Origin: an uncultured Campylobacterales bacterium
GTDB taxonomy: Bacteria; Campylobacterota; Campylobacteria; Campylobacterales; Arcobacteraceae
DNA length: 64,000 nucleotides
Assembly: GCA_947494995.1 (NCBI GenBank)
Contig: CANLWY010000002.1
Coordinates: 186,001 to 250,000, forward strand
Direction of reading: 5' to 3'
A program made the translations under genes and the position numbers. The notes below the pieces were generated by a model. The model did no database searches. It was not told where the DNA came from and worked only from the letters and a program-made list of their open reading frames with translations. Numbering within the stretch: position 1 is the stretch's first letter; each line of letters begins with the position of its first letter. Shown here piece after piece: positions 1 to 64,000 of this stretch.

Positions 1-1
1 T

Positions 2-805
2 TTAAAAAAGCTTATTTTTAAAGGTACTGCTTTAGAAAATCCATCATCAGGTTCAATTGAAACAATTTCAAATATTGAGTTAAAAGATGTAAAGAAGTTC
101 TTAAATAAAGCACTGGATTTAAACAACTTAATAGTTGTTGTTGGCGGAGATTTTAAATATGATGAAATCATCCCTAAAATTGAAGATGCAATAGATACTC
201 TTCAAGCAAAAAATAAAAATAGTTTTGAAAAAATATCAATTACAAATGAAAATAAAACAAAAACTGTTTTAAAAGAGACGGAACAAGCTTATATATACTT
301 TGGAAGTCCATTTGAGGCTGATGTTAAAGATAAAGATGCGTATATGGCAAAAGTTGCTTCTTTTATTTTAGGTGGAAGTGGATTTGGTTCAAGACTTATG
401 GAAGAGATTAGAGTTAAAAGAGGTTTAGCTTATTCTGCTTATGGATATGTATCAATGAATAAATCGCACTCTTATTTTACAGGATATTTACAAACAAAAC
501 TTGAAAGTGCTGATGAAGCAAAAGAGTTAGTTCAAACTATTGTAAAAGAGTTTGTAAAAAATGGTGTTACTGAAGATGAATTAGAGTCAGCTAAAAAGTT
601 TTTATTAGGAAGTGAACCTTTAAGAACAGAAACACTATCTCAAAGATTAAATAGAGCATTTACTTTATATTACAGAGGTTTAGAGCAAAACCATACAGAA
701 ATAGAGTTAGAACAAATAGAAAATCTTAAATTAGAAGCTTTAAACAAATATATAAAATCTCATAATGAGATTAAAAATTTATCATTTTCAATTGTAAGGA
801 AATAG
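2..805 (+). CDS. M16 family zinc peptidase, C-terminal part (5' end outside window)
   Basis: The reading frame is open from base 2 to the TAG at 803-805, so this is the last 267 residues of a gene that starts upstream of the window. The stretch [20 protein letters not shown], followed by an AYSAYGY-like segment, is the signature of the C-terminal M16 (insulinase/pitrilysin-like) domain, which forms half of the clam-shell chamber. The HxxEH zinc motif lies in the N-terminal half of these proteins, so whether this copy is catalytic cannot be seen here. The next gene starts 1 base after the stop, so the two are probably co-transcribed. An ATG at 344 is internal to the frame and not a start. Confidence 0.85.
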
Positions 806-806
806 T

Positions 807-2006
807 TTGATAAGATATTCGATTAGTCCTACTAAGGATATGAGCCTTAGCGAGTTGAGACTTGCTATTTTTAGTTATATATTATCAAAGCAACAAGACG
901 AAGCTTTGCTAATTAGAATTGATGATATTCAAAAAGAGAATAATATTGAAGGAAAAGAGAAAGAGATTTTAGAAATGTTAAGTCTTTTTTCTATTGATTA
1001 TTTAAATTGTGTTTATCAAAGTGAAAACTTTAAATATCATCAAAAATTAGCAATGCAGTTAATGTCACAAAAGAAAGCATTTGCCTGTTTTTGTTCGGAA
1101 GAAAAACTATCTGAACTTGATGAGTATGATGATTTTTGTTCAACTTTATCAGATGAAACAGTATTAAATTGTAATGCGCCTTTTACTGTTAGAATTAAAA
1201 GACCAGAAAAAAATAAAAAACCTTTTAACTTTGATTCTTTTGTTATTTTAAATCATGAAAAAACACCTGTTCAAACATATGCGAGTGCTGTTGATGATAT
1301 GATTACAAACGTTTCAACTGTTATTTCAAATGAGAATGAATCAGCTTCCGCAAAACAGATTCATGTAAGAAATGCATTAAATTATGATAAGAAAATTGAG
1401 TATATTTCAATTCCTGATATTAATGAAGATAATTCTTCTGTGAAGTGGCTTATAGAAGAAGGTTTCTTGCCAAGTGCAATTGCAAACTATCTTGTTGTTG
1501 TAGGAAATGAAACTCCAAGTGATTTTTTTAGTTTAGAAGAAGCGATTAAATGGTTTGATATTACAAAAATTTCAGAGGATAATTTATCTTTTGATATAAA
1601 AAAATTAAAAACTATAAATAAAAAACATCTTGAAGATATTGATGAAATGAGACTTTCAAAGATTTTGGGTTTTGCAGATTCTGATATAGGAAAACTTGCT
1701 AAACTATTTTTAGAAGAAGCTAATACTATTAATGAAATTAAATCTAAGATATCTCTTTTCTTTGCTTCAAAAACAACTTGTGAAGGTTTTGAAGAAGAGT
1801 TTGAGAAGATAAAAAAATCTCTTAAAACCGCACCTTTTATTAATGATTTTGAAGAATTAAAAAAATACATTACTGAGAAAACTGCTTTAAAAGAAGAAGA
1901 GTTCTCCAAACCATTAAGATATATCTTAACAGGACAAAATAATGGACCTGAACTTTGTAAGATATATCCTTTAATTAAAAACTATTTAGGGGAGATTATA
2001 AAATGA
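807..2006 (+). CDS. Glutamyl-tRNA synthetase-like protein lacking HIGH and KMSKS motifs
   Basis: This 399-residue protein starts at a TTG one base after the previous stop. Its layout follows bacterial GluRS: an N-terminal [18 protein letters not shown] segment aligns with the canonical RFAPSPTGxLHIGGLRTA, and the later [17 protein letters not shown] and [16 protein letters not shown] segments align with the anticodon-side half. However, the HIG triad is replaced by S-L-S (residues 13-15), and where KLSKR/KMSKS should lie, before the GFLP segment, the sequence reads [12 protein letters not shown]. Both ATP-handling signatures of class I synthetases are therefore gone. It is also shorter than the usual 460-490 residues. 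It is probably a non-aminoacylating paralogue; a true GluRS should be encoded elsewhere. Its stop overlaps the yggT start by 4 bases. Confidence 0.75.
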
Positions 2007-2281
2007 TAGACGCATTAATTGGTTCAATATTTACTGTTATATTAACTGTTGTTTCACTTTATAAGTGGGTAATTATTATATCAGCGCTTTTAACATGGGT
2101 TAAGCCTGATCCTTATAACCCAATTGTACAAATGCTTTATAGATTAACAGAACCTGCTTATGCACTTGTAAGAAGATTTGTACCAACAGTATTTGGAGGT
2201 ATGGATTTAGCGCCACTTATTGTAATCTTTGTTCTAATCTTCCTTGAAACATTCTTAGGAAGACTATTTTTAGGAATGTAA
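2003..2281 (+). CDS. YggT family integral membrane protein
   Basis: A 92-residue protein with two long hydrophobic segments separated by a loop with the family pattern [20 protein letters not shown], then [12 protein letters not shown] and a second membrane stretch rich in I, V, F and L. This is a single YGGT repeat (DUF-type inner-membrane protein). The family is linked to osmotic-shock tolerance in some bacteria and to cell-envelope or division factors in others; the role here is not known. ATG at 2003 overlaps the end of the GluRS-like gene (ATGA-type coupling) and the slt-like gene begins 2 bases after its stop. Confidence 0.85.
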
Positions 2282-2283
2282 AA

Positions 2284-3768
2284 ATGAAAAAACTTCTATT
2301 ACCTTTTTGTTTAACTACTTTAGTATTTTCAAATGAAGTAGTAGAGGTTGATGTTTCAAATATTCAAAAATCTAAAGCTCCTTTAGATATGAATTATTTA
2401 AAAACATTAAAAAAAGACAACACTAGAGATTTTTATATAAATGAGTATTTAAAAGGTGATATTACTTCAAATCAAGCTTTTGAAATACTCTCATTAATAG
2501 ATAAAATGAGCGATAAACTCTTTTTTAATTTTGCAAAACAGTATGAACATGATGAAACTTTAGCAGTTGCACAATGTATGAATATGGATACAAAAGAGTT
2601 GGTTGAATCTTATGCCGATTGTATTGTATCAGGTCTTTCAATAAAAGAGATGTCAACTTTATCTGCAATAGATTTAGACTTAATTAAACAAAAAACTTCA
2701 CAAAAGTACCCTACTTTTGTAAAAAAATTAAAAGTTGTATCCTCATCTATTCCTTTTACAAAACTAATTGTTCAAAGAAAAGATGAGTTTTATCATATCT
2801 ATTTAAATGTAAATGAAGAGTTTAGAACCAAGTATTTTAATTATAAATTACCTAAAAGAACTTTTAATAAGATATTTGTAGATAAGAAAAAATTTAATGA
2901 ATTTTTACAAGTAACTTTAACAAATCCAAAACTAGATATGCTTCATAAATCTTTACATGGATTAGATGATAGTGAACTTAATTTCAATTCCTCTTTTCTC
3001 TTAGCTTTAAATGCTATTAGATTAAATGATATTAATGAAGCTAATAAGTATTTAAATAATGCCGTTTTAAAGACTCAAGATATAAAACTTTTAGACAAAA
3101 TCAAGTTTTGGCAGTATCAAATTTTAAAAGAGAGTTCAATTTTAGAAGAGTTAGCAAATAGTTCGGATATAAATTTTTATTCATATTTTGCAAATGAAAC
3201 TTTAGAAAAAGATATAGATTATAGTTCTTTTTTACAACAAATAGAACTCTTTGACTTACAATTAAAAGAGTATGATATAAATAGAGTTGCCCTACTTTAT
3301 GCAATTGCAAAAACCAAATCAAATTTTGAATCTAAGAAAATATCAAATGATTTTGAAGTAGGAATTCTTCAGTTGAAACCTTCTATAATAAAAACACTTT
3401 CAAGTGCTTTAGAGCTTGAGTACAATTTAGAAGATCAATTTTTAGATGAACATAGTATAAAGTTTGCAAATATCCATCTAAATAGTCTTGAAAAAAGTTT
3501 TAAAGATCCTTTATCTCTATCTTTAGCTTTTGATTCAGAGACTGAGTTTATAAATAAAAAATTAAGTAATGATTCTTTTACAAAAAATAGTTATGAACCT
3601 TTTTTCTCTTTAGAGTTAATACTAAATGAAAAAAAAGAGATAAAAAAAGAGTTTATGCTTTATTATGTTTTATATTATAATAGTTTAGTTAAAAAGAAAA
3701 AAGAGAAAATCTCTTTAATCTCTATTTCTCAAAGTTTAAACTTGTCTGACCAAAAACAGGGTGAATAA
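2284..3768 (+). CDS. Slt-like soluble lytic transglycosylase homologue with the catalytic Glu replaced
   Basis: A 494-residue secreted protein with a short N-terminal signal sequence (MKKLLLPFCLTTLVFS). The middle is all-helical, like the U-shaped superhelix of Slt proteins. The C-terminal part has the pattern LLYAIAKTKSNF followed by GILQLKPS, which lines up with AIARQESxW and GLMQxMP of family 23 lytic transglycosylases. In that alignment the catalytic Glu (of the ES pair) is Lys345 (codon AAA at 3316-3318) while the following Ser346 is kept. Cleavage of peptidoglycan by the usual mechanism is therefore doubtful; a binding or scaffold role in the periplasm is an alternative. It ends by overlapping the convergent lipoprotein gene by 47 bases. 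Confidence 0.65.
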   Translation: MKKLLLPFCLTTLVFSNEVVEVDVSNIQKSKAPLDMNYLKTLKKDNTRDFYINEYLKGDITSNQAFEILSLIDKMSDKLFFNFAKQYEHDETLAVAQCMNMDTKELVESYADCIVSGLSIKEMSTLSAIDLDLIKQKTSQKYPTFVKKLKVVSSSIPFTKLIVQRKDEFYHIYLNVNEEFRTKYFNYKLPKRTFNKIFVDKKKFNEFLQVTLTNPKLDMLHKSLHGLDDSELNFNSSFLLALNAIRLNDINEANKYLNNAVLKTQDIKLLDKIKFWQYQILKESSILEELANSSDINFYSYFANETLEKDIDYSSFLQQIELFDLQLKEYDINRVALLYAIAKTKSNFESKKISNDFEVGILQLKPSIIKTLSSALELEYNLEDQFLDEHSIKFANIHLNSLEKSFKDPLSLSLAFDSETEFINKKLSNDSFTKNSYEPFFSLELILNEKKEIKKEFMLYYVLYYNSLVKKKKEKISLISISQSLNLSDQKQGE

Positions 3769-4210
3769 GCTTAATATTTAAATTTTGAGATTCATCTTTA
3801 TTTCCAGAATGTACTAAATAATATTTGGCCCAAGAGTTTTTTAAAGGAATTTTTTTTACGAACTCAGAGTTTTTATCTAGTTCTACAATATTTTTAGGTT
3901 TTTTATTATTTATAAGTAGTTTAAACCTATTTTCTTTAAGATTTTGATTGTCTCTATTTACTATATGAACGCCTATTATAAAACTGTCTAATTTTTCTGA
4001 TTCATATTTTTTATCAATTTTATTTAAATATGTAGCAAATATCATTGCTGCAGGCTCTTTTTTGTAAATTATATCTCTTTTTTTTGTATATTGAATTGCA
4101 GCTGCACTAATAGGATCATTTTCAAAATGATTTAAAGCAGTAGTTTTTGGACCACAACCTGTTAGTGATAATGCTAAAATGCTAATAAAAAATAGATAGC
4201 TTTTTTTCAT
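3722..4210 (-). CDS. Putative lipoprotein
   Basis: A 162-residue protein with a lipoprotein signal peptide: KK at the N-terminus, a hydrophobic stretch and a lipobox LTGC with Cys19. The mature part is charged and mixed alpha/beta (for example KKPKNIVELDKNSEFVKKIP, WAKYYLVH) and I do not recognise a domain. It is convergent with, and overlaps the 3' end of, the Slt-like gene. A lipoprotein at this place between slt and mobB is, as far as I recall, also present in Campylobacter, which suggests it is a real conserved gene. Function unknown; membrane-anchored, probably periplasmic face. Confidence 0.75.
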   Translation of the reverse strand: MKKSYLFFISILALSLTGCGPKTTALNHFENDPISAAAIQYTKKRDIIYKKEPAAMIFATYLNKIDKKYESEKLDSFIIGVHIVNRDNQNLKENRFKLLINNKKPKNIVELDKNSEFVKKIPLKNSWAKYYLVHSGNKDESQNLNIKLIHPVFGQTSLNFEK

Positions 4211-4288
4211 AAAAATATCTCCAAGTAATTGATAGGTGGTATTCTACACTAAAGTTTCTTTAACCATCATTTGGATAAAATCACCCCT

Positions 4289-4792
4289 ATGAATAAGAAA
4301 TATAAAAAACTAGCAGTGGCTTTTAGTGGACCTTCAAATAGTGGGAAAACAACTCTTGTTGTAAAGGTATCAACTATCTTACAATCAAAAGGTTTCAAAG
4401 TATGTATTGTTAAGCATGATCCAAAGGATAAAGCGCGATTTGATAAACCTGGTAAAGATAGTGACAAGTTTACACAAACAGGTGCAGATGTTGCGGTGGT
4501 AAGTCCTTCAAGGACTACCTTGTTTAAACAAGAAAGCTCTACAATAGATGAAATGATTAATCTTTTTGGAAACTTTGATTATCTATTAGTTGAAGGATTA
4601 AAAACTTTACCGTTGCCTAGAGTATCAGTTTTTAGAAATAAACTTGATGAATCTTATTTTACTGTTACTGATGCAATAGCTCATGATGAGACTATAAAAT
4701 CAGATGATATTCCATCTAATATTGATAAATTAGATTTAAACAATCCCGAGGAAATTGTTTCTTGGATTGAAAACCATGCAAAGAGAGTTTAA
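4289..4792 (+). CDS. mobB: Molybdopterin-guanine dinucleotide biosynthesis adaptor MobB
   Basis: A 167-residue P-loop protein. The Walker A motif GPSNSGKTT lies at residues 14-22, followed by the MobB pattern [10 protein letters not shown], then [13 protein letters not shown], and [18 protein letters not shown] in the second half. MobB is a GTP-binding adaptor that helps MobA attach GMP to the molybdenum cofactor. I prefer the ATG at 4289; an in-frame TTG at 4271 would add six residues that do not resemble the family. The stop TAA shares its last A with the ATG of fbp, so the genes are translationally coupled. Confidence 0.9.
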
Positions 4793-5640
4793 TGAAAGAG
4801 ATAATAGAAGCAATTGAAGTTGCAAGTATTGAGATTAAAAAAATCATAGACCTAGGTGATACTGGGAAGAGTGAACAAGAAAACTCTACTGGTGATACTC
4901 AATTAAAACTTGATATTGCAAGTGATATTGTAATTGAAAATATTTTTAAAACGATCCCTTCTATAAAAGCAATTGTAAGTGAAGAGCAAGAGGCTATAGT
5001 GCCTTTAAATGAAGATGGCGAGTATTTAATTGCATATGATCCATTGGATGGCTCATCATTAGTTGATGTAAATCTTTCTGTAGGTTCTATTTATGGAATC
5101 TATAAAGATGATTTTACAGCAGAAAATATTATAGCCTCTATTTATGTTGTTTTTGGACCAAGAATTGAGATGGTTATAGCAGCTGATAATTGCGTAAAAA
5201 TGTATAGACTTTTTAATGGTCAATTTAACTTTACTCAAGATATTAAAATGAATAAAAAAGGTATTTTAAATGCTACTGGTTCTACTCAAATGTGTTGGCC
5301 TGAACATCATAAAAAGTTATTAAAGTCTATGTATGATGATGGGTACTATTTAAGGTATTCAGGTGGTATGGTTCCTGATTTACATCAAATCTTATTAAAA
5401 GGTGGAGGACTTTTCTCTTATCCTGGAACTACAGATAAACCAAAAGGAAAGTTAAGACAACTTTTTGAGGTTTTCCCTTTTGCATTAGCTTATGAATTTG
5501 CTGGTGGTGCTGCAACTGATGGATTTGGAAGAGTTTTAGAAATTGAAACTACTCATATTCATGACACGACACCATGTTTCTTTGGTTCAGAAGATGAAGT
5601 AAATAGAGTAATAGAAGTTTATAAAGAACATGCAGAGTAA
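4792..5640 (+). CDS. fbp: Fructose-1,6-bisphosphatase class I
   Basis: A 282-residue protein with the metal site motifs of class I FBPase: SEEQE at 63-67, DPLDGSSL at 83-90 and the C-terminal [20 protein letters not shown]-type segment that carries the last metal-binding Glu. It removes the 1-phosphate of fructose-1,6-bisphosphate in gluconeogenesis, in the cytosol. This fits the oxaloacetate decarboxylase/PEP carboxykinase genes further on: the organism appears to build sugars from C4 acids. It is a little shorter than the enterobacterial enzyme (about 330), as is common in this phylum. It overlaps mobB by one base and the next small gene by 11 bases. Confidence 0.93.
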
Positions 5641-5830
5641 TCAAGAAAACGATGAATGGGATAAAAAACTAGATATTAAGCTTGAAGAGCTTAAAAGTTG
5701 TCAAGTTTCAAACAATTTAAAATCATGTAATCCTTGTGAAAAGTTTTTTGATTGTGAACTTAGAAAAAAATATGTAATTGCTGTTTATGAGTCTATGAAT
5801 AAAGGCTCTGGCGGTGGATTTGAATTTTAA
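5630..5830 (+). CDS. Small conserved four-cysteine protein
   Basis: A 66-residue protein starting inside the 3' end of fbp. It has a charged N-terminal helix ([16 protein letters not shown]) and four cysteines, C24, C33, C36 and C42, in a C-x8-C-x2-C-x5-C arrangement, then a Gly-rich tail (GSGGGFEF). The cysteine spacing could hold a metal ion. I do not know a function. A small gene at the same spot between fbp and metG exists in Campylobacter as far as I recall, which supports it being real. No signal peptide, so cytosolic. Confidence 0.7.
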
Positions 5831-5856
5831 TTAAAATATTATAAAGAGGTAATTTT

Positions 5857-7815
5857 ATGGAAAATAGTTGTAAGAATGTTTATATTACTACTCCAATTTA
5901 TTATGTGAATGATGTTGCACACATTGGTCACGCTTATACTACAATTATTGCAGATATGTTAGCAAGATATTCAAGACTAACAGGAGCAAAGACATTTTTC
6001 TTAACTGGTACAGATGAACATGGACAAAAGATTGCACAAAGTGCTGAACAAAGAGGCCGAACAGCACAAGAGTATGCTGATGAAGTATCTGGAAAGTTTA
6101 GAGCTTTATGGGATGATTTTGATATTTCATATGATAAATTTATTAGAACTACTGATACTGAACATAAGATTGGTGTTCAAAAAGCTTTTGAAACAATGTT
6201 CAATAAAGGTGATATCTATAAAGGTGACTATGAAGGTTTTTATTGTGTATCATGTGAGACATTCTTTACTGAAAAACAGTTAATTGATGAACAATTTTGT
6301 CCCGATTGTGGAAGACCTACTTCTATAGTAAAAGAAGAGAGTTATTTCTTTAAATTATCTAAATATGAAGATAAACTAATTGAATGGTATGAGCAAAATG
6401 AAGATTGTATTTTACCAAGAGCAAAGAAAAACGAAATTGTTAACTTTGTAAAAGGTGGATTAAGAGATTTATCTATTTCTAGAACTTCATTTGATTGGGG
6501 TGTAAAACTACCTGAATCTATGAATGAACCAGAACATGTAATGTATGTTTGGTTAGATGCTTTAATGAATTATGTTACTGCATTAGGATATGGAAAAGAT
6601 GAAGAGAATATGGAGTTTTGGCCTGCAACTTCTCATTTAGTTGGAAAAGATATTTTAAGATTTCACTCAATTTATTGGCCAGCATTTTTAATGTCTTTAG
6701 ACTTACCTTTACCAAAGCATATTGCAGCTCATGGATGGTGGACTAGAGATGGTGAAAAAATGTCTAAATCAAAAGGAAATGTTGTAAATCCTAAAGAAGT
6801 AGCAGATGCTTATGGCTTAGATGCATTTAGATATTTCATGTTAAGAGAAGTTCCTTTTGGACAAGATGGTGACTTTTCTCAAAAAGCATTAATGGATAGA
6901 ATTAATTCTGATTTAGGAAATGACTTAGGAAACTTATTAAATAGAATCTCTGGTATGTCAGGGAAATATTTTGATTTTAAAGTTACTTCACAAGATGTAG
7001 AGAAGTTTCATAAAAAAGAACTAGAAGAAGTAGAAGCTATTTTAGATAATGTAGAAGACTACTTATACAAAATGCAAATTAATAGATACTTAGAAGATAT
7101 TTGGAAAGTATTAACAATTGCAAATAAAGCAATTGGTGATTATGAGCCTTGGGCTAAGATGAAAGAAGGTAAAGAAGATGAAGCAATGGCATTAGTAGCA
7201 CTTATTACTAATATCATGGCAAGAGTAGCTCTACTTTTAGATTCTGTTATGCCAGAAAAAATTTCTAAAATTGCGGCATCTTTAGGAATTGAAATTACAA
7301 CAGAGAATTACACTAAATTTCTTAAAAATAAAGAGTTATTAGCTGATACTACTATTACTAAAGTAGAGCAACTTTTCCCAAGAATTGAAGAAATTCTTCT
7401 AGAGCAATCAAAACCTGCCGAAGTTTCAAAAGCTGAGCCTGAGCAAAAAGCAGAAGCAAAGAAAGAAGAAAAAAATGAAGAAGTTGACAATTTAATTACA
7501 ATTGATAAGTTTTTTGAAACTACTTTAAAAGTAGGAACAATTGTAGAAGCTGAAGAAGTTCCAAAATCTAAAAAACTTTTAAAATTACAAGTTGATTTAG
7601 GTGAAGGAAAAAACAGACAAATTTTAGCTGGAATCAAAGAGTTTTATAATGCAGCAGATTTAGTTGGAACACAAGCTTGTGTAGTTGCAAATCTTAAACC
7701 TGCAAAACTTATGGGAATGCTAAGTGAAGGAATGCTTATGGCTGCAAAAGATGAAAATGGTTTATCTTTAATAAGACCAGAAGCACCTAAAAAAATTGGA
7801 ACTAAAATAAGCTAG
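5857..7815 (+). CDS. metG: Methionyl-tRNA synthetase
   Basis: A 652-residue class I synthetase charging tRNA-Met. The HIGH motif is HIGH at 22-25, a CxxC...CxxC zinc knuckle sits at C130/C133 and C148/C151, and KMSKS is at 301-305. The anticodon-binding helical domain follows, then a Lys/Glu-rich linker (about residues 520-545) and a C-terminal tRNA-binding OB domain (Trbp111-like: FFETTLKVGTIVEAEEVP), which in other bacteria makes the enzyme a dimer. A good ribosome site (AAAGAGG) stands upstream of the ATG. The stop TAG shares its G with the GTG start of the next gene. Confidence 0.97.
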   Translation: MENSCKNVYITTPIYYVNDVAHIGHAYTTIIADMLARYSRLTGAKTFFLTGTDEHGQKIAQSAEQRGRTAQEYADEVSGKFRALWDDFDISYDKFIRTTDTEHKIGVQKAFETMFNKGDIYKGDYEGFYCVSCETFFTEKQLIDEQFCPDCGRPTSIVKEESYFFKLSKYEDKLIEWYEQNEDCILPRAKKNEIVNFVKGGLRDLSISRTSFDWGVKLPESMNEPEHVMYVWLDALMNYVTALGYGKDEENMEFWPATSHLVGKDILRFHSIYWPAFLMSLDLPLPKHIAAHGWWTRDGEKMSKSKGNVVNPKEVADAYGLDAFRYFMLREVPFGQDGDFSQKALMDRINSDLGNDLGNLLNRISGMSGKYFDFKVTSQDVEKFHKKELEEVEAILDNVEDYLYKMQINRYLEDIWKVLTIANKAIGDYEPWAKMKEGKEDEAMALVALITNIMARVALLLDSVMPEKISKIAASLGIEITTENYTKFLKNKELLADTTITKVEQLFPRIEEILLEQSKPAEVSKAEPEQKAEAKKEEKNEEVDNLITIDKFFETTLKVGTIVEAEEVPKSKKLLKLQVDLGEGKNRQILAGIKEFYNAADLVGTQACVVANLKPAKLMGMLSEGMLMAAKDENGLSLIRPEAPKKIGTKIS

Positions 7816-8810
7816 TGCAGATTTCATCTATTCTTGATATTATTGATGGAAGATTACTAAATCATCCATCAATCTCTTTTATATACTCTGTAAAAACAAA
7901 TCCTAGAAAAGTAAGAGAAGGAGATTTGTTTATTGTACAAAATGAAGAGGATATTCCATTAGCTATAGAAAATGGAGCCTTTGCTTTAGTTACAAATAAA
8001 GAAATTGAGCTTAGTGATAAAGAGATTGCTTGGATTTTTGTTGAATCTTTAGAGAATACAATTATAAAACTTGTAAGATATCTTCTTTCAAATAAAAGAC
8101 TTACTGCTTTTTATTGTAATGATGTAACATATGATTTATTTAAAATTTTAAGAAAACCTACAGTACATACAAATATAAAGATTGTTCCTAAGGATTTATC
8201 TAAATTTTTTAAAATACTAGATGATTTAGATGAAAATGACACAATAATATGTTCTAATCAAAAAATTCTCGATTCTATATATCCTGTAAACTTTGATTTT
8301 AATACTAAAGAGTATGATATAAACAACCTTGTTGAACACTCTATTTTTGAAACAACATTCTCTTATCAAGATAAGTATTTTGCAAAATTAAAGATTTCAA
8401 GTTTATATGTCACAGAGTTTTTGGATGTATACTCTTATTTGGGCTTTGATGCTGATTTAAATAAGTTAAAAAAGTTTAATAATTTAAAGCCAATTTTTGT
8501 AGATAAACTCATCAATCACATAGATTTTGGAAGATCAGATAAGTTCTTATTGGCACAAGATAATGATGATTTAGTTTTAAGTGAAGTTCAGTATTTAGAA
8601 AATAAATACAAATATGCAAAGATTTTGTATATAACTACTTCTAATATAGATGATAATAGAAATATCGACTATACATTTATTAATTCATTAGAAGAATTAA
8701 AGGATCATTTAAAGAAGGTTACCTTCAATGCTGTTTATTTTATTGGTGTTAGCTATGATGAACTTTATGAACAAATATCTAAACAAAATAATGAACCTTC
8801 TTTAATATAA
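7815..8810 (+). CDS. Protein with a Mur-ligase-type N-terminal domain but no ligase core
   Basis: A 331-residue protein starting at a GTG that overlaps the last base of metG. Its first about 90 residues follow the N-terminal (UDP-binding) domain of MurE/MurF: SVKTNPRKVREGDLFIVQ, then AIENGAFALVTNK. The ATP-binding GxxGKT core and the C-terminal domain of Mur ligases are absent; the remaining about 240 residues show no P-loop or other motif I recognise. It may be a domain re-used outside peptidoglycan synthesis, or a regulatory relative. Cytosolic by lack of signal. The position directly after metG suggests an old, stable operon. Confidence 0.55.
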   Translation: MQISSILDIIDGRLLNHPSISFIYSVKTNPRKVREGDLFIVQNEEDIPLAIENGAFALVTNKEIELSDKEIAWIFVESLENTIIKLVRYLLSNKRLTAFYCNDVTYDLFKILRKPTVHTNIKIVPKDLSKFFKILDDLDENDTIICSNQKILDSIYPVNFDFNTKEYDINNLVEHSIFETTFSYQDKYFAKLKISSLYVTEFLDVYSYLGFDADLNKLKKFNNLKPIFVDKLINHIDFGRSDKFLLAQDNDDLVLSEVQYLENKYKYAKILYITTSNIDDNRNIDYTFINSLEELKDHLKKVTFNAVYFIGVSYDELYEQISKQNNEPSLI

Positions 8811-8817
8811 ATATTAA

Positions 8818-9474
8818 TTAATAAATCATTCCAAAAGAGCTAACCACTTTACCTACAATAAAAACTTCACTTTTATCTAAGATTTGTATCGGATAGTCTT
8901 TATTATCTGATATAACATCTAGTTTTCCATCTACTCTTCTTTGTATTCTTTTTACAAATAATCCATGTGTTGTAGTAAAGGCATAGATACCATCTCTTGC
9001 AACATCAGTTCGGGTTTTATCTATAAATATGATGTTATCACTGTTTAGTGTTGGTTCCATAGAGTCCCCTACTACATTTATTGCATCAACGTTTTTAAGG
9101 TTTTCTTTTCCTCCCAACATATTTATAAAGTATGGAGGAACTTCAAGACTTTCATAAGAATCATCATTTTCATAGGCACCACCTCCTGCACTAACACTAA
9201 CCTCAGGATAGTATCTAATCCAGTATTTATCAGTAGAATCTACAAGAGAACCTGGGTTTTGATTATAAAGTAACCAGTTGATTGATATCTTTTTTTTTGC
9301 ACAGAAGTCTAATATATTTGAAAAAGGTATCTTCCCTCTATTCTTCATAGTTGCAAAATTTACCTGACTTAAATCTAATGCATTAGCTACATCTTTATCG
9401 AATATCTTTCCATTTTTACCATCTTTACTTAGAATGTCTTTTAGTTTTTCAATTATTTCACTTACAACTAACAT
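8818..9474 (-). CDS. CI/LexA-type repressor with S24 self-cleaving peptidase domain
   Basis: A 218-residue regulator. Residues 1-75 form a CI-repressor-like helix-turn-helix (DKDVANALDLSQVNFATMKN, then ISINWLLYNQ). The C-terminal half is a peptidase S24 domain: the cleavage-site pair Ala96-Gly97 (SVSAGGGA), the nucleophile Ser138 in VVGDSMEPTL and the general-base Lys175 in GLFVKRIQRR. All parts for RecA-stimulated self-cleavage are visible, so it may answer to DNA damage. A strong ribosome site (AGGAG) and a sigma-70-like promoter lie upstream. No phage structural genes are nearby, so it looks like a resident chromosomal regulator. It is divergent from a 31-codon ORF. Confidence 0.85.
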   Translation of the reverse strand: MLVVSEIIEKLKDILSKDGKNGKIFDKDVANALDLSQVNFATMKNRGKIPFSNILDFCAKKKISINWLLYNQNPGSLVDSTDKYWIRYYPEVSVSAGGGAYENDDSYESLEVPPYFINMLGGKENLKNVDAINVVGDSMEPTLNSDNIIFIDKTRTDVARDGIYAFTTTHGLFVKRIQRRVDGKLDVISDNKDYPIQILDKSEVFIVGKVVSSFGMIY

Positions 9475-9492
9475 AAGAACTCCTTTTTTAGA

Positions 9493-9521
9493 ATTATATT
9501 ACAATTTGCAATATTTTTCAA
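9493..9521 (-). promoter_or_regulatory. Sigma-70-like promoter of the S24 repressor gene
   Basis: Read on the minus strand, TTGAAA (9521-9516) and TATAAT (9498-9493) are separated by 17 bases and lie just upstream of the ribosome site and ATG of the repressor at 9474. The same stretch contains the imperfect inverted sequence ATTACAATTTGCAAT, which overlaps the promoter and could be an autoregulatory operator; that last point is inference. Confidence 0.55.
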
Positions 9522-9577
9522 TAGTTTTGAAAAAATATTATAAAATTTGACATATTTTTAGATTGAAGGGATATAAA

Positions 9578-9673
9578 ATGTCAGCAAAAATTGAAAAAGC
9601 AGCAAACAATGTAATAAAAGTTTTAAACAAAGTCGATGAATTTTTATTAGATTTTGGCAATAAAATACTGTAA
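9578..9673 (+). CDS. Possible 31-residue small protein next to the S24 repressor
   Basis: ATG at 9578 is preceded by a plausible ribosome site (GAAGGG at 9565-9570, 7 bases away). It opens a 31-codon frame ending at TAA 9671-9673. The product begins MSAKIEKAANNVIKVLNKVD and ends EFLLDFGNKIL, so it could form one amphipathic helix with a hydrophobic face. It is transcribed away from the repressor, the place where a repressor's target gene often lies. It may be a small regulatory or toxin-like peptide, or simply a chance frame; codon use is ordinary for this genome. Function not known. Confidence 0.4.
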   Translation: MSAKIEKAANNVIKVLNKVDEFLLDFGNKIL

Positions 9674-9712
9674 AAAACAAATAAAATATCAAATTACAAA
9701 ATTTAAGTCAAA

Positions 9713-9726
9713 AGAACATATGTTCT
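9713..9726. promoter_or_regulatory. Perfect 14-bp palindrome upstream of oadG
   Basis: AGAACATATGTTCT is perfectly self-complementary (7+7). It lies between the 31-codon ORF and the oad operon, with its centre roughly 45 bases upstream of the start expected from the -10-like TATAAAAT at 9750-9757. Its core GAAC-N4-GTTC has the form of the Gram-positive LexA box, and an S24 regulator gene is 240 bases away. Which protein binds it is not known. Confidence 0.5.
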
Positions 9727-9796
9727 AAATTTTACTAAAGCAAATTTTATATAAAATAGTATTACTAATTACACGATGGTAACCACGGGGAGTAAT

Positions 9797-10036
9797 ATGG
9801 AAACTAACTTAACTGTTGAAGCACTTAAATTTATGGTTTTAGGAATGGGAATTGTTGTTACATTCTTAACTGTTATGGTTTATGCTCTGAAATTTCAGGC
9901 TAAACTTATTGGAAAATATTTTCCAGATAAAAAAACAGATCCTGTAAAGCCGAAGTCTAATGCTTCAAGTAACACTACAAATAAAATAGCTGCTGTTGTA
10001 GCTGCTGTTCAACATCACAAAAATCTAAAAGGTTAA
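9797..10036 (+). CDS. oadG: Oxaloacetate decarboxylase gamma subunit
   Basis: A 79-residue membrane protein with one transmembrane helix (KFMVLGMGIVVTFLTVMVYA) near the N-terminus and a charged, Lys/Pro/Asn-rich tail, the usual form of OadG. It holds the alpha and beta subunits of the sodium-pumping decarboxylase together and helps assemble the complex. I choose ATG 9797 because GGGGAG stands 5 bases before it; the upstream in-frame ATG at 9776 lacks a ribosome site and overlaps that signal. oadA follows 5 bases later. Confidence 0.85.
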   Translation: METNLTVEALKFMVLGMGIVVTFLTVMVYALKFQAKLIGKYFPDKKTDPVKPKSNASSNTTNKIAAVVAAVQHHKNLKG

Positions 10037-10041
10037 TTTAT

Positions 10042-11850
10042 ATGGCTAAAAAATATATTGATGTCATGGATACTACTTTTAGAGACGGATTTCAGTCTGT
10101 CTTTGGAGGTAGAGTTTTAATGGATGACTTCTTTCCTGCTGTAGAAGCTGCGAAAGATGCTGGGATAACTCACTTTGAGTTTGGTGGAGGAGCAAGATTT
10201 CAATCTTTATTCTTCTACTTACAAGAGAATGCTTTTGAGATGATGGATAGATTTAGAGAAATCGTTGGTCCTGATGCTAACTTGCAAACATTAGCAAGAG
10301 GAATTAACACTGTAATGTTAGATACGGGATCTAGGGAACTTGTTGAAATGCATGCAAAAATGTTTGCAAAACATGGTGTTACAACTATTAGAAACTTTGA
10401 TGCTCTTAATGATGTTCAAAATTTAGAATATTCTGCTGAATGTATTAAAAAGTACGGTTTAAATCATGAAGTTGTTGTTACATTAATGGATTTACCTCCA
10501 GGATGTGAAGGCGCACATGATGTACCTTTTTATGAAAAAACACTTAGACAAATATTAGACAGTGGAGTTCCTCATGATTCTATCTGTTTTAAAGATGCTT
10601 CTGGTACATCTTCACCTCAAAAAATTTTTGATACTATTAAGATGGCTAGAAAACTAGTTGGTGAAGATACTCATATTAGACTTCATACACATGAAACTGC
10701 TGGTGTTTCTGTTGCTTGTTATTTAGCAGCTTTAGATGCTGGAGCAGATGGTATTGATTTAGCAGCAGATCCTGTATCTGGTGGAACAAGTCAACCTGAT
10801 ATACTTACAATGATGCATGCTGTAAAGGGAATGAACTACGATTTAGGTGGTTTAGAGATTGAAAAAGTACTTAAATATCAAGAAGTATTAAAAGATCAAT
10901 TAAAAGATTACTTTATGCCTCCAGAGGCAACACAAGTATCACCTTTAATTCCTTTCTCACCTATGCCAGGTGGAGCATTAACTGCTAACACTCAAATGAT
11001 GAGAGATAATGGAACTTTAGACAAATTTCCAGAAGTAATTAAAGCTATGAGAGAAGTTGTAGAAAAAGGTGGATATGGTACATCAGTTACACCTGTTTCT
11101 CAATTTTATTGGCAACAAGCATATGCAAATGTAATGTTTGGACCTTGGAAACAAATTGCTCCAGGATATGGAAAAATGGTTCTTGGATATTTTGGTAAAA
11201 CTCCGGTTTCTCCAGACTCAGAAATTGTTTCATTGGCTTCAGAAAAATTAAAATTAGAGCCTACAACTGAGAACCCATTAGATATTGCTGACAGGGATGA
11301 GAAGAAAACAATGTCTTATTGGGAAAATAGATTAAAAGAAGAAGGAATTGAAACTTCTGAAGAGAATATTTTTATTGCAGCTGCTTGTGATGAAAAAGGT
11401 ATTGCTTTCTTAAAAGGTGAAAGCCCATTAAATGTGAGAAAAGTTGATGATTCAACTTGTGAAAATGATAAAGAATGTAATTTAGGAGAAAATAAAGGTA
11501 TGAATAACGCAACTGGAAACTATACAGTAGTAGTAGATGGACAAAAATTTAACGTAACAGTAGCAGAAGGAAATGCTGATATTCAAGTTACACCAGCAGC
11601 AGCTGATTCAGCTCCTGCAGCGGCTGCACCTGCGGGTGGAGCAGATGTTCCTGCAACAGTTGCAGGTAACCTTTGGAAAATGAATGTAAAAGTTGGTGAC
11701 AAAGTAGAAAAAGGTGAGATAATTGCTATTTTAGAAGCAATGAAGATGGAAATCGATGTTGAAGCACCTTGTTCAGGTACAGTTTCTGCAATTTTAGCAA
11801 ATGCTGGTGACGCTGTTGAAGAAGGTCAAGCAATAGCTTCTATTAGCTAA
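10042..11850 (+). CDS. oadA: Oxaloacetate decarboxylase alpha subunit (biotin protein)
   Basis: A 602-residue protein. The N-terminal HMGL-like carboxyltransferase domain starts with IDVMDTTFRDGFQSVFGG and contains the metal-binding HTHET (HLHTHETAGVS-like, about residue 213) and the FKDASG segment. A conserved carboxylase domain follows, then an Ala/Pro-rich flexible linker (about 515-535) and a C-terminal biotinyl domain with EAMKMEID, biotin on Lys568. It transfers CO2 from oxaloacetate to biotin. With OadB the CO2 release can drive sodium export. A pyruvate carboxylase B subunit has the same domains, but the flanking oadG and oadB genes decide for the decarboxylase. Ribosome site AAAGG upstream. 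Confidence 0.95.
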   Translation: MAKKYIDVMDTTFRDGFQSVFGGRVLMDDFFPAVEAAKDAGITHFEFGGGARFQSLFFYLQENAFEMMDRFREIVGPDANLQTLARGINTVMLDTGSRELVEMHAKMFAKHGVTTIRNFDALNDVQNLEYSAECIKKYGLNHEVVVTLMDLPPGCEGAHDVPFYEKTLRQILDSGVPHDSICFKDASGTSSPQKIFDTIKMARKLVGEDTHIRLHTHETAGVSVACYLAALDAGADGIDLAADPVSGGTSQPDILTMMHAVKGMNYDLGGLEIEKVLKYQEVLKDQLKDYFMPPEATQVSPLIPFSPMPGGALTANTQMMRDNGTLDKFPEVIKAMREVVEKGGYGTSVTPVSQFYWQQAYANVMFGPWKQIAPGYGKMVLGYFGKTPVSPDSEIVSLASEKLKLEPTTENPLDIADRDEKKTMSYWENRLKEEGIETSEENIFIAAACDEKGIAFLKGESPLNVRKVDDSTCENDKECNLGENKGMNNATGNYTVVVDGQKFNVTVAEGNADIQVTPAAADSAPAAAAPAGGADVPATVAGNLWKMNVKVGDKVEKGEIIAILEAMKMEIDVEAPCSGTVSAILANAGDAVEEGQAIASIS

Positions 11851-11886
11851 TTGTTAAATGAAATTAAAAGTTTCGGAGAATAATTA

Positions 11887-13203
11887 ATGAATAAAAAATT
11901 AATGGCATCTATGCTAATTATATTTTTTGCAATTTTCAGTGTAAACTCTTTTGCAGCGGGTTCTGCCCCTGCTGAAGCTCCTGAAAAGCAAGAATATGAA
12001 TCAAAATCTCTAGGTCAACTACTAGAGTCTTTCTATCATACTACGGGTGTTTATGCATTTACAAACCCTAGTGATAAAGTAATGACTGATGAAGCACATG
12101 CAGAAGATGCAAGACCAATGACGCACTTTGAGCAAACATGGGGAAGATTAATAATGTTTGCAGTGTGTTTAATACTATTTTATTTAGCTATTGCAAAAGG
12201 TTTTGAGCCTTTACTATTGATGCCTATCGCATTTGGTGGTATTCTAGCTAATATACCACTTGCAGGAATTGGTGGTGAGACTGGTATGCTTGGTATTATT
12301 TATAATATGGGTATTGCTAATGGATTTTTCCCATTACTAATCTTTATGGGTGTTGGTGCAATGACGGACTTTACACCATTATTAGCAAATCCTAAATCAG
12401 CAATTTTAGGAGCAGCTGCACAATTTGGTATCTTTGGTTCACTAGTTGGAGCCGTTGCTATTGGATTTAGTTTACAAGATGCAAGTGCTATTTCAATTAT
12501 TGGTGGAGCAGATGGTCCAACATCAATCTTTATTGCAAATGCTTTAGCTCCTCATCTCTTAGGTGCAATTGCAGTTGCAGCTTATTCATATATGGCACTT
12601 GTTCCTGTAATTCAGCCTCCAATTATGAAAGCTTTAACAACTGAGGCAGAAAGAAAAATTAAAATGCCAAAACTTAGAAAAGTTAATAGAATAGAGAATT
12701 TAATATTGCCAATTGTTATTCTTTTCTTAGCAATTTTATTCCTTCCAGAGTCGACTCCACTGATCGGAGCATTTTGTTTAGGAAATTTCTTCAAACAATC
12801 AGGTGCTGTTGAGAGACTTTCTGATACAATGCAGAATTCGTTAATTAATATTGTAACTATTTTCCTAGGTTTAGGAGTTGGTTCAAAATTAGCGGCTGAT
12901 AAATTCTTAGTTGTTGAAACATTAGGAATTATGGCAATTGGTCTTATTGCATTTGCTGCAGGTACTGCGGCTGGTGTTATTATGGCTAAAATTATGAACA
13001 AATTTGCTGATGAGGATTCGAAGATCAATCCTTTAATTGGTGCTGCTGGGGTGTCAGCTGTTCCAATGGCTGCAAGAGTTGTTAGTAAAGTTGGACAAGA
13101 TTATGATAAGTCAAATGTATTATTAATGCATGCGATGGGTCCAAATGTTGCTGGAGTTATTGGCTCTGCCGTGGCTGCCGGTGTATTATTATCAATATTT
13201 TAA
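11887..13203 (+). CDS. oadB: Sodium-pumping oxaloacetate decarboxylase beta subunit
   Basis: A 438-residue inner-membrane protein. It has about ten hydrophobic segments and the OadB motifs [20 protein letters not shown] and [16 protein letters not shown], the latter forming the ion and decarboxylation site, and ends with [14 protein letters not shown] and [20 protein letters not shown]. It decarboxylates carboxybiotin and couples this to sodium transport. The N-terminus carries an additional hydrophobic signal-like helix and a polar about 60-residue extension before the usual first membrane segment, so the N-terminal part may be exported. Ribosome site GGAG upstream of ATG. The gene sits between oadA and pckA. 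Confidence 0.95.
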
Positions 13204-13225
13204 TTTAAATTAGGGAAAAGAGAAA

Positions 13226-14806
13226 ATGTCTGAAATCAAAGATACACTAGGACTTGAAAACGTAGGTACTGTGTATAGAAACCTGGATATAGAAACATTA
13301 AGAAAACATGCAGTTGAGAATGAAGGAGCAAAAGTTTCTTCAACTGGTGCATTAATGATTGATACCGGAATTTTTACTGGAAGAAGTCCAAGAGATAAGT
13401 TTTTTGTAAATCAAGATCCATCAAATAAGTATATCGCATGGGGTGATATTAACTTTAAAGTTTCAAAAGAGGTTTTTGAAGATTTAGAAGTTACATCAAA
13501 GAAACAGTTAAGTAATAAAGATTTATATGTTACAGATTTATATTGTGGTGCATCTTTAGATAGTAGAAAATCAGTAAGATTTATTACAGAAGTTGCATGG
13601 CAAGCACACTTTGTTCAAAATATGTTTATTGTTCCTTCAAAGGAAGATTTAGAAAATTTTGAACCTGAATTTACTGTTTATAACTCTTGTAAAACTGTTG
13701 ATATGGCATATGCAAGTCATGGTTTAAATTCAGAGGTTTTCGTTGTATTTAATGTAGAAGAAAATATAGCTCTTATTGGTGGTACTTGGTATGCTGGTGA
13801 GATGAAAAAAGGTATTTTCTCTATGATGAATTATTGGTTACCTTTAGAAGGTAAACTTTCTATGCACTGTTCTGCAAACATTGGTAAAGATGGTGATACT
13901 GCCCTATTCTTTGGACTTTCAGGAACAGGGAAAACAACTTTATCAACAGATCCAAATAGAGCTTTAATTGGAGATGATGAGCATGGTTGGGATGATGAAG
14001 GTGTATTCAACTTTGAAGGTGGATGTTACGCAAAAGTAATTAACCTTGATGCTGAATCAGAACCAGAAATTTTTGGTGCTATTAGAGAAGGTGCAATATT
14101 AGAAAATGTTGTTTCTGATGAAGATGGTGTTGTTGATTATACAGATGGTTCAAAAACTGAAAATACAAGAGTTTCTTATCCAATTGATCATATTGAAAAC
14201 CATACTCCTGATATGAGAGGTGGTCATCCAGAAAATATCATTTTCTTATGTGCTGATGCATTTGGTGTATTACCTCCTGTTGCTAAACTTGATAAAAGAC
14301 AAGCAATGTATTATTTCTTAAGTGGATATACTGCAAAAGTTGCAGGTACTGAAAGAGGTATTACTGAACCTGTTGCTACATTCTCTTCTTGTTTTGGTGA
14401 AGCATTCTTACCTCTTAACCCAACAGTTTATGCTGAATTATTAGGAAATAAGATTGATAAACATGGAGTAAATGTATATCTTGTAAACACAGGGTGGACA
14501 GGTGGTCCTTATGGAATTGGTTCTAGAATGAGTATTAAAAATACAAGAGCTTGTATTAATGGTATTTTAGATGGTTCTATTAATAATTCAGAATTTGAAA
14601 CTTTACCTATTTTCAATCTTCAAATTCCAAAATCATTAGACGGTGTAGAAACAAAAGTATTAAATCCAAGAAATACTTGGGAAGATAAAGAGTCTTATGA
14701 TGAAACTGCAATTAAATTAGCAGGAATGTATAATGAAAATTATGCTAAAAAGTATTTAACTTTAGAAAGTGACTATGACTTTACGTCAGCAGGACCTAAA
14801 CTTTAA
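13226..14806 (+). CDS. pckA: Phosphoenolpyruvate carboxykinase (ATP)
   Basis: A 526-residue ATP-type PEPCK: the substrate region [11 protein letters not shown], the kinase P-loop GLSGTGKTT at 230-238, [20 protein letters not shown] with the metal-binding Asp, and the adenine region near [13 protein letters not shown]. It converts oxaloacetate, ATP to PEP, CO2 and ADP in the cytosol, or the reverse in anaplerosis. Placed directly after oadGAB with 22 bases between, it puts two oxaloacetate-consuming enzymes in one transcript, next to fbp a few kb away, consistent with growth on organic acids. A strong intrinsic terminator follows the stop. Confidence 0.97.
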
Positions 14807-14826
14807 TATTTCAGATATAGAAAATA

Positions 14827-14860
14827 AAAAAGGGAGTGGAAATAATCCACTCCCTTTTTT
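14827..14860 (+). terminator. Intrinsic terminator after pckA
   Basis: The arms AAAAAGGGAGTGGA (14827-14840) and TCCACTCCCTTTTT (14846-14859) pair perfectly around a 5-base loop, and the second arm runs into a T tract. It closes the oadGAB-pckA unit. Confidence 0.92.
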
Positions 14861-14870
14861 TATGCCTTAA

Positions 14871-14899
14871 AAAATAAGAGATTTATAATCTCTTATTTT
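14871..14899 (-). terminator. Intrinsic terminator after ribBA
   Basis: AAAATAAGAGAT (14871-14882) and ATCTCTTATTTT (14888-14899) form a 12-bp stem with a TTATA loop. On the minus strand it follows the ribBA stop directly and runs into a T tract, so it ends ribBA; it may also act as a second barrier for pckA read-through. Confidence 0.85.
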
Positions 14900-14902
14900 C
14901 TA

Positions 14903-15934
14903 TTAGCACTCAATTTGAATTTCTTCAATAATCTCTAATCCAAATCCATTTAAACCTATAAATGAGTGTTTACCACCACTTGACATAAGTTTAATTTTTT
15001 TAACATCTAAAGAGTTTAGTATTTGTGCTCCAATACCATAATCTTTTTGAGACTCTTTATTTGCTATATCATCAGTCAAAAATATTAATAATCCACCTTT
15101 TGCCTGAAGAAAATTAATTGTTTTTAACATTGATTGAAGTTTTTCATCATTTAAAAATAGTTTTATATCAGGGATAACTGTATGAAATTTTACATGAGCT
15201 ATATCATTTTGTTCACCGAATTGAATTACAGTATGTATTTGCCCTAAATGATCTTTAAACTCTCGTTTTATTACATTAGAACTAAAAAATTCTATTTCTT
15301 CTGTTGAAACTTCTTCAACAAGTTTTTCATGAGATAATCTATATTCAACTAAGTCAGATATATATATTTGTTTCATGTTATGTTTTTGAGCAAAAATATC
15401 TAAGTCATCTCTTCTTGCCATTGTTCCATCTTCTTTCATGATTTCACAAATTACAGCTTCTCCACTAAGCCCTGCAAGTTTACATAAATCAACAGAACCT
15501 TCTGTATGTCCTGTTCTAACTAATACTCCACCATCTTTTGCTATTAGAGGAAATATATGTCCTGGACGTACAAGTTCTACAGCTTTTGCAATAGGGTTTG
15601 CTAAAATTTTAATTGTATCATCTCTTTCTCCTGCACTAATTCCAGTTGCAGCATCTGCTGCATCAACTGAAACTGTAAATGCTGTTTCATAAGAAGAAGT
15701 GTTAGAAGCTACCATTGGGTTTAGTTCTAACCTATTTGCTGTATCTTTTGTAACAGATACACAAATTAAACCTTTTGCATGACTTGCCATAAAGTTTACT
15801 TTTTCTGGAGTACTTAAAGGTGCAGCATAAACTAAATCACCCTCATTTTCTCTATCTTCATCATCAAGCATGATAACCATGTTACCTTTTTGAATTTCTT
15901 CAATTGCTTCTTTTACTCTTTGTATTGCGTTCAT
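14903..15934 (-). CDS. ribBA: 3,4-dihydroxy-2-butanone 4-phosphate synthase with degenerate RibA-like domain
   Basis: A 343-residue two-domain protein. Residues 1-205 are a full RibB domain: MLDDEDRENEGDL holds the magnesium-binding acids, then RPGHIFPLIA and RTGHTEGSVDLCKLAGL. It makes the four-carbon precursor of riboflavin from ribulose 5-phosphate. The C-terminal about 130 residues follow the fold of GTP cyclohydrolase II but lack the zinc cysteines (no CxTGD...CDC) and the catalytic loop, so this half should be inactive. An intact separate ribA lies at 22113-22688, which fits. Vestigial RibA halves are known in other proteobacterial RibBA proteins. Confidence 0.92.
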   Translation of the reverse strand: MNAIQRVKEAIEEIQKGNMVIMLDDEDRENEGDLVYAAPLSTPEKVNFMASHAKGLICVSVTKDTANRLELNPMVASNTSSYETAFTVSVDAADAATGISAGERDDTIKILANPIAKAVELVRPGHIFPLIAKDGGVLVRTGHTEGSVDLCKLAGLSGEAVICEIMKEDGTMARRDDLDIFAQKHNMKQIYISDLVEYRLSHEKLVEEVSTEEIEFFSSNVIKREFKDHLGQIHTVIQFGEQNDIAHVKFHTVIPDIKLFLNDEKLQSMLKTINFLQAKGGLLIFLTDDIANKESQKDYGIGAQILNSLDVKKIKLMSSGGKHSFIGLNGFGLEIIEEIQIEC

Positions 15935-16009
15935 ATTTCTTTCTTTTTATAGAATTTTTTTGATTTGATGACATTATATCAGAAATTTCAAAATTCTTTC
16001 TAAAAACCC

Positions 16010-16038
16010 TTGACAAGTTTAAATTTTTTAACTATAAT
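16010..16038 (+). promoter_or_regulatory. Consensus sigma-70 promoter of the tRNA cluster
   Basis: TTGACA (16010-16015) and TATAAT (16033-16038) are both perfect and 17 bases apart. Transcription should start near 16045, about ten bases before tRNA-Gln. A perfect -35 box is unusual in this phylum, where -35 sequences are weak, and fits a high-output stable-RNA promoter. Confidence 0.9.
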
Positions 16039-16055
16039 TTCGGCACTTAAAAAGT

Positions 16056-16130
16056 TGGGGTATCGCCAAGCGGTAAGGCACCAGTTTTTGGTACTGGTAT
16101 GCGCAGGTTCGAATCCTGCTACCCCATCCA
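16056..16130 (+). tRNA. tRNA-Gln (TTG)
   Basis: Cloverleaf by eye: the acceptor TGGGGTA pairs with TACCCCA, the anticodon stem CCAGT/ACTGG encloses the loop TTTTGGT with anticodon TTG, and the T arm is GCAGG-TTCGAAT-CCTGC. A discriminator T and encoded CCA end the gene. First gene of the cluster. Confidence 0.93.
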
Positions 16131-16148
16131 CTTTTTAAGATTACTGGA

Positions 16149-16225
<77 letters not shown>

Positions 16226-16246
16226 ATTTAAAAAATGAAGTCTTAT

Positions 16247-16323
16247 GTCAAGGTAGCTCAGCTGGCTAGAGCGCTGGTCTCATAAGCCGGAGGTCGAGAG
16301 TTCAAGTCTCTCTCTTGACACCA
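16247..16323 (+). tRNA. tRNA with CAT anticodon (probably elongator Met)
   Basis: Acceptor GTCAAGG pairs with TCTTGAC (one G-U pair), followed by A-CCA. The anticodon stem CTGGT/GCCGG holds the loop CTCATAA, anticodon CAT; the T arm is GAGAG-TTCAAGT-CTCTC. No initiator features are present. A CAT anticodon could also belong to a lysidine-modified tRNA-Ile, but I judge elongator Met more likely. Confidence 0.88.
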
Positions 16324-16438
16324 TTAAAAAGCAGAAATCGTCTGCTGGATAGACTTCAATTTTTTATTCAAAGAAATCCCCCTCTTTTTACAGTGTTTAA
16401 AACTTTTTATCACTAGATGAGGATTTTCTATTTTATAC
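16324..16438. other. Spacer between tRNA-Met and tRNA-Thr with small inverted repeats
   Basis: It contains a 6-bp hairpin AGCAGA/TCTGCT (16330-16346). It also contains AGACTTCA (16351-16358), which is the complement of TGAAGTCT at 16236-16243 before tRNA-Met; together these two could form a stem that encloses tRNA-Met in the precursor transcript. No gene is visible. Confidence 0.4.
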
Positions 16439-16515
16439 GCTGATGTAGCTCAGTTGGCTAGAGCAGCTGATTTGTAATCAGCAGGTCGGGGGTTCAACTC
16501 CCTTCATCAGCTCCA
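16439..16515 (+). tRNA. tRNA-Thr (TGT)
   Basis: Acceptor GCTGATG pairs with CATCAGC, the discriminator is T and CCA is encoded. The anticodon stem GCTGA/TCAGC holds the loop TTTGTAA with anticodon TGT. T arm GGGGG-TTCAACT-CCCTT with one weak pair. Last gene of the tRNA cluster. Confidence 0.93.
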
Positions 16516-16748
16516 TTTTAGCGAAGCAATAATGAAACAGAACATTTTTTATAATTGAATGTTCTATTAACTGCATATATTTAAATGTTTTTTCTATTTT
16601 AAAATATTTTAATACTTTTTGGTTCTGTTTCATTTTTGTTATTTAATCTATAAATCAAAAACTTATTTTTACAGTATCTTTTTAGTAAGTATTTACAATT
16701 TCGTTACATTTTTGTAAAATAAGTTTTAGTAAATAAAAAGAATGAATT
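16516..16748. repeat. Gene-free AT-rich spacer with a 13-bp inverted repeat
   Basis: AATGAAACAGAAC (16531-16543) and its exact complement GTTCTGTTTCATT (16622-16634) are 78 bases apart. A smaller repeat GAACATT/AATGTTC (from 16540) is nested inside. No frame of note lies between. The rest, up to the GGDEF gene at 16749, is AT-rich leader. The repeat might be a structured RNA, a terminator region or a remnant element; it lies right after a tRNA gene. Confidence 0.6.
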
Positions 16749-18008
16749 ATGAAGAAGAAGTTATTAATAGTAGATGATGATAAATTTATCTTATCTGTAA
16801 TCATCGATAAATTAAAAAATTATGAAGACCTAGAAGTTTTAGAAGCAAGTTCTTACAAAGAAGGCATTAAGTGTATAGCAAACAATAAAAACAGTATAAA
16901 TGCCGCTATAATTGATTTAAATCTACCTGATTGTAATGATGGTGATATGGCTAACTATACCCTTTCAAAAAAGATACCTACAGTAATTTTAACAGGAAAG
17001 TATGATAGAACTATGAAAGATAAACTACTTCAATACACTACATTAGATTTTATTGTAAAAGATGGGAAAAAAGGCATTAAAGATTCTATTTTTACTATAA
17101 AAAGAGTTTTAAATAACTATGATACAAATGTTTTAATTGTTGATGATTCTAATGTTCAAAGAAATATGCTAAAACAAATTTTAATTGATATGAAGTTAAA
17201 TGTTGAAGTTGCTACAAATGGAGTTGAAGCTTTAGATATTTTGAATAGTAGTGAAAAGAGATTCTCTTTAGTTCTTACAGATTATAATATGCCAAAAATG
17301 GATGGTATGGAATTAGTATCTAAATTAAGAGAAGAATATGATAAAGATCAGCTAGGTATTATTGCATTAAGTTCAAATGAAGAGTCTGAAGTAATAACAG
17401 AGTTTATTAAATTAGGTGCGAATGATTATATAAATAAGTCATATTCAAGAACAGAAGTGATTACTAGAGTAAATGCTATATTAGATTTATTAGATTTATT
17501 TGAAGAGAATCGAATGATGGCATTTAAAGATTTTTTAACAAATTTATATAATAGAAGATACTTTTTTAAAACAGCTCAAAATATTTTTGATAAAACTAAA
17601 AGAGCGAAAAATGATATTGTCATTGCAGTTTTAGATATAGATAGATTTAAAACTATTAATGATACATACGGACACGATGTAGGAGACTTTTCACTAAAAA
17701 GATGTGCAGAAATTCTAAAAGAAACAATGCGTGGTTCTGATTTAGTTGCAAGATTTGGAGGAGAAGAATTTTGTATATTATTAGAAGACATCTCTTATGA
17801 AGATACTCAAAAGTTATTTGAAAAATTAAGATTAACTATTGAGAACAACTCTATTAAGTATGAAGAACTTGAGATTAAGTTTACTGTTTCAATTGGAATT
17901 TGTTATGGAATAGGTAATACACTTAATGAGATGATTAAAAATGCAGATGAATCTTTATATGAAAGTAAAAAAGGTGGGAGAAATAGAATTACTTTAAGAA
18001 AAATATAG
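16749..18008 (+). CDS. Response regulator with two REC domains and a GGDEF domain
   Basis: A 419-residue cytosolic signalling protein. REC1 (about 1-120) has phosphoacceptor Asp56 in IIDLNLPD. REC2 (about 130-250) has Asp178 in VLTDYNMPKMDG. The GGDEF domain (about 255-419) has RFGGEEF at 335-341 and an upstream inhibitory-site R-G-S-D at 328-331. It should make cyclic di-GMP from two GTP under phosphorylation control and be product-inhibited. No kinase gene is adjacent. It has its own upstream region after the tRNA cluster and is probably monocistronic. Confidence 0.93.
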   Translation: MKKKLLIVDDDKFILSVIIDKLKNYEDLEVLEASSYKEGIKCIANNKNSINAAIIDLNLPDCNDGDMANYTLSKKIPTVILTGKYDRTMKDKLLQYTTLDFIVKDGKKGIKDSIFTIKRVLNNYDTNVLIVDDSNVQRNMLKQILIDMKLNVEVATNGVEALDILNSSEKRFSLVLTDYNMPKMDGMELVSKLREEYDKDQLGIIALSSNEESEVITEFIKLGANDYINKSYSRTEVITRVNAILDLLDLFEENRMMAFKDFLTNLYNRRYFFKTAQNIFDKTKRAKNDIVIAVLDIDRFKTINDTYGHDVGDFSLKRCAEILKETMRGSDLVARFGGEEFCILLEDISYEDTQKLFEKLRLTIENNSIKYEELEIKFTVSIGICYGIGNTLNEMIKNADESLYESKKGGRNRITLRKI

Positions 18009-18031
18009 TAAAGTAATTCTATTTTATCTAG

Positions 18032-18385
18032 TTATTTTCTTCCAGTTGCTGGATCTTCAAAGAATATATATGTTGAATAATCTGATACTTCAAAATATAC
18101 TTTTTTTTCACCTTCATCAATTTTAAAATTTTGATTACTATCTAAGTAACCATATCCATATCTATAATTTCTTGAAATATTTCCTTCTGTAGCCATAGCT
18201 GTAGATAATTTATCAATCTTCATGAACCTCTTAACAAGTTTTTCACCAGCATAAACTTCAATTACACCATTAACCCCTGTCCAGTTTTGTATATACCTAT
18301 TTATTTTATTTTGCTTTTCTTCACAACCTGTTATAAATAGTGTTGCACTTAAAAGTAAAGTAGTTGCTAATATTTGTTTTTTCAA
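18032..18385 (-). CDS. Putative lipoprotein
   Basis: A 117-residue protein with a lipoprotein signal peptide ending in the lipobox ITGC (Cys21). The mature part is about 95 residues of mixed sequence (IQNWTGVNGVIEVYAGEKLV, YRYGYGYLDSNQNFKIDEGE), probably a small beta-rich domain. I do not recognise a family. The stop of the neighbouring small lipoprotein gene is 9 bases upstream, so the two are likely one transcript. Confidence 0.75.
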   Translation of the reverse strand: MKKQILATTLLLSATLFITGCEEKQNKINRYIQNWTGVNGVIEVYAGEKLVKRFMKIDKLSTAMATEGNISRNYRYGYGYLDSNQNFKIDEGEKKVYFEVSDYSTYIFFEDPATGRK

Positions 18386-18394
18386 ATTTTTTCC

Positions 18395-18613
18395 TTATTT
18401 TTTATCATCTGATGATGTTGCATCATTAATAGCTTCTTTTGTTGCATCATAAGCATCTTGTGCACCCTCTTTTGTGGCTTTCCAGGCTTTTTTACTTGTA
18501 TCTTTTGTAGTTTCCCAATTTTTTTCAGAATCTTTTTTAGCACCTTTCCAAGTAGATGAACAACCACTAAAGGCAATCATTGCAACTAAAAATGAAATAA
18601 TTATTGTTTTCAT
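18395..18613 (-). CDS. Small helical lipoprotein
   Basis: A 72-residue protein, MKTIIISFLVAMIAFSGC at the N-terminus with the lipobox FSGC (Cys18). The mature part is a highly charged helix with repeated KKA/TKEA/DAT-type units and Trp residues spaced along it, similar in style to YtxH- or entericidin-like small envelope proteins. I prefer the ATG at 18613, with AGGA before it, over an upstream in-frame ATG at 18643 that would put charged residues before the signal peptide. Function unknown; membrane-anchored. Confidence 0.7.
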   Translation of the reverse strand: MKTIIISFLVAMIAFSGCSSTWKGAKKDSEKNWETTKDTSKKAWKATKEGAQDAYDATKEAINDATSSDDKK

Positions 18614-18728
18614 TAAATTATCCTTTTTTAAAAAATTAACCAAATTCTACAAAATATTAGTTTAAAGAAAAGTAGGAAAAGAAAAGTAATTTTATAAAAA
18701 GTAGGACAAGTGCCCTACTTTGTTCTAT

Positions 18729-20741
18729 TTAGATAGTGATTTCTTTAATATCAGCAATTTTTCTAAATGCTTGATATACTAAACCAATCATATTTTTTCT
18801 ATTTGTTTTGATAGCTTCATTTTCATGATTTACAAACACATTGTCAAAGAAGTTATCTAGTTGCGGTTTTAAAGCAAATAAAGCTTCAAGTTCTTCATCA
18901 TATGCTACATACTCTTTTGACGTAACTTCATTAAATTTTGAAACTAGTATTTTCTCTGCTTCATCTTCTAGTAAAGTCTCGTCAATTGTAAGCTCTGAAT
19001 TTACATCAATATCTTTTATGATATTTGCAACTCTTTTAAATGTTGCTACATACTCTTTGAAGTTATCACTTTGTACAATTGGGTTAAGAGCACATAGTTT
19101 TTGAGAGATTTTATAAATATCAGTTTCTCCTGAACCTAACACCGCTTTTAATACAGATGGGTTAACTTCAAAGATTTTAAATAGTCTTTCATTGAAAAAC
19201 TCAACTAATTGTGTTTTATCAAGACCTTTATAGTTATCAGCTAGTGCATCAATTATTTGTTCTAAATCAACTGGAAGTTTATGTTCCATTGCAATTTTAA
19301 CAATACCTGCTGCTGCACGTCTAAGTCCAAATGGGTCTTTTGAACCAGAAGGAATTTTTCCAACAGAAAATAGCCCCATTAAGTTATCAAGTTTATATGA
19401 AAGTGCAATGATTGAAGAGAATTTATTTGATGGTAAATCTGAATTTTCTCCATCTGGTAGGTACTGTTCTTTAAGTGCTGTATATACTAGTTCATCTTCA
19501 CCTGCAAGTTTTGCATAGTAATATCCCATAAGTCCTTGAAGTTCAGTAAATTCAAATACCATTTCAGACATTAAATCTGCTTTTGAAAGCATTACAGCTT
19601 TTTCTACAAGTTCTTTTTGTTCTACATTGAAAATATTACTTAAGTATGAAGCTATTTTAGCCTCTCTTTCACATTTTTCATACATAGAACCTAAACCTTC
19701 AACAAATGTTAACTTTTTAAGTCCTTCATTTGAAAGTCCATTTTTAATATCATTTTTCCAGAAGAACATACCATCGGCAAGTCTTGGTCTAAGAACTTTT
19801 TCATTTCCTGCAATAATTTGTGTAAAGTCCTCTGTTTTTGAGTTTGATACAACGATAAAATTATTTGTTAGTTCACCATTTTTATAAACTGCAAAATATC
19901 TTTGATGCTCTTTCATAGAAGTTACAATAACCTCTTCTGGAAGTTCTAAAAACTCTTCATCAAATTTTCCAATTAATGCAGTTGGATACTCAGTAATAGC
20001 AACTACTTCATCAAGTAACTCTTGGTCAAGTTCAATTTTAACACCATTTGAAGATTCAATCTCTTTCATTTGATTTAAAATTAGTTCTCTTCTTTCATCA
20101 GGGAAAAGAATTACACCATTTTCTTTTATTTTATCAAAGTAGTTTGTAGAATCAAAAGCAAATGGCTCATAAGAAACCATTCTATGCGCAAATGATAGAT
20201 TTGAAGATTTTACGCCAAAAAGTTCAGCCTCAACCTGCTCTTCTCCTAAAAGAATTGCTAAGCTTCTAATAGGTCTAATAAAGCTATCAGTTCTTGAAGC
20301 CCATCTCATAGATTTACCAAAATTAAGTGAATTGATGAACTCATTAACCATATCATTTAAAAGCTCTTTTGAAGCTGTTCCAATTACTTCTTTTTTAAAG
20401 TATAGAACCTCTCCTCTTCCTTGGTCAACTCTATCAAGTTCATCTACACTAACACCACATTTTTTAGCAAATCCAAGTGCAGCTCCTGTTGGTTCACCAT
20501 CTTTAAATGCAATTTTTACTGGTGCTCCAAACATCTCCTGAACAGAATCTTCTTGTTTTACTTGGAATTGCTTATGCCATAATACTAATCTTCTTGGTGT
20601 ATAATAAAATTCAAAATCACATAATAATCTATTATTCTCTAAAATATCAGCCCATTTCTTTTCTATATTTGATAACTCTTTTAAAAATGGAATTGCTGGT
20701 AGTTCTTCAACACCAATCTCTATTAATAATGGTTTATTCAT
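18729..20741 (-). CDS. glyS: Glycyl-tRNA synthetase beta subunit
   Basis: A 670-residue protein with the GlyS start LLIEIGVEELPAIPF, GKSMRWASRTDSFIRPIRSL, the EHQRYFAVY segment and GSKDPFGLRRAAAGIV in the HD-like region, followed by a DALR-type anticodon domain. It is the tRNA-binding subunit of the alpha2-beta2 bacterial enzyme; glyQ is not in this window. Its start overlaps the end of a 52-codon membrane protein gene by 8 bases, so its translation may be coupled to it. Confidence 0.96.
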   Translation of the reverse strand: MNKPLLIEIGVEELPAIPFLKELSNIEKKWADILENNRLLCDFEFYYTPRRLVLWHKQFQVKQEDSVQEMFGAPVKIAFKDGEPTGAALGFAKKCGVSVDELDRVDQGRGEVLYFKKEVIGTASKELLNDMVNEFINSLNFGKSMRWASRTDSFIRPIRSLAILLGEEQVEAELFGVKSSNLSFAHRMVSYEPFAFDSTNYFDKIKENGVILFPDERRELILNQMKEIESSNGVKIELDQELLDEVVAITEYPTALIGKFDEEFLELPEEVIVTSMKEHQRYFAVYKNGELTNNFIVVSNSKTEDFTQIIAGNEKVLRPRLADGMFFWKNDIKNGLSNEGLKKLTFVEGLGSMYEKCEREAKIASYLSNIFNVEQKELVEKAVMLSKADLMSEMVFEFTELQGLMGYYYAKLAGEDELVYTALKEQYLPDGENSDLPSNKFSSIIALSYKLDNLMGLFSVGKIPSGSKDPFGLRRAAAGIVKIAMEHKLPVDLEQIIDALADNYKGLDKTQLVEFFNERLFKIFEVNPSVLKAVLGSGETDIYKISQKLCALNPIVQSDNFKEYVATFKRVANIIKDIDVNSELTIDETLLEDEAEKILVSKFNEVTSKEYVAYDEELEALFALKPQLDNFFDNVFVNHENEAIKTNRKNMIGLVYQAFRKIADIKEITI

Positions 20742-20892
20742 CTACTGTGTCCTTACTTTGATTCTTCTTTTCTTCATTTTCTTCAAGTTTTTTTGTATAT
20801 TTATCTATTTGCTGTTTATTAAATCCTCTAATAAACATAAAAACCATAAAGGCAAATAAAATCACTACAATTACGTCTAAAATTTCTTTCAT
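20734..20892 (-). CDS. Small membrane protein overlapping the glyS start
   Basis: A 52-residue frame from ATG at 20892 to TAA at 20736-20734. The N-terminal MKEILDVIVVILFAFMVFMF is a clear transmembrane helix, followed by IRGF and a highly charged Lys/Glu-rich coiled-coil-like tail (QQIDKYTKKLEENEEKKN). The last bases overlap the glyS ATG (ATGAATAA), typical of a real upstream cistron. It is the type of single-pass protein with a cytosolic tail often missed by length filters. Function unknown. Confidence 0.7.
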   Translation of the reverse strand: MKEILDVIVVILFAFMVFMFIRGFNKQQIDKYTKKLEENEEKKNQSKDTVDE

Positions 20893-20935
20893 TTTATTCT
20901 CTATCTTTTTAAAAAGTTAATATATTATCTAAAAA

Positions 20936-21310
20936 TCACTTATTAAGTAATGAAGAGTAAATTACTCCATCAATTTCACTTAATGCAATTTTTTCTATTT
21001 CATCATTGTTTTCTATTATTGCTAATATCTTTGCATCAAATACATAGTTTTCAGCAATCTTCTGTACACTTTTAGCTAGTTTTTTATCACAAATTATATA
21101 TTTAGAATTCAAGGCATTGCAATAGATTGCTTCTTTTATATTTGATACTATTACAGCATTACTTAATTGATGTTTTCTACAATATACAAGTAAGTTCTCA
21201 TCATAATTAAATATAAGTGTTGAATTAGGCTCAGTATGTTCTATCTCCATGATAGAATCTACATACGAAAAAGTTTTGTGGGGAATTAAATTATCACCGA
21301 TTAAAATCAT
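20936..21310 (-). CDS. Hypothetical protein
   Basis: A 124-residue cytosolic protein without signal or membrane segment. The sequence alternates beta-like (STLIFNYDENLLVYC, NAVIVSNIKEAI, SKYIICDK) and alpha-like stretches, as in a small Rossmann-like alpha/beta fold, but I see no nucleotide-binding motif. It lies between a zinc-ribbon membrane protein and glyS genes in one minus-strand run (ribA, rsmG, PP0621-like, this gene, the small membrane gene, glyS) and is probably co-transcribed. Function not recognised. Confidence 0.6.
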   Translation of the reverse strand: MILIGDNLIPHKTFSYVDSIMEIEHTEPNSTLIFNYDENLLVYCRKHQLSNAVIVSNIKEAIYCNALNSKYIICDKKLAKSVQKIAENYVFDAKILAIIENNDEIEKIALSEIDGVIYSSLLNK

Positions 21311-21319
21311 ATTTTATCC

Positions 21320-21535
21320 TTACTTATTAAGTAAGCAGTCTTTTGAGCAATAATAGTGTCCATTGCTTAAGATTGCTTCTTTCTTAGATACAAAAGTACT
21401 ACATGTAGGGCACTCAACCATAATATCTTCTATTTTCTCGTCTTTCTTTTTAACATTTTTTTCCCTATCTTTTTTAAATAGGACAATATATATTAAGAAA
21501 AGTACAACTGCTGCTGCTAAAAATTTTAAAATCAT
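21320..21535 (-). CDS. PP0621-like small membrane protein with zinc-ribbon tail
   Basis: A 71-residue protein. Residues 1-20 are a membrane helix (MILKFLAAAVVLFLIYIVLF), then a Lys/Asp-rich linker, then CPTC and CSKDC, four cysteines spaced as C-x2-C...C-x3-C that could bind zinc. The family is widespread next to rsmG-like genes in proteobacteria but has no firm function. The start overlaps the rsmG stop by 4 bases. Confidence 0.72.
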   Translation of the reverse strand: MILKFLAAAVVLFLIYIVLFKKDREKNVKKKDEKIEDIMVECPTCSTFVSKKEAILSNGHYYCSKDCLLNK

Positions 21536-22113
21536 TTACTTCCTTCTATATAAAGATAGTTTCTATCTTTTCTATTTACTATTTTATAATTATTAAGTTC
21601 TGCTTCGTTTATCTCTTCTTCTAAAAGTGAACCTTTATAAAAAAGGTATGCACTATTATCATTTGCAATATTCTGTGTAATATCAAGTAAAAGTTTTGTA
21701 TTTGTTACTGCTCTTGAAGTAATTAAATCCACTTTTAAATCTTTAACTTCCTCTACTCTACTTCCTATTACCTCTACATTTTCAAGTCCTAAAGAGTTTT
21801 TTACAAAATTTAAAAAAGCAACTCTTTTTACTCTTGGTTCAATCAAATAACATTTTGCTTTTGAGTTAGCCATTGCTAAAATTAGACCTGGATAACCTGC
21901 TCCTGTTCCTATATCTGCAAAGCTTTCATACTCTGTAATAAATTTTAAAGGGTATATAGAATCTAAAATATTCTCTTCTATGTCTTCTTTAGTTAATCTT
22001 CCACTTAGATTGTGAACCTTTCCCCATTGTTGTAATAAGGAAATAAAGACTTCACATCGTTTAGTAAACTCTTCATCTAGGTTAAAATCTTTTAGTTCAT
22101 TGTTTAAATTCAT
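21532..22113 (-). CDS. rsmG: 16S rRNA (guanine-527-N7) methyltransferase
   Basis: A 193-residue SAM-dependent enzyme. The motif I segment FADIGTGAGYPGLILAMA binds SAM, and LIEPRVKRVAFLNFVKNSLG and LITSRAVTN are typical of RsmG/GidB. It methylates N7 of G527 in 16S rRNA; loss gives low-level streptomycin resistance in other bacteria. The N-terminal HNLSGRLTKEDIEENILDS is the usual substrate-side motif. ATG overlaps the ribA stop by 1 base. Confidence 0.95.
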   Translation of the reverse strand: MNLNNELKDFNLDEEFTKRCEVFISLLQQWGKVHNLSGRLTKEDIEENILDSIYPLKFITEYESFADIGTGAGYPGLILAMANSKAKCYLIEPRVKRVAFLNFVKNSLGLENVEVIGSRVEEVKDLKVDLITSRAVTNTKLLLDITQNIANDNSAYLFYKGSLLEEEINEAELNNYKIVNRKDRNYLYIEGSK

Positions 22114-22688
22114 TAAAACATATGTCCCATTTGTTCTTTTTTTGTATTTACATAATCTTTATTAAACTTATTAATTTTTGTTATTGCTGGTATTCTTTCA
22201 ACAATATCTATTCCTAAAGATTCAACATAAGCTATTTTCTTTGGATTATTTGTAATAAGTTTAATTTTCTTTAAATTACAATCTTTAAAAACTTCTTCTA
22301 CAACAGAGTAATCTCTGTCATCTTCTCCAAAACCAAGCTCTAAATTAGCTTCAATTGTATTTCTACCTTGATCTTGTAAGGCATAGGCATTGATTTTATT
22401 AAGAAGTCCAATGTTTCTTCCTTCTTGTCTGTGATAAATCACTAATCCACCATGAGCTGCAATAAATTTAAGAGCTAAATCTAGTTGGTTTTGACAATCA
22501 CACTTTAAACTACCTAAAGCATCTCCTGTTAAACATTCTGAGTGAACTCTTACATAAGGTGCTTCAATTTTATCAAAATTATCACTCATAATTGCTAAAT
22601 GCTCTTGATGATCTTGTTTATATGCTCTTATCTTAAATTTTCCATATTTTGTAGGTAAATTAGCAATAGTTGATTTTTCTATATTCAT
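22113..22688 (-). CDS. ribA: GTP cyclohydrolase II (stand-alone)
   Basis: A 191-residue enzyme opening the imidazole ring of GTP as the first step to riboflavin. The zinc motif is complete (HSECLTGDALGSLKCDC), followed by the catalytic YHRQEGRNIGL and NAYALQDQG. The intact active site here contrasts with the degenerate RibA half of the ribBA protein at 14903-15934, so this gene must supply the activity. It is divergent from hemB with 60 bases between. Confidence 0.96.
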   Translation of the reverse strand: MNIEKSTIANLPTKYGKFKIRAYKQDHQEHLAIMSDNFDKIEAPYVRVHSECLTGDALGSLKCDCQNQLDLALKFIAAHGGLVIYHRQEGRNIGLLNKINAYALQDQGRNTIEANLELGFGEDDRDYSVVEEVFKDCNLKKIKLITNNPKKIAYVESLGIDIVERIPAITKINKFNKDYVNTKKEQMGHMF

Positions 22689-22748
22689 ATCTTTTTAAAC
22701 CTTAAATTGTTAAAATACCCGAGATTATAGCAAACAAAGGTAAATATT

Positions 22749-23723
22749 ATGTTTAAAAGATTTAGAAGATTAAGAATTAATGAGACTCTAAGAAATCTAG
22801 TACAAGAGACAACATTAACAAAAGATGATTTTATATATCCATTATTTGTAAGAGAAGGTGAAAATATTAAAAAAGAGATTGAGTCTATGCCTGGTGTTTT
22901 CCAGATGAGTATAGATGAAATTATTAAAGAGTGTGAATACATCAGAACTATAGGATTAAATTCAATTATTTTATTTGCAATTCCTGATGTAAAAGACTCT
23001 GTAGGTAGTGAGTGTTTGTGTGAGGAGAGTATTATTGCTAGAACTATTAAAGCAATAAAAGCAAAATTTCCTGATATGTTTATTGTTACTGATTTATGTT
23101 TCTGCGAATATACAGACCATGGTCATTGTGGAATTTTAGATCCTAAAACTGAAACTGTAGATAATGACAAAACACTAGAAATTTCTAAGCAACAAGCAAT
23201 AGTTCATGCAAAAGCTGGTGTAGATATGATTGCACCTTCTGGTATGATGGATGGTATTATTGAAGCATTAAGAGATGCTTTAGATTCAAATGGTTACAAA
23301 GATCTTCCTATAATGGCATATTCAACGAAATTTGCATCTGCTTATTATGGCCCATTTAGAGATGTTGCAGAATCAAGTCCTTCTTTTGGAGATAGAAGAA
23401 CATATCAAATGAATCCTGCAAATAGATTAGAAGCACTTGAAGAATCTTTAGAAGATGAAAAGCAAGGTGCTGATATCTTAATGGTTAAACCAGCTTTAGC
23501 ATTTATGGATGTTATTAGAGATATTAGAAATGAGTCAAATCTTCCAATTTGTGCATATAATGTAAGTGGTGAGTATGCTATGCTTAAACATGCAGGAGCT
23601 GCTGGACTTATTGATTATGAAAGAGTTATGTTAGAGACTTTAATTGGATTTAAAAGAGCTGGAGCAGATTTAATTATTACTTATCATGCAAAAGAGGCTT
23701 GTGAAATATTAAATAAAAGATAA
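22749..23723 (+). CDS. hemB: Delta-aminolevulinic acid dehydratase (porphobilinogen synthase)
   Basis: A 324-residue TIM-barrel enzyme that condenses two 5-aminolevulinates to porphobilinogen for heme and cobalamin. The active-site lysines lie in MAYSTKFASAYYGPFRDVA and ILMVKPALAFMDVI. The DLCFCEYTDHGHCG segment carries metal-binding residues. The start follows AAGGTAAATATT. It is followed after 3 bases by a histidine kinase and a response regulator gene; a hemB-kinase-regulator order is also known from Helicobacter, as I recall. Confidence 0.96.
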   Translation: MFKRFRRLRINETLRNLVQETTLTKDDFIYPLFVREGENIKKEIESMPGVFQMSIDEIIKECEYIRTIGLNSIILFAIPDVKDSVGSECLCEESIIARTIKAIKAKFPDMFIVTDLCFCEYTDHGHCGILDPKTETVDNDKTLEISKQQAIVHAKAGVDMIAPSGMMDGIIEALRDALDSNGYKDLPIMAYSTKFASAYYGPFRDVAESSPSFGDRRTYQMNPANRLEALEESLEDEKQGADILMVKPALAFMDVIRDIRNESNLPICAYNVSGEYAMLKHAGAAGLIDYERVMLETLIGFKRAGADLIITYHAKEACEILNKR

Positions 23724-23726
23724 CAT

Positions 23727-24935
23727 ATGGGACAAACTTATCAAGAAGCCATTGAAAACTCTAATATAGTTTCAAAAACAGATATAAATGGAGTAATTAC
23801 TTTTGTAAACGAGGAGTTTTGTAAAATCTCAGGATATACAAAAGAAGAGCTTATTGGTAAGAACCATAACATTATAAGACACCCTGATGTTTCAAAAGAG
23901 GTTTTCAAATCTCTTTGGAACACAATTCTTTCAAAAAAACCATATAAAACAACTGCAAAAAATCTATGTAAAAATGGTTCTACAGTATATCTTAATACAA
24001 CAATTACACCAATATTAGATGAAAATGATAATATTAAAGAATTTATTGCAATTCGTTATGATGTAACAAAAGAGGTTGAACTAAAAAAGACTTTAGAAAA
24101 AAAAGATAAAGAATTAGAATTTTTAAATAAAACTTTAGAACATCGAGTAGAAGAACAAACAGCTCAACTTATTGAATTAAATCAAACCCTAGAACAAAGA
24201 GTTGAAGAAGAAGTAGCAAAAAATAAAGAGAAACAAAAAATGCTTTTTTGGCAATCAAGAATGGCAAGTCTTGGTCAAATGTTAGCAAATATTGCCCACC
24301 AATGGAGACAACCTCTTACAGAGCTTAGTCTATCTTTATTTAATATTAAAAAAAGTGCAAGAGGTAAAGATTTAGCGAAACTAGATGAAAACTATAAAGA
24401 ATCTCTAGAAATAATTGCTAATATGTCTCAAACTATTGATGACTTTTCAAACTTTTTTAATCCAAATAAAGAAAAAGAGAAGTTTTTATTAAATAGTGCT
24501 ATTAAAGATTCTCTTGTTATAACTAGAAAACTTCTTCAAAAAGAGAGTATAGTAGTAGACAAAGAGTTTGAACAGATTGAGGTTTTTGGGGTATTAAATG
24601 AACTTTCTCAAGTAATTATAAACCTCATACAAAATTCATCAGAAGCTTTTAATGTTAATAAAATAAAAGAAAAAAGAGTTTTAATCTCAGTAACTGAAAA
24701 TACAGAGTTTGCTATTATTAAGTATTTAGATAATGCAGGTGGAGCAGAACCAAATATTTTAGATAAAATATTTGAGCCCTACTTTACAACAAAACATCAA
24801 AGTAATGGAACAGGACTTGGTCTTTTTATGTCCAAAATGATTATAGAAAAGAGTCTTGATGGACAAGTTTCAGTAAGAAATTTAAATGATGGTTTAGAGT
24901 TTACAATTAAAATTCCTTTAGGAGATAAGATTTGA
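23727..24935 (+). CDS. PAS-domain histidine kinase (cytosolic)
   Basis: A 402-residue kinase without membrane segments. Residues 1-115 are a PAS domain of the Aer type (TDINGVITFVNEEFCKISGY, GKNHNIIRHPDVSKEVF). A coiled coil (about 120-170) leads to the phosphoacceptor His in IAHQWRQPL and the HATPase N-box IINLIQNSSEAF and G-boxes DNAGGAEP, GTGLGLFMSK. The Aer-like PAS could bind FAD or heme and sense redox state; the hemB context makes heme worth considering, but this is inference. Its TGA overlaps the TTG start of the regulator gene, which is thus its likely partner. Confidence 0.92.
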   Translation: MGQTYQEAIENSNIVSKTDINGVITFVNEEFCKISGYTKEELIGKNHNIIRHPDVSKEVFKSLWNTILSKKPYKTTAKNLCKNGSTVYLNTTITPILDENDNIKEFIAIRYDVTKEVELKKTLEKKDKELEFLNKTLEHRVEEQTAQLIELNQTLEQRVEEEVAKNKEKQKMLFWQSRMASLGQMLANIAHQWRQPLTELSLSLFNIKKSARGKDLAKLDENYKESLEIIANMSQTIDDFSNFFNPNKEKEKFLLNSAIKDSLVITRKLLQKESIVVDKEFEQIEVFGVLNELSQVIINLIQNSSEAFNVNKIKEKRVLISVTENTEFAIIKYLDNAGGAEPNILDKIFEPYFTTKHQSNGTGLGLFMSKMIIEKSLDGQVSVRNLNDGLEFTIKIPLGDKI

Positions 24936-25606
24936 AAGATGAAGAGTTATTAAAAGAGTTAAAAATTCTATTTGTTGAAGATGAGGTTAATATCTCAAAA
25001 CTATTAAAAGATGCCCTCTCTGAATATTTTTATTCATTTACAGTTGCTAATGATGGACTAGAAGGGATTGAAAAGTTTAAAAGTGTAACTCCTGATATTG
25101 TAATTACTGATATTATGATGCCAAAACTTGATGGTTTAGATATGACAAAAGAGATTAAAAAGCTTGATGAGAATATACCTATTATTGTGTTAAGTGCATT
25201 TTCTGAAAAAGAGAAACTTCTTAAGGCTATTGATATAGGGATTACAAAATATTTTATTAAACCCTTTGATCCTGAAGATGTTTTAGAATATCTAATATTC
25301 TTAGCAAAAAAATTAAATAAAAATAGAATTATATGTTTAAATGAACACTTCTGTTTTGATAATAATACAAGTAATCTTTTTGAAGATAAGAAGTTAATAA
25401 ATATTACTAAAAGGGAAAAGAAATTTATATCTTTACTTTTAGTAAATAGAAACGATATTGTATCTTCAGAAAAAATTAAAAAAGAACTATGGGATGAGGA
25501 AGTCTCAGATGAAAGACTAAGAACTTTTATAAAAAGGTTTAGAGTAAAAACATCAAAAGAGTTGATTAAAAATATTGCTGGACAAGGTTACATTATTAAT
25601 AAATAA
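24932..25606 (+). CDS. OmpR-family response regulator
   Basis: A 224-residue protein. The receiver domain (1-120) has the acidic pair in LFVEDE, phosphoacceptor Asp in VITDIMMPKLDG and the switch Lys in FIKPFD. The C-terminal winged helix (about 140-224) includes LINITKREKKFISLLL and LRTFIKRFRVKTSKELI, with GQGYIINK as the final hairpin. TTG start at 24932, with AGGAG upstream inside the kinase gene, overlaps the kinase stop. It should be the output of that kinase; targets unknown. Confidence 0.92.
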   Translation: MKDEELLKELKILFVEDEVNISKLLKDALSEYFYSFTVANDGLEGIEKFKSVTPDIVITDIMMPKLDGLDMTKEIKKLDENIPIIVLSAFSEKEKLLKAIDIGITKYFIKPFDPEDVLEYLIFLAKKLNKNRIICLNEHFCFDNNTSNLFEDKKLINITKREKKFISLLLVNRNDIVSSEKIKKELWDEEVSDERLRTFIKRFRVKTSKELIKNIAGQGYIINK

Positions 25607-25607
25607 T

Positions 25608-26282
25608 TTAATTTCTCCAAACAATATTTAAGTCATCTGTTAACTTTGATTTATCAAAATAAGCCTCAGAATACTTTAATCCTGATAAATTTGCTTCTGT
25701 CTCCAAGAAGTTTTGGATATAGTAATCTTTATTATATCCATTTGAAATTAAAACATTTTGCATATCATTAATATCTTTTTCATCTAATAAATCATTGTGT
25801 AGAGTTGTTCTAACCTCATACTCAATATCACTATTTTTTAAAAGATTTAGTGATTTTAAAAAGTCTTCATAATGATTTGATTTTGTAATCTCTTTAAATT
25901 TTTCTTTTGTTGCTTTAAAATCTATGGCAACATAATCAAGTAGATTTTCATTAAGTAGTTTTTTCAGTTCTTTTGGATTTGCACCATTAGTATCTAGTTT
26001 AATTTTAAAATCAAGTTTCTTAATCTCTTCACAGATTGAAGTTAAGTTATGAATTGTAGCCTCTCCACCACTTAAAACAACGGCTTCTAAAAGTCCTACT
26101 CTTTTTTTTAAAAATGAGTATAAGTCTTCTACTGTGTATAATCCAGCTTGTGAATTAACAATCTCTGGATTATAACAGTATTGACATCTCATATTGCAGG
26201 AATTAAACCAAACAATACAAGCTAAGTTATCTTTGTAATCTGTCGTTGTAAAAGGTGTTATATTATAAATTATCTTTTTCAA
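25608..26282 (-). CDS. nrdG: Anaerobic ribonucleotide reductase activating protein (radical SAM)
   Basis: A 224-residue radical-SAM enzyme. SCNMRCQYC supplies the C-x3-C-x2-C ligands of the 4Fe-4S cluster, and VVLSGGEATIH follows. It would cut SAM and place a radical on the conserved Gly of its partner. The start is a TTG at 26282 that overlaps the end of the small glycyl-radical gene by 20 bases, so the two are translated together. The partner Gly is encoded not in the large nrdD gene but in this small one. Confidence 0.9.
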   Translation of the reverse strand: MKKIIYNITPFTTTDYKDNLACIVWFNSCNMRCQYCYNPEIVNSQAGLYTVEDLYSFLKKRVGLLEAVVLSGGEATIHNLTSICEEIKKLDFKIKLDTNGANPKELKKLLNENLLDYVAIDFKATKEKFKEITKSNHYEDFLKSLNLLKNSDIEYEVRTTLHNDLLDEKDINDMQNVLISNGYNKDYYIQNFLETEANLSGLKYSEAYFDKSKLTDDLNIVWRN

Positions 26283-26421
26283 GGAATTTCACTCTTTGTT
26301 GGTGTTCACCTTTTTTTCCTATATTAAAGCTTTCAACGGGTCTATGGTAACCCATAACTCTAGTGTATACAATACATCTAGTTCTTTTTTCTTTTAACTT
26401 GTCATGCTCTAAGTTTTTCAT
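26263..26421 (-). CDS. Separate glycyl-radical segment of anaerobic ribonucleotide reductase
   Basis: A 52-residue protein whose core, CIVYTRVMGYHRPVESFN followed by IGKKGEHQQRVKF, matches the C-terminal radical loop of class III reductases (VYSRVxGYxRPVxxWNxGKxxEF). In those enzymes the Gly of RVxGY, here Gly24, carries the radical. The large nrdD gene stops before this segment. The small gene has its own ATG at 26421 with AAGGAT 6 bases before it, overlaps the nrdD end by 20 bases in a different frame and overlaps nrdG. An upstream in-frame ATG at 26448 is less likely. It would have to bind the NrdD body to complete the active site. Confidence 0.8.
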   Translation of the reverse strand: MKNLEHDKLKEKRTRCIVYTRVMGYHRPVESFNIGKKGEHQQRVKFLEKDNL

Positions 26422-28525
26422 TGTTATCCTTTTCATTAAGTTGTTCATTTAAAATTTCTTCGTCACATTTTGGACAAAACTCATACTCTCCATTAATATA
26501 TCCATGTTTAGGACAAATAGAGAATACAGGAGAAAGAGTAATATATGGTAGAGTATAATTTGATATAACATTTTTAATTAATTTTCTACAAGCTTCTGTT
26601 GAAGTTATTTTCTCTCTCATATAAAGGTGTAATACAGTACCTCCTGTATATTTTCCTTGTAAATCGTCTTGTAAATCAAGAGCCTCAAATACATCATCTG
26701 TAAAGTCTACAGGAAGTTGAGATGAATTTGTATAGAAAATATTCTTTCCAAACCCTGCTTGTAAGATATCGTTAAATCTTTTCTTATCTTCTTTTGCAAA
26801 TCTATATGTAGTTCCTTCTGCTGGCGTAGCTTCAAGGTTGTATAGATTTCCTGTCTCTTCTTGATAATGAACCATTTTATCTCTCATAAAATCCAAAATC
26901 TCTTTTGCAAACTCCATACCTTTTTGTTTAGAAATATCAAACTCTTTTTCTGTAAAGTTTACAATCATTTCATTAATACCATTAACACCAATCGTTGAGA
27001 AATGGTTATTAAATCCTGGAAGATATCTTTTTGTATAAGGGAATAGTCCTCTTTCATATAAATCGTTAACAAATACTCTTTTTTTCTCTAAAGTAGATTT
27101 TGCTAAGTCCATTAATTCTTCTAATCTTTTAAATAACTCTTCTTTATTCCCTCTATAAAGGTATCCAAGTCTTGCCATATTTATTGTAACAACACCAATA
27201 CTTCCTGTCATTTCAGCAGAACCAAAAAGTCCTCCACCTCTTTTAAGAAGCTCTCTTAGGTCTAATTGTAATCTACAACACATTGATCTAACATGTCCAG
27301 GTTTATATGCATCATCATTTGGGATTAAATTTCCATTTTCATCTTTTGTATATTGACTTCCAATAAAGTTTTGAAAATATGAAGACCCGATTTTTGCTGT
27401 GTTTTCAAATAATAAATCTGTATTCTCTCCATGCCAATCAAAATCTTCAGTTAAATTTACTGTTGGAATTGGAAATGTAAATGGTTGTCCTGTTTTGTCA
27501 CCTTCTGTCATAACTTCATAAAAAGCTTTATTAATCATATTCATTTGTTTTTGAAAAGCTTTATATGTCATATCAGTTAATGAATCAAAACCTTTTTCTT
27601 TAGCTTTTTCCAATAACTCTTCATCTTCAATATTTTTTAGAAGGTGTTCTTGGTTTCTTGTTGGAATTTGATCTTTTAAATCTTGAGGGACAGTCCAATC
27701 AATAGTAACATTTGTAAAAGGACTCTGCCCCCAACGTGCAGGAACATTTAAATTATAGATAAAACTTTTGATATTTTTCTTTACTTCTGTATATGATAAT
27801 TTGTCTTTGAAAACGTATGGCGCTAGATATGTATCAAAAGAAGAAAATGCTTGAGCCCCAGCCCATTCACTTTGTAAGATTCCTAAGAAGTTAGCCATTT
27901 GACCTAATGCTTCTCTAAAATGGTTAGGTGCAGTACTTTCTACTCTACCTCTTACCCCATTAAAACCTTCGTCTAATAGAACTCTAAGACTCCAACCTGC
28001 ACAATATCCACTAAGACAATCTAAGTCATGTATATGATAATCTGCATTTCTATGAGCATGTCCCTCTTCTTTTGAGTAGATTTTATCTAACCAATAGTTC
28101 GCTATAACTTTTCCTGCACTGTTATTAATAAGTCCTGCATGAGAATATCCCGTATTTGAGTTTGCTTTTATTCTCCAATCTGTACCGTTGATATACTCTT
28201 CGATTGTTTGTGTTGAATTAATATATGTAGTATCATCATTTAATCCTAATACTTGCTCTCTTTGCATCTTATGCATATGTCTGTATAACATAAAAGATTT
28301 CATTACATCAAAGTATCTTGCTTTAAATAATTCATTCTCAATTAAATCTTGAACATCTTCAACTGCTACAACTCTTTTTTTGTTTAATTCTTCTAAAACA
28401 TTTAAGTATACAACGGAATCATAAGTAACATGTACACTCTTAAAAGCTTTCTTGATTGCATCTTTAATTTTAAAGTCATGAAACTTCTTATAAGAGCCAT
28501 CTCTTTTTAAAATATTTTCTAACAT
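26402..28525 (-). CDS. nrdD: Anaerobic ribonucleoside-triphosphate reductase, body lacking the glycyl-radical segment
   Basis: A 707-residue protein. An N-terminal ATP cone (KRDGSYKKFHDFKIKDAIKKAF) is followed by the ten-stranded barrel with GYCAGWSLRVLL and the NSSQLPVDF loop. The C-terminus has the zinc site SICPKHGYINGEYEFCPKC, after which a normal NrdD continues into RVxGYxRP; here the frame ends about 20 residues later at TGA 26402-26404. The missing piece is encoded in the next gene. It reduces NTPs to dNTPs without oxygen. I prefer ATG 28525, which has AAGGA at the right distance, over ATG 28531, which abuts that signal. Confidence 0.93.
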   Translation of the reverse strand: MLENILKRDGSYKKFHDFKIKDAIKKAFKSVHVTYDSVVYLNVLEELNKKRVVAVEDVQDLIENELFKARYFDVMKSFMLYRHMHKMQREQVLGLNDDTTYINSTQTIEEYINGTDWRIKANSNTGYSHAGLINNSAGKVIANYWLDKIYSKEEGHAHRNADYHIHDLDCLSGYCAGWSLRVLLDEGFNGVRGRVESTAPNHFREALGQMANFLGILQSEWAGAQAFSSFDTYLAPYVFKDKLSYTEVKKNIKSFIYNLNVPARWGQSPFTNVTIDWTVPQDLKDQIPTRNQEHLLKNIEDEELLEKAKEKGFDSLTDMTYKAFQKQMNMINKAFYEVMTEGDKTGQPFTFPIPTVNLTEDFDWHGENTDLLFENTAKIGSSYFQNFIGSQYTKDENGNLIPNDDAYKPGHVRSMCCRLQLDLRELLKRGGGLFGSAEMTGSIGVVTINMARLGYLYRGNKEELFKRLEELMDLAKSTLEKKRVFVNDLYERGLFPYTKRYLPGFNNHFSTIGVNGINEMIVNFTEKEFDISKQKGMEFAKEILDFMRDKMVHYQEETGNLYNLEATPAEGTTYRFAKEDKKRFNDILQAGFGKNIFYTNSSQLPVDFTDDVFEALDLQDDLQGKYTGGTVLHLYMREKITSTEACRKLIKNVISNYTLPYITLSPVFSICPKHGYINGEYEFCPKCDEEILNEQLNEKDNNEKLRA

Positions 28526-28752
28526 ATACATCCTTTTAATAAGCGAATAATAGAGGTATTTCTCTTAAAAAATAATAATATGAAAAGTCACAAATATGTC
28601 ACAAATGCAAGGATTGAATAGTATAAATAATTTTTAATAATAAATATAATTTTGTTTTCTTATATAAAAAAATCAAAAATTTAATCAATAAAAAGTTAGT
28701 TTTGGATATAATATCTAATTTTTAAATAAATCATAAATTAGGAATGGCATAA
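28526..28752. other. Divergent control region between nrdD and sbtA-like gene
   Basis: No gene is seen. GTCACAAAT occurs twice in direct orientation (28587-28595 and 28598-28606), 11 bases apart, just upstream of nrdD; this could be a binding site for a regulator touching one DNA face. A -10 box TATAAT at 28707-28712 serves the sbtA-like gene on the plus strand. Confidence 0.5.
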
Positions 28753-29724
28753 ATGGATATAAATTTAATATTACAAAATATTTTAAATCCTCCTATTTTA
28801 TTCTTTTTTCTTGGTATGTTAGCAGTATTTTTAAAATCAGATTTATCAATACCACAACCCTTACCAAAACTATTTTCTTTATATCTACTTATTGCGATTG
28901 GTTTACATGGTGGATATGAATTATCTAAAAGTGGATTAGATTTTAATGTTGCAAAAGCTTTACTTCTTGCTATGTTTATGGCCATATTAGTACCAATTTA
29001 TAGTTACTTTATACTAAAGACTAAGCTTGATACTTATAATGCTGTTGCAATTGCAGCTACTTTTGGTTCTATTAGTGCAGTTACATTTATTACTGGTATT
29101 ACATATCTTCAAACAATTGGTGTAGAGTACGGTGGATATATGGTTGCAGCGATGACACTTATGGAATCACCTGCAATTGTAATTGGTCTTGTTTTTGCTG
29201 CACTATTTGCAAAAGATAATGAAAATGAAAAGACTGATTGGAAAGAGATTTTAAGGGAAGCATTTTTAAACCCTTCTGTATTTTTACTTATTGGTGCTTT
29301 AATTATTGGAATGTCAACAGGAGAAAAAGGTTGGGATTCAATGGAACCTTTATTTGGAACCTTATTTAAAGGTTTTCTTGCTTTCTTCTTATTAGATATG
29401 GGACTTGTTGCCGCAAGAAAGATATATGAGCTTAAAAAAGTTGGATCTTTTTTAATAATTTTTGCAATCGTTATGCCAATATTTAATGCTTCAATTGCAG
29501 TTGGTTTAGGATATTTCTTTGAACTTTCAAAAGGGGATGCTTTTCTTTTAGCATTATTAAGTGGTAGTGCTTCATATATTGCTGTACCAGCTGCTATGAG
29601 ACTATCAGTACCACAAGCTAATCCAGGTATTTATTTGCCACTTAGTTTAGCTATTACTTTCCCTTTTAATATTTCACTAGGAATACCTTTATACTACTTC
29701 TTTATAAATAGTTTGTGGGGATAG
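28753..29724 (+). CDS. sbtA: SbtA-like sodium-dependent bicarbonate transporter
   Basis: A 323-residue membrane protein with about ten hydrophobic segments in two inverted halves. The first repeat contains PILFFFLGMLAVFLKSDLSIPQ and AIGLHGGYELSK; the second has LLALLSGSASYIAVPAAMRLS, the substrate-site signature of the family. It should import HCO3- with Na+. A PII-like gene follows after 4 bases, as in cyanobacterial sbtA-sbtB. It could supply bicarbonate to carboxylating enzymes in a microaerophile; the purK gene 300 bases later uses bicarbonate. Ribosome site AGGAATGG before ATG. Confidence 0.85.
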   Translation: MDINLILQNILNPPILFFFLGMLAVFLKSDLSIPQPLPKLFSLYLLIAIGLHGGYELSKSGLDFNVAKALLLAMFMAILVPIYSYFILKTKLDTYNAVAIAATFGSISAVTFITGITYLQTIGVEYGGYMVAAMTLMESPAIVIGLVFAALFAKDNENEKTDWKEILREAFLNPSVFLLIGALIIGMSTGEKGWDSMEPLFGTLFKGFLAFFLLDMGLVAARKIYELKKVGSFLIIFAIVMPIFNASIAVGLGYFFELSKGDAFLLALLSGSASYIAVPAAMRLSVPQANPGIYLPLSLAITFPFNISLGIPLYYFFINSLWG

Positions 29725-29728
29725 AAAT

Positions 29729-30019
29729 ATGAAAAATATGAAAAAAGTAGAAATAATTATTGAGTCTGTATATATAAATAGACTAGTAGATCTTTTAAGA
29801 AAACATGATATTACTGGATATACAATAATTAAGGATATAGAAGGCTGTGGAGGTCATGGACTAAAGACAGCTGATGATGTAACTGATGTTTTTAGTAACA
29901 ATTATGTATTTACTGTTTGTGAAGAAGAAAAATATTTAAATATGGAAGAAAGTATTTTGTCTTTTATTAGAAAATACGGTGGTAAATGTATTATTAGTGA
30001 TGTAATGTTACTTATTTAA
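29729..30019 (+). CDS. SbtB-like PII-family regulator
   Basis: A 96-residue PII-fold protein: MKKVEIIIESVYINRLVDLL as the first strand-helix unit, a T-loop with GCGGHGLKTADDVTDVF, and a final strand CIISDVMLLI. Trimeric PII-like SbtB binds adenine nucleotides and inhibits SbtA; the C-terminal redox CGxxGC motif of some cyanobacterial forms is absent. The tight spacing to the transporter gene supports that partnership. Two close in-frame ATGs (29729, 29738) exist; the first has the better upstream GGGGATAGAA. Confidence 0.8.
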   Translation: MKNMKKVEIIIESVYINRLVDLLRKHDITGYTIIKDIEGCGGHGLKTADDVTDVFSNNYVFTVCEEEKYLNMEESILSFIRKYGGKCIISDVMLLI

Positions 30020-30040
30020 ATTTTATAAGAAAGAGAAGAA

Positions 30041-31195
30041 ATGGATAAAGATTTTAACTATTCTAATTTAAAATTAGGAATTATTGGTGGTGGACAGTTA
30101 GGGAAAATTATGTCTCAAAAAGCTAAAAAGATGGGATTTCATGTAACAATTTTAGACCCAACTTTTAATTGCCCTGCTGCACAAGTATCTGATAAACATA
30201 TTATGGGTGGTTTTTATGATAAAGAGAAGTTAGAACAATTAGTTCAAGAGAGTCATGTGACAACTTTTGAGTTAGAACATGTTGATACTACTATTTTAAA
30301 AGAATTATATGATCATGGACATAATATTCATCCATCTCCATACGTAATGGAGTTAATTCAAAATAAATATGAGCAAAAAAAACTATTAGATGAGAAAGGC
30401 ATTGCTGTTCCAAAATACAAAGATGTAAAAAGTGTAGAAGATTTAGCATCTTTTGGTTTTCCAGTTGTTCAAAAAGCTAAACTTGGTGGATACGATGGGC
30501 AAGGTGTTCAAGTATTAAAAAGTCAAGAAGATGTAGAGACAAAAGCTATTCAAACAGAATCTTTTATAGAAGAGATGGTTGATATTGATAAAGAGTTAGC
30601 AATTATTGTTGCAAGAAATATTGAAGGTGAAATTAAATGTTATCCAGTAGTAGAAATGCTATTTGATGAAAGAGTTAATATCTGTGATTCAGTAATGGCT
30701 CCTGCAAATATTTCTAAAGATATTGAAGAAAAAGCTGTTGAAGTTTCTGTAAAATCAATTGAAGCACTTGATGGTGTAGGGATCTTTGGAGTTGAATTAT
30801 TTCTTACAAAATCTGGTAAAGTTCAAGTAAATGAAATTGCTCCAAGACCACATAACTCAGGTCACTATACTGTTGAAGCATGTGCAACTTCACAATTTGA
30901 GCAAATCATTAGAGCAGTAACAAACCTACCATTAGGTTCTACAAAACTAATTTCTCCAGCAGTAATGATAAATTTATTGGGTGAACTAGGGTATGAAGGT
31001 GAGCCATTTATTGATGGAATTCATGATGCTTTAGAAATACCTGAACTATCTTTTCACTTTTATGGAAAGTCATTTACAAAGCCATTTAGAAAAATGGGAC
31101 ATGTTACAGTATTAGACGATAACATTGATGAAGCATTAAATAAAGCGAATAAAGCAAAAGAGATTTTAAAAATTAAAGGAAGCAAAAAAGTATGA
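30041..31195 (+). CDS. purK: N5-carboxyaminoimidazole ribonucleotide synthase
   Basis: A 384-residue ATP-grasp enzyme: [20 protein letters not shown] at the start, the ATP site [14 protein letters not shown] and the end of the core [13 protein letters not shown]. It makes N5-CAIR from AIR, bicarbonate and ATP in purine synthesis. The purE gene overlaps its stop by 4 bases (ATGA), so both steps are co-translated. The bicarbonate need is a possible link to the SbtA/SbtB-like pair just upstream. Confidence 0.95.
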
Positions 31196-31734
31196 GTCAA
31201 TCATTAAATAAACCATTAGTTGGAATTATCATGGGAAGTGATTCAGACCTTCCTGTTATGAGTGCAGCAGCAGATATGTGTGAAAAATTTGGAATTGAAT
31301 ATGAGGTAACTATTGTTTCTGCTCATAGAACGGTTGATAGATTAAATGAATATGCATCAACAGCTGTTGAAAGAGGACTAAAGGTTATTGTTGCTGGTGC
31401 AGGTGGTGCAGCACATTTACCTGGAATGGTTGCTGCTATTACAGCACTTCCTGTTGTTGGTGTACCAGTTAGAGGTTCAAACTTAGAGGGAATGGATTCT
31501 TTATTATCAATTGTTCAAATGCCAGGTGGTGTTCCAGTTGCTACAGTTGCTGTAAATGGTGCAAAAAATGCTGGTATTTTAGCTGCTCAAATTATTGGTT
31601 CAAGTGATAAAGTAATTCAAGAAAAAGTTGAAAACTTTAAAATAGAAATGAGACAAGAAGTAGAAGCAAAGATTGAAAAACTAGATAAGTTACAATATAA
31701 AGAATATTTAGCGCAAATGCCTAAAAAAAAGTGA
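31192..31734 (+). CDS. purE: N5-CAIR mutase
   Basis: A 180-residue class I Pur[14 protein letters not shown] phosphate-binding loop, SAHRTVDRL with the catalytic His, and [19 protein letters not shown]. It moves the carboxyl group of N5-CAIR to C4. The start ATGA overlaps the purK stop. It has a short C-terminal helix beyond the usual about 165 residues. argF follows after 57 bases with its own ribosome site. Confidence 0.96.
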
Positions 31735-31791
31735 TTTACTGTTAAGTAAAATTGCTATATAATAATTGTTTTTTAAATAGAAGGATACCAT

Positions 31792-32718
31792 ATGAGACAT
31801 TTTTTAACATTAAAAGATTATACAAAAGAAGAGATTCTAGAAATTTTAGAATTAGCTCATCAGATTAAAACTGAAACTAAAAACAAAGTTTTTAAGGACT
31901 ATATGCCAAAAAATACTTTAGGTATGATTTTTGAAAAAAGTAGTACTAGAACTAGAGTTAGTTTTGAAGTAGGAATTTATCAACTAGGTGGAGTTGGTTT
32001 GTTTTTATCTTCAAATGACATTCAGCTTGGTCGAGGAGAGCCTATGAGTGATACTTCTAGAGTAGTATCTTCTATGGTTGATATGGTGATGATTAGAACT
32101 TTTGAACAAACAAAGATTGATGAATTTGCTAAATATTCTAAAGTTCCTGTAATAAATGGTCTTACAAATGAGTATCATCCTGTACAACTTATGGCTGATT
32201 ATTTGACTATCCAAGAAGCAGGCTTAGATAAAGATTTAGTAGTTTCATATGTGGGAGATGGAAATAATCTTGCTCATTCTTGGTTAATGTTAGCTTCAAA
32301 ACTTGGATTTGAATTAAGAATTGCAACTCCAAAAGGTTATGAAGTAAATGAAGATATTTTAAATGATGCTAAAGAGTTTGCAAAAGAGTCTGGAGCAAAG
32401 ATTATTATTGGAAATGACCCAAAAGAAGCTTGTAAAGATGCAACAATAATTACAACAGATACTTGGGTATCCATGGGACAAGAAGAAGAAAAAGAAAAAA
32501 GATTAAAAGATTTTGGTGGTTATATTGTTGATGAAGCAATGATGAACCTAGGTGCCAAAAATGCTATGTTCTTACACTGTTTACCAGCTTACAGAGGATA
32601 TGAAGTAAGTGAAGAAGTAATTGAAGGTGATAGAAGTTTAGTATTTGAAGAGGCAGAAAACAGACTACACGCACAAAAAGGTGTAATGGTTTGGTTGAAT
32701 AAACAATTAAAGAAATAA
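31792..32718 (+). CDS. argF: Ornithine carbamoyltransferase
   Basis: A 308-residue transcarbamoylase: carbamoyl-phosphate site [24 protein letters not shown] and the ornithine loop [11 protein letters not shown]. It makes citrulline from ornithine and carbamoyl phosphate. argG, the next enzyme of the pathway, lies at 47676. Ribosome site GAAGGA. hemN follows after 18 bases, an order (argF-hemN-Fe-S protein) that I recall from Campylobacter. Confidence 0.96.
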
Positions 32719-32736
32719 TATAATAAGAAGCAAAAA

Positions 32737-34104
32737 ATGATTGATTTTAAAAAGTTTGAGAAGTATTCAAAGCCGGGACCTAGATATACTTCTTACCCGA
32801 CAGCTCCAGAGTTTACAGAACAGTTTAGCCAAGAGGATTTAAAAGAGTATTATAATAGTCAAAGTGATGATAGGAATCTATCTCTTTATATTCATTTACC
32901 TTTTTGTAGAAGTGCCTGTTATTTTTGTGGTTGTAATGTAATTTTTACCTCAAAAGAGGACAAAAAAGTTAAGTATTTAGAGTATTTACAAAAAGAATTA
33001 AATATTTTAAAAGAACATCTAAATACAAATAGAGTAGTAACTCAAATGCACTTTGGTGGAGGAACACCAACATTTTTCTCTCCTGAGCAAATGCAAGAAG
33101 TTATTTCTATGTTAAAAAAGACATTTCCTAATTTCTCGGATGATGCAGAAATATCTTGTGAAGTTGATCCTAGATTCTTTACAAAAGAACATATGGATGT
33201 ACTTAAAGCTGGTGGATTTAATAGACTTAGTTTTGGTGTTCAAGATTTAAATGAAGAAGTTCAAAAAACAATTCATAGAATTCAGCCATATGAAACAACT
33301 CAAAATGTTATGAATATAGCAAGAGAAGCTGGAATAAAATCTATTAATATTGACCTTATCTATGGTCTTCCTCATCAAAATAGACAAACATTTCATGAAA
33401 CAATTGAACAGATAATCAAATTAAATCCTGATAGATTAGCAGTATTTAACTATGCTCATGTTCCTTGGCTTATGAAAACAATGAGAAAATTTGATGAGTC
33501 AACTTTTGCACCACCATCTGAAAAGCTAGAAATACTTAAAGATACTATTGAATTCTTTACTTCAAATGGCTACAACATGGTGGGGATGGATCACTTTGCA
33601 AAGCCTGAAGATGAATTATTCAAAGCAATTGAAAAAGGTGAATTACATAGAAACTTCCAGGGATATACTACAAAAGGTGGAGCAGACTTAATCGGTATTG
33701 GTGTAACATCAATTGGGAATGGTGTTGACTATTATGCGCAAAACTTTAAAGATTTAAAACAGTATGAAGCTGCTATTGACAATGGAGAACTTCCTATTTT
33801 TAAAGGTTATAGATTAAGTGAAGATGATATCTTAAGACAATACGTTATTATGGAACTTATGAGTAACTTTTCATTAAATATTAAAAGAGTTGAAGAAAAC
33901 TTTAAAATAGATTTTTATGACTACTTTAAAGAGGATATAAAAGCTTTAGATGAGTTTATTGAAGCAGATTTAGTTTCCATTGAAAATGATAAAATCTCTG
34001 TTTCTCAAACGGGAACAATGTTAATTAGAAATATTTGTATGCCATTTGATGCATACCTTAAAAAAGTTCCAGAAAATAAAAGAAGGTTTAGTAAAACAAT
34101 ATAA
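32737..34104 (+). CDS. hemN: Oxygen-independent coproporphyrinogen III oxidase
   Basis: A 455-residue radical-SAM enzyme. The motif CRSACYFCGC gives the C-x3-C-x2-C cluster ligands plus the extra Cys typical of true HemN, and FGGGTPTF and IHRIQ follow; the full-length C-terminal domain with RxxxRNICMPFD is present. It decarboxylates coproporphyrinogen III twice without oxygen. With hemB in this window it gives heme synthesis steps suited to low oxygen. The stop overlaps the next ATG by one base. Confidence 0.94.
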   Translation: MIDFKKFEKYSKPGPRYTSYPTAPEFTEQFSQEDLKEYYNSQSDDRNLSLYIHLPFCRSACYFCGCNVIFTSKEDKKVKYLEYLQKELNILKEHLNTNRVVTQMHFGGGTPTFFSPEQMQEVISMLKKTFPNFSDDAEISCEVDPRFFTKEHMDVLKAGGFNRLSFGVQDLNEEVQKTIHRIQPYETTQNVMNIAREAGIKSINIDLIYGLPHQNRQTFHETIEQIIKLNPDRLAVFNYAHVPWLMKTMRKFDESTFAPPSEKLEILKDTIEFFTSNGYNMVGMDHFAKPEDELFKAIEKGELHRNFQGYTTKGGADLIGIGVTSIGNGVDYYAQNFKDLKQYEAAIDNGELPIFKGYRLSEDDILRQYVIMELMSNFSLNIKRVEENFKIDFYDYFKEDIKALDEFIEADLVSIENDKISVSQTGTMLIRNICMPFDAYLKKVPENKRRFSKTI

Positions 34105-35402
34105 TGAATATTTTAGATAAATTTGATTATACAGAAATAAGTGATGATTGTGTTAAATGTGGTAAATGTAAGCCTGTATGTACTATTTTTAATATAAATC
34201 AAGATGAAACAACATCTCCAAGAGGTTTTATTGATTTACTTGGTGCTTATAAAAGGGATGAATTAGAACTTGATCAAAATGCAAAAGATATTTTTGAGTC
34301 ATGTTTCTTATGTACAAACTGTGTTGAAGTATGTCCTAATGACTTACCAACAGATATGATTATTGAACAAGTAAGATCAGATATTGCTCAAAAATATGGT
34401 ATTGCTTGGTATAAAAGAATGTTTTTCTGGCTATTAAGACATAGAAAAACTATGGATATGCTATCTAGACTTGGATGGGTATTTCAAACATGTGCACTTA
34501 AACTTGATAAAAAGAAACAAACAGCACTTCCAAGATTTTCTTTACCTATTGTCAAAAAAGATAGAGCTTTACCATTTGCAGATATGAGAAGTTTTTTAAA
34601 TAAATATCCTGAAAATATATTTGCAAAACATAAAAAAGTAGAAGAGAATAAAAAGAATAAAGTTGCTATTTTTATTGGTTGTATGAGTAATTATACTTAC
34701 ACAAATACAGGAGATTCTTTAGTTAAAATTCTTAAAAGACTTGAACTTGATATTTTAATTCCTAAAAAACAGAAATGCTGTGGAGCTCCTGCATATTTTA
34801 CAGGTGCTTTTGATACAGTTGATTATTTAATAAAAGAGAATATTGAGTATTTTGAAACATGGATTGATGATGTTGATGCAGTTATTGTTCCAGAAGCAAC
34901 ATGTTCTGCAATGATTAACCAAGATTGGGAACATTATTTGCACAATCAGCCAGAATGGAAAGAAAGAGCGAGTAAAATAGCTAAAAAAGTATTTATGGCT
35001 ACAAAATGGCTTGAAAATAACACAGAGCTAAAAGATTTACTTGCACAATCTAATAAACAAATAGATCAATTAGTAACTTATCATGATCCATGTCATGCTA
35101 AGAAAATGCAAGGTGTTTGGCAAGAACCAAGAAACTTACTAAAACAAAATTATGTTTTAACAGAAATGAGTGACTCAAATAGATGTTGTGGTTTTGGTGG
35201 TGTTACAATGCAAAGTGAAAAGTATGAGTTTGCTAAAGCTGCTGGTGCTCCAAAAGCTGCAATGATTAAAGAGACTAAAGCTCAAATTGTAAGTGCTGAA
35301 TGTTCTGCCTGTAGAATGCAGATTTCAAACTCACTACATCAAGCAGATGTTGATGTTCAATTTAAAAATCCAATTGAATTGATCGCTGAGGCTTTAGATT
35401 AG
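34104..35402 (+). CDS. Iron-sulfur protein with two 4Fe-4S clusters and CCG domains (GlcF/GlpC/LutA-like)
   Basis: A 432-residue protein. The N-terminus has two ferredoxin-type clusters (CVKCGKCKPVC and CFLCTNCVEVCP). Two CCG domains follow, with CCGAPAYFTGA near residue 225 and CCGFGG near 365, binding heterodisulfide-reductase-type clusters. Such subunits pass electrons from flavoprotein oxidases of glycolate, glycerol phosphate or lactate to quinones. The flavoprotein is not next to it here, so the substrate is open. It is translationally coupled to hemN, which could mean a role in supplying or taking electrons in heme synthesis; that is inference. Confidence 0.85.
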   Translation: MNILDKFDYTEISDDCVKCGKCKPVCTIFNINQDETTSPRGFIDLLGAYKRDELELDQNAKDIFESCFLCTNCVEVCPNDLPTDMIIEQVRSDIAQKYGIAWYKRMFFWLLRHRKTMDMLSRLGWVFQTCALKLDKKKQTALPRFSLPIVKKDRALPFADMRSFLNKYPENIFAKHKKVEENKKNKVAIFIGCMSNYTYTNTGDSLVKILKRLELDILIPKKQKCCGAPAYFTGAFDTVDYLIKENIEYFETWIDDVDAVIVPEATCSAMINQDWEHYLHNQPEWKERASKIAKKVFMATKWLENNTELKDLLAQSNKQIDQLVTYHDPCHAKKMQGVWQEPRNLLKQNYVLTEMSDSNRCCGFGGVTMQSEKYEFAKAAGAPKAAMIKETKAQIVSAECSACRMQISNSLHQADVDVQFKNPIELIAEALD

Positions 35403-35405
35403 AGT

Positions 35406-36221
35406 ATGGAATTTTGGCAGAATATTTATTCTAATTTTGATCCAGTAGCCTTTAATATTGGTTCCATATCAGTTCACTGGTATGGAATTATGTATGCTCT
35501 TGCCCTACTTTCTGCAATCTTTGTCGCAAAATGGTTTATTAAACATGACAAACTTCCCATATCTAATGACTTATTTGATTCTTATATTTGGTGGGCAGAA
35601 ATTGGTGTAATTTTAGGTGCAAGAATAGGTTATATTATTTTTTACGACCCTAATGCTATGTATTATTTAACTCATCCATGGGATATATTTAATCCTTTTT
35701 TCAATGGAGAGTTTGTTGGTATCTCAGGAATGAGTTATCATGGAGCTTTTATTGGATTTTTAATTGCTTCAATTCTATTTTGTAGAAAAAATAAAGTGTC
35801 ATTTTGGTTTTTAGCTGATATTGCTGTTCTTGGTATTTCTGCGGGATATGTATTTGGAAGAATTGGAAACTTCTTTAATCAAGAGCTTATAGGAAGAGAA
35901 ACTGATCTTCCTTGGGCAATTTATGTTGATGGTGTTTTAAGACACCCTTCTCAACTTTATGAAGCTTTTTTAGAAGGTGTTTTAGTATTTATAATACTAT
36001 TTGCCATAAGAAACAGAAAAACCTTTAATGGTCAATTAGCTATATATTATGGGATTCTTTACTCTTTAGCTAGAATAATTGCTGAATTTTTTAGAGAACC
36101 TGATATTCAATTAGGTTTCCTATATGGTGGTTGGCTAACAATGGGAATGTTGATTTCTGGAATTTTCGCAATAATGAGTATTTCATTACTATTTATTGTA
36201 AATAAAAAAGACAATAAGTAA
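35406..36221 (+). CDS. lgt: Prolipoprotein diacylglyceryl transferase
   Basis: A 271-residue inner-membrane enzyme with seven membrane segments. Motifs: YHGAFIGF, the signature GRIGNFFNQELIGRETDLPW and RHPSQLYEAFLEG. It adds diacylglycerol from phosphatidylglycerol to the lipobox Cys, so it would act on the lipoproteins encoded at 3722, 18032 and 18395. The start is 3 bases after the previous stop. The stop lies in a hairpin shared with the convergent gene. Confidence 0.96.
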   Translation: MEFWQNIYSNFDPVAFNIGSISVHWYGIMYALALLSAIFVAKWFIKHDKLPISNDLFDSYIWWAEIGVILGARIGYIIFYDPNAMYYLTHPWDIFNPFFNGEFVGISGMSYHGAFIGFLIASILFCRKNKVSFWFLADIAVLGISAGYVFGRIGNFFNQELIGRETDLPWAIYVDGVLRHPSQLYEAFLEGVLVFIILFAIRNRKTFNGQLAIYYGILYSLARIIAEFFREPDIQLGFLYGGWLTMGMLISGIFAIMSISLLFIVNKKDNK

Positions 36222-36240
36222 ATAAAAACTATTTACTTAT
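36214..36240. terminator. Hairpin between convergent lgt and response-regulator genes
   Basis: ATAAGTAAATA (36214-36224) and TATTTACTTAT (36230-36240) pair perfectly around a 5-base loop. The structure covers the stop codons of both convergent genes. No long T tract follows on either side, so it may be a weak bidirectional terminator or a transcript-end stabiliser. Confidence 0.55.
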
Positions 36241-37518
36241 ATGTCCAAACTTTTGTTCATATGCATCAATTACATCTTCTAAGTTTTTAATCTTTTCTCT
36301 ATACTCATCAATATAGCCTTGAAAAGTTTTTATTCCCTCTTGAGCTTTTTCATATTTTTCGTTTACTATATCACTTCTTTTTTTGATTTTTTGATACTCT
36401 TCAACAGCAAGAACAGCTGTTTTATGAAGTTTAGATATTCTTTCTTGATAACTCATTTGAAGATCATCATTTTTATTTAAAGCCTCTTTTAAACTATTTT
36501 CTAAAGTGAGAATTCTTCCTCTATCGTCTGAATGTTTTACTCTTAAGTTTTTTATTTGCTCATTTAATTCATGAATAAATTTTGCGACTTGTTGATCTTT
36601 TTGCATTTTTGCATAATGAACAGCATCATCAAACTCTTCTTTTAACTGTTTTTCATGTTTTACTTGTTGAGACTTTTGATGCATTATATATTTTTTTAAT
36701 TTGTGCTTTTCTGTTTCATCTTCTGTAACTAAAAATCTACTAGCAACATATTTTTCAATATTCCCATCTTCATCTAAAATAGGAAATACAGTAGATTTTA
36801 CATAATAAGCTGCTCCATCTTTTGAAAGGTTTTTTAATTTACCTTTCCAAAGCTTTTTATTTTGTATAGTTTCCCACATTTCTGCATATATTTTTGGTGA
36901 AACATCAGGATGTCTTACGATATTATGATTTTGGCCAATAAGTTCTTCTCTTTTATATCCTGAAACTTCACAAAAAATATCGTTTGCATATGTTATGATA
37001 CCTTTTAAATCAGTCTCACTTACTAGATTTTCTTTATCTATAATTTCTTTATAGATACCAAGTTCATTCTGCTGCTTATTTATTAATTTTAAATTAAATC
37101 GATGAGTAAGTATTTTATTCAAAATTTTTAATGTAGAGTTTAATTGCATAGGTTTTATTATGTAATCTGTTACATTCAATTTTATTGCTTTTATTAGCTG
37201 ATTTATATCATTAAATGCTGTAACAATTAATATTGGCAATTCAAAGTCTTGTGTTCTTACTTCTGCCATAAACTGAATACCATCCATATTTGGCATGTTT
37301 ATATCAGTTAATACAATGTCTATTTCATTCTTATGTGTATTATAAAGTTCTAAACCTATTTTCCCATCTTCTGCGGTATAAACTTTTTTGAATAATTTTT
37401 CAAAGATCGATAAAGTTTCACTTCTGATAACTTCATCATCCTCAAGATATAATAGTGTTGCTTGTTTTAGAATACTGCTAGAAAAAGTATCCTCGTTAGT
37501 TTGATTCAATGTATCCAT
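36229..37518 (-). CDS. Response regulator with PAS domain and long coiled coil
   Basis: A 429-residue cytosolic protein. The receiver (about 15-130) has LYLEDDEV, phosphoacceptor in VLTDINMPNMDG and IIKPMQ. An Aer-type PAS (about 155-270) has YANDIFCEVSGYKREELIG and NHNIVRHPDV, nearly the same as in the kinase at 23727. Residues 280-425 are a long coiled coil (heptad-like K/E/L/Q). No enzymatic or DNA-binding output domain is visible, so it probably acts by protein contact. It overlaps the next small gene by 23 bases. Confidence 0.85.
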   Translation of the reverse strand: MDTLNQTNEDTFSSSILKQATLLYLEDDEVIRSETLSIFEKLFKKVYTAEDGKIGLELYNTHKNEIDIVLTDINMPNMDGIQFMAEVRTQDFELPILIVTAFNDINQLIKAIKLNVTDYIIKPMQLNSTLKILNKILTHRFNLKLINKQQNELGIYKEIIDKENLVSETDLKGIITYANDIFCEVSGYKREELIGQNHNIVRHPDVSPKIYAEMWETIQNKKLWKGKLKNLSKDGAAYYVKSTVFPILDEDGNIEKYVASRFLVTEDETEKHKLKKYIMHQKSQQVKHEKQLKEEFDDAVHYAKMQKDQQVAKFIHELNEQIKNLRVKHSDDRGRILTLENSLKEALNKNDDLQMSYQERISKLHKTAVLAVEEYQKIKKRSDIVNEKYEKAQEGIKTFQGYIDEYREKIKNLEDVIDAYEQKFGHISK

Positions 37519-37756
37519 ATTCTACTGCTAATTCATCAATTTTCTTTTGCAGTAAATCTATTCTCCAACCATGTCTATTTGCAAAATTCTCTATTTCTAC
37601 TTCCCTCTCTTCAGGCGTACTGAAAACGAAAATTCTTTTCAAAAATGGTTTTGGAACTTGAATTGCAATAAGCTGAAAATAGTTTTCCTTACAGTTCCTT
37701 GAGCAAAAAGCTTTACTCATAGCAATCTTTTTACCACAGTATGGACAGTGTGACAT
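37496..37756 (-). CDS. Small zinc-ribbon-like protein
   Basis: An 86-residue protein starting MSHCPYCGKKIAMSKAFCSR, with C4, C7, C18 and C22 in a C-x2-C-x10-C-x3-C pattern that would bind zinc. The rest is helical and ends in a charged tail. I do not recognise the family. It lies in a minus-strand run with a 64-residue gene (3 bases upstream) and overlaps the response regulator gene downstream, so the three are co-transcribed and may work together. Confidence 0.65.
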   Translation of the reverse strand: MSHCPYCGKKIAMSKAFCSRNCKENYFQLIAIQVPKPFLKRIFVFSTPEEREVEIENFANRHGWRIDLLQKKIDELAVEYGYIESN

Positions 37757-37759
37757 TAT

Positions 37760-37954
37760 TTATTTCCCCTCTTTTGGTATTAGTTTATAAAATTTTGCAT
37801 TTGTAATATCTTGTAGAAATTTAGGGTCTACTTCATGAAGTGCGATTATTTCTATCTCAACATCACCCATCATCCAGCCTTTTCCTGTATCAATAACCTC
37901 TTGGTTGTCAAACTTTTCTATTAGCTCTTCTTTTGATACAATGATTTCTTCCAT
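37760..37954 (-). CDS. Small hypothetical protein
   Basis: A 64-residue acidic cytosolic protein (EEIIVSKEELIEKFDNQEVI, then GWMMGDVEIEIIALHE). No cysteines and no membrane segment. Its stop is 3 bases before the zinc-ribbon gene start. I do not recognise a family; the frame, spacing and codon use support it as real. Confidence 0.55.
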   Translation of the reverse strand: MEEIIVSKEELIEKFDNQEVIDTGKGWMMGDVEIEIIALHEVDPKFLQDITNAKFYKLIPKEGK

Positions 37955-37990
37955 ATCTCTTCTTAATAAGATATTCTAATAAACAAAGTA

Positions 37991-38692
37991 CTATTTTTGT
38001 ACTTCGTCTATTATATAACCTTTATTTGAATGATTTCTGATAATTTCATAATAAGTTTTTTGTCTAACTTTATTTACAATATTCCTCATTGTATAGATTG
38101 ACATGTTTTTGCCTTTCCATACAACATTTTTAATCATATCATAATCAACAATTTCACCTTTTTTAGAAATCAATAATTTTAAGAAGCCTTTTTCTAATCT
38201 TGTAAAGTCAATTAAACTTCCACCAGATTTAAAGAACTGATCTCTATATTCGTCAAAATAGATTCCATTTTGGAACTCTATCTTATCTCCTCTTTTTGTT
38301 TGATTAAGACACATGATAACTGCAAGTTTTATATCTTTTGACCTTAAAGGTTTTGTTAAGAACGTATATGCACTAGTGTTAATAGCTGTTACTATATCCT
38401 CATTGTTATCTTTATCTGAAATAATGATTTTAGGTAGTGTTGGAGCAGCAGCTGAGATATTTGTACAAACATCATCAAAATCTTTTGCATCAACATCAGT
38501 ATCAATAATCACCATGTCATAGTTGTTTTCATTTATTAAAGATACTGCTTCATCAGAACTTCTAACTAAAGTTAATTCTTTGAAGTAATCATCAAACTCA
38601 TTTTCTATTGTACTTTTAACTGCATTATCATTACTAACAAATAGTAATTTTGCATTATAAAGTTTTCTAATGTTTTTTAATGTTTTAAGCAT
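37991..38692 (-). CDS. OmpR-type response regulator with atypical receiver
   Basis: A 233-residue protein. The receiver fold is clear (KLLFVSNDNAVKSTIENEF, MVIIDTDVD, FLTKPLRSKDI), with the switch Lys kept, but the acidic pair that binds magnesium is reduced: FVSNDN replaces the usual VEDD/VDD. The winged helix at about 150-233 has LIDFTRLEKGFLKLLI and SIYTMRNIVNKVRQK, ending NKGYIID. Phosphorylation may be weak or absent. It has its own upstream region divergent from nothing (polA is on the same strand upstream). No adjacent kinase. Confidence 0.82.
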   Translation of the reverse strand: MLKTLKNIRKLYNAKLLFVSNDNAVKSTIENEFDDYFKELTLVRSSDEAVSLINENNYDMVIIDTDVDAKDFDDVCTNISAAAPTLPKIIISDKDNNEDIVTAINTSAYTFLTKPLRSKDIKLAVIMCLNQTKRGDKIEFQNGIYFDEYRDQFFKSGGSLIDFTRLEKGFLKLLISKKGEIVDYDMIKNVVWKGKNMSIYTMRNIVNKVRQKTYYEIIRNHSNKGYIIDEVQK

Positions 38693-38796
38693 GGTACACT
38701 CTTTATATTAATTATTTATAAAAAGTATTTTAACCAAATAAAATGAAAATGTCAAAATAAAATTATTAAAAAATAAAAAATTTATACATATGCTCT

Positions 38797-41499
38797 TTAT
38801 TTCAGCACTTGCCAACTAAGACCAACACTTTTTGACACTCTTAAAGGTACATTAAGTTTATAGATATCTTCCATAATTTCAACTATATTTTTAGTTATTT
38901 TATCAATTTCTGATTCTTTTATCTCAAATATTAATTCATCATGAATTTGAAGTAACATCTTTATATCATTATTATTTTGATATTCTTTAAATATCTTAAT
39001 CATTGATAATTTAATTAAATCAGCTGCAGTTCCTTGAAAAAGTGTATTAACAGACTCTCTTAAAAAGGCTGCTTTCATCATAGCATTTGCTGAATCAAAA
39101 TCAAAAAGTCTTCTTCTTTTTATCAGTGTTTCAACATATCCATCAGTTAAAGCTTTCTCTTCTATAGATTTTAGATAATCTTTTACACTAACAAAATTTT
39201 CAAAATAAGCATCAATATATTTTTTAGCTTCTTTTGCTGGTATTCCCAAAGTATCTCCTAATTTTCTACTTCCCATACCATATAGAAGTCCAAAGTTTAT
39301 TGATTTTGCAATTGATCTTTTTGAATCAGCTTCTTCTTCACCAAATATTTTTACAGCTGTTTGTCTATGGATATCTTTGTTTTCCTTAAAAGCTTCAACT
39401 AAAGCTTTATCTTGAGAAAAGTGTGCTAATAGTCTTAACTCTATTTGTGAATAATCAATACCTACTAACTTATAACCCTCTCTTGGAATAAAAGCTGCTC
39501 TAATTTGAGCTCCTGCAGAACTTCTTACTGGAATATTTTGTAAGTTAGGATTTTTTGAACTTAATCTTCCTGTTGCAGTTCCTGTTTGTAAAAATGATGT
39601 ATAAATTCTGTTATCTTCTTCTTTTAATCCTAAATCAAGTAAAGGCTCAATATATGTAGATTGTAGTTTAAATGCTTCTCTATATTGAAGAAGTAAAGGA
39701 ATTATTTCATGAGAATCTTTTAATTTTTGTAAAACAACCTCATTTGTACTATATCCACTCTTTGTCTTTTTTGATGGAGGTAGTTTTAAGGTCTCAAAAA
39801 GTATAGAACCTAATTGTTTAGGAGAATTAATATTAAATTCAACTCCTGATTGTTCATATATCTTAGATGTTAATTCTTGTATATGTATAGAGTTTGTTTC
39901 TTTTAACTCTTTTAATCTATTTACATCTACTTTGATTCCATTTTTTTCCATATTTGCTAAGACATATATAAAGTCAAACTCTATATCATGTGCAATCTGT
40001 ACTAAATGTTCACACTCTTTTTCTTTAAATTCTTCTAATAGTGCATAATATATTTTTAATGTATAAAGTGCATCTTCAGCAGCATAATTACAAGCTTCAT
40101 TGATATCTACATTAGAAAAGTTTTCACCTTTTTTTACTACATCTTTAAAAGCAATCATTTTATGATCAAAATATTTATCTGCTAAGGCATCCAAACCTAT
40201 TTTTGAACTTGAGTCTAAAAGCCAAGCTAATATCATCGTATCGGCATATAGTTTTAATTCAAAATCTAAAGAGTTTTTTATTATTGAGAAGTCATACTTA
40301 AAGTTTTGTAAAACCAACTTTTTATCATTTAAAATAGTTATAGCTTTTCTTGCCACTTCAATATTTATTTGTTCAGGAGCACCTAAATAAAAATGACCTA
40401 TTGGTACATAATAGGCTTTGTTTTTTTCAAAACTAAATGAAAAACCAACTAAAGAGGCGTTTTTTACATCTAGGTCTGTTGTTTCTGTATCAAAGGCAAC
40501 TATTGTATCATTTGGAATTGAGTTAACTAAAGAAAGAAGTTCTTTCTCATCATTAAGGAGAGTATATTCTACTTTTTCTTCTTCTTTTGCCGTTTTCTCA
40601 GGAATTTTTGTTTTGTAGTTTAAACCCTCTTTGTTTACTCTATCAACAATTCTATTTAAATCATAATCTAAAAGAGTGTCTGCAATTTTTAAAATAGGAT
40701 TTTCTTGTGGTAAAATATAAGTAGCAATATCTGCCATACAGTGGCACTCAAGGTTAAGTGTTACAAGCTGTTTAGAGATATAAGCCATTTCCTTACCTTC
40801 TGTAAGAAGTTTTTGCCATCGTGGTTTTTCTATATTTTCTAGGTTTTCATAAATTCCTTCCAAAGATCCATACTGTTTAATTAAAGCTTCTGCAGTTTTT
40901 GCTCCAACTCCTTTTACACCTGGAACGTTATCTGCACTATCACCTAAAAGAGACTGATAATCTGTAAACTGTATTGGTGTAACACCAAATTTTTCAAAAC
41001 ATTTCTCTTCATTTACAATTGACTTTTTAATTGGATCAAAAAGATATACTCCTTTTTCGTCATCAATTAATTGATAAAGGTCTTTATCATGAGAAACAAT
41101 TCTAACTTCTAAATCCTTTTGTTTAGCATCATGGGCGATTGAAGCAATAATATCATCTGCTTCATAACCTGTTAACATAGCTGTTTGAAAACCCATTTTC
41201 TCTATCCATTCAATCGCAACAGGAAGTTGTTTTAATAAATCCTCAGGAACATCAGGTCTATGAGACTTATATTCATTATAAATTTCACTTCTAAAAGTGT
41301 CACCCTTTGCATCTAATGCAAAAACTATATAATCTGTTTGAAAATCTTTACCAATATTTGAAACAAAATTCATAAAACCTGTTAAAAGTCCTGTTGGGAA
41401 ACCTGCATTTTCTCCTGATTTTGCTTTTAAAGGAGGAAGTGCATAATATGCTCTAAATAAAAATCCAAATGTGTCTATTACTGTAATAGTTTTTTTCAT
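38797..41499 (-). CDS. polA: DNA polymerase I
   Basis: A 900-residue protein with three domains: 5'-3' exonuclease (about 1-290: ALDAKGDTFRSEIYNEYKSH, GDSADNVPGVKGVGAKTA), 3'-5' exonuclease (about 315-480, with VAFDTETTDLD keeping the metal-binding Asp and Glu, so proofreading is expected), and polymerase (about 500-900: DYSQIELR, RSIAKSINFGLLYGMG, QIHDELIFE). It fills gaps and removes RNA primers. Length and all motifs are normal. Confidence 0.97.
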   Translation of the reverse strand: MKKTITVIDTFGFLFRAYYALPPLKAKSGENAGFPTGLLTGFMNFVSNIGKDFQTDYIVFALDAKGDTFRSEIYNEYKSHRPDVPEDLLKQLPVAIEWIEKMGFQTAMLTGYEADDIIASIAHDAKQKDLEVRIVSHDKDLYQLIDDEKGVYLFDPIKKSIVNEEKCFEKFGVTPIQFTDYQSLLGDSADNVPGVKGVGAKTAEALIKQYGSLEGIYENLENIEKPRWQKLLTEGKEMAYISKQLVTLNLECHCMADIATYILPQENPILKIADTLLDYDLNRIVDRVNKEGLNYKTKIPEKTAKEEEKVEYTLLNDEKELLSLVNSIPNDTIVAFDTETTDLDVKNASLVGFSFSFEKNKAYYVPIGHFYLGAPEQINIEVARKAITILNDKKLVLQNFKYDFSIIKNSLDFELKLYADTMILAWLLDSSSKIGLDALADKYFDHKMIAFKDVVKKGENFSNVDINEACNYAAEDALYTLKIYYALLEEFKEKECEHLVQIAHDIEFDFIYVLANMEKNGIKVDVNRLKELKETNSIHIQELTSKIYEQSGVEFNINSPKQLGSILFETLKLPPSKKTKSGYSTNEVVLQKLKDSHEIIPLLLQYREAFKLQSTYIEPLLDLGLKEEDNRIYTSFLQTGTATGRLSSKNPNLQNIPVRSSAGAQIRAAFIPREGYKLVGIDYSQIELRLLAHFSQDKALVEAFKENKDIHRQTAVKIFGEEEADSKRSIAKSINFGLLYGMGSRKLGDTLGIPAKEAKKYIDAYFENFVSVKDYLKSIEEKALTDGYVETLIKRRRLFDFDSANAMMKAAFLRESVNTLFQGTAADLIKLSMIKIFKEYQNNNDIKMLLQIHDELIFEIKESEIDKITKNIVEIMEDIYKLNVPLRVSKSVGLSWQVLK

Positions 41500-41582
41500 A
41501 ATAATAAATCTTTCATATATTAAATTGCTCTTGTTTAAAGATTTTATATTATAATAATATCACTTAAAAATAAGGTTTTATA

Positions 41583-43088
41583 TTGTCTTTAGAAGATATT
41601 GAAAAATTAAAAAGAAATAATCACGAACTACAAGAAATAATTAATAACTCTTGGGATGGGATTGGAATTATTGATAAATCAACAAAATTCATCTACGTAA
41701 ACAATGCTTTTATGCCTATTTTAGGCTTTTCAAAAGAGGAATTGATTGAAAAAAACTTTATATCTTTAATGGAAGAGAGATTTAAAAGAAACTTTTTAGA
41801 ACTACTTATTGTAAAAGATAAAGATAAAAAATACAAAGCTGAAATAGATATTGTTTGTATTAGAAAAGATGAAAAAAAAGTATATTTAAAAATTACAATT
41901 TCTTCTATGCTAAATAAAAATCTTTTTGTAATAAATACAAAAGATATTACAGCCCAAGTATCTGATGATGAGATTTTAAATGATTATGTAATTTCTATGC
42001 ATACAGACCTTCATGGTCACATTACGAAAGTAAGTTCAGCATTTTTAAAACTTTCAGCATATAAACAAAGTGATATTATAGGGAAAAACTTTTCCTCTTT
42101 AGCCCACAAAGATACAGACCCAATCATATATAAAAATATAAGCAAGTCTTTAGAAAATCTTCAAGAATGGAGTGGAAAAGTAAAAAACATTAAAAAAGAT
42201 GGTTCTGCTTTTTGGATAAATATGAAAATAAAGCCAATGTTTAATAAATATGGAGATGTTACAGGATATACATCTTTGATGTTTGATATTACAAATGAAA
42301 TTAATTTAAATGATGAATCTTCAATGCTGTTAAATCAGATAAATACTGCAAAAGAGGAAATTGAAGAGAAAGATAATTTATTAGTTCAGCAGTCAAAGCT
42401 TGCAATTATGACAGAAACTCTTCAAAAGCTTTCTCATGAATGGAGACAACCCTTAAATCTAATATCAATACAAGCTCAAAAACTTGAACTTGATTATTCA
42501 ATGGATAATAATCCAACTGTTGATGAAACAATTTCAACTTTAGAAAAAATAAAAAAAGAAGCCAAAGAGCTATCAAATACTATTGAAAGTTTCCAAGGTT
42601 TTTTAGATCCTAAAAAGAAAAAAGCTTTTACTACTCCTAAAAATATTGTTGATAAATCTTTAGAGATATTTAAGAAAGAGTTAGACTCTACTAATATTGA
42701 CATTGTTAAAGATATAGAAGAAAACTTTGAATTTATATCTTATGAAAATGAGATATCAACCGTTTTAATTAATACTTTAAGAAATTCAAAAGAAGCAATT
42801 ATTAGAAACTCTATAGAAAATGCAGTTATTAAAATAACACAATATCATGTTGATGATAAGTTAATTTTCGAAATAAGTGATAATGGTAAGGGAATTGAAG
42901 AAGAAATAATTCATAAAATATTCGAACCTTATTTCTCAACAAAAGAACAAAAACATGGAGTTGGACTAGGCTTATATACAAGCAAGATAATTGTTTCTAT
43001 TCAACTTCAAGGAGTAATAACAGCACAAAACAATAATACAGGTGCAACAATAAAAATTTCAATACCAATAGAAAAAGAGGATAAATAA
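41583..43088 (+). CDS. Histidine kinase with two PAS domains (cytosolic)
   Basis: A 501-residue kinase starting at TTG 41583 with AAGG about 9 bases upstream. PAS1 (about 10-125) begins ELQEIINNSWDGIGIIDKST; PAS2 (about 130-240) has SMHTDLHGHITKVSSAFLKL. The phosphoacceptor helix reads LSHEWRQPLNLIS, a variant of the HQWRQP motif, and the HATPase has the G-boxes DNGKGIEEE and GVGLGLYTSK. No membrane segments. No regulator gene is adjacent (kdsB follows after 2 bases), so its partner is elsewhere. Confidence 0.9.
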   Translation: MSLEDIEKLKRNNHELQEIINNSWDGIGIIDKSTKFIYVNNAFMPILGFSKEELIEKNFISLMEERFKRNFLELLIVKDKDKKYKAEIDIVCIRKDEKKVYLKITISSMLNKNLFVINTKDITAQVSDDEILNDYVISMHTDLHGHITKVSSAFLKLSAYKQSDIIGKNFSSLAHKDTDPIIYKNISKSLENLQEWSGKVKNIKKDGSAFWINMKIKPMFNKYGDVTGYTSLMFDITNEINLNDESSMLLNQINTAKEEIEEKDNLLVQQSKLAIMTETLQKLSHEWRQPLNLISIQAQKLELDYSMDNNPTVDETISTLEKIKKEAKELSNTIESFQGFLDPKKKKAFTTPKNIVDKSLEIFKKELDSTNIDIVKDIEENFEFISYENEISTVLINTLRNSKEAIIRNSIENAVIKITQYHVDDKLIFEISDNGKGIEEEIIHKIFEPYFSTKEQKHGVGLGLYTSKIIVSIQLQGVITAQNNNTGATIKISIPIEKEDK

Positions 43089-43090
43089 TA

Positions 43091-43816
43091 ATGATAATAA
43101 TACCAGCAAGACTAAACTCTAGTAGATTTGCAAATAAAATATTAGTTGATATTTTAGGTTTACCAATGGTAATTAAAACAGCAAAACAAGTTAGTTCTTT
43201 AGATAAAGTTGTAATTGCTACTGATTCTAAAGAAGTTATTACTTTAGCAAACAGTCATGGATTTGAAGCAGTTATGACTTCAAGTGAACATCAAAGTGGA
43301 ACAGATAGAATTAATGAGGCTGTAAATCTTCTAAATCTTCCAGAAAATGAAATAATAATAAATGTTCAGGGAGATGAACCTTTCATTGAGCCAGAAGTTA
43401 TTAAAGCAATAATTAATAGAGTAGAAAAGATAAGAGATGAAAAAGAAGATATTATGATTACTTCTTGCTATAAAGAGATTAGTTCTGAACTTGCTGATGA
43501 TCCCAATCATGTAAAAGTAATTCTTGATGAGCACTCAAATGCTATTTATTTTTCAAGAGCTAAAGTTCCTTATCATAGGGATCATTATGATAGTTCTTCA
43601 TATAATGGACATTTAGGTATTTATGGTTTTACAAAAAAATCTTTAAATGAATTTTGCTCTTTAAATCCATCAAAATTAGAACAAATTGAAAAACTTGAAC
43701 AATTAAGAGCTATAGATAATGGTGCAAAAATTGCAATGGTTAAAGTTCATTCAAACTCATTTGGTATTGATACAGAAGAAGATTTAAAAAATGCATTAAG
43801 AATTTTTAGTGAATAA
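43091..43816 (+). CDS. kdsB: 3-deoxy-manno-octulosonate cytidylyltransferase
   Basis: A 241-residue CMP-Kdo synthetase: IIPARLNSSRFANKIL at the N-terminus, VIATDSKEV, INVQGDEPFIEPE with metal-binding residues, and HLGIYGFTKKSL. It activates Kdo for lipopolysaccharide or lipooligosaccharide core synthesis. The neighbour lptB serves LPS transport, though on the other strand. The ribosome site AAAGAGG lies within the end of the kinase gene. Confidence 0.96.
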   Translation: MIIIPARLNSSRFANKILVDILGLPMVIKTAKQVSSLDKVVIATDSKEVITLANSHGFEAVMTSSEHQSGTDRINEAVNLLNLPENEIIINVQGDEPFIEPEVIKAIINRVEKIRDEKEDIMITSCYKEISSELADDPNHVKVILDEHSNAIYFSRAKVPYHRDHYDSSSYNGHLGIYGFTKKSLNEFCSLNPSKLEQIEKLEQLRAIDNGAKIAMVKVHSNSFGIDTEEDLKNALRIFSE

Positions 43817-43854
43817 TTTTATAACTTTATTCTACAATATAAAATTATTTTTGG

Positions 43855-43860
43855 TATAAT
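43855..43860 (+). promoter_or_regulatory. -10 box before the REC-GGDEF gene
   Basis: TATAAT preceded by TTTTTGG, with periodic AT-rich DNA upstream and no clear -35 box, the usual promoter form in this phylum. The gene start is 42 bases downstream. Confidence 0.5.
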
Positions 43861-43901
43861 AAATAGAAGAAATACAATTATAAAGGTTTATTTAATAAAT
43901 T

Positions 43902-45218
43902 ATGAATAAAGAAATTCTAAAGAATATTAATGTTTTATATGTAGAAGATGAACAAGATGTTAGAGAGTTTACAAGTAAAACTATCAGTACAATTGTTAAT
44001 AAAGTAATCGTTGCAGAAAATGGGAAAGAGGGATTAGAAAAATTTCAAGAGAATCCAGATATAAACCTTATATTAACTGATATTAACATGCCTAAAATGG
44101 GCGGACTAGAAATGTGTGCAGAAATTAGAAAAACAGATAAAGAAATACCAATTGTTATTACAAGTGCACATAGTGACCCAAATTTTCTTAAAAAAGCAAT
44201 TGATGTAAATGTAAGTGCTTATGCAATGAAACCTATAGACTTATATCACTTAATTGAGAGCATGATAAAAGCAGTAGAACCAATTTTCTTAAGAAAACAA
44301 CTAGAAAATATAAATATTAATCTTGAAAATAAAGTTGAAGAAGCTACAAGACAAACTAAATCTATCTTAGATGCTCAAGATAACATTGTATTCTTAACAA
44401 ATCTTGAACAAATAATCGAAGTAAATAAAAAATTCTTAGAGTTCTTTAATGTTCATTCATTGGATGATTTTTTAGAAAAAAAGATTTCAATCATTTCAAA
44501 ATTTGAAGAAGAAGGTGGTTTGTTTAACAAAAAGTCACTTGATAAGGGATATAACTGGTTATTGGAAATATTAGAACTAAATGAAGTAGATAGAGTTGTA
44601 AAAATGAAAACTCCTCAAGGAGAAGACAAAGTATTTACAGTAAATGTAGATGATTACGAAAACAAAGGTGAGCATTATGTGGTATCTTTTACTGATATTA
44701 CTGAACTTAAAGAAAAATCAAATCTTTTAGAGTATCAAGCAACACATGATCATTTAACAGGCCTTTTTAATAGACAAAAATTCAATGAAATTTTTATAAA
44801 AGAGATTAAACGTGATAAAAGATATGACAATGCTTTATCTGTAATTATTTTTGATATTGATAACTTTAAAGACTTTAATGATAACTTTGGACATGCTACA
44901 GGGGATGAAGTATTAAAAGCTCTTGCTGAAATTGTATTAAATAGTGTAAGAGAACATGATACTATTGTAAGATGGGGAGGAGAAGAATTCTTAGTTTTAC
45001 TGCCTCAAACTGAACTTGAAGGCGCAAAATTAGTAGCTGAAAAAATTAGAGTAGCTATTGAAAAATATGAATCACCAAAAATTCCTAGTCAAATAACTGC
45101 AAGTTTTGGTGTTTCTAAACTTGAAAAAGAAGACGATGAAGTGTCTATTTTACAAAAAGTTGATAAAGCATTATATATTGCAAAAAGCAATGGGAAGAAT
45201 CAAGTAGTTTCTAATTAG
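43902..45218 (+). CDS. Response regulator with GGDEF domain (diguanylate cyclase)
   Basis: A 438-residue protein. The receiver (about 1-125) has [10 protein letters not shown], phosphoacceptor in [12 protein letters not shown] and [11 protein letters not shown] divergent PAS-like region (about 150-270) follows, with [20 protein letters not shown]. The GGDEF domain (about 280-438) has RWGGEEF and an upstream R-E-H-D inhibitory site, so it should make cyclic di-GMP with feedback control. It overlaps the convergent lptB gene by 4 bases at a perfect palindrome. Confidence 0.92.
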
Positions 45219-45223
45219 AAACT
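45206..45223. repeat. 18-bp perfect palindrome at convergent stop codons
   Basis: AGTTTCTAATTAGAAACT is self-complementary over 18 bases and contains the stop codons of both the GGDEF gene and lptB, which overlap by 4 bases. It could act as a compact two-way transcript end, but no T tract follows. Confidence 0.5.
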
Positions 45224-45946
45224 AAAGCTTTCTCCTAAGTAGTGTTCTCTAACACTTCCATCACTTTTTATATCTTCAGCATTTCCTGAAGCTAATAAAG
45301 AACCACTTTTCATTACATATGCTCTATCACATATTTGTAGAGTCTCTCTAACATTGTGGTCTGTAATTAAAACTCCAATACCAATTTTTGTAAGTTCATG
45401 AATAATTTCTTGAATATCTTTAACAGCAATTGGGTCAACTCCAGCAAATGGTTCATCAAGAAGTAAAAATTTTGGTTTAGATACCAAGGCTCTTGCTATC
45501 TCTGTTCTTCTTCTTTCACCACCAGATAAAGAAACTCCTTTTCTTTGTCTAATTGGCTCGATATTAAATACCTCTAATAAATCTTCTACTCTTTTGTGTT
45601 GTTCTTTTTTATCTTTAGTTACAATTTGAGCTGCTAACATTAGGTTATCTTCTACAGAAAGGTCTTTAAAAATAGATGACTCTTGTGGTAAGTACCCTAT
45701 TCCTTTTAAAGCTCTTTGATGTAAAGGCAGTTTTGTTATATCATCTTCATCAAAAAATACATTTCCACTACTAGGACTTACAAGTCCACAAACTGTATAA
45801 AAAGTTGTAGTTTTACCAGCTCCGTTTGGTCCTAATAATCCAACAATTTCTCCAGAATTTACTTCTAATGAGATACCATGTAAAATCTCTGTTTTTTTAA
45901 TACTTTTTGTAATATTTTCAATTCTTAGTTTACTTTTATTATCCAT
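45215..45946 (-). CDS. lptB: LPS export ABC transporter ATP-binding protein
   Basis: A 243-residue ABC ATPase: Walker [12 protein letters not shown], signature [15 protein letters not shown], Walker [16 protein letters not shown] and the switch His in [10 protein letters not shown]. The LptB-type FAGVDP and short length set it apart from other ABC ATPases. It powers LPS extraction from the inner membrane with LptFG. It overlaps tsaE by 8 bases. Confidence 0.94.
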
Positions 45947-46358
45947 TTAAAATATATTGCCTTTTATCATCTTTTTTTTCTATTTCAAGAAGCATAACAT
46001 TAAATCCATATGATTTTAATAACCCTTCTAGTTTTTCATCACCCCACTCTACAAAATGGATACCTTCTTTTTCAAACTCTTCTAACATTCCTAATGCAAT
46101 AAACTCATCAAGTGATTTATTATATACATCATAGTGGAAAATATTGTTATTATAAACAGATTGTAATGAAAAAGTTGGAGATGTAACTAACTCTTTATCT
46201 CCAAGTGATTTTACAAAATTTTTCACAAAAGTTGTTTTACCACTTGCTAAATCACCTCTTAAAATTACTATACACTCATTGTCAAATTTTTTTAACTTCT
46301 TTTTTAATTCTTTTACTACAGTATCGACTTCTTCTAAGCCTATTAAAAATAATTTCAA
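45939..46358 (-). CDS. tsaE: tRNA threonylcarbamoyladenosine biosynthesis ATPase TsaE
   Basis: A 139-residue P-loop ATPase: Walker [15 protein letters not shown], the [11 protein letters not shown] switch region and FVEWGD near the C-terminus. It works with TsaB and TsaD to make t6A at position 37 of tRNAs reading ANN codons. Normal length. It is translationally coupled to lptB by an 8-base overlap, and trpD lies 8 bases upstream of it. Confidence 0.94.
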
Positions 46359-46366
46359 TAAAAATC

Positions 46367-47350
46367 CTAATTAAGTTTTGAAGAGATAGAGATTAACTCT
46401 TCTAATTTTGCTTTTGCTTTCCCACTCTCAATTGCATCCCTTGCAATTTCAATTCCCTCTTTAATATCTCTTGCTTTATTGTCTACAACAAGTGCTGTTG
46501 CTGCATTAATTAAAACAATATCTAATTTTGCACCTTTTACTTCATTTGATAAAATTGCTTTTGTTGTAGCTGCATTTTCAATTGCATCACCACCAACAAT
46601 TTCTTCTTTAGGTGCTAATTTAAATCCATACTCTTGTGGGTCAATTATAAAGTCTTCTATTTTACCATTATCAAGTGATGTTGCATAAGAAATATCTGAT
46701 ATAGAGATTTCATCCATTCCGTCATTTGATGAAACAACAATTGCTTTTTTTGTATCTAAAAGTTCTAAAGCAGTTGCAATTTTGTTTATATACATTTTAT
46801 CAAATACACCAATAAGTTGCTTAGAAACTGTTGCAGGGTTTGATAAAGGTCCTAAAATATTAAAAATAGTTCTATGTGGAATACTTTTTCTTATTGGCAT
46901 AATATATTTCATTGCTGGGTGATGTTTTTGTGCAAACATAAAACAAAAACCTGCATCTTCTAGCATTTTTGCAGAGCTTTCAAGTGATATATCAAGATTT
47001 AATCCTAAGGCTTCAAGCATATCTGCACTTCCAGATTTACTTGTAATTGACCTATTCCCATGTTTTGCGACATAAGAGCCACAAGCAGATAATAGTATTG
47101 ATACAGTTGTTGAAATATTAAAAGAGTTTGATTTATCTCCACCTGTACCACAGTTGTCTATTAACTCTTTTTTTAAATCATAATGAATAGGAAGAGGAAT
47201 AAGATGATCTCTCATTGCTGATGCTGCTGCAGCTATTTCTGCGGCTGTTTCACCTCTTTCGTAAAGTTCTATCAAATACTCTCTTACTTCATCTTCCGGT
47301 AGTCTGTTTTCAAATATATCATCAAATTTTAATTTTGCCATATTAAACAT
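46367..47350 (-). CDS. trpD: Anthranilate phosphoribosyltransferase
   Basis: A 327-residue enzyme of tryptophan synthesis: the PRPP site DNCGTGGDKSNSFNIST, HGNRSITSKSGSADMLEALG and RTIFNILGPLSNPA. The start could be ATG 47350 or ATG 47341; AAGGATAAATGAT precedes the first. It is isolated from other trp genes here, between an S4 protein and tsaE. Confidence 0.94.
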   Translation of the reverse strand: MFNMAKLKFDDIFENRLPEDEVREYLIELYERGETAAEIAAAASAMRDHLIPLPIHYDLKKELIDNCGTGGDKSNSFNISTTVSILLSACGSYVAKHGNRSITSKSGSADMLEALGLNLDISLESSAKMLEDAGFCFMFAQKHHPAMKYIMPIRKSIPHRTIFNILGPLSNPATVSKQLIGVFDKMYINKIATALELLDTKKAIVVSSNDGMDEISISDISYATSLDNGKIEDFIIDPQEYGFKLAPKEEIVGGDAIENAATTKAILSNEVKGAKLDIVLINAATALVVDNKARDIKEGIEIARDAIESGKAKAKLEELISISSKLN

Positions 47351-47355
47351 ATCAT

Positions 47356-47607
47356 TTATCCTTCAATTTTTTCAACATATTCAGCCATTTTTGACTTTGG
47401 TGTTGATTTTGTAGTAGGTATTTGTAAAACCTTAAACTTATCACTTTTTTCAAGATATTTTATCTCTATAATATCTCCAACTTTTACCTCTTTTGCTTTT
47501 TTAACAGCAAGTCCATTTATAAATACAACTTTATGCTCTAGCATGTCTTCTGCTACAGCTCTTCTTTTTGTTATATTTACAGCATTTAAATATTTGTCTA
47601 TTCTCAT
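47356..47607 (-). CDS. Small S4-domain RNA-binding protein
   Basis: An 83-residue S4 domain: MRIDKYLNAVNITKRRAVAE, DMLEHKVVFINGLAVKKAKE and VKVGDIIEIKYLEK, the family's RNA-binding face. It resembles Hsp15/HslR and RqcH-linked RqcP, which handle stalled 50S subunits. I prefer ATG 47607; a TTG at 47613 also exists. A TATAAT stands only 7 bases before this ATG, so the transcript may be nearly leaderless. Confidence 0.85.
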   Translation of the reverse strand: MRIDKYLNAVNITKRRAVAEDMLEHKVVFINGLAVKKAKEVKVGDIIEIKYLEKSDKFKVLQIPTTKSTPKSKMAEYVEKIEG

Positions 47608-47613
47608 AAACAA

Positions 47614-47619
47614 GATTAT
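47614..47619 (-). promoter_or_regulatory. -10 box almost touching the S4-protein start
   Basis: On the minus strand GCTATAAT (TATAAT at 47619-47614) is followed by CTTGTTTATG. Transcription would begin at or within a few bases of the start codon, leaving no room for a ribosome binding site. Confidence 0.55.
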
Positions 47620-47675
47620 AGCTTATTTTAGATAAAATATATCCCTTAAAATTTATGAGAATCATAGGAAATGTT

Positions 47676-48923
47676 ATGAGTAAAAAAGAAGTTAAAAAAG
47701 TTGTTCTAGCCTACAGTGGTGGATTAGACACTTCTACTATTTTAAAATGGCTACAAGATGAATATAATGCAGAAGTTATTACTTTTACAGCAGACTTAGG
47801 TCAAGGTGAAGAAGTTGAACCAGCAAGAGAGAAAGCTTTAGCTTGTGGAATTAAACCAGAAAATATTTTTATTTTAGATATTAAAGAAGAGTTTGTTAAA
47901 GATTATGTATTCCCAATGTTTAGAGCAAATGCTATTTACGAAGGTGAATATTTATTAGGTACTTCTATTGCAAGACCACTTATTGCTAAAAAGCAAATTG
48001 AAATTGCTAATAAAATGGGTGCAGATGCAGTATCACATGGTGCTACTGGTAAAGGAAATGACCAAGTTAGATTTGAACTTGGATATTTAGGATTAAACCC
48101 AGATATTACTGTAATTGCTCCTTGGAGAGAATGGGATTTAAACTCAAGAGAAAAATTACTAGCTTATGCCGCTGAGCATGGTATTGAAATTGATCAAAAA
48201 CATATTGATGAAGATGGTAACCCAGCTATTTCTCCATATTCAATGGATGCAAATTTACTTCACATCTCTTATGAAGGTTTATCATTAGAAGATCCAAATG
48301 CAGAGCCTGAAGAGTCAATGTGGTTATGGACTAACTCTCTAGAAGAAGCTCCTAATGAGGCTGAGTATATTACTATTTCATATAAAAATGGTGATCCAGT
48401 TGCAATCAATGGTGAAGAAATGTCTCCTGCAACAATTCTAGAAACTTTAAATAATTATGGAAACAAGCACGGTATTGGAAGAATTGATATTGTTGAAAAT
48501 AGATATGTTGGTATGAAAGCTAGAGGTTGTTATGAAACTCCAGGTGGAACTATTATGCTAAAAGCTCACAGAGCTATCGAATCAATTACTGTTGATAGAG
48601 AAGCAATGCACTTAAAAGATGAGTTAATGCCTAAATATGCTAAATTAATCTATCAAGGATACTGGTTCTCTCCTGAGAGAGAAATGCTTCAATCAGCTAT
48701 TGATAAAACTCAAGAAAATGTAGAAGGTACAGTAAAACTAAAACTTTACAAAGGTAATGTTATAGTTGTTGGAAGAGAATCTGAAAAATCTTTATTCTCT
48801 GAAGCTCACTCAACATTTGAAGAAGATGAAGTATATAATCAAAAAGATGCTCAAGGATTTATTAGACTTAATGCATTAAGATTCATCATCTCTGGTGAAA
48901 ATAAAAAATACTACCACTTATAA
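47676..48923 (+). CDS. argG: Argininosuccinate synthase
   Basis: A 415-residue enzyme: N-type ATP loop [14 protein letters not shown] at the start, [17 protein letters not shown], and [20 protein letters not shown] near the C-terminus. It joins citrulline and aspartate to argininosuccinate. ATG 47676 is chosen because AGGA lies 7 bases upstream and the family begins right before [10 protein letters not shown]; an in-frame ATG at 47655 would add seven residues. Pathway partner argF lies at 31792. Confidence 0.96.
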
Positions 48924-49154
48924 TATCAAATTATAATCTTTTATAAAGAATCAAGTTAATCTTGATTCTTTACCTCCCTCCACTATTTAAAATTATATTT
49001 TCAAATATAATCTAATTTTGTTACTTTTCTATATACTTTTTTTAATAATTTTATTTTTAGAATAAATAATGTTATTTATAATATTTAAAAATCATATTTT
49101 TATGTTACAATTTATTTAGAAATATAAAGTAACTATGCTACTAATGGAGTAAAT
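48924..49154. other. AT-rich spacer between argG and the peptidase/ATP-grasp operon
   Basis: AAAGAATCAAG (48945-48955) and CTTGATTCTTT (48961-48971) form an 11-bp stem with loop TTAAT just after argG; the following bases are C-rich rather than a T tract, so it is a weak terminator or a 3'-end stem. The rest, about 180 bases, is extremely AT-rich and contains no frame. GGAG at 49145-49148 region precedes the ATG at 49155. Confidence 0.55.
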
Positions 49155-50252
49155 ATGCATTATTTACAGGATTTAAAAAAAATTGTTAATATAAATTCCC
49201 ATACTCAGAATAAACATGGCGTTGATGAAGTTGGAAAACTTATGTCTATGTGGATCGAAGAGCTTGGCTTAAAAAGAAAGTCTTTTAAAAGGGAACTTAT
49301 TGGAGATCACTTACTTTTTAAATCATTAAGAAAAAAAGGAATTAAAATTTTACTTCTTGGTCACAATGATACAGTTTTTCCTAAAGGTTATTTTGAGGGA
49401 TTTAGAGAAGATGATAAATGGGTTTATGGTCCTGGTGTTTGTGATATGAAAGGTGGAAATATAATTGCTTTACAATCATTAAGAAATATTTTTAATAAAA
49501 ATAAGAAAATTTATAATATTGATTTTTTACTTGTTTCTGATGAAGAGACAGGAAGTGATGACTCAAAAGAAATAACATCAAAGATTGCTTTAGATTATGA
49601 TTATTGTTTTGTTTTTGAAGCAGCAGGAAAAAACTTAGAATTAGTTACATCAAGAAAAGGTGTTGGAAGATATATTATTAAAATAGAAGGAAAAGCAGCA
49701 CATGCAGGAACTTCTTATGAAAAAGGACGAAACGCAAATCTTGAAGGAGCTATAAAACTTCAAAAATATTCAAACTTAATAAATTTAGAAGAAGGGACAA
49801 TTGTTAATGTTGGGAAATGTGAAGGTGGCATTGGAATTAATACTGTTTCACCACATTTTGAAATGTTAATGGAATATAGATTTGATAAAAAAAGTGAACA
49901 AAGAAGAGTTGAAAGATCAGTAGAAGAGATTACATTAGCATCATATATTAAAGGTACTCTATCTTCCGCTCAAGGAATAATACAAAGAGATGTTATGGAG
50001 GAGAATGAAAAACAACTTGAATTAATAAAATTTTTTGAAAAACTTTTAAATCAAAAGATTTTTACTGAAAAAAGAGGTGGAGTAAGTGATGCAAATATAG
50101 TATCAAATTGTGGTGTAATAACTCTTGATGGTTTTGGTCCATATGGGGATGGAGATCATACAAAAAAAGAGAGAGCATTAAAAAGTTCTTTTGAACAAAG
50201 AATTGAAATGATGACAAAAATTTTAGATTACTATCAAACAAAGCAGGAGTAA
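49155..50252 (+). CDS. M20 family metallopeptidase (CPG2/LysK-like)
   Basis: A 365-residue zinc peptidase. The metal site is complete: His70 in LLLGHNDTVFP, Asp97 in GVCDMKGG, Glu130-Glu131 in SDEETGS, an acidic residue in VFEAAG and a late His in GDGDHTKKE. The dimerisation domain begins near GKAAHAGTSYEKGRNANLEG. Such enzymes remove an amino acid or acyl group from a terminal amide. No signal peptide. It is the first gene of a four-gene unit with two ATP-grasp ligases and an M14 carboxypeptidase (gaps of 4 bases or less), reminiscent of LysX-LysK pairs, so it may release a product from what the ligases build. Confidence 0.88.
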   Translation: MHYLQDLKKIVNINSHTQNKHGVDEVGKLMSMWIEELGLKRKSFKRELIGDHLLFKSLRKKGIKILLLGHNDTVFPKGYFEGFREDDKWVYGPGVCDMKGGNIIALQSLRNIFNKNKKIYNIDFLLVSDEETGSDDSKEITSKIALDYDYCFVFEAAGKNLELVTSRKGVGRYIIKIEGKAAHAGTSYEKGRNANLEGAIKLQKYSNLINLEEGTIVNVGKCEGGIGINTVSPHFEMLMEYRFDKKSEQRRVERSVEEITLASYIKGTLSSAQGIIQRDVMEENEKQLELIKFFEKLLNQKIFTEKRGGVSDANIVSNCGVITLDGFGPYGDGDHTKKERALKSSFEQRIEMMTKILDYYQTKQE

Positions 50253-50256
50253 TATC

Positions 50257-51177
50257 ATGACTAAAAGAAAAATTGGAATGTGGCTTTATCAAAATGGTGG
50301 TGGAATAATTATTCAAAATAAATTAATTTCTATGTTAAGAGATAGGGAAATTGATGTTATAAATAATATTAACTTAAGAGATGCTATTTCAAAAGATGGT
50401 TATATTATTCATAAAGATACATATTTAGATGAACTTGATTTGTTTTTTTCATACAACGCAGGAGAACAGACTCAATACCAAACTTATTTATATAAAGCCT
50501 TAAGTCGTATTATTCCTACGATTAATACTTATGAAGCATTTGAACTTACAGAAGATAAATTTCAAACTACTTTTATATTAAATAAATATGGTATTAAAAC
50601 TGCTAATTACAAACTTTGTCATTGTGAAGATACACATAAACTACAATCGATTATTAGGCAATGGGGAAAAATGGTTTATAAGCCAACTGATTGTTGGGGT
50701 GGAGTTGGTCTTACTAAAATTGAAAATCATTCAACGCTAGATATGCTTATACCTTTTTTAAATAATATAAACTCTAAATATTTTTATGTTGAAAAGTTTG
50801 TTAATTATGACAATACAGATTACAGAGTAGATATTGTTGATGGAAAATATGTATCTTGTTATGGAAGAAAAGCTAGTAAAGATGACTGGAGAACTAATGT
50901 TACTAGTGGAGGTCAAATATTTTTGAGAGAACCTAATGATCAAGTAATCAATTTAGCTATTAAAGCAGCACAAATTACTGGAGCAGATATTGCAGGTGTT
51001 GATATTATATATGATAGAGAACTAGAAGAGTACATTGTTTTGGAAGTAAATGGAATACCTGCCTTTGCAACACCAGAACAAGAAAAAATGGGCTTGAACT
51101 TTAATAATAAAAAAGTAGAATTAATTACCGAATTAATTGATAAAAAAACAAAAGATAACTACAAGGAAGCAGTATGA
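50257..51177 (+). CDS. RimK-like ATP-grasp amide ligase
   Basis: A 306-residue protein. The pre-ATP-grasp part (1-90) begins KIGMWLYQNGGGIIIQNKL. The ATP-grasp core has MVYKPTDCWGGVGLTKIEN as the glycine loop, YVEKFVNYDNTDYRVDIVDG, WRTNVTSGGQIF and EVNGIPAF with the metal ligands Glu263 and Asn265. All parts for ATP-dependent acyl-phosphate and peptide bond formation are present, as in RimK, LysX and MptN. The acceptor cannot be read from the sequence. The next gene, another ATP-grasp protein, overlaps by 4 bases. Confidence 0.85.
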   Translation: MTKRKIGMWLYQNGGGIIIQNKLISMLRDREIDVINNINLRDAISKDGYIIHKDTYLDELDLFFSYNAGEQTQYQTYLYKALSRIIPTINTYEAFELTEDKFQTTFILNKYGIKTANYKLCHCEDTHKLQSIIRQWGKMVYKPTDCWGGVGLTKIENHSTLDMLIPFLNNINSKYFYVEKFVNYDNTDYRVDIVDGKYVSCYGRKASKDDWRTNVTSGGQIFLREPNDQVINLAIKAAQITGADIAGVDIIYDRELEEYIVLEVNGIPAFATPEQEKMGLNFNNKKVELITELIDKKTKDNYKEAV

Positions 51178-52676
51178 ACAAATTACCAAAATTAGGTTTT
51201 TTATATTTAGATTATGTTTTAAGATTTTTTGATCACTCCAACTTCAAAGCTTGGCCTGATAAAATTGATAGTGTTACTTATCACTGGGGGAATGATAAAA
51301 AAAGATTTATAAAAGAAGTTAAAAGAAAAAAAATTGATATTTTAATTGGAAATATTCCAGCTACTGCATATGATACTTTTGTTGAAATCGCTAAAGAATT
51401 ACCAGATGTAAGATTTGTTCCCTCTTTAGAAACACAATTTTCCAATAAATCAAAAGAAAATGTTTCTTTATTTTGTGATAAATTTAATCTATCTACACCC
51501 AAAACAAAGATTTTTTATAATAAACAAAATGCTTTAAATTATTTAAAGGATAAGGCATCTTATCCGCAAATAATAAAAAGAAGTTACGGTCCATCAAATT
51601 ATGGTGGATATTATGTGCATAAAGTAAATAACTATAAAGAAGCACAAAAAATAATAGAAGAAAAAAAATATAACCCTATTTATATGCAAAAAGCAATTGA
51701 CTTAAAATATTCAGGAGATATTAGAGTAATGTTAATAGGACATAAGCCAATATGTGCTTTTTGGAGATATGCAAAAGAAGGAGATTGGATTACTAATACA
51801 AGTCAAGGTGGTTCAATGTCATATGAAAATGTTCCAATGAATGCATTAGAACTTGCAGTAGAAGCTAGTAAAGCAGCAAAAGCAGAATATTGGGCTTGTG
51901 ATATTGCCATTGATGCAAAAACAAACAAAGCTTATATTTTAGAATGTGCCACTGCATTTGCTGCTTTTCCATATATTAGAGATTGGATATGTAAATATTT
52001 AATGTGGGATTTTTCAAATGGTGAGTTTTCTAAACCACATATTCCCCTATTTTCATGGGAAGAACTGGGTAAAATGGATCCCGCTCTTCTTAGAACAATG
52101 AGACATATTGCTTTTGGTAAATATAAACCCTCATATGATGGAACTTGGTATCTAAATGATCTAAAAGAGAGTTTTGACATGGAAAAAACCCTTTCTACTA
52201 ATCCCAATGATATTCCTGAGAATATAATACCAAATGAGATTCCAATAAAAGATGAACTAAATAAAAAACCAAATAGGGATAACTTTGAATCAATTAAAAT
52301 CAATTTAAATACTGCTTCCTTAACTGATTTAATGACTTTTCATGCAATGGAAGAAGGACTAGCTTTAGAAATACAACAATATCTTCAAGAGAATATCATT
52401 ACTGATTCCTCTGATTTATTAGAACTTGAATCAATAGATGAACAACTATTAGAAACATGGGACCATAATATATGTGATATGAGAATAGATATTAATAAAG
52501 CTGATATTTCAATACTTACAAAAGTTAAAGGTATTGGTCCAAAACTAGCAAAAACAATTATTGATTATAAAGAGGAAAATGAACAAATTCTAAATTTAAA
52601 TGAATTGATACTATTAGATGGTATTGGAAAAAATAAATTAAATCAATTAAAGTCAAGATTAAAAACTGGAGAATAA
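51174..52676 (+). CDS. ATP-grasp protein fused to helix-hairpin-helix repeats
   Basis: A 500-residue protein. Residues 1-290 form a second RimK-like ATP-grasp: IIKRSYGPSNYGGYYVHK, DLKYSGDIRVMLIGHKP, TNTSQGGSMSYENVP, AEYWACDIAID and ILECATAFAAFP. In the last motif the usual E-x-N metal pair is Glu257 but Ala259, so catalysis may be altered. A linker leads to two ComEA-like helix-hairpin-helix units, INLNTASLTDLMTF (about 375-430) and DINKADISILTKVKGIGPKL (439-500), which in other proteins bind DNA or RNA non-specifically. I know no characterised protein with this order. It may bring the ligase to nucleic acid or form a partner contact. Confidence 0.8.
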   Translation: MNKLPKLGFLYLDYVLRFFDHSNFKAWPDKIDSVTYHWGNDKKRFIKEVKRKKIDILIGNIPATAYDTFVEIAKELPDVRFVPSLETQFSNKSKENVSLFCDKFNLSTPKTKIFYNKQNALNYLKDKASYPQIIKRSYGPSNYGGYYVHKVNNYKEAQKIIEEKKYNPIYMQKAIDLKYSGDIRVMLIGHKPICAFWRYAKEGDWITNTSQGGSMSYENVPMNALELAVEASKAAKAEYWACDIAIDAKTNKAYILECATAFAAFPYIRDWICKYLMWDFSNGEFSKPHIPLFSWEELGKMDPALLRTMRHIAFGKYKPSYDGTWYLNDLKESFDMEKTLSTNPNDIPENIIPNEIPIKDELNKKPNRDNFESIKINLNTASLTDLMTFHAMEEGLALEIQQYLQENIITDSSDLLELESIDEQLLETWDHNICDMRIDINKADISILTKVKGIGPKLAKTIIDYKEENEQILNLNELILLDGIGKNKLNQLKSRLKTGE

Positions 52677-52678
52677 TT

Positions 52679-55267
52679 ATGAAACAGCTTTACCGGTCAT
52701 ATGATGAATCCAGACAAATATTTAATGAACTACAAGAAAAATACCCTAAAAACTTAAAAGTAGAATCTATAGGTAAAACCTGGGAAAAAAGAGAGATTAG
52801 TCTAATTACACTTTCTAATGACATAAAAAATGCGGATAATAAACCCGCTCTATTTTTTACAGGAACTTTACATGCAAGAGAATGGGTTGGACATGAATTA
52901 GCTATAGAGTTTACAAAATATGTACTTGAAAATCTAAGTATTGATCCTAATATACAATTATATTTGACAAATGCAACTATTTATATAGTACCATGTGCAA
53001 ACCCTGATGGATATGAATACTCAAGAAACTATTTTACCTTTTGGAGAAAAAATAGAAGATCGAATATAGATGGTACTTTTGGAGTAGATTTAAATAGAAA
53101 TTTTCCTATAGGTTATGTAAAGTCTACACTTCCTAACTCTAATGTCTATGGTGGTCCAGAGCCTTTTTCTGAACCAGAGACTCAAGCATTAAGAGATTTT
53201 GTTGAGTCACATAAGAATATTACCATTGCCCTTGATTATCACTCTCAGGGAAATGTATTTTTCCCAGCACATGATTTTAGACATGAAGATACCATTGATA
53301 CTACAGATATGAATACCTTATGTGCAAATATGGCTGAAGAGATTAGAAAAATCTCTGGGAGAGAGTATGGAATACATCAGGGAAAACCTCCTAAAAAACT
53401 AATTTCAGGTAGTGGTAGAGAGTATTATCACTCAAAAGGAATAATTTCTACAGTTGTTGAAGTAGGAACAAGAAATATATCTGATTATTTAGATGATATG
53501 GATGAGCACTTAAGAGAGCATATTCCAGCACTTCTTGTTGCATTAAAAGAGACTCCTAATTATTCAAAAAGTAATTCTGTAAAAAGAGTAGACTCCTTTG
53601 AAGTAACAGAAATTGGTTCAAACCATATGAATTTAAAATGGTCATATAAAACAAATAAAAATATATTCTTTGAAATATACAGAAGTAAAAAAGATAAAAA
53701 CTTTTGTAATGAATCAAATTTAATTGCAAAAGTACAAGCTTTAGAGTTTTGTGATATAAATTTACAAAGTAATAAAACCTACTACTACAATATAAGAGCA
53801 GTAAATAATAAAACTTTAGAAAAATCGCCTTTTTATCCACAAATAAGAAGTAGAACAACTCCTGCTTATGATGAGTTTAGTAGAACATATTATGCTGACT
53901 CAAAAACCACTGGCTATATAGCTGAAAATATAAATAATAATGCTAAACATTTTGGAATAAACTCATTATTTGTTGGAGTTGATAATAATAAAGGAGTTTC
54001 TTATGCAATTATTACAATTGAAATGAAATCTCTTCCTAAAAATGCATTAATTAAGTATGCCTCATTTAATTTATATCCAATAAACAGAGTCTCTACCACT
54101 ATTGAAAAATATGGAGAATGGAATGTTGGTATAATTGACCCAGAGTATGAAATTGATATAACAAATTTTAATGATGTGTCTAATGCAAAACTTCTTAAAT
54201 ATATAGGAAGACCTACTGAATCACACCAACTAACACAAGGAATTTGGAGAAGTTGGAAACTTTCAGGAATTGAATGTACCTATTTACAAGAGGTTGCAAC
54301 AAAAACAGGTAAAGTAGTTTTAAGAGTTGAAGGTCCAAAAGAGCTTAAAGTTGGAAGAACTACTCAAATGATGCAATGGGATATTGGATATGGAAAATTT
54401 GGATATGGACTTTCATATAGACCAAGACTTGAACTTACCTACACTTTAAAGCCAACAGTAGTTGAGCTTTTTCCTAAAGCGGTGTACACTGTTTCTAAAA
54501 ATAAGGTAAAATCCGATGAAGTAAATGCTGGTTTCGATAAAGAAGGGAAAAAGATATACTCTACATTTGAATTTAATCTTTCATCAATGCCTCCTTATGA
54601 TGACACCATAATAACAAAAGCATATTTTGAACTAAACTCTACAAAAATATACATAAAAGAAGATATTAGATTCCATCTTGATTTTGTAGATGAAAAAATT
54701 GATCAAGACTATAAAAGTATTGAAAATAGGGAAATCATTCAAAATATAGGTTTTGATGTTAGTGCTATAGAACTTAAGAACAATCAAACTCAATATTTTA
54801 CTTTTGACACTTATGCAGAAAATACATTAAATCAAAAATTAAAAGATAGAAGTGATGTAGCTTTTGTATTAAAACCCACATCTTCAAGAAAAACAATTAA
54901 AGACACAAAAGTATCATGGGAGATTAAAGATCAATTATTATGTCCTAAATTAATTTTAGAATATATTCCAAGAAGAAGATTCCCTGTAAATAAAGTATCA
55001 AATGTAAAACTAAGTCAAGATAGTGGTAAGATAAAACTAACATGGGAAGCACCTACATGTACAGGCTTTAAAGGAGTTAAAGTAATTAAAAATGCTTATA
55101 GAGTACCTATTTCAAATCAAGATGGACAAAAATTATATGCAGGAACAGATAACTATACTTATGATGATTTTGGAGCAAAAGATATAACTAAGTTTTATGC
55201 AATATTTACATATGATGATGTACCTAATTATTCAGAACCTGTTATAATAAAATATTCACCTACATAA
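52679..55267 (+). CDS. M14 zinc carboxypeptidase with fibronectin-like and beta domains, no signal peptide
   Basis: An 862-residue protein. The M14 domain (1-305) has His65 and Glu68 in GTLHAREW, Asn139-Arg140 in VDLNRNFP for the substrate carboxylate, His188 in LDYHSQGN and catalytic Glu261 in VVEVGTRN. After it come a fibronectin type III-like domain (about 310-390), two beta-rich DNRLRE-like regions (about 396-590 and 605-760) and a final fibronectin-like domain (KVSNVKLSQDSGKIKLTWEA). The chain begins with MKQLYRSYDESRQIF, directly in the M14 domain, with no signal peptide. It ends the ATP-grasp operon and likely trims C-terminal residues of the product. Confidence 0.82.
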   Translation: MKQLYRSYDESRQIFNELQEKYPKNLKVESIGKTWEKREISLITLSNDIKNADNKPALFFTGTLHAREWVGHELAIEFTKYVLENLSIDPNIQLYLTNATIYIVPCANPDGYEYSRNYFTFWRKNRRSNIDGTFGVDLNRNFPIGYVKSTLPNSNVYGGPEPFSEPETQALRDFVESHKNITIALDYHSQGNVFFPAHDFRHEDTIDTTDMNTLCANMAEEIRKISGREYGIHQGKPPKKLISGSGREYYHSKGIISTVVEVGTRNISDYLDDMDEHLREHIPALLVALKETPNYSKSNSVKRVDSFEVTEIGSNHMNLKWSYKTNKNIFFEIYRSKKDKNFCNESNLIAKVQALEFCDINLQSNKTYYYNIRAVNNKTLEKSPFYPQIRSRTTPAYDEFSRTYYADSKTTGYIAENINNNAKHFGINSLFVGVDNNKGVSYAIITIEMKSLPKNALIKYASFNLYPINRVSTTIEKYGEWNVGIIDPEYEIDITNFNDVSNAKLLKYIGRPTESHQLTQGIWRSWKLSGIECTYLQEVATKTGKVVLRVEGPKELKVGRTTQMMQWDIGYGKFGYGLSYRPRLELTYTLKPTVVELFPKAVYTVSKNKVKSDEVNAGFDKEGKKIYSTFEFNLSSMPPYDDTIITKAYFELNSTKIYIKEDIRFHLDFVDEKIDQDYKSIENREIIQNIGFDVSAIELKNNQTQYFTFDTYAENTLNQKLKDRSDVAFVLKPTSSRKTIKDTKVSWEIKDQLLCPKLILEYIPRRRFPVNKVSNVKLSQDSGKIKLTWEAPTCTGFKGVKVIKNAYRVPISNQDGQKLYAGTDNYTYDDFGAKDITKFYAIFTYDDVPNYSEPVIIKYSPT

Positions 55268-55303
55268 GTTATAGAACATTAGCTTTTTTTAATGCCTACA
55301 AGA

Positions 55304-55309
55304 TATAAT
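55304..55309 (+). promoter_or_regulatory. -10 box before the gamma-carbonic anhydrase gene
   Basis: TATAAT with AT-rich DNA (a T tract at 55284-55290) upstream and the ATG 34 bases downstream behind AGGGAG. It indicates that the carbonic anhydrase gene is separate from the M14 operon. Confidence 0.55.
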
Positions 55310-55342
55310 TAACCCCTTAAATTTTTAACTAGGGAGTTAAAT

Positions 55343-55843
55343 ATGATTATGAAATTTAAAGAGTGGTATCCAAAAATTGATCCTACTGCTTGGGTTGCAC
55401 CTAGTGCAGACGTAATAGGAAGAGTAGAATTAGGAGAAAATTCATCTATTTGGTTTGGTTGTGTAGTAAGAGGTGATGTAAATAGTATTAAAATTGGTAA
55501 AAATACAAATATTCAAGATTTATCTATGATTCATCTTGATACTAATACAAAAACCACTTTAGGGGACAATGTAACAGTTGGTCATAAAGTAATGTTACAT
55601 GGTTGTACAATAGAAAATAACTGTCTAATAGGTATGAGTGCAACTATTTTGGATGATGCTGTAATTGGGGAAGGTTCAATTGTTGGAGCAAATTCACTAG
55701 TAACTTCTGGGAAAAAGTTTCCTCCAAGATCTTTAATAATGGGAAGTCCAGCAAAAGTTGTAAAAGAATTAACACAAGAAGATGTAGATGGTTTAATTAC
55801 ACATGCAGGACGTTATGTAAAATATAAAAATGAATATTCTTAA
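55343..55843 (+). CDS. Gamma-class carbonic anhydrase family protein
   Basis: A 166-residue left-handed beta-helix protein with hexapeptide repeats. MIHLDTN and VGHKVMLHGC carry the three zinc-binding His residues of the YrdA/gamma-CA family. It may interconvert CO2 and bicarbonate, which would fit the SbtA-like transporter at 28753, although many YrdA-type members are inactive in vitro. ATG 55343 with AGGGAG upstream; an ATG at 55349 is also in frame. A hairpin terminator overlaps its stop. Confidence 0.88.
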   Translation: MIMKFKEWYPKIDPTAWVAPSADVIGRVELGENSSIWFGCVVRGDVNSIKIGKNTNIQDLSMIHLDTNTKTTLGDNVTVGHKVMLHGCTIENNCLIGMSATILDDAVIGEGSIVGANSLVTSGKKFPPRSLIMGSPAKVVKELTQEDVDGLITHAGRYVKYKNEYS

Positions 55844-55868
55844 AACAAGGTTTTAAAAACCTTGTTTT
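55842..55868. terminator. Bidirectional terminator between the carbonic anhydrase and a response regulator
   Basis: AAAACAAGGTTT and AAACCTTGTTTT form a nearly perfect stem; the outer A/T arms give each strand a terminal T run. It includes the stop codons of both convergent genes. Confidence 0.8.
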
Positions 55869-56250
55869 AATCAAGCTCTAATATTTTTAAAGAGTTATTT
55901 AATAGGTCTCTAACATCAAAAGGTTTTAGCATATATTGACAAGATACTTTTGAATCTATTTTATCCATAGCCTCCATATCAAATGCAGACGTTATAATAC
56001 AAGGTACATTTGGATTTTCATTTTTTATATCTTCTAGCATCTCTATTCCATTTTTTAAAGGCATATTTATATCAGTAATTATTAAATCAATATTATTATC
56101 TTTAAAAAGTTCTAATCCCTCTTTTCCATTTTTTGCAACAACAACATTAAAAATATATGATAAGCAACTTTCAACATTTGTTCTAATTACTTTTTCATCT
56201 TCCACATACAATACTGTAAAATTTTTTGAATTATTTGGTGCAGTTAACAT
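55867..56250 (-). CDS. Single-domain response regulator (CheY-like)
   Basis: A 127-residue receiver domain alone: FTVLYVEDEKVI with the acidic pair, phosphoacceptor in IITDINMPLKNG, CIITSAFD and the switch Lys in MLKPFDVRDL. It has no output domain, so it may act in a phosphorelay or by protein contact. It lies upstream of nothing on its strand but 60 bases after the OmpR-type regulator gene, which could share the transcript. Ribosome site GGAGG before ATG. Confidence 0.92.
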   Translation of the reverse strand: MLTAPNNSKNFTVLYVEDEKVIRTNVESCLSYIFNVVVAKNGKEGLELFKDNNIDLIITDINMPLKNGIEMLEDIKNENPNVPCIITSAFDMEAMDKIDSKVSCQYMLKPFDVRDLLNNSLKILELD

Positions 56251-56310
56251 AACACACCTCCTTTATTATCTAAGTATAATAAGAAAGCGTATCAGAATAG
56301 TATTATTTTG

Positions 56311-57060
56311 TTACTTTATATTAATTCTATACCCAAATCCATAAACATTTTCTATATCTAAAGAAGGTAATTTCTTTCTAAGTCTTGAAATTATATTTTT
56401 TAAATTTGCAATGTCAGGTGCTATATTTTCATCATCTGACCAAATAAAATTTAAAATTTCTTCTACTGTATGTGTTTTCTCATGGTACTTAAGAAGTATT
56501 TCAATAAGTAATAATTCTTTTTTTGTTAATTTGACAATAATTTCATTCATTAATATTTGTTTTATCTCTTTATTCCATTTTAAATCATTACTTAAAACTA
56601 TTTCAACACTTGGGATTTTTTCATTATTTTTAATACTATTCTCTTGAAACTCTTTAAGTTTTGTATATAAAACATGTATAAAAGAGTTATATTCTAAAGG
56701 TTTTAGAATAAAATGAGAAATACCAATATTTACAAGTTCTAATAAATAGTTTGATTCACTGTGAGCAGATAGTACAATCAAAAGTTGTTCTTTATTCTGT
56801 TCATAGATTAGTTTTGTAAGTTCTATACCATTCATATTTGGCATTTGAATATCTGTAATAACTAAATCATAAAACTTATCATTCTTCTTTTTATAAGAGT
56901 TAAATTTTTCAAGTCCTTCTTCCCCATCTCTAGCAACATCAATTTCACTAAAAACAAGCTCTAGAAGTTCACTTGTTTCTTTTATAATATCTTCATCATC
57001 TTCTACAAAAAGTACAGAAATCCCTTTTGCATACTCTTCAAGTTGTATATAATCAACCAT
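56311..57060 (-). CDS. OmpR-family response regulator
   Basis: A 249-residue protein. The receiver (about 1-130) has VLFVEDDEDI, phosphoacceptor in VITDIQMPNMNG and FILKPLEYNSF. The winged helix (about 165-249) has IIVKLTKKELLLIEILL and NLKNIISRLRKKL, ending in YGFGYRINIK. It is divergent from the kinase gene at 57125, with 64 bases between; that kinase is the natural partner. Confidence 0.92.
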   Translation of the reverse strand: MVDYIQLEEYAKGISVLFVEDDEDIIKETSELLELVFSEIDVARDGEEGLEKFNSYKKKNDKFYDLVITDIQMPNMNGIELTKLIYEQNKEQLLIVLSAHSESNYLLELVNIGISHFILKPLEYNSFIHVLYTKLKEFQENSIKNNEKIPSVEIVLSNDLKWNKEIKQILMNEIIVKLTKKELLLIEILLKYHEKTHTVEEILNFIWSDDENIAPDIANLKNIISRLRKKLPSLDIENVYGFGYRINIK

Positions 57061-57124
57061 TTTATCTCCTAAAAAGAATTAATAAATTATACTACAAAGA
57101 TAATTTATTTACATGGACTGATTA

Positions 57125-58162
57125 ATGGAAAATATAGTTTTTGACTCTTTTTTTGAAAATACAATAGAAGGTATACTTATTATTGAAGATGGTTTTATAA
57201 TTAATGTAAATAACGCTATGCTAGATATTTTACACTATAAATCAAAAGATAGTTTAATTGGAAAACTAGCGACAGGTATTTTAATACCAAATATCTCTCA
57301 AAAATATTTAGAATATAACAATGAAGTATATGAGGAAGTATCACTTATATCAAAAAGTGGAGAAATCATTCCAGCTATTATAAAAATCAAAGATATAAAA
57401 GAGAATAATAAAAATTACAAGATGGTATTTATCTTAAATTTAACAGAATTTAAAGAAAAAGAGACTTTTCTTTTAGAACAATCTAGAATGGCTGCAATGG
57501 GAGAAATGATATCAATGATCGCACATCAATGGAGACAACCCTTATCTTCAATAGCAGCTGTTGTATCAAACTTACAGTTTAGAATAAATATTGGGAAATA
57601 TGAAGCAGAAGTTTTTGAAGATAAGATTTCTGACATTGATAGATATTTAAAGTATATGTCAGGAACTATTGATGACTTTAGAAACTTTTTTAAGCCTGAT
57701 AAGAAAAAAGAATTAATAAACTTAAGTGATATAATAACTATTGCTTTAAAAATGATTGAAAAGCCATTTGAAAATAGAGATATTAAAATTATAAATAATC
57801 AAAAAGAGCTTGAAAAAATGTATGCTTATAAAAATGAACTTTTACAAGTTATTTTAAATATATTTAATAACTCAAAAGATGCTTTTAGTGAAAATGAAAC
57901 AATTATTAATCCTACAGTACTTATAAACTATGAAGATTTTGATAAATATCAAATACTAACTATAAGTGACAATGCCGGTGGGATTGATGAAGATATTATA
58001 AATAAAATTTTTGATCCATACTTTTCTACAAAAGATGCTAAAAACGGAACTGGATTAGGACTTTATATGTGTAAAATTATTGTAGAAAAACATTGCAATG
58101 GCGAAATTAAAGTTTCAAATATAAACAATGGTGCTTCTTTTGAGATTAGAATAGGAAAATAA
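57125..58162 (+). CDS. PAS histidine kinase (cytosolic)
   Basis: A 345-residue kinase. The PAS-like domain (about 1-110) starts DSFFENTIEGILIIEDGF. The phosphoacceptor region reads MIAHQWRQPLSSIAAVV, followed by SGTIDDFRNFFKPDKKKE, and the HATPase has ILNIFNNSKDAF, DNAGGIDEDI and GTGLGLYMCK. No membrane segments are present, so the signal is internal. It is divergent from the OmpR-type regulator at 56311 and followed 1 base later by a small secreted protein gene. Confidence 0.92.
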   Translation: MENIVFDSFFENTIEGILIIEDGFIINVNNAMLDILHYKSKDSLIGKLATGILIPNISQKYLEYNNEVYEEVSLISKSGEIIPAIIKIKDIKENNKNYKMVFILNLTEFKEKETFLLEQSRMAAMGEMISMIAHQWRQPLSSIAAVVSNLQFRINIGKYEAEVFEDKISDIDRYLKYMSGTIDDFRNFFKPDKKKELINLSDIITIALKMIEKPFENRDIKIINNQKELEKMYAYKNELLQVILNIFNNSKDAFSENETIINPTVLINYEDFDKYQILTISDNAGGIDEDIINKIFDPYFSTKDAKNGTGLGLYMCKIIVEKHCNGEIKVSNINNGASFEIRIGK

Positions 58163-58163
58163 T

Positions 58164-58589
58164 ATGAAGAAAACAACTTTTTTATCTTTATTAAGTGTAT
58201 GTTTATGTTACTCTGAAACCCTAGAGATTGGAAATATTTCAGGGATTTCATTTGAAGAACTAAATAACAATTATATAGTTACATATAAACCAAAAACAAA
58301 TGAACTCAAGCAATCATATTATTACTTGAAAAATGGACAATTTTATAAGTCAGTTGAGCAAACAATATATCCAACAAATAAATTAAATAGTAATAACTAT
58401 AGACTTTTTGAGTATAAAAAAGAGTTGAAAAATCTATCTTGCATAGAGTATAAAGCCAAAGATTGTATAAACTTGTTTCTTCAAAAAAATAGATATTTTG
58501 AATATGATGGAGAAAAAGTTTATATCTTACCAAAAGAAAAAGAAAAAATATATAATATCATTAAATATAACTACAATAAAACCCTCTAA
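58164..58589 (+). CDS. Small secreted protein of unknown function
   Basis: A 141-residue protein with an N-terminal signal peptide (MKKTTFLSLLSVCLCYS) and a mature part rich in Tyr, Lys and Asn (SFEELNNNYIVTYKPKTNEL, YYYLKNGQFYKS), with two Cys (CIEYKAKDC) that could form a disulfide. It starts 1 base after the kinase stop, so it is co-transcribed with it and could be a periplasmic partner; this is inference. I do not recognise a family. Confidence 0.65.
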   Translation: MKKTTFLSLLSVCLCYSETLEIGNISGISFEELNNNYIVTYKPKTNELKQSYYYLKNGQFYKSVEQTIYPTNKLNSNNYRLFEYKKELKNLSCIEYKAKDCINLFLQKNRYFEYDGEKVYILPKEKEKIYNIIKYNYNKTL

Positions 58590-58659
58590 TAAACTTCTAA
58601 CCAAACTTTAGATAGACTATTTGCCCTTTATAAAGAAACAAAATACATAGGTAAAACAA

Positions 58660-59073
58660 ATGAAAGTAGTAACAGGAGTTGTTGGCAACGATATTCACGT
58701 TGTAGCAAATAGACTTATTGATCTTTCACTACAAGCAAGAGGATTTGAAGTATTTAATTTGGGAGTTAATACTTATTTAGAAGAGTTCGTTGATGCAGTG
58801 ATAGAAACAAATGCGGATATATTATTAATATCTTCACTAAATGGTGAAGCAGAAGGTTGGTGTAGAGAAGTAAAAATTCTAAAAGCTAAATATGGAAACC
58901 TTTTAGATGATGTAGTATTTATGATAGGTGGAAACCTAGTTGTTGGAACGGGAACAGCAGATGATATTGTTCCTAGATTTAAGAACTATGGTTTTGACTT
59001 AGTATTTCACCAAGTTGATTTAAATACAGGTCTTGATGAACTTGAAAAGTTTATGAAAGAGAGAAATGCTTAA
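58660..59073 (+). CDS. glmS: Methylaspartate (glutamate) mutase small subunit
   Basis: A 137-residue B12-binding domain: VTGVVGNDIHVVANRLIDL has the DxH of the base-off cobalamin motif, with Asp11 and His13, the cobalt ligand. The usual DxHxxG has Ala16 at its Gly. SSLNGEAEG and MIGGNLVVGTG are the SxL and GG motifs. With GlmE it interconverts L-glutamate and threo-3-methylaspartate. Not to be confused with glucosamine synthase, which shares the symbol; mutS/mamA is another name. Coupled to glmE by a 1-base overlap. Confidence 0.9.
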   Translation: MKVVTGVVGNDIHVVANRLIDLSLQARGFEVFNLGVNTYLEEFVDAVIETNADILLISSLNGEAEGWCREVKILKAKYGNLLDDVVFMIGGNLVVGTGTADDIVPRFKNYGFDLVFHQVDLNTGLDELEKFMKERNA

Positions 59074-60437
59074 TGAGTTTACTACAAGAAGAACGAAATA
59101 TTATTTTAAACAATGAATATGTAGATAATTTTGATTTTGCAGAGGTTGAAGAGTTTGTAAAGAATGCTTCTAAAGACCTATTTATCTCTTATAACTTTAA
59201 AACAAAAGATAAAATGCTAGTACAACCAAGAGGTGGTTTTCCTACATATGATAAGATGTTTGCTCTTTATGAGTTTTTTGATAAAGCAAACGTAGATGTT
59301 CTACCATGTACTATTGATTCAAATACAAGATTAAATGATTATGCAACAGCAAAAAAGATGCTTAGATTATCAGAAGAGTCTGAGGTTGATATGTTAAATG
59401 GTTATCCTCTAGTAAATCATGGTTATAGAACTACTAGAAAAATGATGACTCACTTTAATAAGCCAATCTCTTTAAGACATGGTACACCTGATGCAAGACT
59501 ACTTATTGAAACAGCAATTGCTTCAGGTATTTTTGAGATTGAAGGTGGTCCAATTACTTATTTACTACCTTACTCTAAAAACTTTCCATTAGATAAAGCA
59601 TTTTTATACTGGAAATACGTAGAGAGAGTTTGTGCAAACTACTCAAAATTAAATGAACCAATAAACAGAGAATCTTTTGGTCCACTAACTGCTACTTTAG
59701 TACCACCATGTATTACTATTGTTATTCAATTACTTGAAATGCTTTTATCACTTGAAGAAGGTGTAAAATCATTCTCTGTATCTTTCTCTCAAACTGGTTC
59801 AATGAACCAAGATATTGTAATGGGAGCTGTTATTAAAAAACTTGCAAAGTATTATGCTAATGAAATTGGTGTTACTGATGCAGATATTCATCTGGTATAT
59901 CACCAATGGATGGGTGCTTTCCCAATGGATCCAAACTTTGCTGGACAATTAATTAATATGTCTACAGTTATTGCGTCTATGGTTGGTGCAAATAAAATCA
60001 TTACAAAAACAAAACAAGAAGCTTCAGGGATTCCTACAAAAGAAGCAAATGCAGAAACTGTTGCAAATACTCAATATACTCTTAGAATCTTAAATGGTCT
60101 TCCTAATATTGTTGATGAAGAAGAAGAAGAGATTTTAACAGCTGAGGTTATGGCTATTATGGAAGCTGTGTTTAATGATCCAGCAGATACTTTATGGAGA
60201 AAAGTGTTTAATTCAATTAAAAATGGGACTATAGATGTACCATTCTCTCCACATATAATCAATCATAACAATATGATTACAATTAGAGATAAAAATAAAA
60301 ATATTAGAATAATAGATAGAGGAAAGGTTCCTATTCCTGATAGATGTTTTGAGTATGAGAAAGCTCAATGTGATTTAACAAAAGATACAACATCAATAGT
60401 AAATGATATTATTCATGATATAGGGATTATGCAATGA
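59073..60437 (+). CDS. glmE: Methylaspartate (glutamate) mutase large subunit
   Basis: A 454-residue TIM-barrel subunit. LVQPRGGFPTYDKMFALYEF near the start and NGYPLVNHGYRTTRKM, RHGTPDARLLIE and VYHQWMGAFPMDP carry the glutamate-binding arginines and other contacts of the GlmE family. It runs the radical carbon-skeleton rearrangement with adenosylcobalamin held by the small subunit. The stop overlaps the glmL start by 4 bases. Confidence 0.93.
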   Translation: MSLLQEERNIILNNEYVDNFDFAEVEEFVKNASKDLFISYNFKTKDKMLVQPRGGFPTYDKMFALYEFFDKANVDVLPCTIDSNTRLNDYATAKKMLRLSEESEVDMLNGYPLVNHGYRTTRKMMTHFNKPISLRHGTPDARLLIETAIASGIFEIEGGPITYLLPYSKNFPLDKAFLYWKYVERVCANYSKLNEPINRESFGPLTATLVPPCITIVIQLLEMLLSLEEGVKSFSVSFSQTGSMNQDIVMGAVIKKLAKYYANEIGVTDADIHLVYHQWMGAFPMDPNFAGQLINMSTVIASMVGANKIITKTKQEASGIPTKEANAETVANTQYTLRILNGLPNIVDEEEEEILTAEVMAIMEAVFNDPADTLWRKVFNSIKNGTIDVPFSPHIINHNNMITIRDKNKNIRIIDRGKVPIPDRCFEYEKAQCDLTKDTTSIVNDIIHDIGIMQ

Positions 60438-61621
60438 GTGAAATAAATGAAAAACTATTAATAGACGTAGGAAGTACATATTTTAAAGTATGTACAGCTT
60501 ATGGAGTACAGCAACACTTTAGAGACTTTAATAAAGATATTTTTGATGATCTAACATATAAATGTGGGGATATTATTCATAACTATCAAAAAGATGATGT
60601 TTTTGTTTGTTCCTCTGCAAATGGAGGTTTAAGTACCTTAATTATTGGTATTACAAGCTCTTTTTCATTAAAATATGCAACTAATATTGCTTTTAATTCA
60701 GGAATAAATATTATTGATACTGTTTTATATAAAGATATAGAACAAACTTCTATTCCAAGTGATTTAATTGATGTTGTAATTGTTGTAGGGGGGATAGACT
60801 CTGTTTCAAATATCTTTGATCAAAAACTATTTGATTATCTAAATAAGATTAACTACTCAAATATAGTTTATGTGGGAAGCGAAAAAAACACTCCTTATTT
60901 AAGTGAAAATATTGAAAACCTAGTTGTTTTACCAAATATCATTACAAATAGACTTCATGTAGAAGAAGAAAACCTAAAAGAGTATTTAACAAACCTCTAT
61001 CAAGCAGATATTATGGGTAAAGAGGATATCAAACATCTATATGATATTACATCAAATCAAATCTACTCTACACCATATATTGTAAATAAAACTCTACCTA
61101 TGATAGATAGTAAGTTTTCTGTTGCAAACCCATATATTTTAATAGATATTGGAGGGGCTACTACTGATATTCACTACTCAAAAGACTTAGTAGATGAAAA
61201 TATGGTAACTGAAAATGAGTATGATAGATTAGTATTTAAAAAGCTTGGTGTTTATAAATCTAAAGAATCATTAATCTTTGCAGCAAAAAACAATGAATTT
61301 GTTTACGAACTATTAGCTCACCTTAAAGTAACAGAAAATATTTTTGAAGAACAAAGTGAAAAAGCAACAAGAGTTTTAATGCAACTTGCTATATTTTTAG
61401 TACTTTGTAAGGTATCAACATATAGAAAAGCTTATGTAAATTTAAAACTTTTAGCTCTTAATTCTGTTGTATTTACTGGTGGAATAACAAAAGTATTGAA
61501 GCAAGAGGAAATAGAAGATATAGTATCATTTTTCTATAAAAAAATCTTAAACTCAGAACATAATCCAACTATTGTATTAGATAATAACTATGATATTTGG
61601 ACACTTGGAATGAATAAATAA
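60434..61621 (+). CDS. glmL: Glutamate mutase-associated ATPase GlmL (MutL)
   Basis: A 395-residue actin-fold ATPase: the first phosphate loop LLIDVGSTYFKV and the second LIDIGGATTDIHYSK. GlmL proteins are always next to glutamate mutase and are thought to reactivate the enzyme by removing damaged cobalamin, as diol dehydratase reactivases do. This copy is shorter than the about 460 residues often seen. Coupled to glmE; the ligase gene follows after 13 bases. Confidence 0.88.
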   Translation: MSEINEKLLIDVGSTYFKVCTAYGVQQHFRDFNKDIFDDLTYKCGDIIHNYQKDDVFVCSSANGGLSTLIIGITSSFSLKYATNIAFNSGINIIDTVLYKDIEQTSIPSDLIDVVIVVGGIDSVSNIFDQKLFDYLNKINYSNIVYVGSEKNTPYLSENIENLVVLPNIITNRLHVEEENLKEYLTNLYQADIMGKEDIKHLYDITSNQIYSTPYIVNKTLPMIDSKFSVANPYILIDIGGATTDIHYSKDLVDENMVTENEYDRLVFKKLGVYKSKESLIFAAKNNEFVYELLAHLKVTENIFEEQSEKATRVLMQLAIFLVLCKVSTYRKAYVNLKLLALNSVVFTGGITKVLKQEEIEDIVSFFYKKILNSEHNPTIVLDNNYDIWTLGMNK

Positions 61622-61634
61622 AAGGAAAAATAGC

Positions 61635-63212
61635 ATGTCAATTAATTGTATTAGAGGATTAATAGAAGAAGCAGCAATTTCACATTCAGATAAAGTTGCT
61701 ATTAAATTTAATGAAAAGAATATTACATATAAAGACCTTTTAACAAAAGTTAATCAAGTAGCCTTTTATTTAAAAGAGTTAGACCTTCCAAAAGGAAGTA
61801 GAATTGGAATATACTCAAATAAAGGAATAGATCAAGTTATAGCAATACTAGCTATTTTATCTACCGATTATGTACTTATACCACTTACAAAGCTACTTAA
61901 GAGTGAACAAGTTGAATATATAATTAATGATTGTGATATCAAATGTATTATTACTGATAAATTAAAATTAGAATCAATAGAAGAGATTAATTTTAATGGT
62001 CATGTAATCTCTTATGAAACTGCACATAAAGATATCGCCTCTTTTGAAGAAATTTTTAAATATTATAATAAACCTTATTCATGTCAAGTAAATGGACATG
62101 ACAATGCAGTTATTACTTACTCTTTTGGGATTACAGGAAAACCAAAAGGAATTGTAATTTCTCATAGAAACTTAATTGACTCTGCAAGGGTTGTATCTTC
62201 TTATTTAAATTTAAAAGAAGACGATATTTTATCAGGTACTCTTATTTTCAACCTAGATTATGGATTGAACCAAATTTTCTGTTCATTATATAAAAGAGCA
62301 ACTTTAGCACTACATAGATTTATTTTAGCTGGTGACTTTTTCAATCACCTAATAAATGATGAAGTTACAGTAGTTGCTCTAATGCCAATAAATATTTCAT
62401 CAATGTTTGATGAAGATGAATATAGATTACCAAGTGCTGAACTTCTATCAAAAGTTAGAGTTCTTACCTCTTCAGGTGGAAATGTTACAAGAAAAATGTT
62501 AAAAGATTTAGATAAGTACTTCCCTGACGCTAATTTCTACTCAATGCATGGATTAACAGAAGCATTTAGATCTACTTTCCTTGAACCTTCTCAAATATGG
62601 ATTAGACCCGAATCAATTGGTAGACCAATTCCTGATGTTGAATTGTATGTTATCAATGAAGAAGGGAAAGAGTGCGGAGTAAGAGAAGTTGGAGAACTTA
62701 TTCATAGAGGTGGATATATTTATAAAGGATTTTGGAATGCACCTGTTGAAACATCTGAACGATTTAAATCTATTGAAATCTTAAAAGATGTAATCAATAT
62801 TGAAGGACAACTTAGAGATGAAGTTGTTGTTGCTACAGGTGATTATGTATATAAAGATGAAGAAGGTTACTTCTATTTTGTTTCAAGACAAGATGATATG
62901 ATTAAAACAAGAGGATTTAGAGTGAGTCCTTTTGAAGTAGAATCTGTAGTGGCAAAAAATCTTCCTGCAATAGAACAGTGCGCAATCTTTTCAGTACCAA
63001 ATGATGAAATAGAAGAAGAGATTGTTATGGTTTATAGTTCAAGAAGTGAACTTGCTCCAAAAGAGATTAGTTTTGAACTAAAAAAACATCTTGCTTCTTA
63101 TATGTTACCAAATAAAATAATTTATAAAAAATCTCTTCCTTTAATTCCTAGTGATAAAAGTAAAATTAACAAAGAAGAGTTAAAAGCTGAACTACTAGAC
63201 TCATTAAACTAA
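61635..63212 (+). CDS. AMP-forming acid ligase (adenylate-forming enzyme) in the glutamate mutase operon
   Basis: A 525-residue ANL-superfamily ligase. Motifs: P-loop YSFGITGKPKGIV, MHGLTEAFRSTF, TGDYVYKDEEGYFYFVSR and the swinging-domain hinge DDMIKTRGFRVSPFEVE, with a catalytic Lys in PSDKSKINK. It would activate a carboxylic acid as adenylate and hand it to CoA or a carrier protein. Its place after glmSEL, without a methylaspartase gene, suggests that 3-methylaspartate or a derivative is the substrate, as in some antibiotic pathways; that is inference. No carrier-protein gene is visible in the window. Confidence 0.85.
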   Translation: MSINCIRGLIEEAAISHSDKVAIKFNEKNITYKDLLTKVNQVAFYLKELDLPKGSRIGIYSNKGIDQVIAILAILSTDYVLIPLTKLLKSEQVEYIINDCDIKCIITDKLKLESIEEINFNGHVISYETAHKDIASFEEIFKYYNKPYSCQVNGHDNAVITYSFGITGKPKGIVISHRNLIDSARVVSSYLNLKEDDILSGTLIFNLDYGLNQIFCSLYKRATLALHRFILAGDFFNHLINDEVTVVALMPINISSMFDEDEYRLPSAELLSKVRVLTSSGGNVTRKMLKDLDKYFPDANFYSMHGLTEAFRSTFLEPSQIWIRPESIGRPIPDVELYVINEEGKECGVREVGELIHRGGYIYKGFWNAPVETSERFKSIEILKDVINIEGQLRDEVVVATGDYVYKDEEGYFYFVSRQDDMIKTRGFRVSPFEVESVVAKNLPAIEQCAIFSVPNDEIEEEIVMVYSSRSELAPKEISFELKKHLASYMLPNKIIYKKSLPLIPSDKSKINKEELKAELLDSLN

Positions 63213-63216
63213 ATAT

Positions 63217-63246
63217 TATGTAGTACTTAAGTAAAAGTACTACATA
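63217..63246. terminator. Hairpin after the ligase gene
   Basis: TATGTAGTACTT (63217-63228) and AAGTACTACATA (63235-63246) pair over 12 bases around a 6-base loop. It is followed by A's and then a later T run, so it is only a partial match to an intrinsic terminator, but it marks the end of the mutase operon. Confidence 0.55.
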
Positions 63247-63341
63247 AAAAAACTAATTTTTTTAAAATTCTTGACCTAAGTCTACTTTTTTTCCACTATT
63301 TTTATCTATAATTTCTTATAATTATTAAAAAAGGATTCTAA

Positions 63342-63617
63342 ATGAAAAAAATTTTACTTTTAACTTCAATTTTGGCATGTGCAGCGTTTGCTAACCCATA
63401 TGCAAAATGTATTGGTTGTCACGGGGCAAATGGTGAAAAAGTTGCATTAGGTAAATCAAAAGTTATCAAAGATATGACTAAAGCAGATTTTATTGCAGCA
63501 ATGAAGGGATATAAGGATGGTTCTTATGGTGGACCAATGAAAGGTCTTATGAAAGGACAAGTTGCTCCTTTAACTGATGCACAAATTGAAGAGATTGCAA
63601 ACAAAATTGCAAAATAA
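63342..63617 (+). CDS. Small periplasmic cytochrome c (c553-like)
   Basis: A 91-residue protein with a signal peptide (MKKILLLTSILACAAFANP) and one heme-binding CIGCH motif near the new N-terminus (KCIGCHGANGEK). The axial Met is likely in GGPMKGLMKGQV. It carries single electrons in the periplasm, for example to terminal oxidases or peroxidases. An almost identical gene starts 146 bases downstream, so the two are a recent tandem pair. Confidence 0.93.
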   Translation: MKKILLLTSILACAAFANPYAKCIGCHGANGEKVALGKSKVIKDMTKADFIAAMKGYKDGSYGGPMKGLMKGQVAPLTDAQIEEIANKIAK

Positions 63618-63626
63618 TTATAAGGG

Positions 63627-63650
63627 CTAGGAGTTTTTCTCCTAGTTTTC
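63627..63650 (+). terminator. Intrinsic terminator after the first cytochrome gene
   Basis: CTAGGAG (63627-63633) and CTCCTAG (63639-63645) form a 7-bp stem with a TTTTT loop, followed by TTTTC. A second hairpin, ATTCCTA/TAGGAAT (63671-63688), lies after it. The tandem genes are thus likely transcribed separately. Confidence 0.8.
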
Positions 63651-63763
63651 TTATCTAATAACTCTATAAAATTCCTAAATCTAGGAATACTAACTACTTA
63701 ATAACTTTATTTCAAGATAAAATATACTAAAATTACTATCTATAATTAAAAAAAGGAAACCCT

Positions 63764-64000
63764 ATGAAAAAAATTTTACTTTTAACTTCAATTTTAGCAT
63801 GTGCAGCATTTGCTAATCCATATGCAAAATGTATTGGTTGTCATGGAGCAAATGGTGAAAAAGTTGCCTTAGGTAAATCAAAAGTTATTAAAGATATGTC
63901 AAAAGCAGATTTTATTGCTTCAATGAAAGGTTATCAAGATGGTTCTTACGGTGGACCAATGAAAGGTGTTATGATTCCTCAAGTTAAGGGATTAAGTGAA
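63764..64000 (+). CDS. Second tandem small cytochrome c (3' end outside window)
   Basis: The visible 79 codons match the first cytochrome gene closely: same signal peptide, same CIGCH and GANGEKVALGKSKV, with few changes (for example MSKADFIASMKGYQDG). It diverges near GVMIPQVKGL, where the first has LMKGQVAPL. AAAGGAAACC serves as ribosome site. The gene runs past base 64000. Confidence 0.92.
   Translation, partial: MKKILLLTSILACAAFANPYAKCIGCHGANGEKVALGKSKVIKDMSKADFIASMKGYQDGSYGGPMKGVMIPQVKGLSE

Follow-up and report, generated by a model that had tools for sequence, protein, structure and literature searches.

A class III ribonucleotide reductase with a putatively detached glycyl-radical subunit, encoded by a small gene of its own in Campylobacterota, other phyla and phages

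Class III ribonucleotide reductase (RNR) is the textbook case of an enzyme whose radical is stored on the catalytic chain itself. Spare parts of the GrcA/YfiD type, in turn, are about 125 residues long. The accessible text of PMC8683613 gives the spare part of pyruvate formate-lyase (PFL) a mass of about 14 kDa, and reports that PFL lacking residues 696-759 (the radical domain) reaches wild-type activity once YfiD has been activated on it; only two PFL spare parts are described there as validated, and other glycyl radical enzymes may have comparable parts. Class III RNRs fall into two lineages, one of which is defined by a double-cysteine finger loop of the MCCR type, according to the available part of PMC9669993.

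We analysed a 64,000-nucleotide stretch of an uncultured bacterium of the Arcobacteraceae (the window), which contains the following features of an anaerobic RNR locus.

26402 to 28531, minus strand: nrdD body, 709 aa, with ATP-cone, barrel, MCCR finger loop and zinc site, without the glycyl-radical loop
27275 to 27280, minus strand: finger-loop double cysteine, Cys418-Cys419 in SMCCRLQ (translation; MCCR motif as in the available part of PMC9669993)
26465 to 26515, minus strand: zinc site CPKHG...CPKC near the end of the body (residues 673-689, translation)
26428 to 26433, minus strand: AAAAGG, putative ribosome-binding site of the loop gene (sequence and motif scan of relatives)
26402 to 26421, minus strand: 20-base overlap between the end of the body and the start of the loop gene, with the loop in frame +1 to the body
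26263 to 26421, minus strand: separate gene of the radical loop, of 52 aa when read from its second ATG, MKNLEHDKLKEKRTRCIVYTRVMGYHRPVESFNIGKKGEHQQRVKFLEKDNL
26350 to 26352, minus strand: Gly24 codon of the loop gene, within TRVMGYHRP, for the glycine predicted to carry the radical (translation, 52-aa product)
25608 to 26282, minus strand: nrdG, radical-SAM activase, 224 aa with the TTG start as listed (TIGR02495, NrdG2)

The nrdD body carries the NRDD barrel domain of a class III RNR, matching positions 2-529 of the 562 positions of PF13597 in a Pfam scan (E 2.5e-162), together with the ATP-cone family PF03477 (E 3.5e-16) and NF006126 (1094.8 bits, cut-off 548). Its translation ends in ...CPKHGYINGEYEFCPKCDEEILNEQLNEKDNNEKLRA*, just past the zinc site, and positions 532-562 of PF13597 are located on a separate ORF, so that the glycyl-radical loop is absent from the barrel chain and present in the system as a whole. 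This ORF is open from 26448 to 26263 on the minus strand (61 aa; E 6.8e-7, 28.7 bits, cut-off 26.2), and its second ATG, at 26421, gives the 52-aa product, with AAAAGG upstream as the likely ribosome-binding site. The loop gene also overlaps nrdG by 20 bases (26263-26282), provided that nrdG begins at the listed TTG (26282), and the product of nrdG matches the NrdG2 activase profile TIGR02495 (E 1.2e-58, 197.7 bits, cut-off 131.15). The initial annotation had proposed that the nrdD frame ends after CPKC and before the radical loop, that the loop lies in the next small gene in a different frame with its own ATG and ribosome site, and that this gene overlaps both neighbors by 20 bases; the profile matches and coordinates bear out each of these statements, the last one for nrdG with the start given. 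As judged from class III RNR structures, CPKHG...CPKC would bind zinc, and Gly24 would be the radical residue by membership of the NrdD family; the RVMGYHRP-type motif around it was invariant across 16 loop proteins of relatives.

We then searched the genome of the organism (3.17 Mb, 31 contigs, 99.99% complete) with the NRDD profile. As a result, only the window body and the window loop were detected at E ≤ 0.001, and the third match at E ≤ 10 was weak (E 0.163, 10.8 bits). No intact class III NrdD, and hence no second full-length nrdD of the kind that the initial annotation had set against its own reading, was found at E ≤ 0.001, indicating that one RNR catalytic chain is encoded here as two conserved genes with no intact copy. 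A large subunit of the class I/II type is encoded in the genome as well (PF02867, E 8.5e-172).

The split is far wider than the Arcobacteraceae and reaches several phyla. All 16 genomes of the genus carry it, one of them (G008) through an in-frame TAA; conservation in other Arcobacteraceae was a check proposed by the initial annotation. NRDD matches were found in 87 of the 104 genomes of the family and in 219 of 398 in a sample of the order; among the matches listed, uninterrupted NrdDs of this subfamily occurred only in G335, G461 and G529, and other Campylobacterales groups (e.g., g43) possess a different, continuous NrdD type. A search at the phylum level yielded genomes of the same order only. 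The loop profile matched 131 of 250 genomes, including one with a fused chain (G335), and all 131 were also NRDD-positive. When the loop alignment was compared with named genomes, at least 585 relatives were obtained, and the best 80 of these, which we examined, included Campylobacterota (Arcobacter, Halarcobacter, Malaciobacter, Aliarcobacter, Poseidonibacter, Sulfurospirillum, Sulfurovum, Hydrogenimonas, Campylobacter concisus and C. gastrosuis) and Bacteroidota (Mariniradius, Algoriphagus and Flavobacterium). A body ORF was present in the fetched stretch at 76 of these 80 loci and was fused to the loop in none of them; the fetched stretches at L099, L108, L109 and L142 yielded no body, and three of these four contained nrdG. 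In a sample of 395 Bacteroidota genomes, 21 had this NrdD type over the cut-off, 10 split and 11 fused.

Plasmids provided 30 records with a related body, and 13 plasmid loci, taken from the body list or the loop list, were opened. The genes were split in Cereibacter, Cupriavidus necator, C. metallidurans, Aquabacterium, Paracoccus, Bradyrhizobium, Azospira, Shinella and Sulfuricurvum, and fused in Acidiphilium, Actinomyces and Geoalkalibacter, and the Thiothrix locus had a separate loop and a broken body. Eight of the nine alpha- and betaproteobacterial plasmid loci opened were split, these lineages being sampled through plasmids only; one of the eight is that of C. necator H16, with a loop gene of 66 codons (WP_011154154). 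Allochromatium has the loop gene, with no body within the fetched stretch. On several plasmids, PGAP labels the loop protein of 58-66 aa as 'nrdD'; one plasmid loop protein is annotated as 'hypothetical protein', and for some the gene table gives no annotation.

The junctions between body and loop were compared over the fetched loci other than IMG/VR contigs, with identical junctions removed, giving 169 classed junctions, 150 split (sequence-distinct, yet related to one another) and 19 fused (two of them phage records). They bear on the suggestion that a programmed frameshift or stop readthrough yields one full-length NrdD, which the initial annotation had raised as a +1 shift at CTT AGA. Indeed, the loop lies in frame +1 at the window junction and at 81 of the 150 split junctions, and CTT AGA, shift-prone according to that annotation, is present in the overlap of the window. 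However, a further 37 junctions would need a +2 shift, and at the other 32, where the loop is in frame 0 behind one to many stops, readthrough would be required. The genes overlap at 90 junctions and are separated by 0-30 bases at 36, but the gap is 31-200 bases at 13 and more than 200 at 11 (maximum 852), thus exceeding 30 bases in 24 of 150, and in some Campylobacterota a NifU-like and/or PAC_bac gene lies between body and loop. CTT AGA occurs within the last eight body codons at just 13 of the 150 junctions. In addition, the loop has its own start codon (ATG in 149 of 150) and ribosome-site-like sequence, with a Shine-Dalgarno core match of at least 4 bases upstream of 138 of 150 loops as against 12.2% of random positions, the former figure being inflated because the starts were chosen by that score; moreover, phage copies of the loop occur with no body nearby. 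Since the frames vary among +1, +2 and 0 and the gaps extend to 852 bases, one fixed recoding signal is excluded as a general explanation, and the fixed frame with a conserved slippery site that characterizes a programmed +1 frameshift gene was not found. Recoding was thus rejected as the general mechanism and appears very improbable, the CTT AGA route in particular not being able to join the frame-0, +2 and distant layouts, and for the window junction itself a shift may be compatible with the sequence alone. Separate translation of the loop can, in contrast, account for these varied junctions.

Selection on the loop was estimated from its 38-codon core, pooled over the 16 genomes of the genus. 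The values (pN 0.050, pS 0.572, dN/dS 0.048), together with 27 and 102 stops in the other two frames across this core, establish that it is under purifying selection in its own frame. A loop protein of this kind could conceivably be a repair part similar to GrcA, not obligate, next to a body with another radical source, and its size and phage carriage do recall YfiD and Y06I as described in the accessible text of PMC8683613. However, the body itself lacks an RVxGYxRP-like loop, and an intact NrdD is absent from the genome; we regard the role of the host loop as obligate for these two reasons, and a dispensable repair part as highly unlikely. Least credible of all is that nrdD is decaying or mis-sequenced in an organism living off its class I enzyme, for although the genome has the class I/II-type large subunit, NRDD is absent from 17 of the 104 genomes of the family, and the body is broken at a few loci such as that of Thiothrix (L173, two pieces), the split, present in every one of the 16 genus genomes, is neither chance nor sequencing error, it is kept over genera, families and phyla in complete genomes from different assemblies, the dN/dS of the loop speaks against decay, and nrdG is retained beside the split nrdD, and we rejected this explanation.

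We also inferred a tree of 56 bodies, thinned from 218, with the loop columns left out (LG+G4, SH-aLRT only). A supported clade of 41 rows comprised 36 split and 5 fused bodies; outside it fell a clade of fused bodies from Bacteroidota and Geoalkalibacter. The split or fused label changes at least five times on the tree, four of which are forced by supported branches, and the fused rows G335, G461, G529, Actinomyces and Acidiphilium are nested among split ones. The simplest reading would be that the gene split early and was fused again several times, in these five; repeated independent splits are possible as well, because the direction depends on the root. Whichever the direction, the split and fused states have interchanged on this tree, as expected if the loop works together with the body.

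For structure prediction, which the initial annotation had recommended for the pair, the chain was modeled with AlphaFold as a single reading artificially joined through the window overlap, and was folded twice. In the first model, with loops as unpaired alignment rows, the body folded and the loop stayed below a pLDDT of 50. In another alignment, standalone loops set among diverse fused rows were aligned out of place (mostly 23-34% identity), and the alignment of the second model contained no such loops. The second model, built with paired rows of fused phage NrdDs, had a mean pLDDT of 87.9 and a pTM of 0.84, with loop blocks at 78-92 except for the last block (61) and the joint (54). Its best match by VIA-align was the P. 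copri NrdD 8p2s_B (Z 33.7, 2.5 Å rmsd over 553 residues); further class III RNRs matched with Z 28-33, and glycyl radical enzymes, including PFL, with Z 18-19. Model residues 80-750, the loop being 704-755, were aligned with residues 85-735 of 8p2s_B; since this range includes Gly711, which lies in the domain 676-739 (PMC11226230, available in part), the loop overlies the glycyl radical domain. The superposition on the P. copri enzyme, loop included, thus favors the predicted pairing, and in the first model the loop was left unplaced. As the chains were joined artificially and the alignment holds fused phage NrdDs, the docking is partly built in, and what the joined prediction shows is compatibility of loop and body, not binding in trans. 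The loop alone gave no meaningful match against solved structures.

Taken together, we consider it highly probable, from comparative sequence evidence, that this organism has a two-chain class III RNR, consisting of the body and a docking loop protein of about 52 residues that is radicalized by NrdG and feeds the finger-loop cysteine. The body would fold into the ATP-cone, the ten-stranded barrel and the zinc site, and the separately translated small protein would supply the missing loop by docking in trans, through the zinc end of the body, into the barrel. NrdG would then abstract hydrogen from Gly24 to leave a glycyl radical on the small chain, from which the radical would be handed to the finger-loop cysteine in each turnover. 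PFL, of the same superfamily, offers a precedent in its truncated form that regains wild-type activity with YfiD (PMC8683613, accessible text). The initial annotation had already pictured a separate, obligate, GrcA-like loop protein activated by NrdG, and the comparisons argue for it, through the varied frames, distances and stops, the separate start and ribosome site, the low dN/dS, the body in all 131 loop-positive genomes, the nested fused relatives and the standalone phage copies. Class III RNR is cleaved by oxygen at its glycyl radical (PMC3019208, available in part); more speculatively, such damage might therefore cost the cell only a cheap 6-kDa loop cartridge and leave the 80-kDa body usable.

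Finally, we investigated the loop copies in phages. The loop alignment retrieved 53 IMG/VR contigs, all of which encode the loop as a small ORF by itself, and the 4-kb flanks held a body in two of the 53 (L238 and L263). Whole-record searches of 50 of these 53 detected a body over the cut-off in two (G945 and G970), so that 48 of the 50 have the loop without a body, in records of unknown completeness, some near-duplicates, in which absence does not mean absence from the virus; the record G944 gave a weak match of 27 positions, and the loop of G932 fell below the threshold of that search. All ten neighbors tested from nine IMG/VR loop loci match phage families, and the neighbor families include terminases, head-tail adaptor, major head, tail, holin, endolysins and primase/helicase. 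Of the 82 IMG/VR loci with an NrdD body, which include duplicates, 59 have body and loop fused and 17 have them split, and the remaining 6 have no loop nearby. A tblastn search of INPHARED with the loop gave one weak match (E 0.05), and the phage evidence is thus that from IMG/VR. Furthermore, extra loop copies are present in Campylobacterota chromosomes (four in G385, three each in G341 and G147, and others), and they sit in prophages where examined; of ten neighbors tested there, eight gave matches to holin, endolysin, major head, tape measure or reverse transcriptase, one matches a phage family of unknown function, and one (G261) has no match. The loop proteins match phrog_4132, a family without assigned function (four of the six at E 4e-12 to 6e-8, the other two more weakly), and in the Pfam and PHROGs scans, at the thresholds used, they matched NRDD, phrog_4132 and NrdD families, and no PFL family.

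By analogy, the standalone phage loops are probably to NrdD what the T4 spare part is to PFL, and the layout of the loop gene, with its variable junctions and standalone phage copies, fits a spare part that would complete its enzyme in trans. Spare-part use of the phage copies is likely, and a phage loop alone might perhaps replace the part of the host enzyme; phages with the cartridge alone would then keep the host reductase running. We lean, by a narrow preference, towards the loop as a mobile and interchangeable cartridge, a separate obligate subunit in the host of which phage and prophage copies act in trans on the host body, sustaining or restoring dNTP synthesis after oxygen cleavage. 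If this is true, phrog_4132 would be a class III RNR spare part. A decoy role of the phage loops is possible and less likely than the spare-part role, because phages need dNTPs.

Residue 650 of the present 676-aa C. necator H16 body is, by our hand count, presumably the zinc-site glycine within CPTHGY. In experimental work of 1999 on the NrdD of A. eutrophus H16, Siedow et al. reportedly named Gly650 as the radical glycine; if they had already noted the small gene, the novelty of our finding would partly fall. In the literature searched, the coverage of which was partial and did not extend to that article, we found no description of a separate NrdD radical-loop gene or of its phage copies, and the available portions of PMC9531940, PMC11528403, PMC4390871, PMC3019208, PMC2795772, PMC11226230, PMC3267527 and PMC8463856 mention no separate radical-loop gene. 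In the accessible part of PMC2864759, Rmet_5137 and Rmet_5139 are given as NrdDG of C. metallidurans, with one locus tag skipped; there, NrdDG of C. necator H16 is described as indispensable for complete denitrification, and vitamin B12 as compensating for its loss. As far as these sources extend, a class III RNR whose radical subunit is detached is apparently a variant not described before. A detachable 6-kDa radical subunit would raise direct questions on target recognition by NrdG, loop exchange between bodies and oxygen protection of the large chain, and would provide a concrete set of candidate spare parts beyond PFL, phages included. It would also correct the annotation of the small 'nrdD', 'hypothetical protein' and phrog_4132 entries, which are predicted to be radical-loop proteins.

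Among the known systems, the class III NrdDs (PF13597; NF006126/PRK08270 type; the P. copri 8p23 series and T. maritima 4u3e) share with this locus the barrel, ATP-cone, MCCR finger loop, zinc-site cysteines, NrdG partner and loop motif, but in their structures the loop is C-terminal on the same chain, whereas here it is on a separate chain of about 52 aa. GrcA/YfiD of E. coli and Y06I of phage T4 are likewise small separate glycyl-radical-loop proteins, phage-borne too, that complete a larger enzyme (PMC8683613, accessible text), as the loop protein here is predicted to do in trans; they supply a PFL loop in a repair role, in contrast to an NrdD loop of about 50 residues that would be obligate in its hosts. 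In NrdJa/NrdJb, the split class II RNR of Pseudomonas, the catalytic chain is also encoded by two genes of one operon, both of them needed, but the small chain there is a redox-exchange domain of 229 aa and not a class III radical carrier (PMC4520616, available in part). Finally, nrd genes in pieces are also known from phages (Aeh1 nrdA; nrdD with introns, inteins or fragmentation), which the available part of PMC3653736 attributes to mobile elements and fragmentation, whereas the gene described here is a dedicated radical-loop gene conserved across phyla.

Three IMG/VR phage loci (L326, L336 and L342) encode NrdD bodies with a separate loop that is either of the YSRVVGYFRPVQNWN kind or remote from the window's loop. 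These loop sequences suggest independent splits of NrdD in phages, with L342 being an unsure case because its body ORF is fragmented. Two fused NrdDs stood out as well. Phage record MT835493 (L282) encodes an 810-aa fused NrdD bearing a C-terminal extension, which, judged by eye, looks like a glutaredoxin/NrdH domain, and the fused NrdD of the Campylobacterales genome G461 (L184) lies within a 922-residue stop-to-stop frame, its relatives being shorter.

In the 196-kb phage record G981, both halves of the split enzyme carry inserts, and the two genes are more than 100 kb apart:

L377:587-1532, interrupted loop gene, with an insert containing a LAGLIDADG ORF immediately 3' of the radical-glycine codon
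L295:3001-5856, body with an intein containing an HNH domain

In some Campylobacterota, NifU_N-like and/or PAC_bac genes, as assigned by Pfam on one protein per kind, separate nrdD from the loop gene (L042, L044, L045, L095, L110, L149, L151 and L159). One of these loci has a tandem pair of loop ORFs (L151:3982-4347), the motif of the second containing unread bases, and genome G350 likewise gave two loop matches side by side.

Two prophage loop genes in Campylobacterota chromosomes have a phage reverse transcriptase (phrog_1423) in their vicinity, an arrangement that we take to resemble a diversity-generating retroelement:

L287:7872-8870, site of a prophage loop gene and neighbouring reverse transcriptase
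L294:5179-6183, site of a prophage loop gene and neighbouring reverse transcriptase

Finally, in the loop genes of five IMG/VR loci (L264, L266, L267, L268 and L273, of which L266 and L267 are near-duplicates), the precise position of the conserved FNxGK glycine is occupied by TGA, as would be expected if this codon were decoded as glycine. TGA specifies glycine in code 25, that of Gracilibacteria/SR1.
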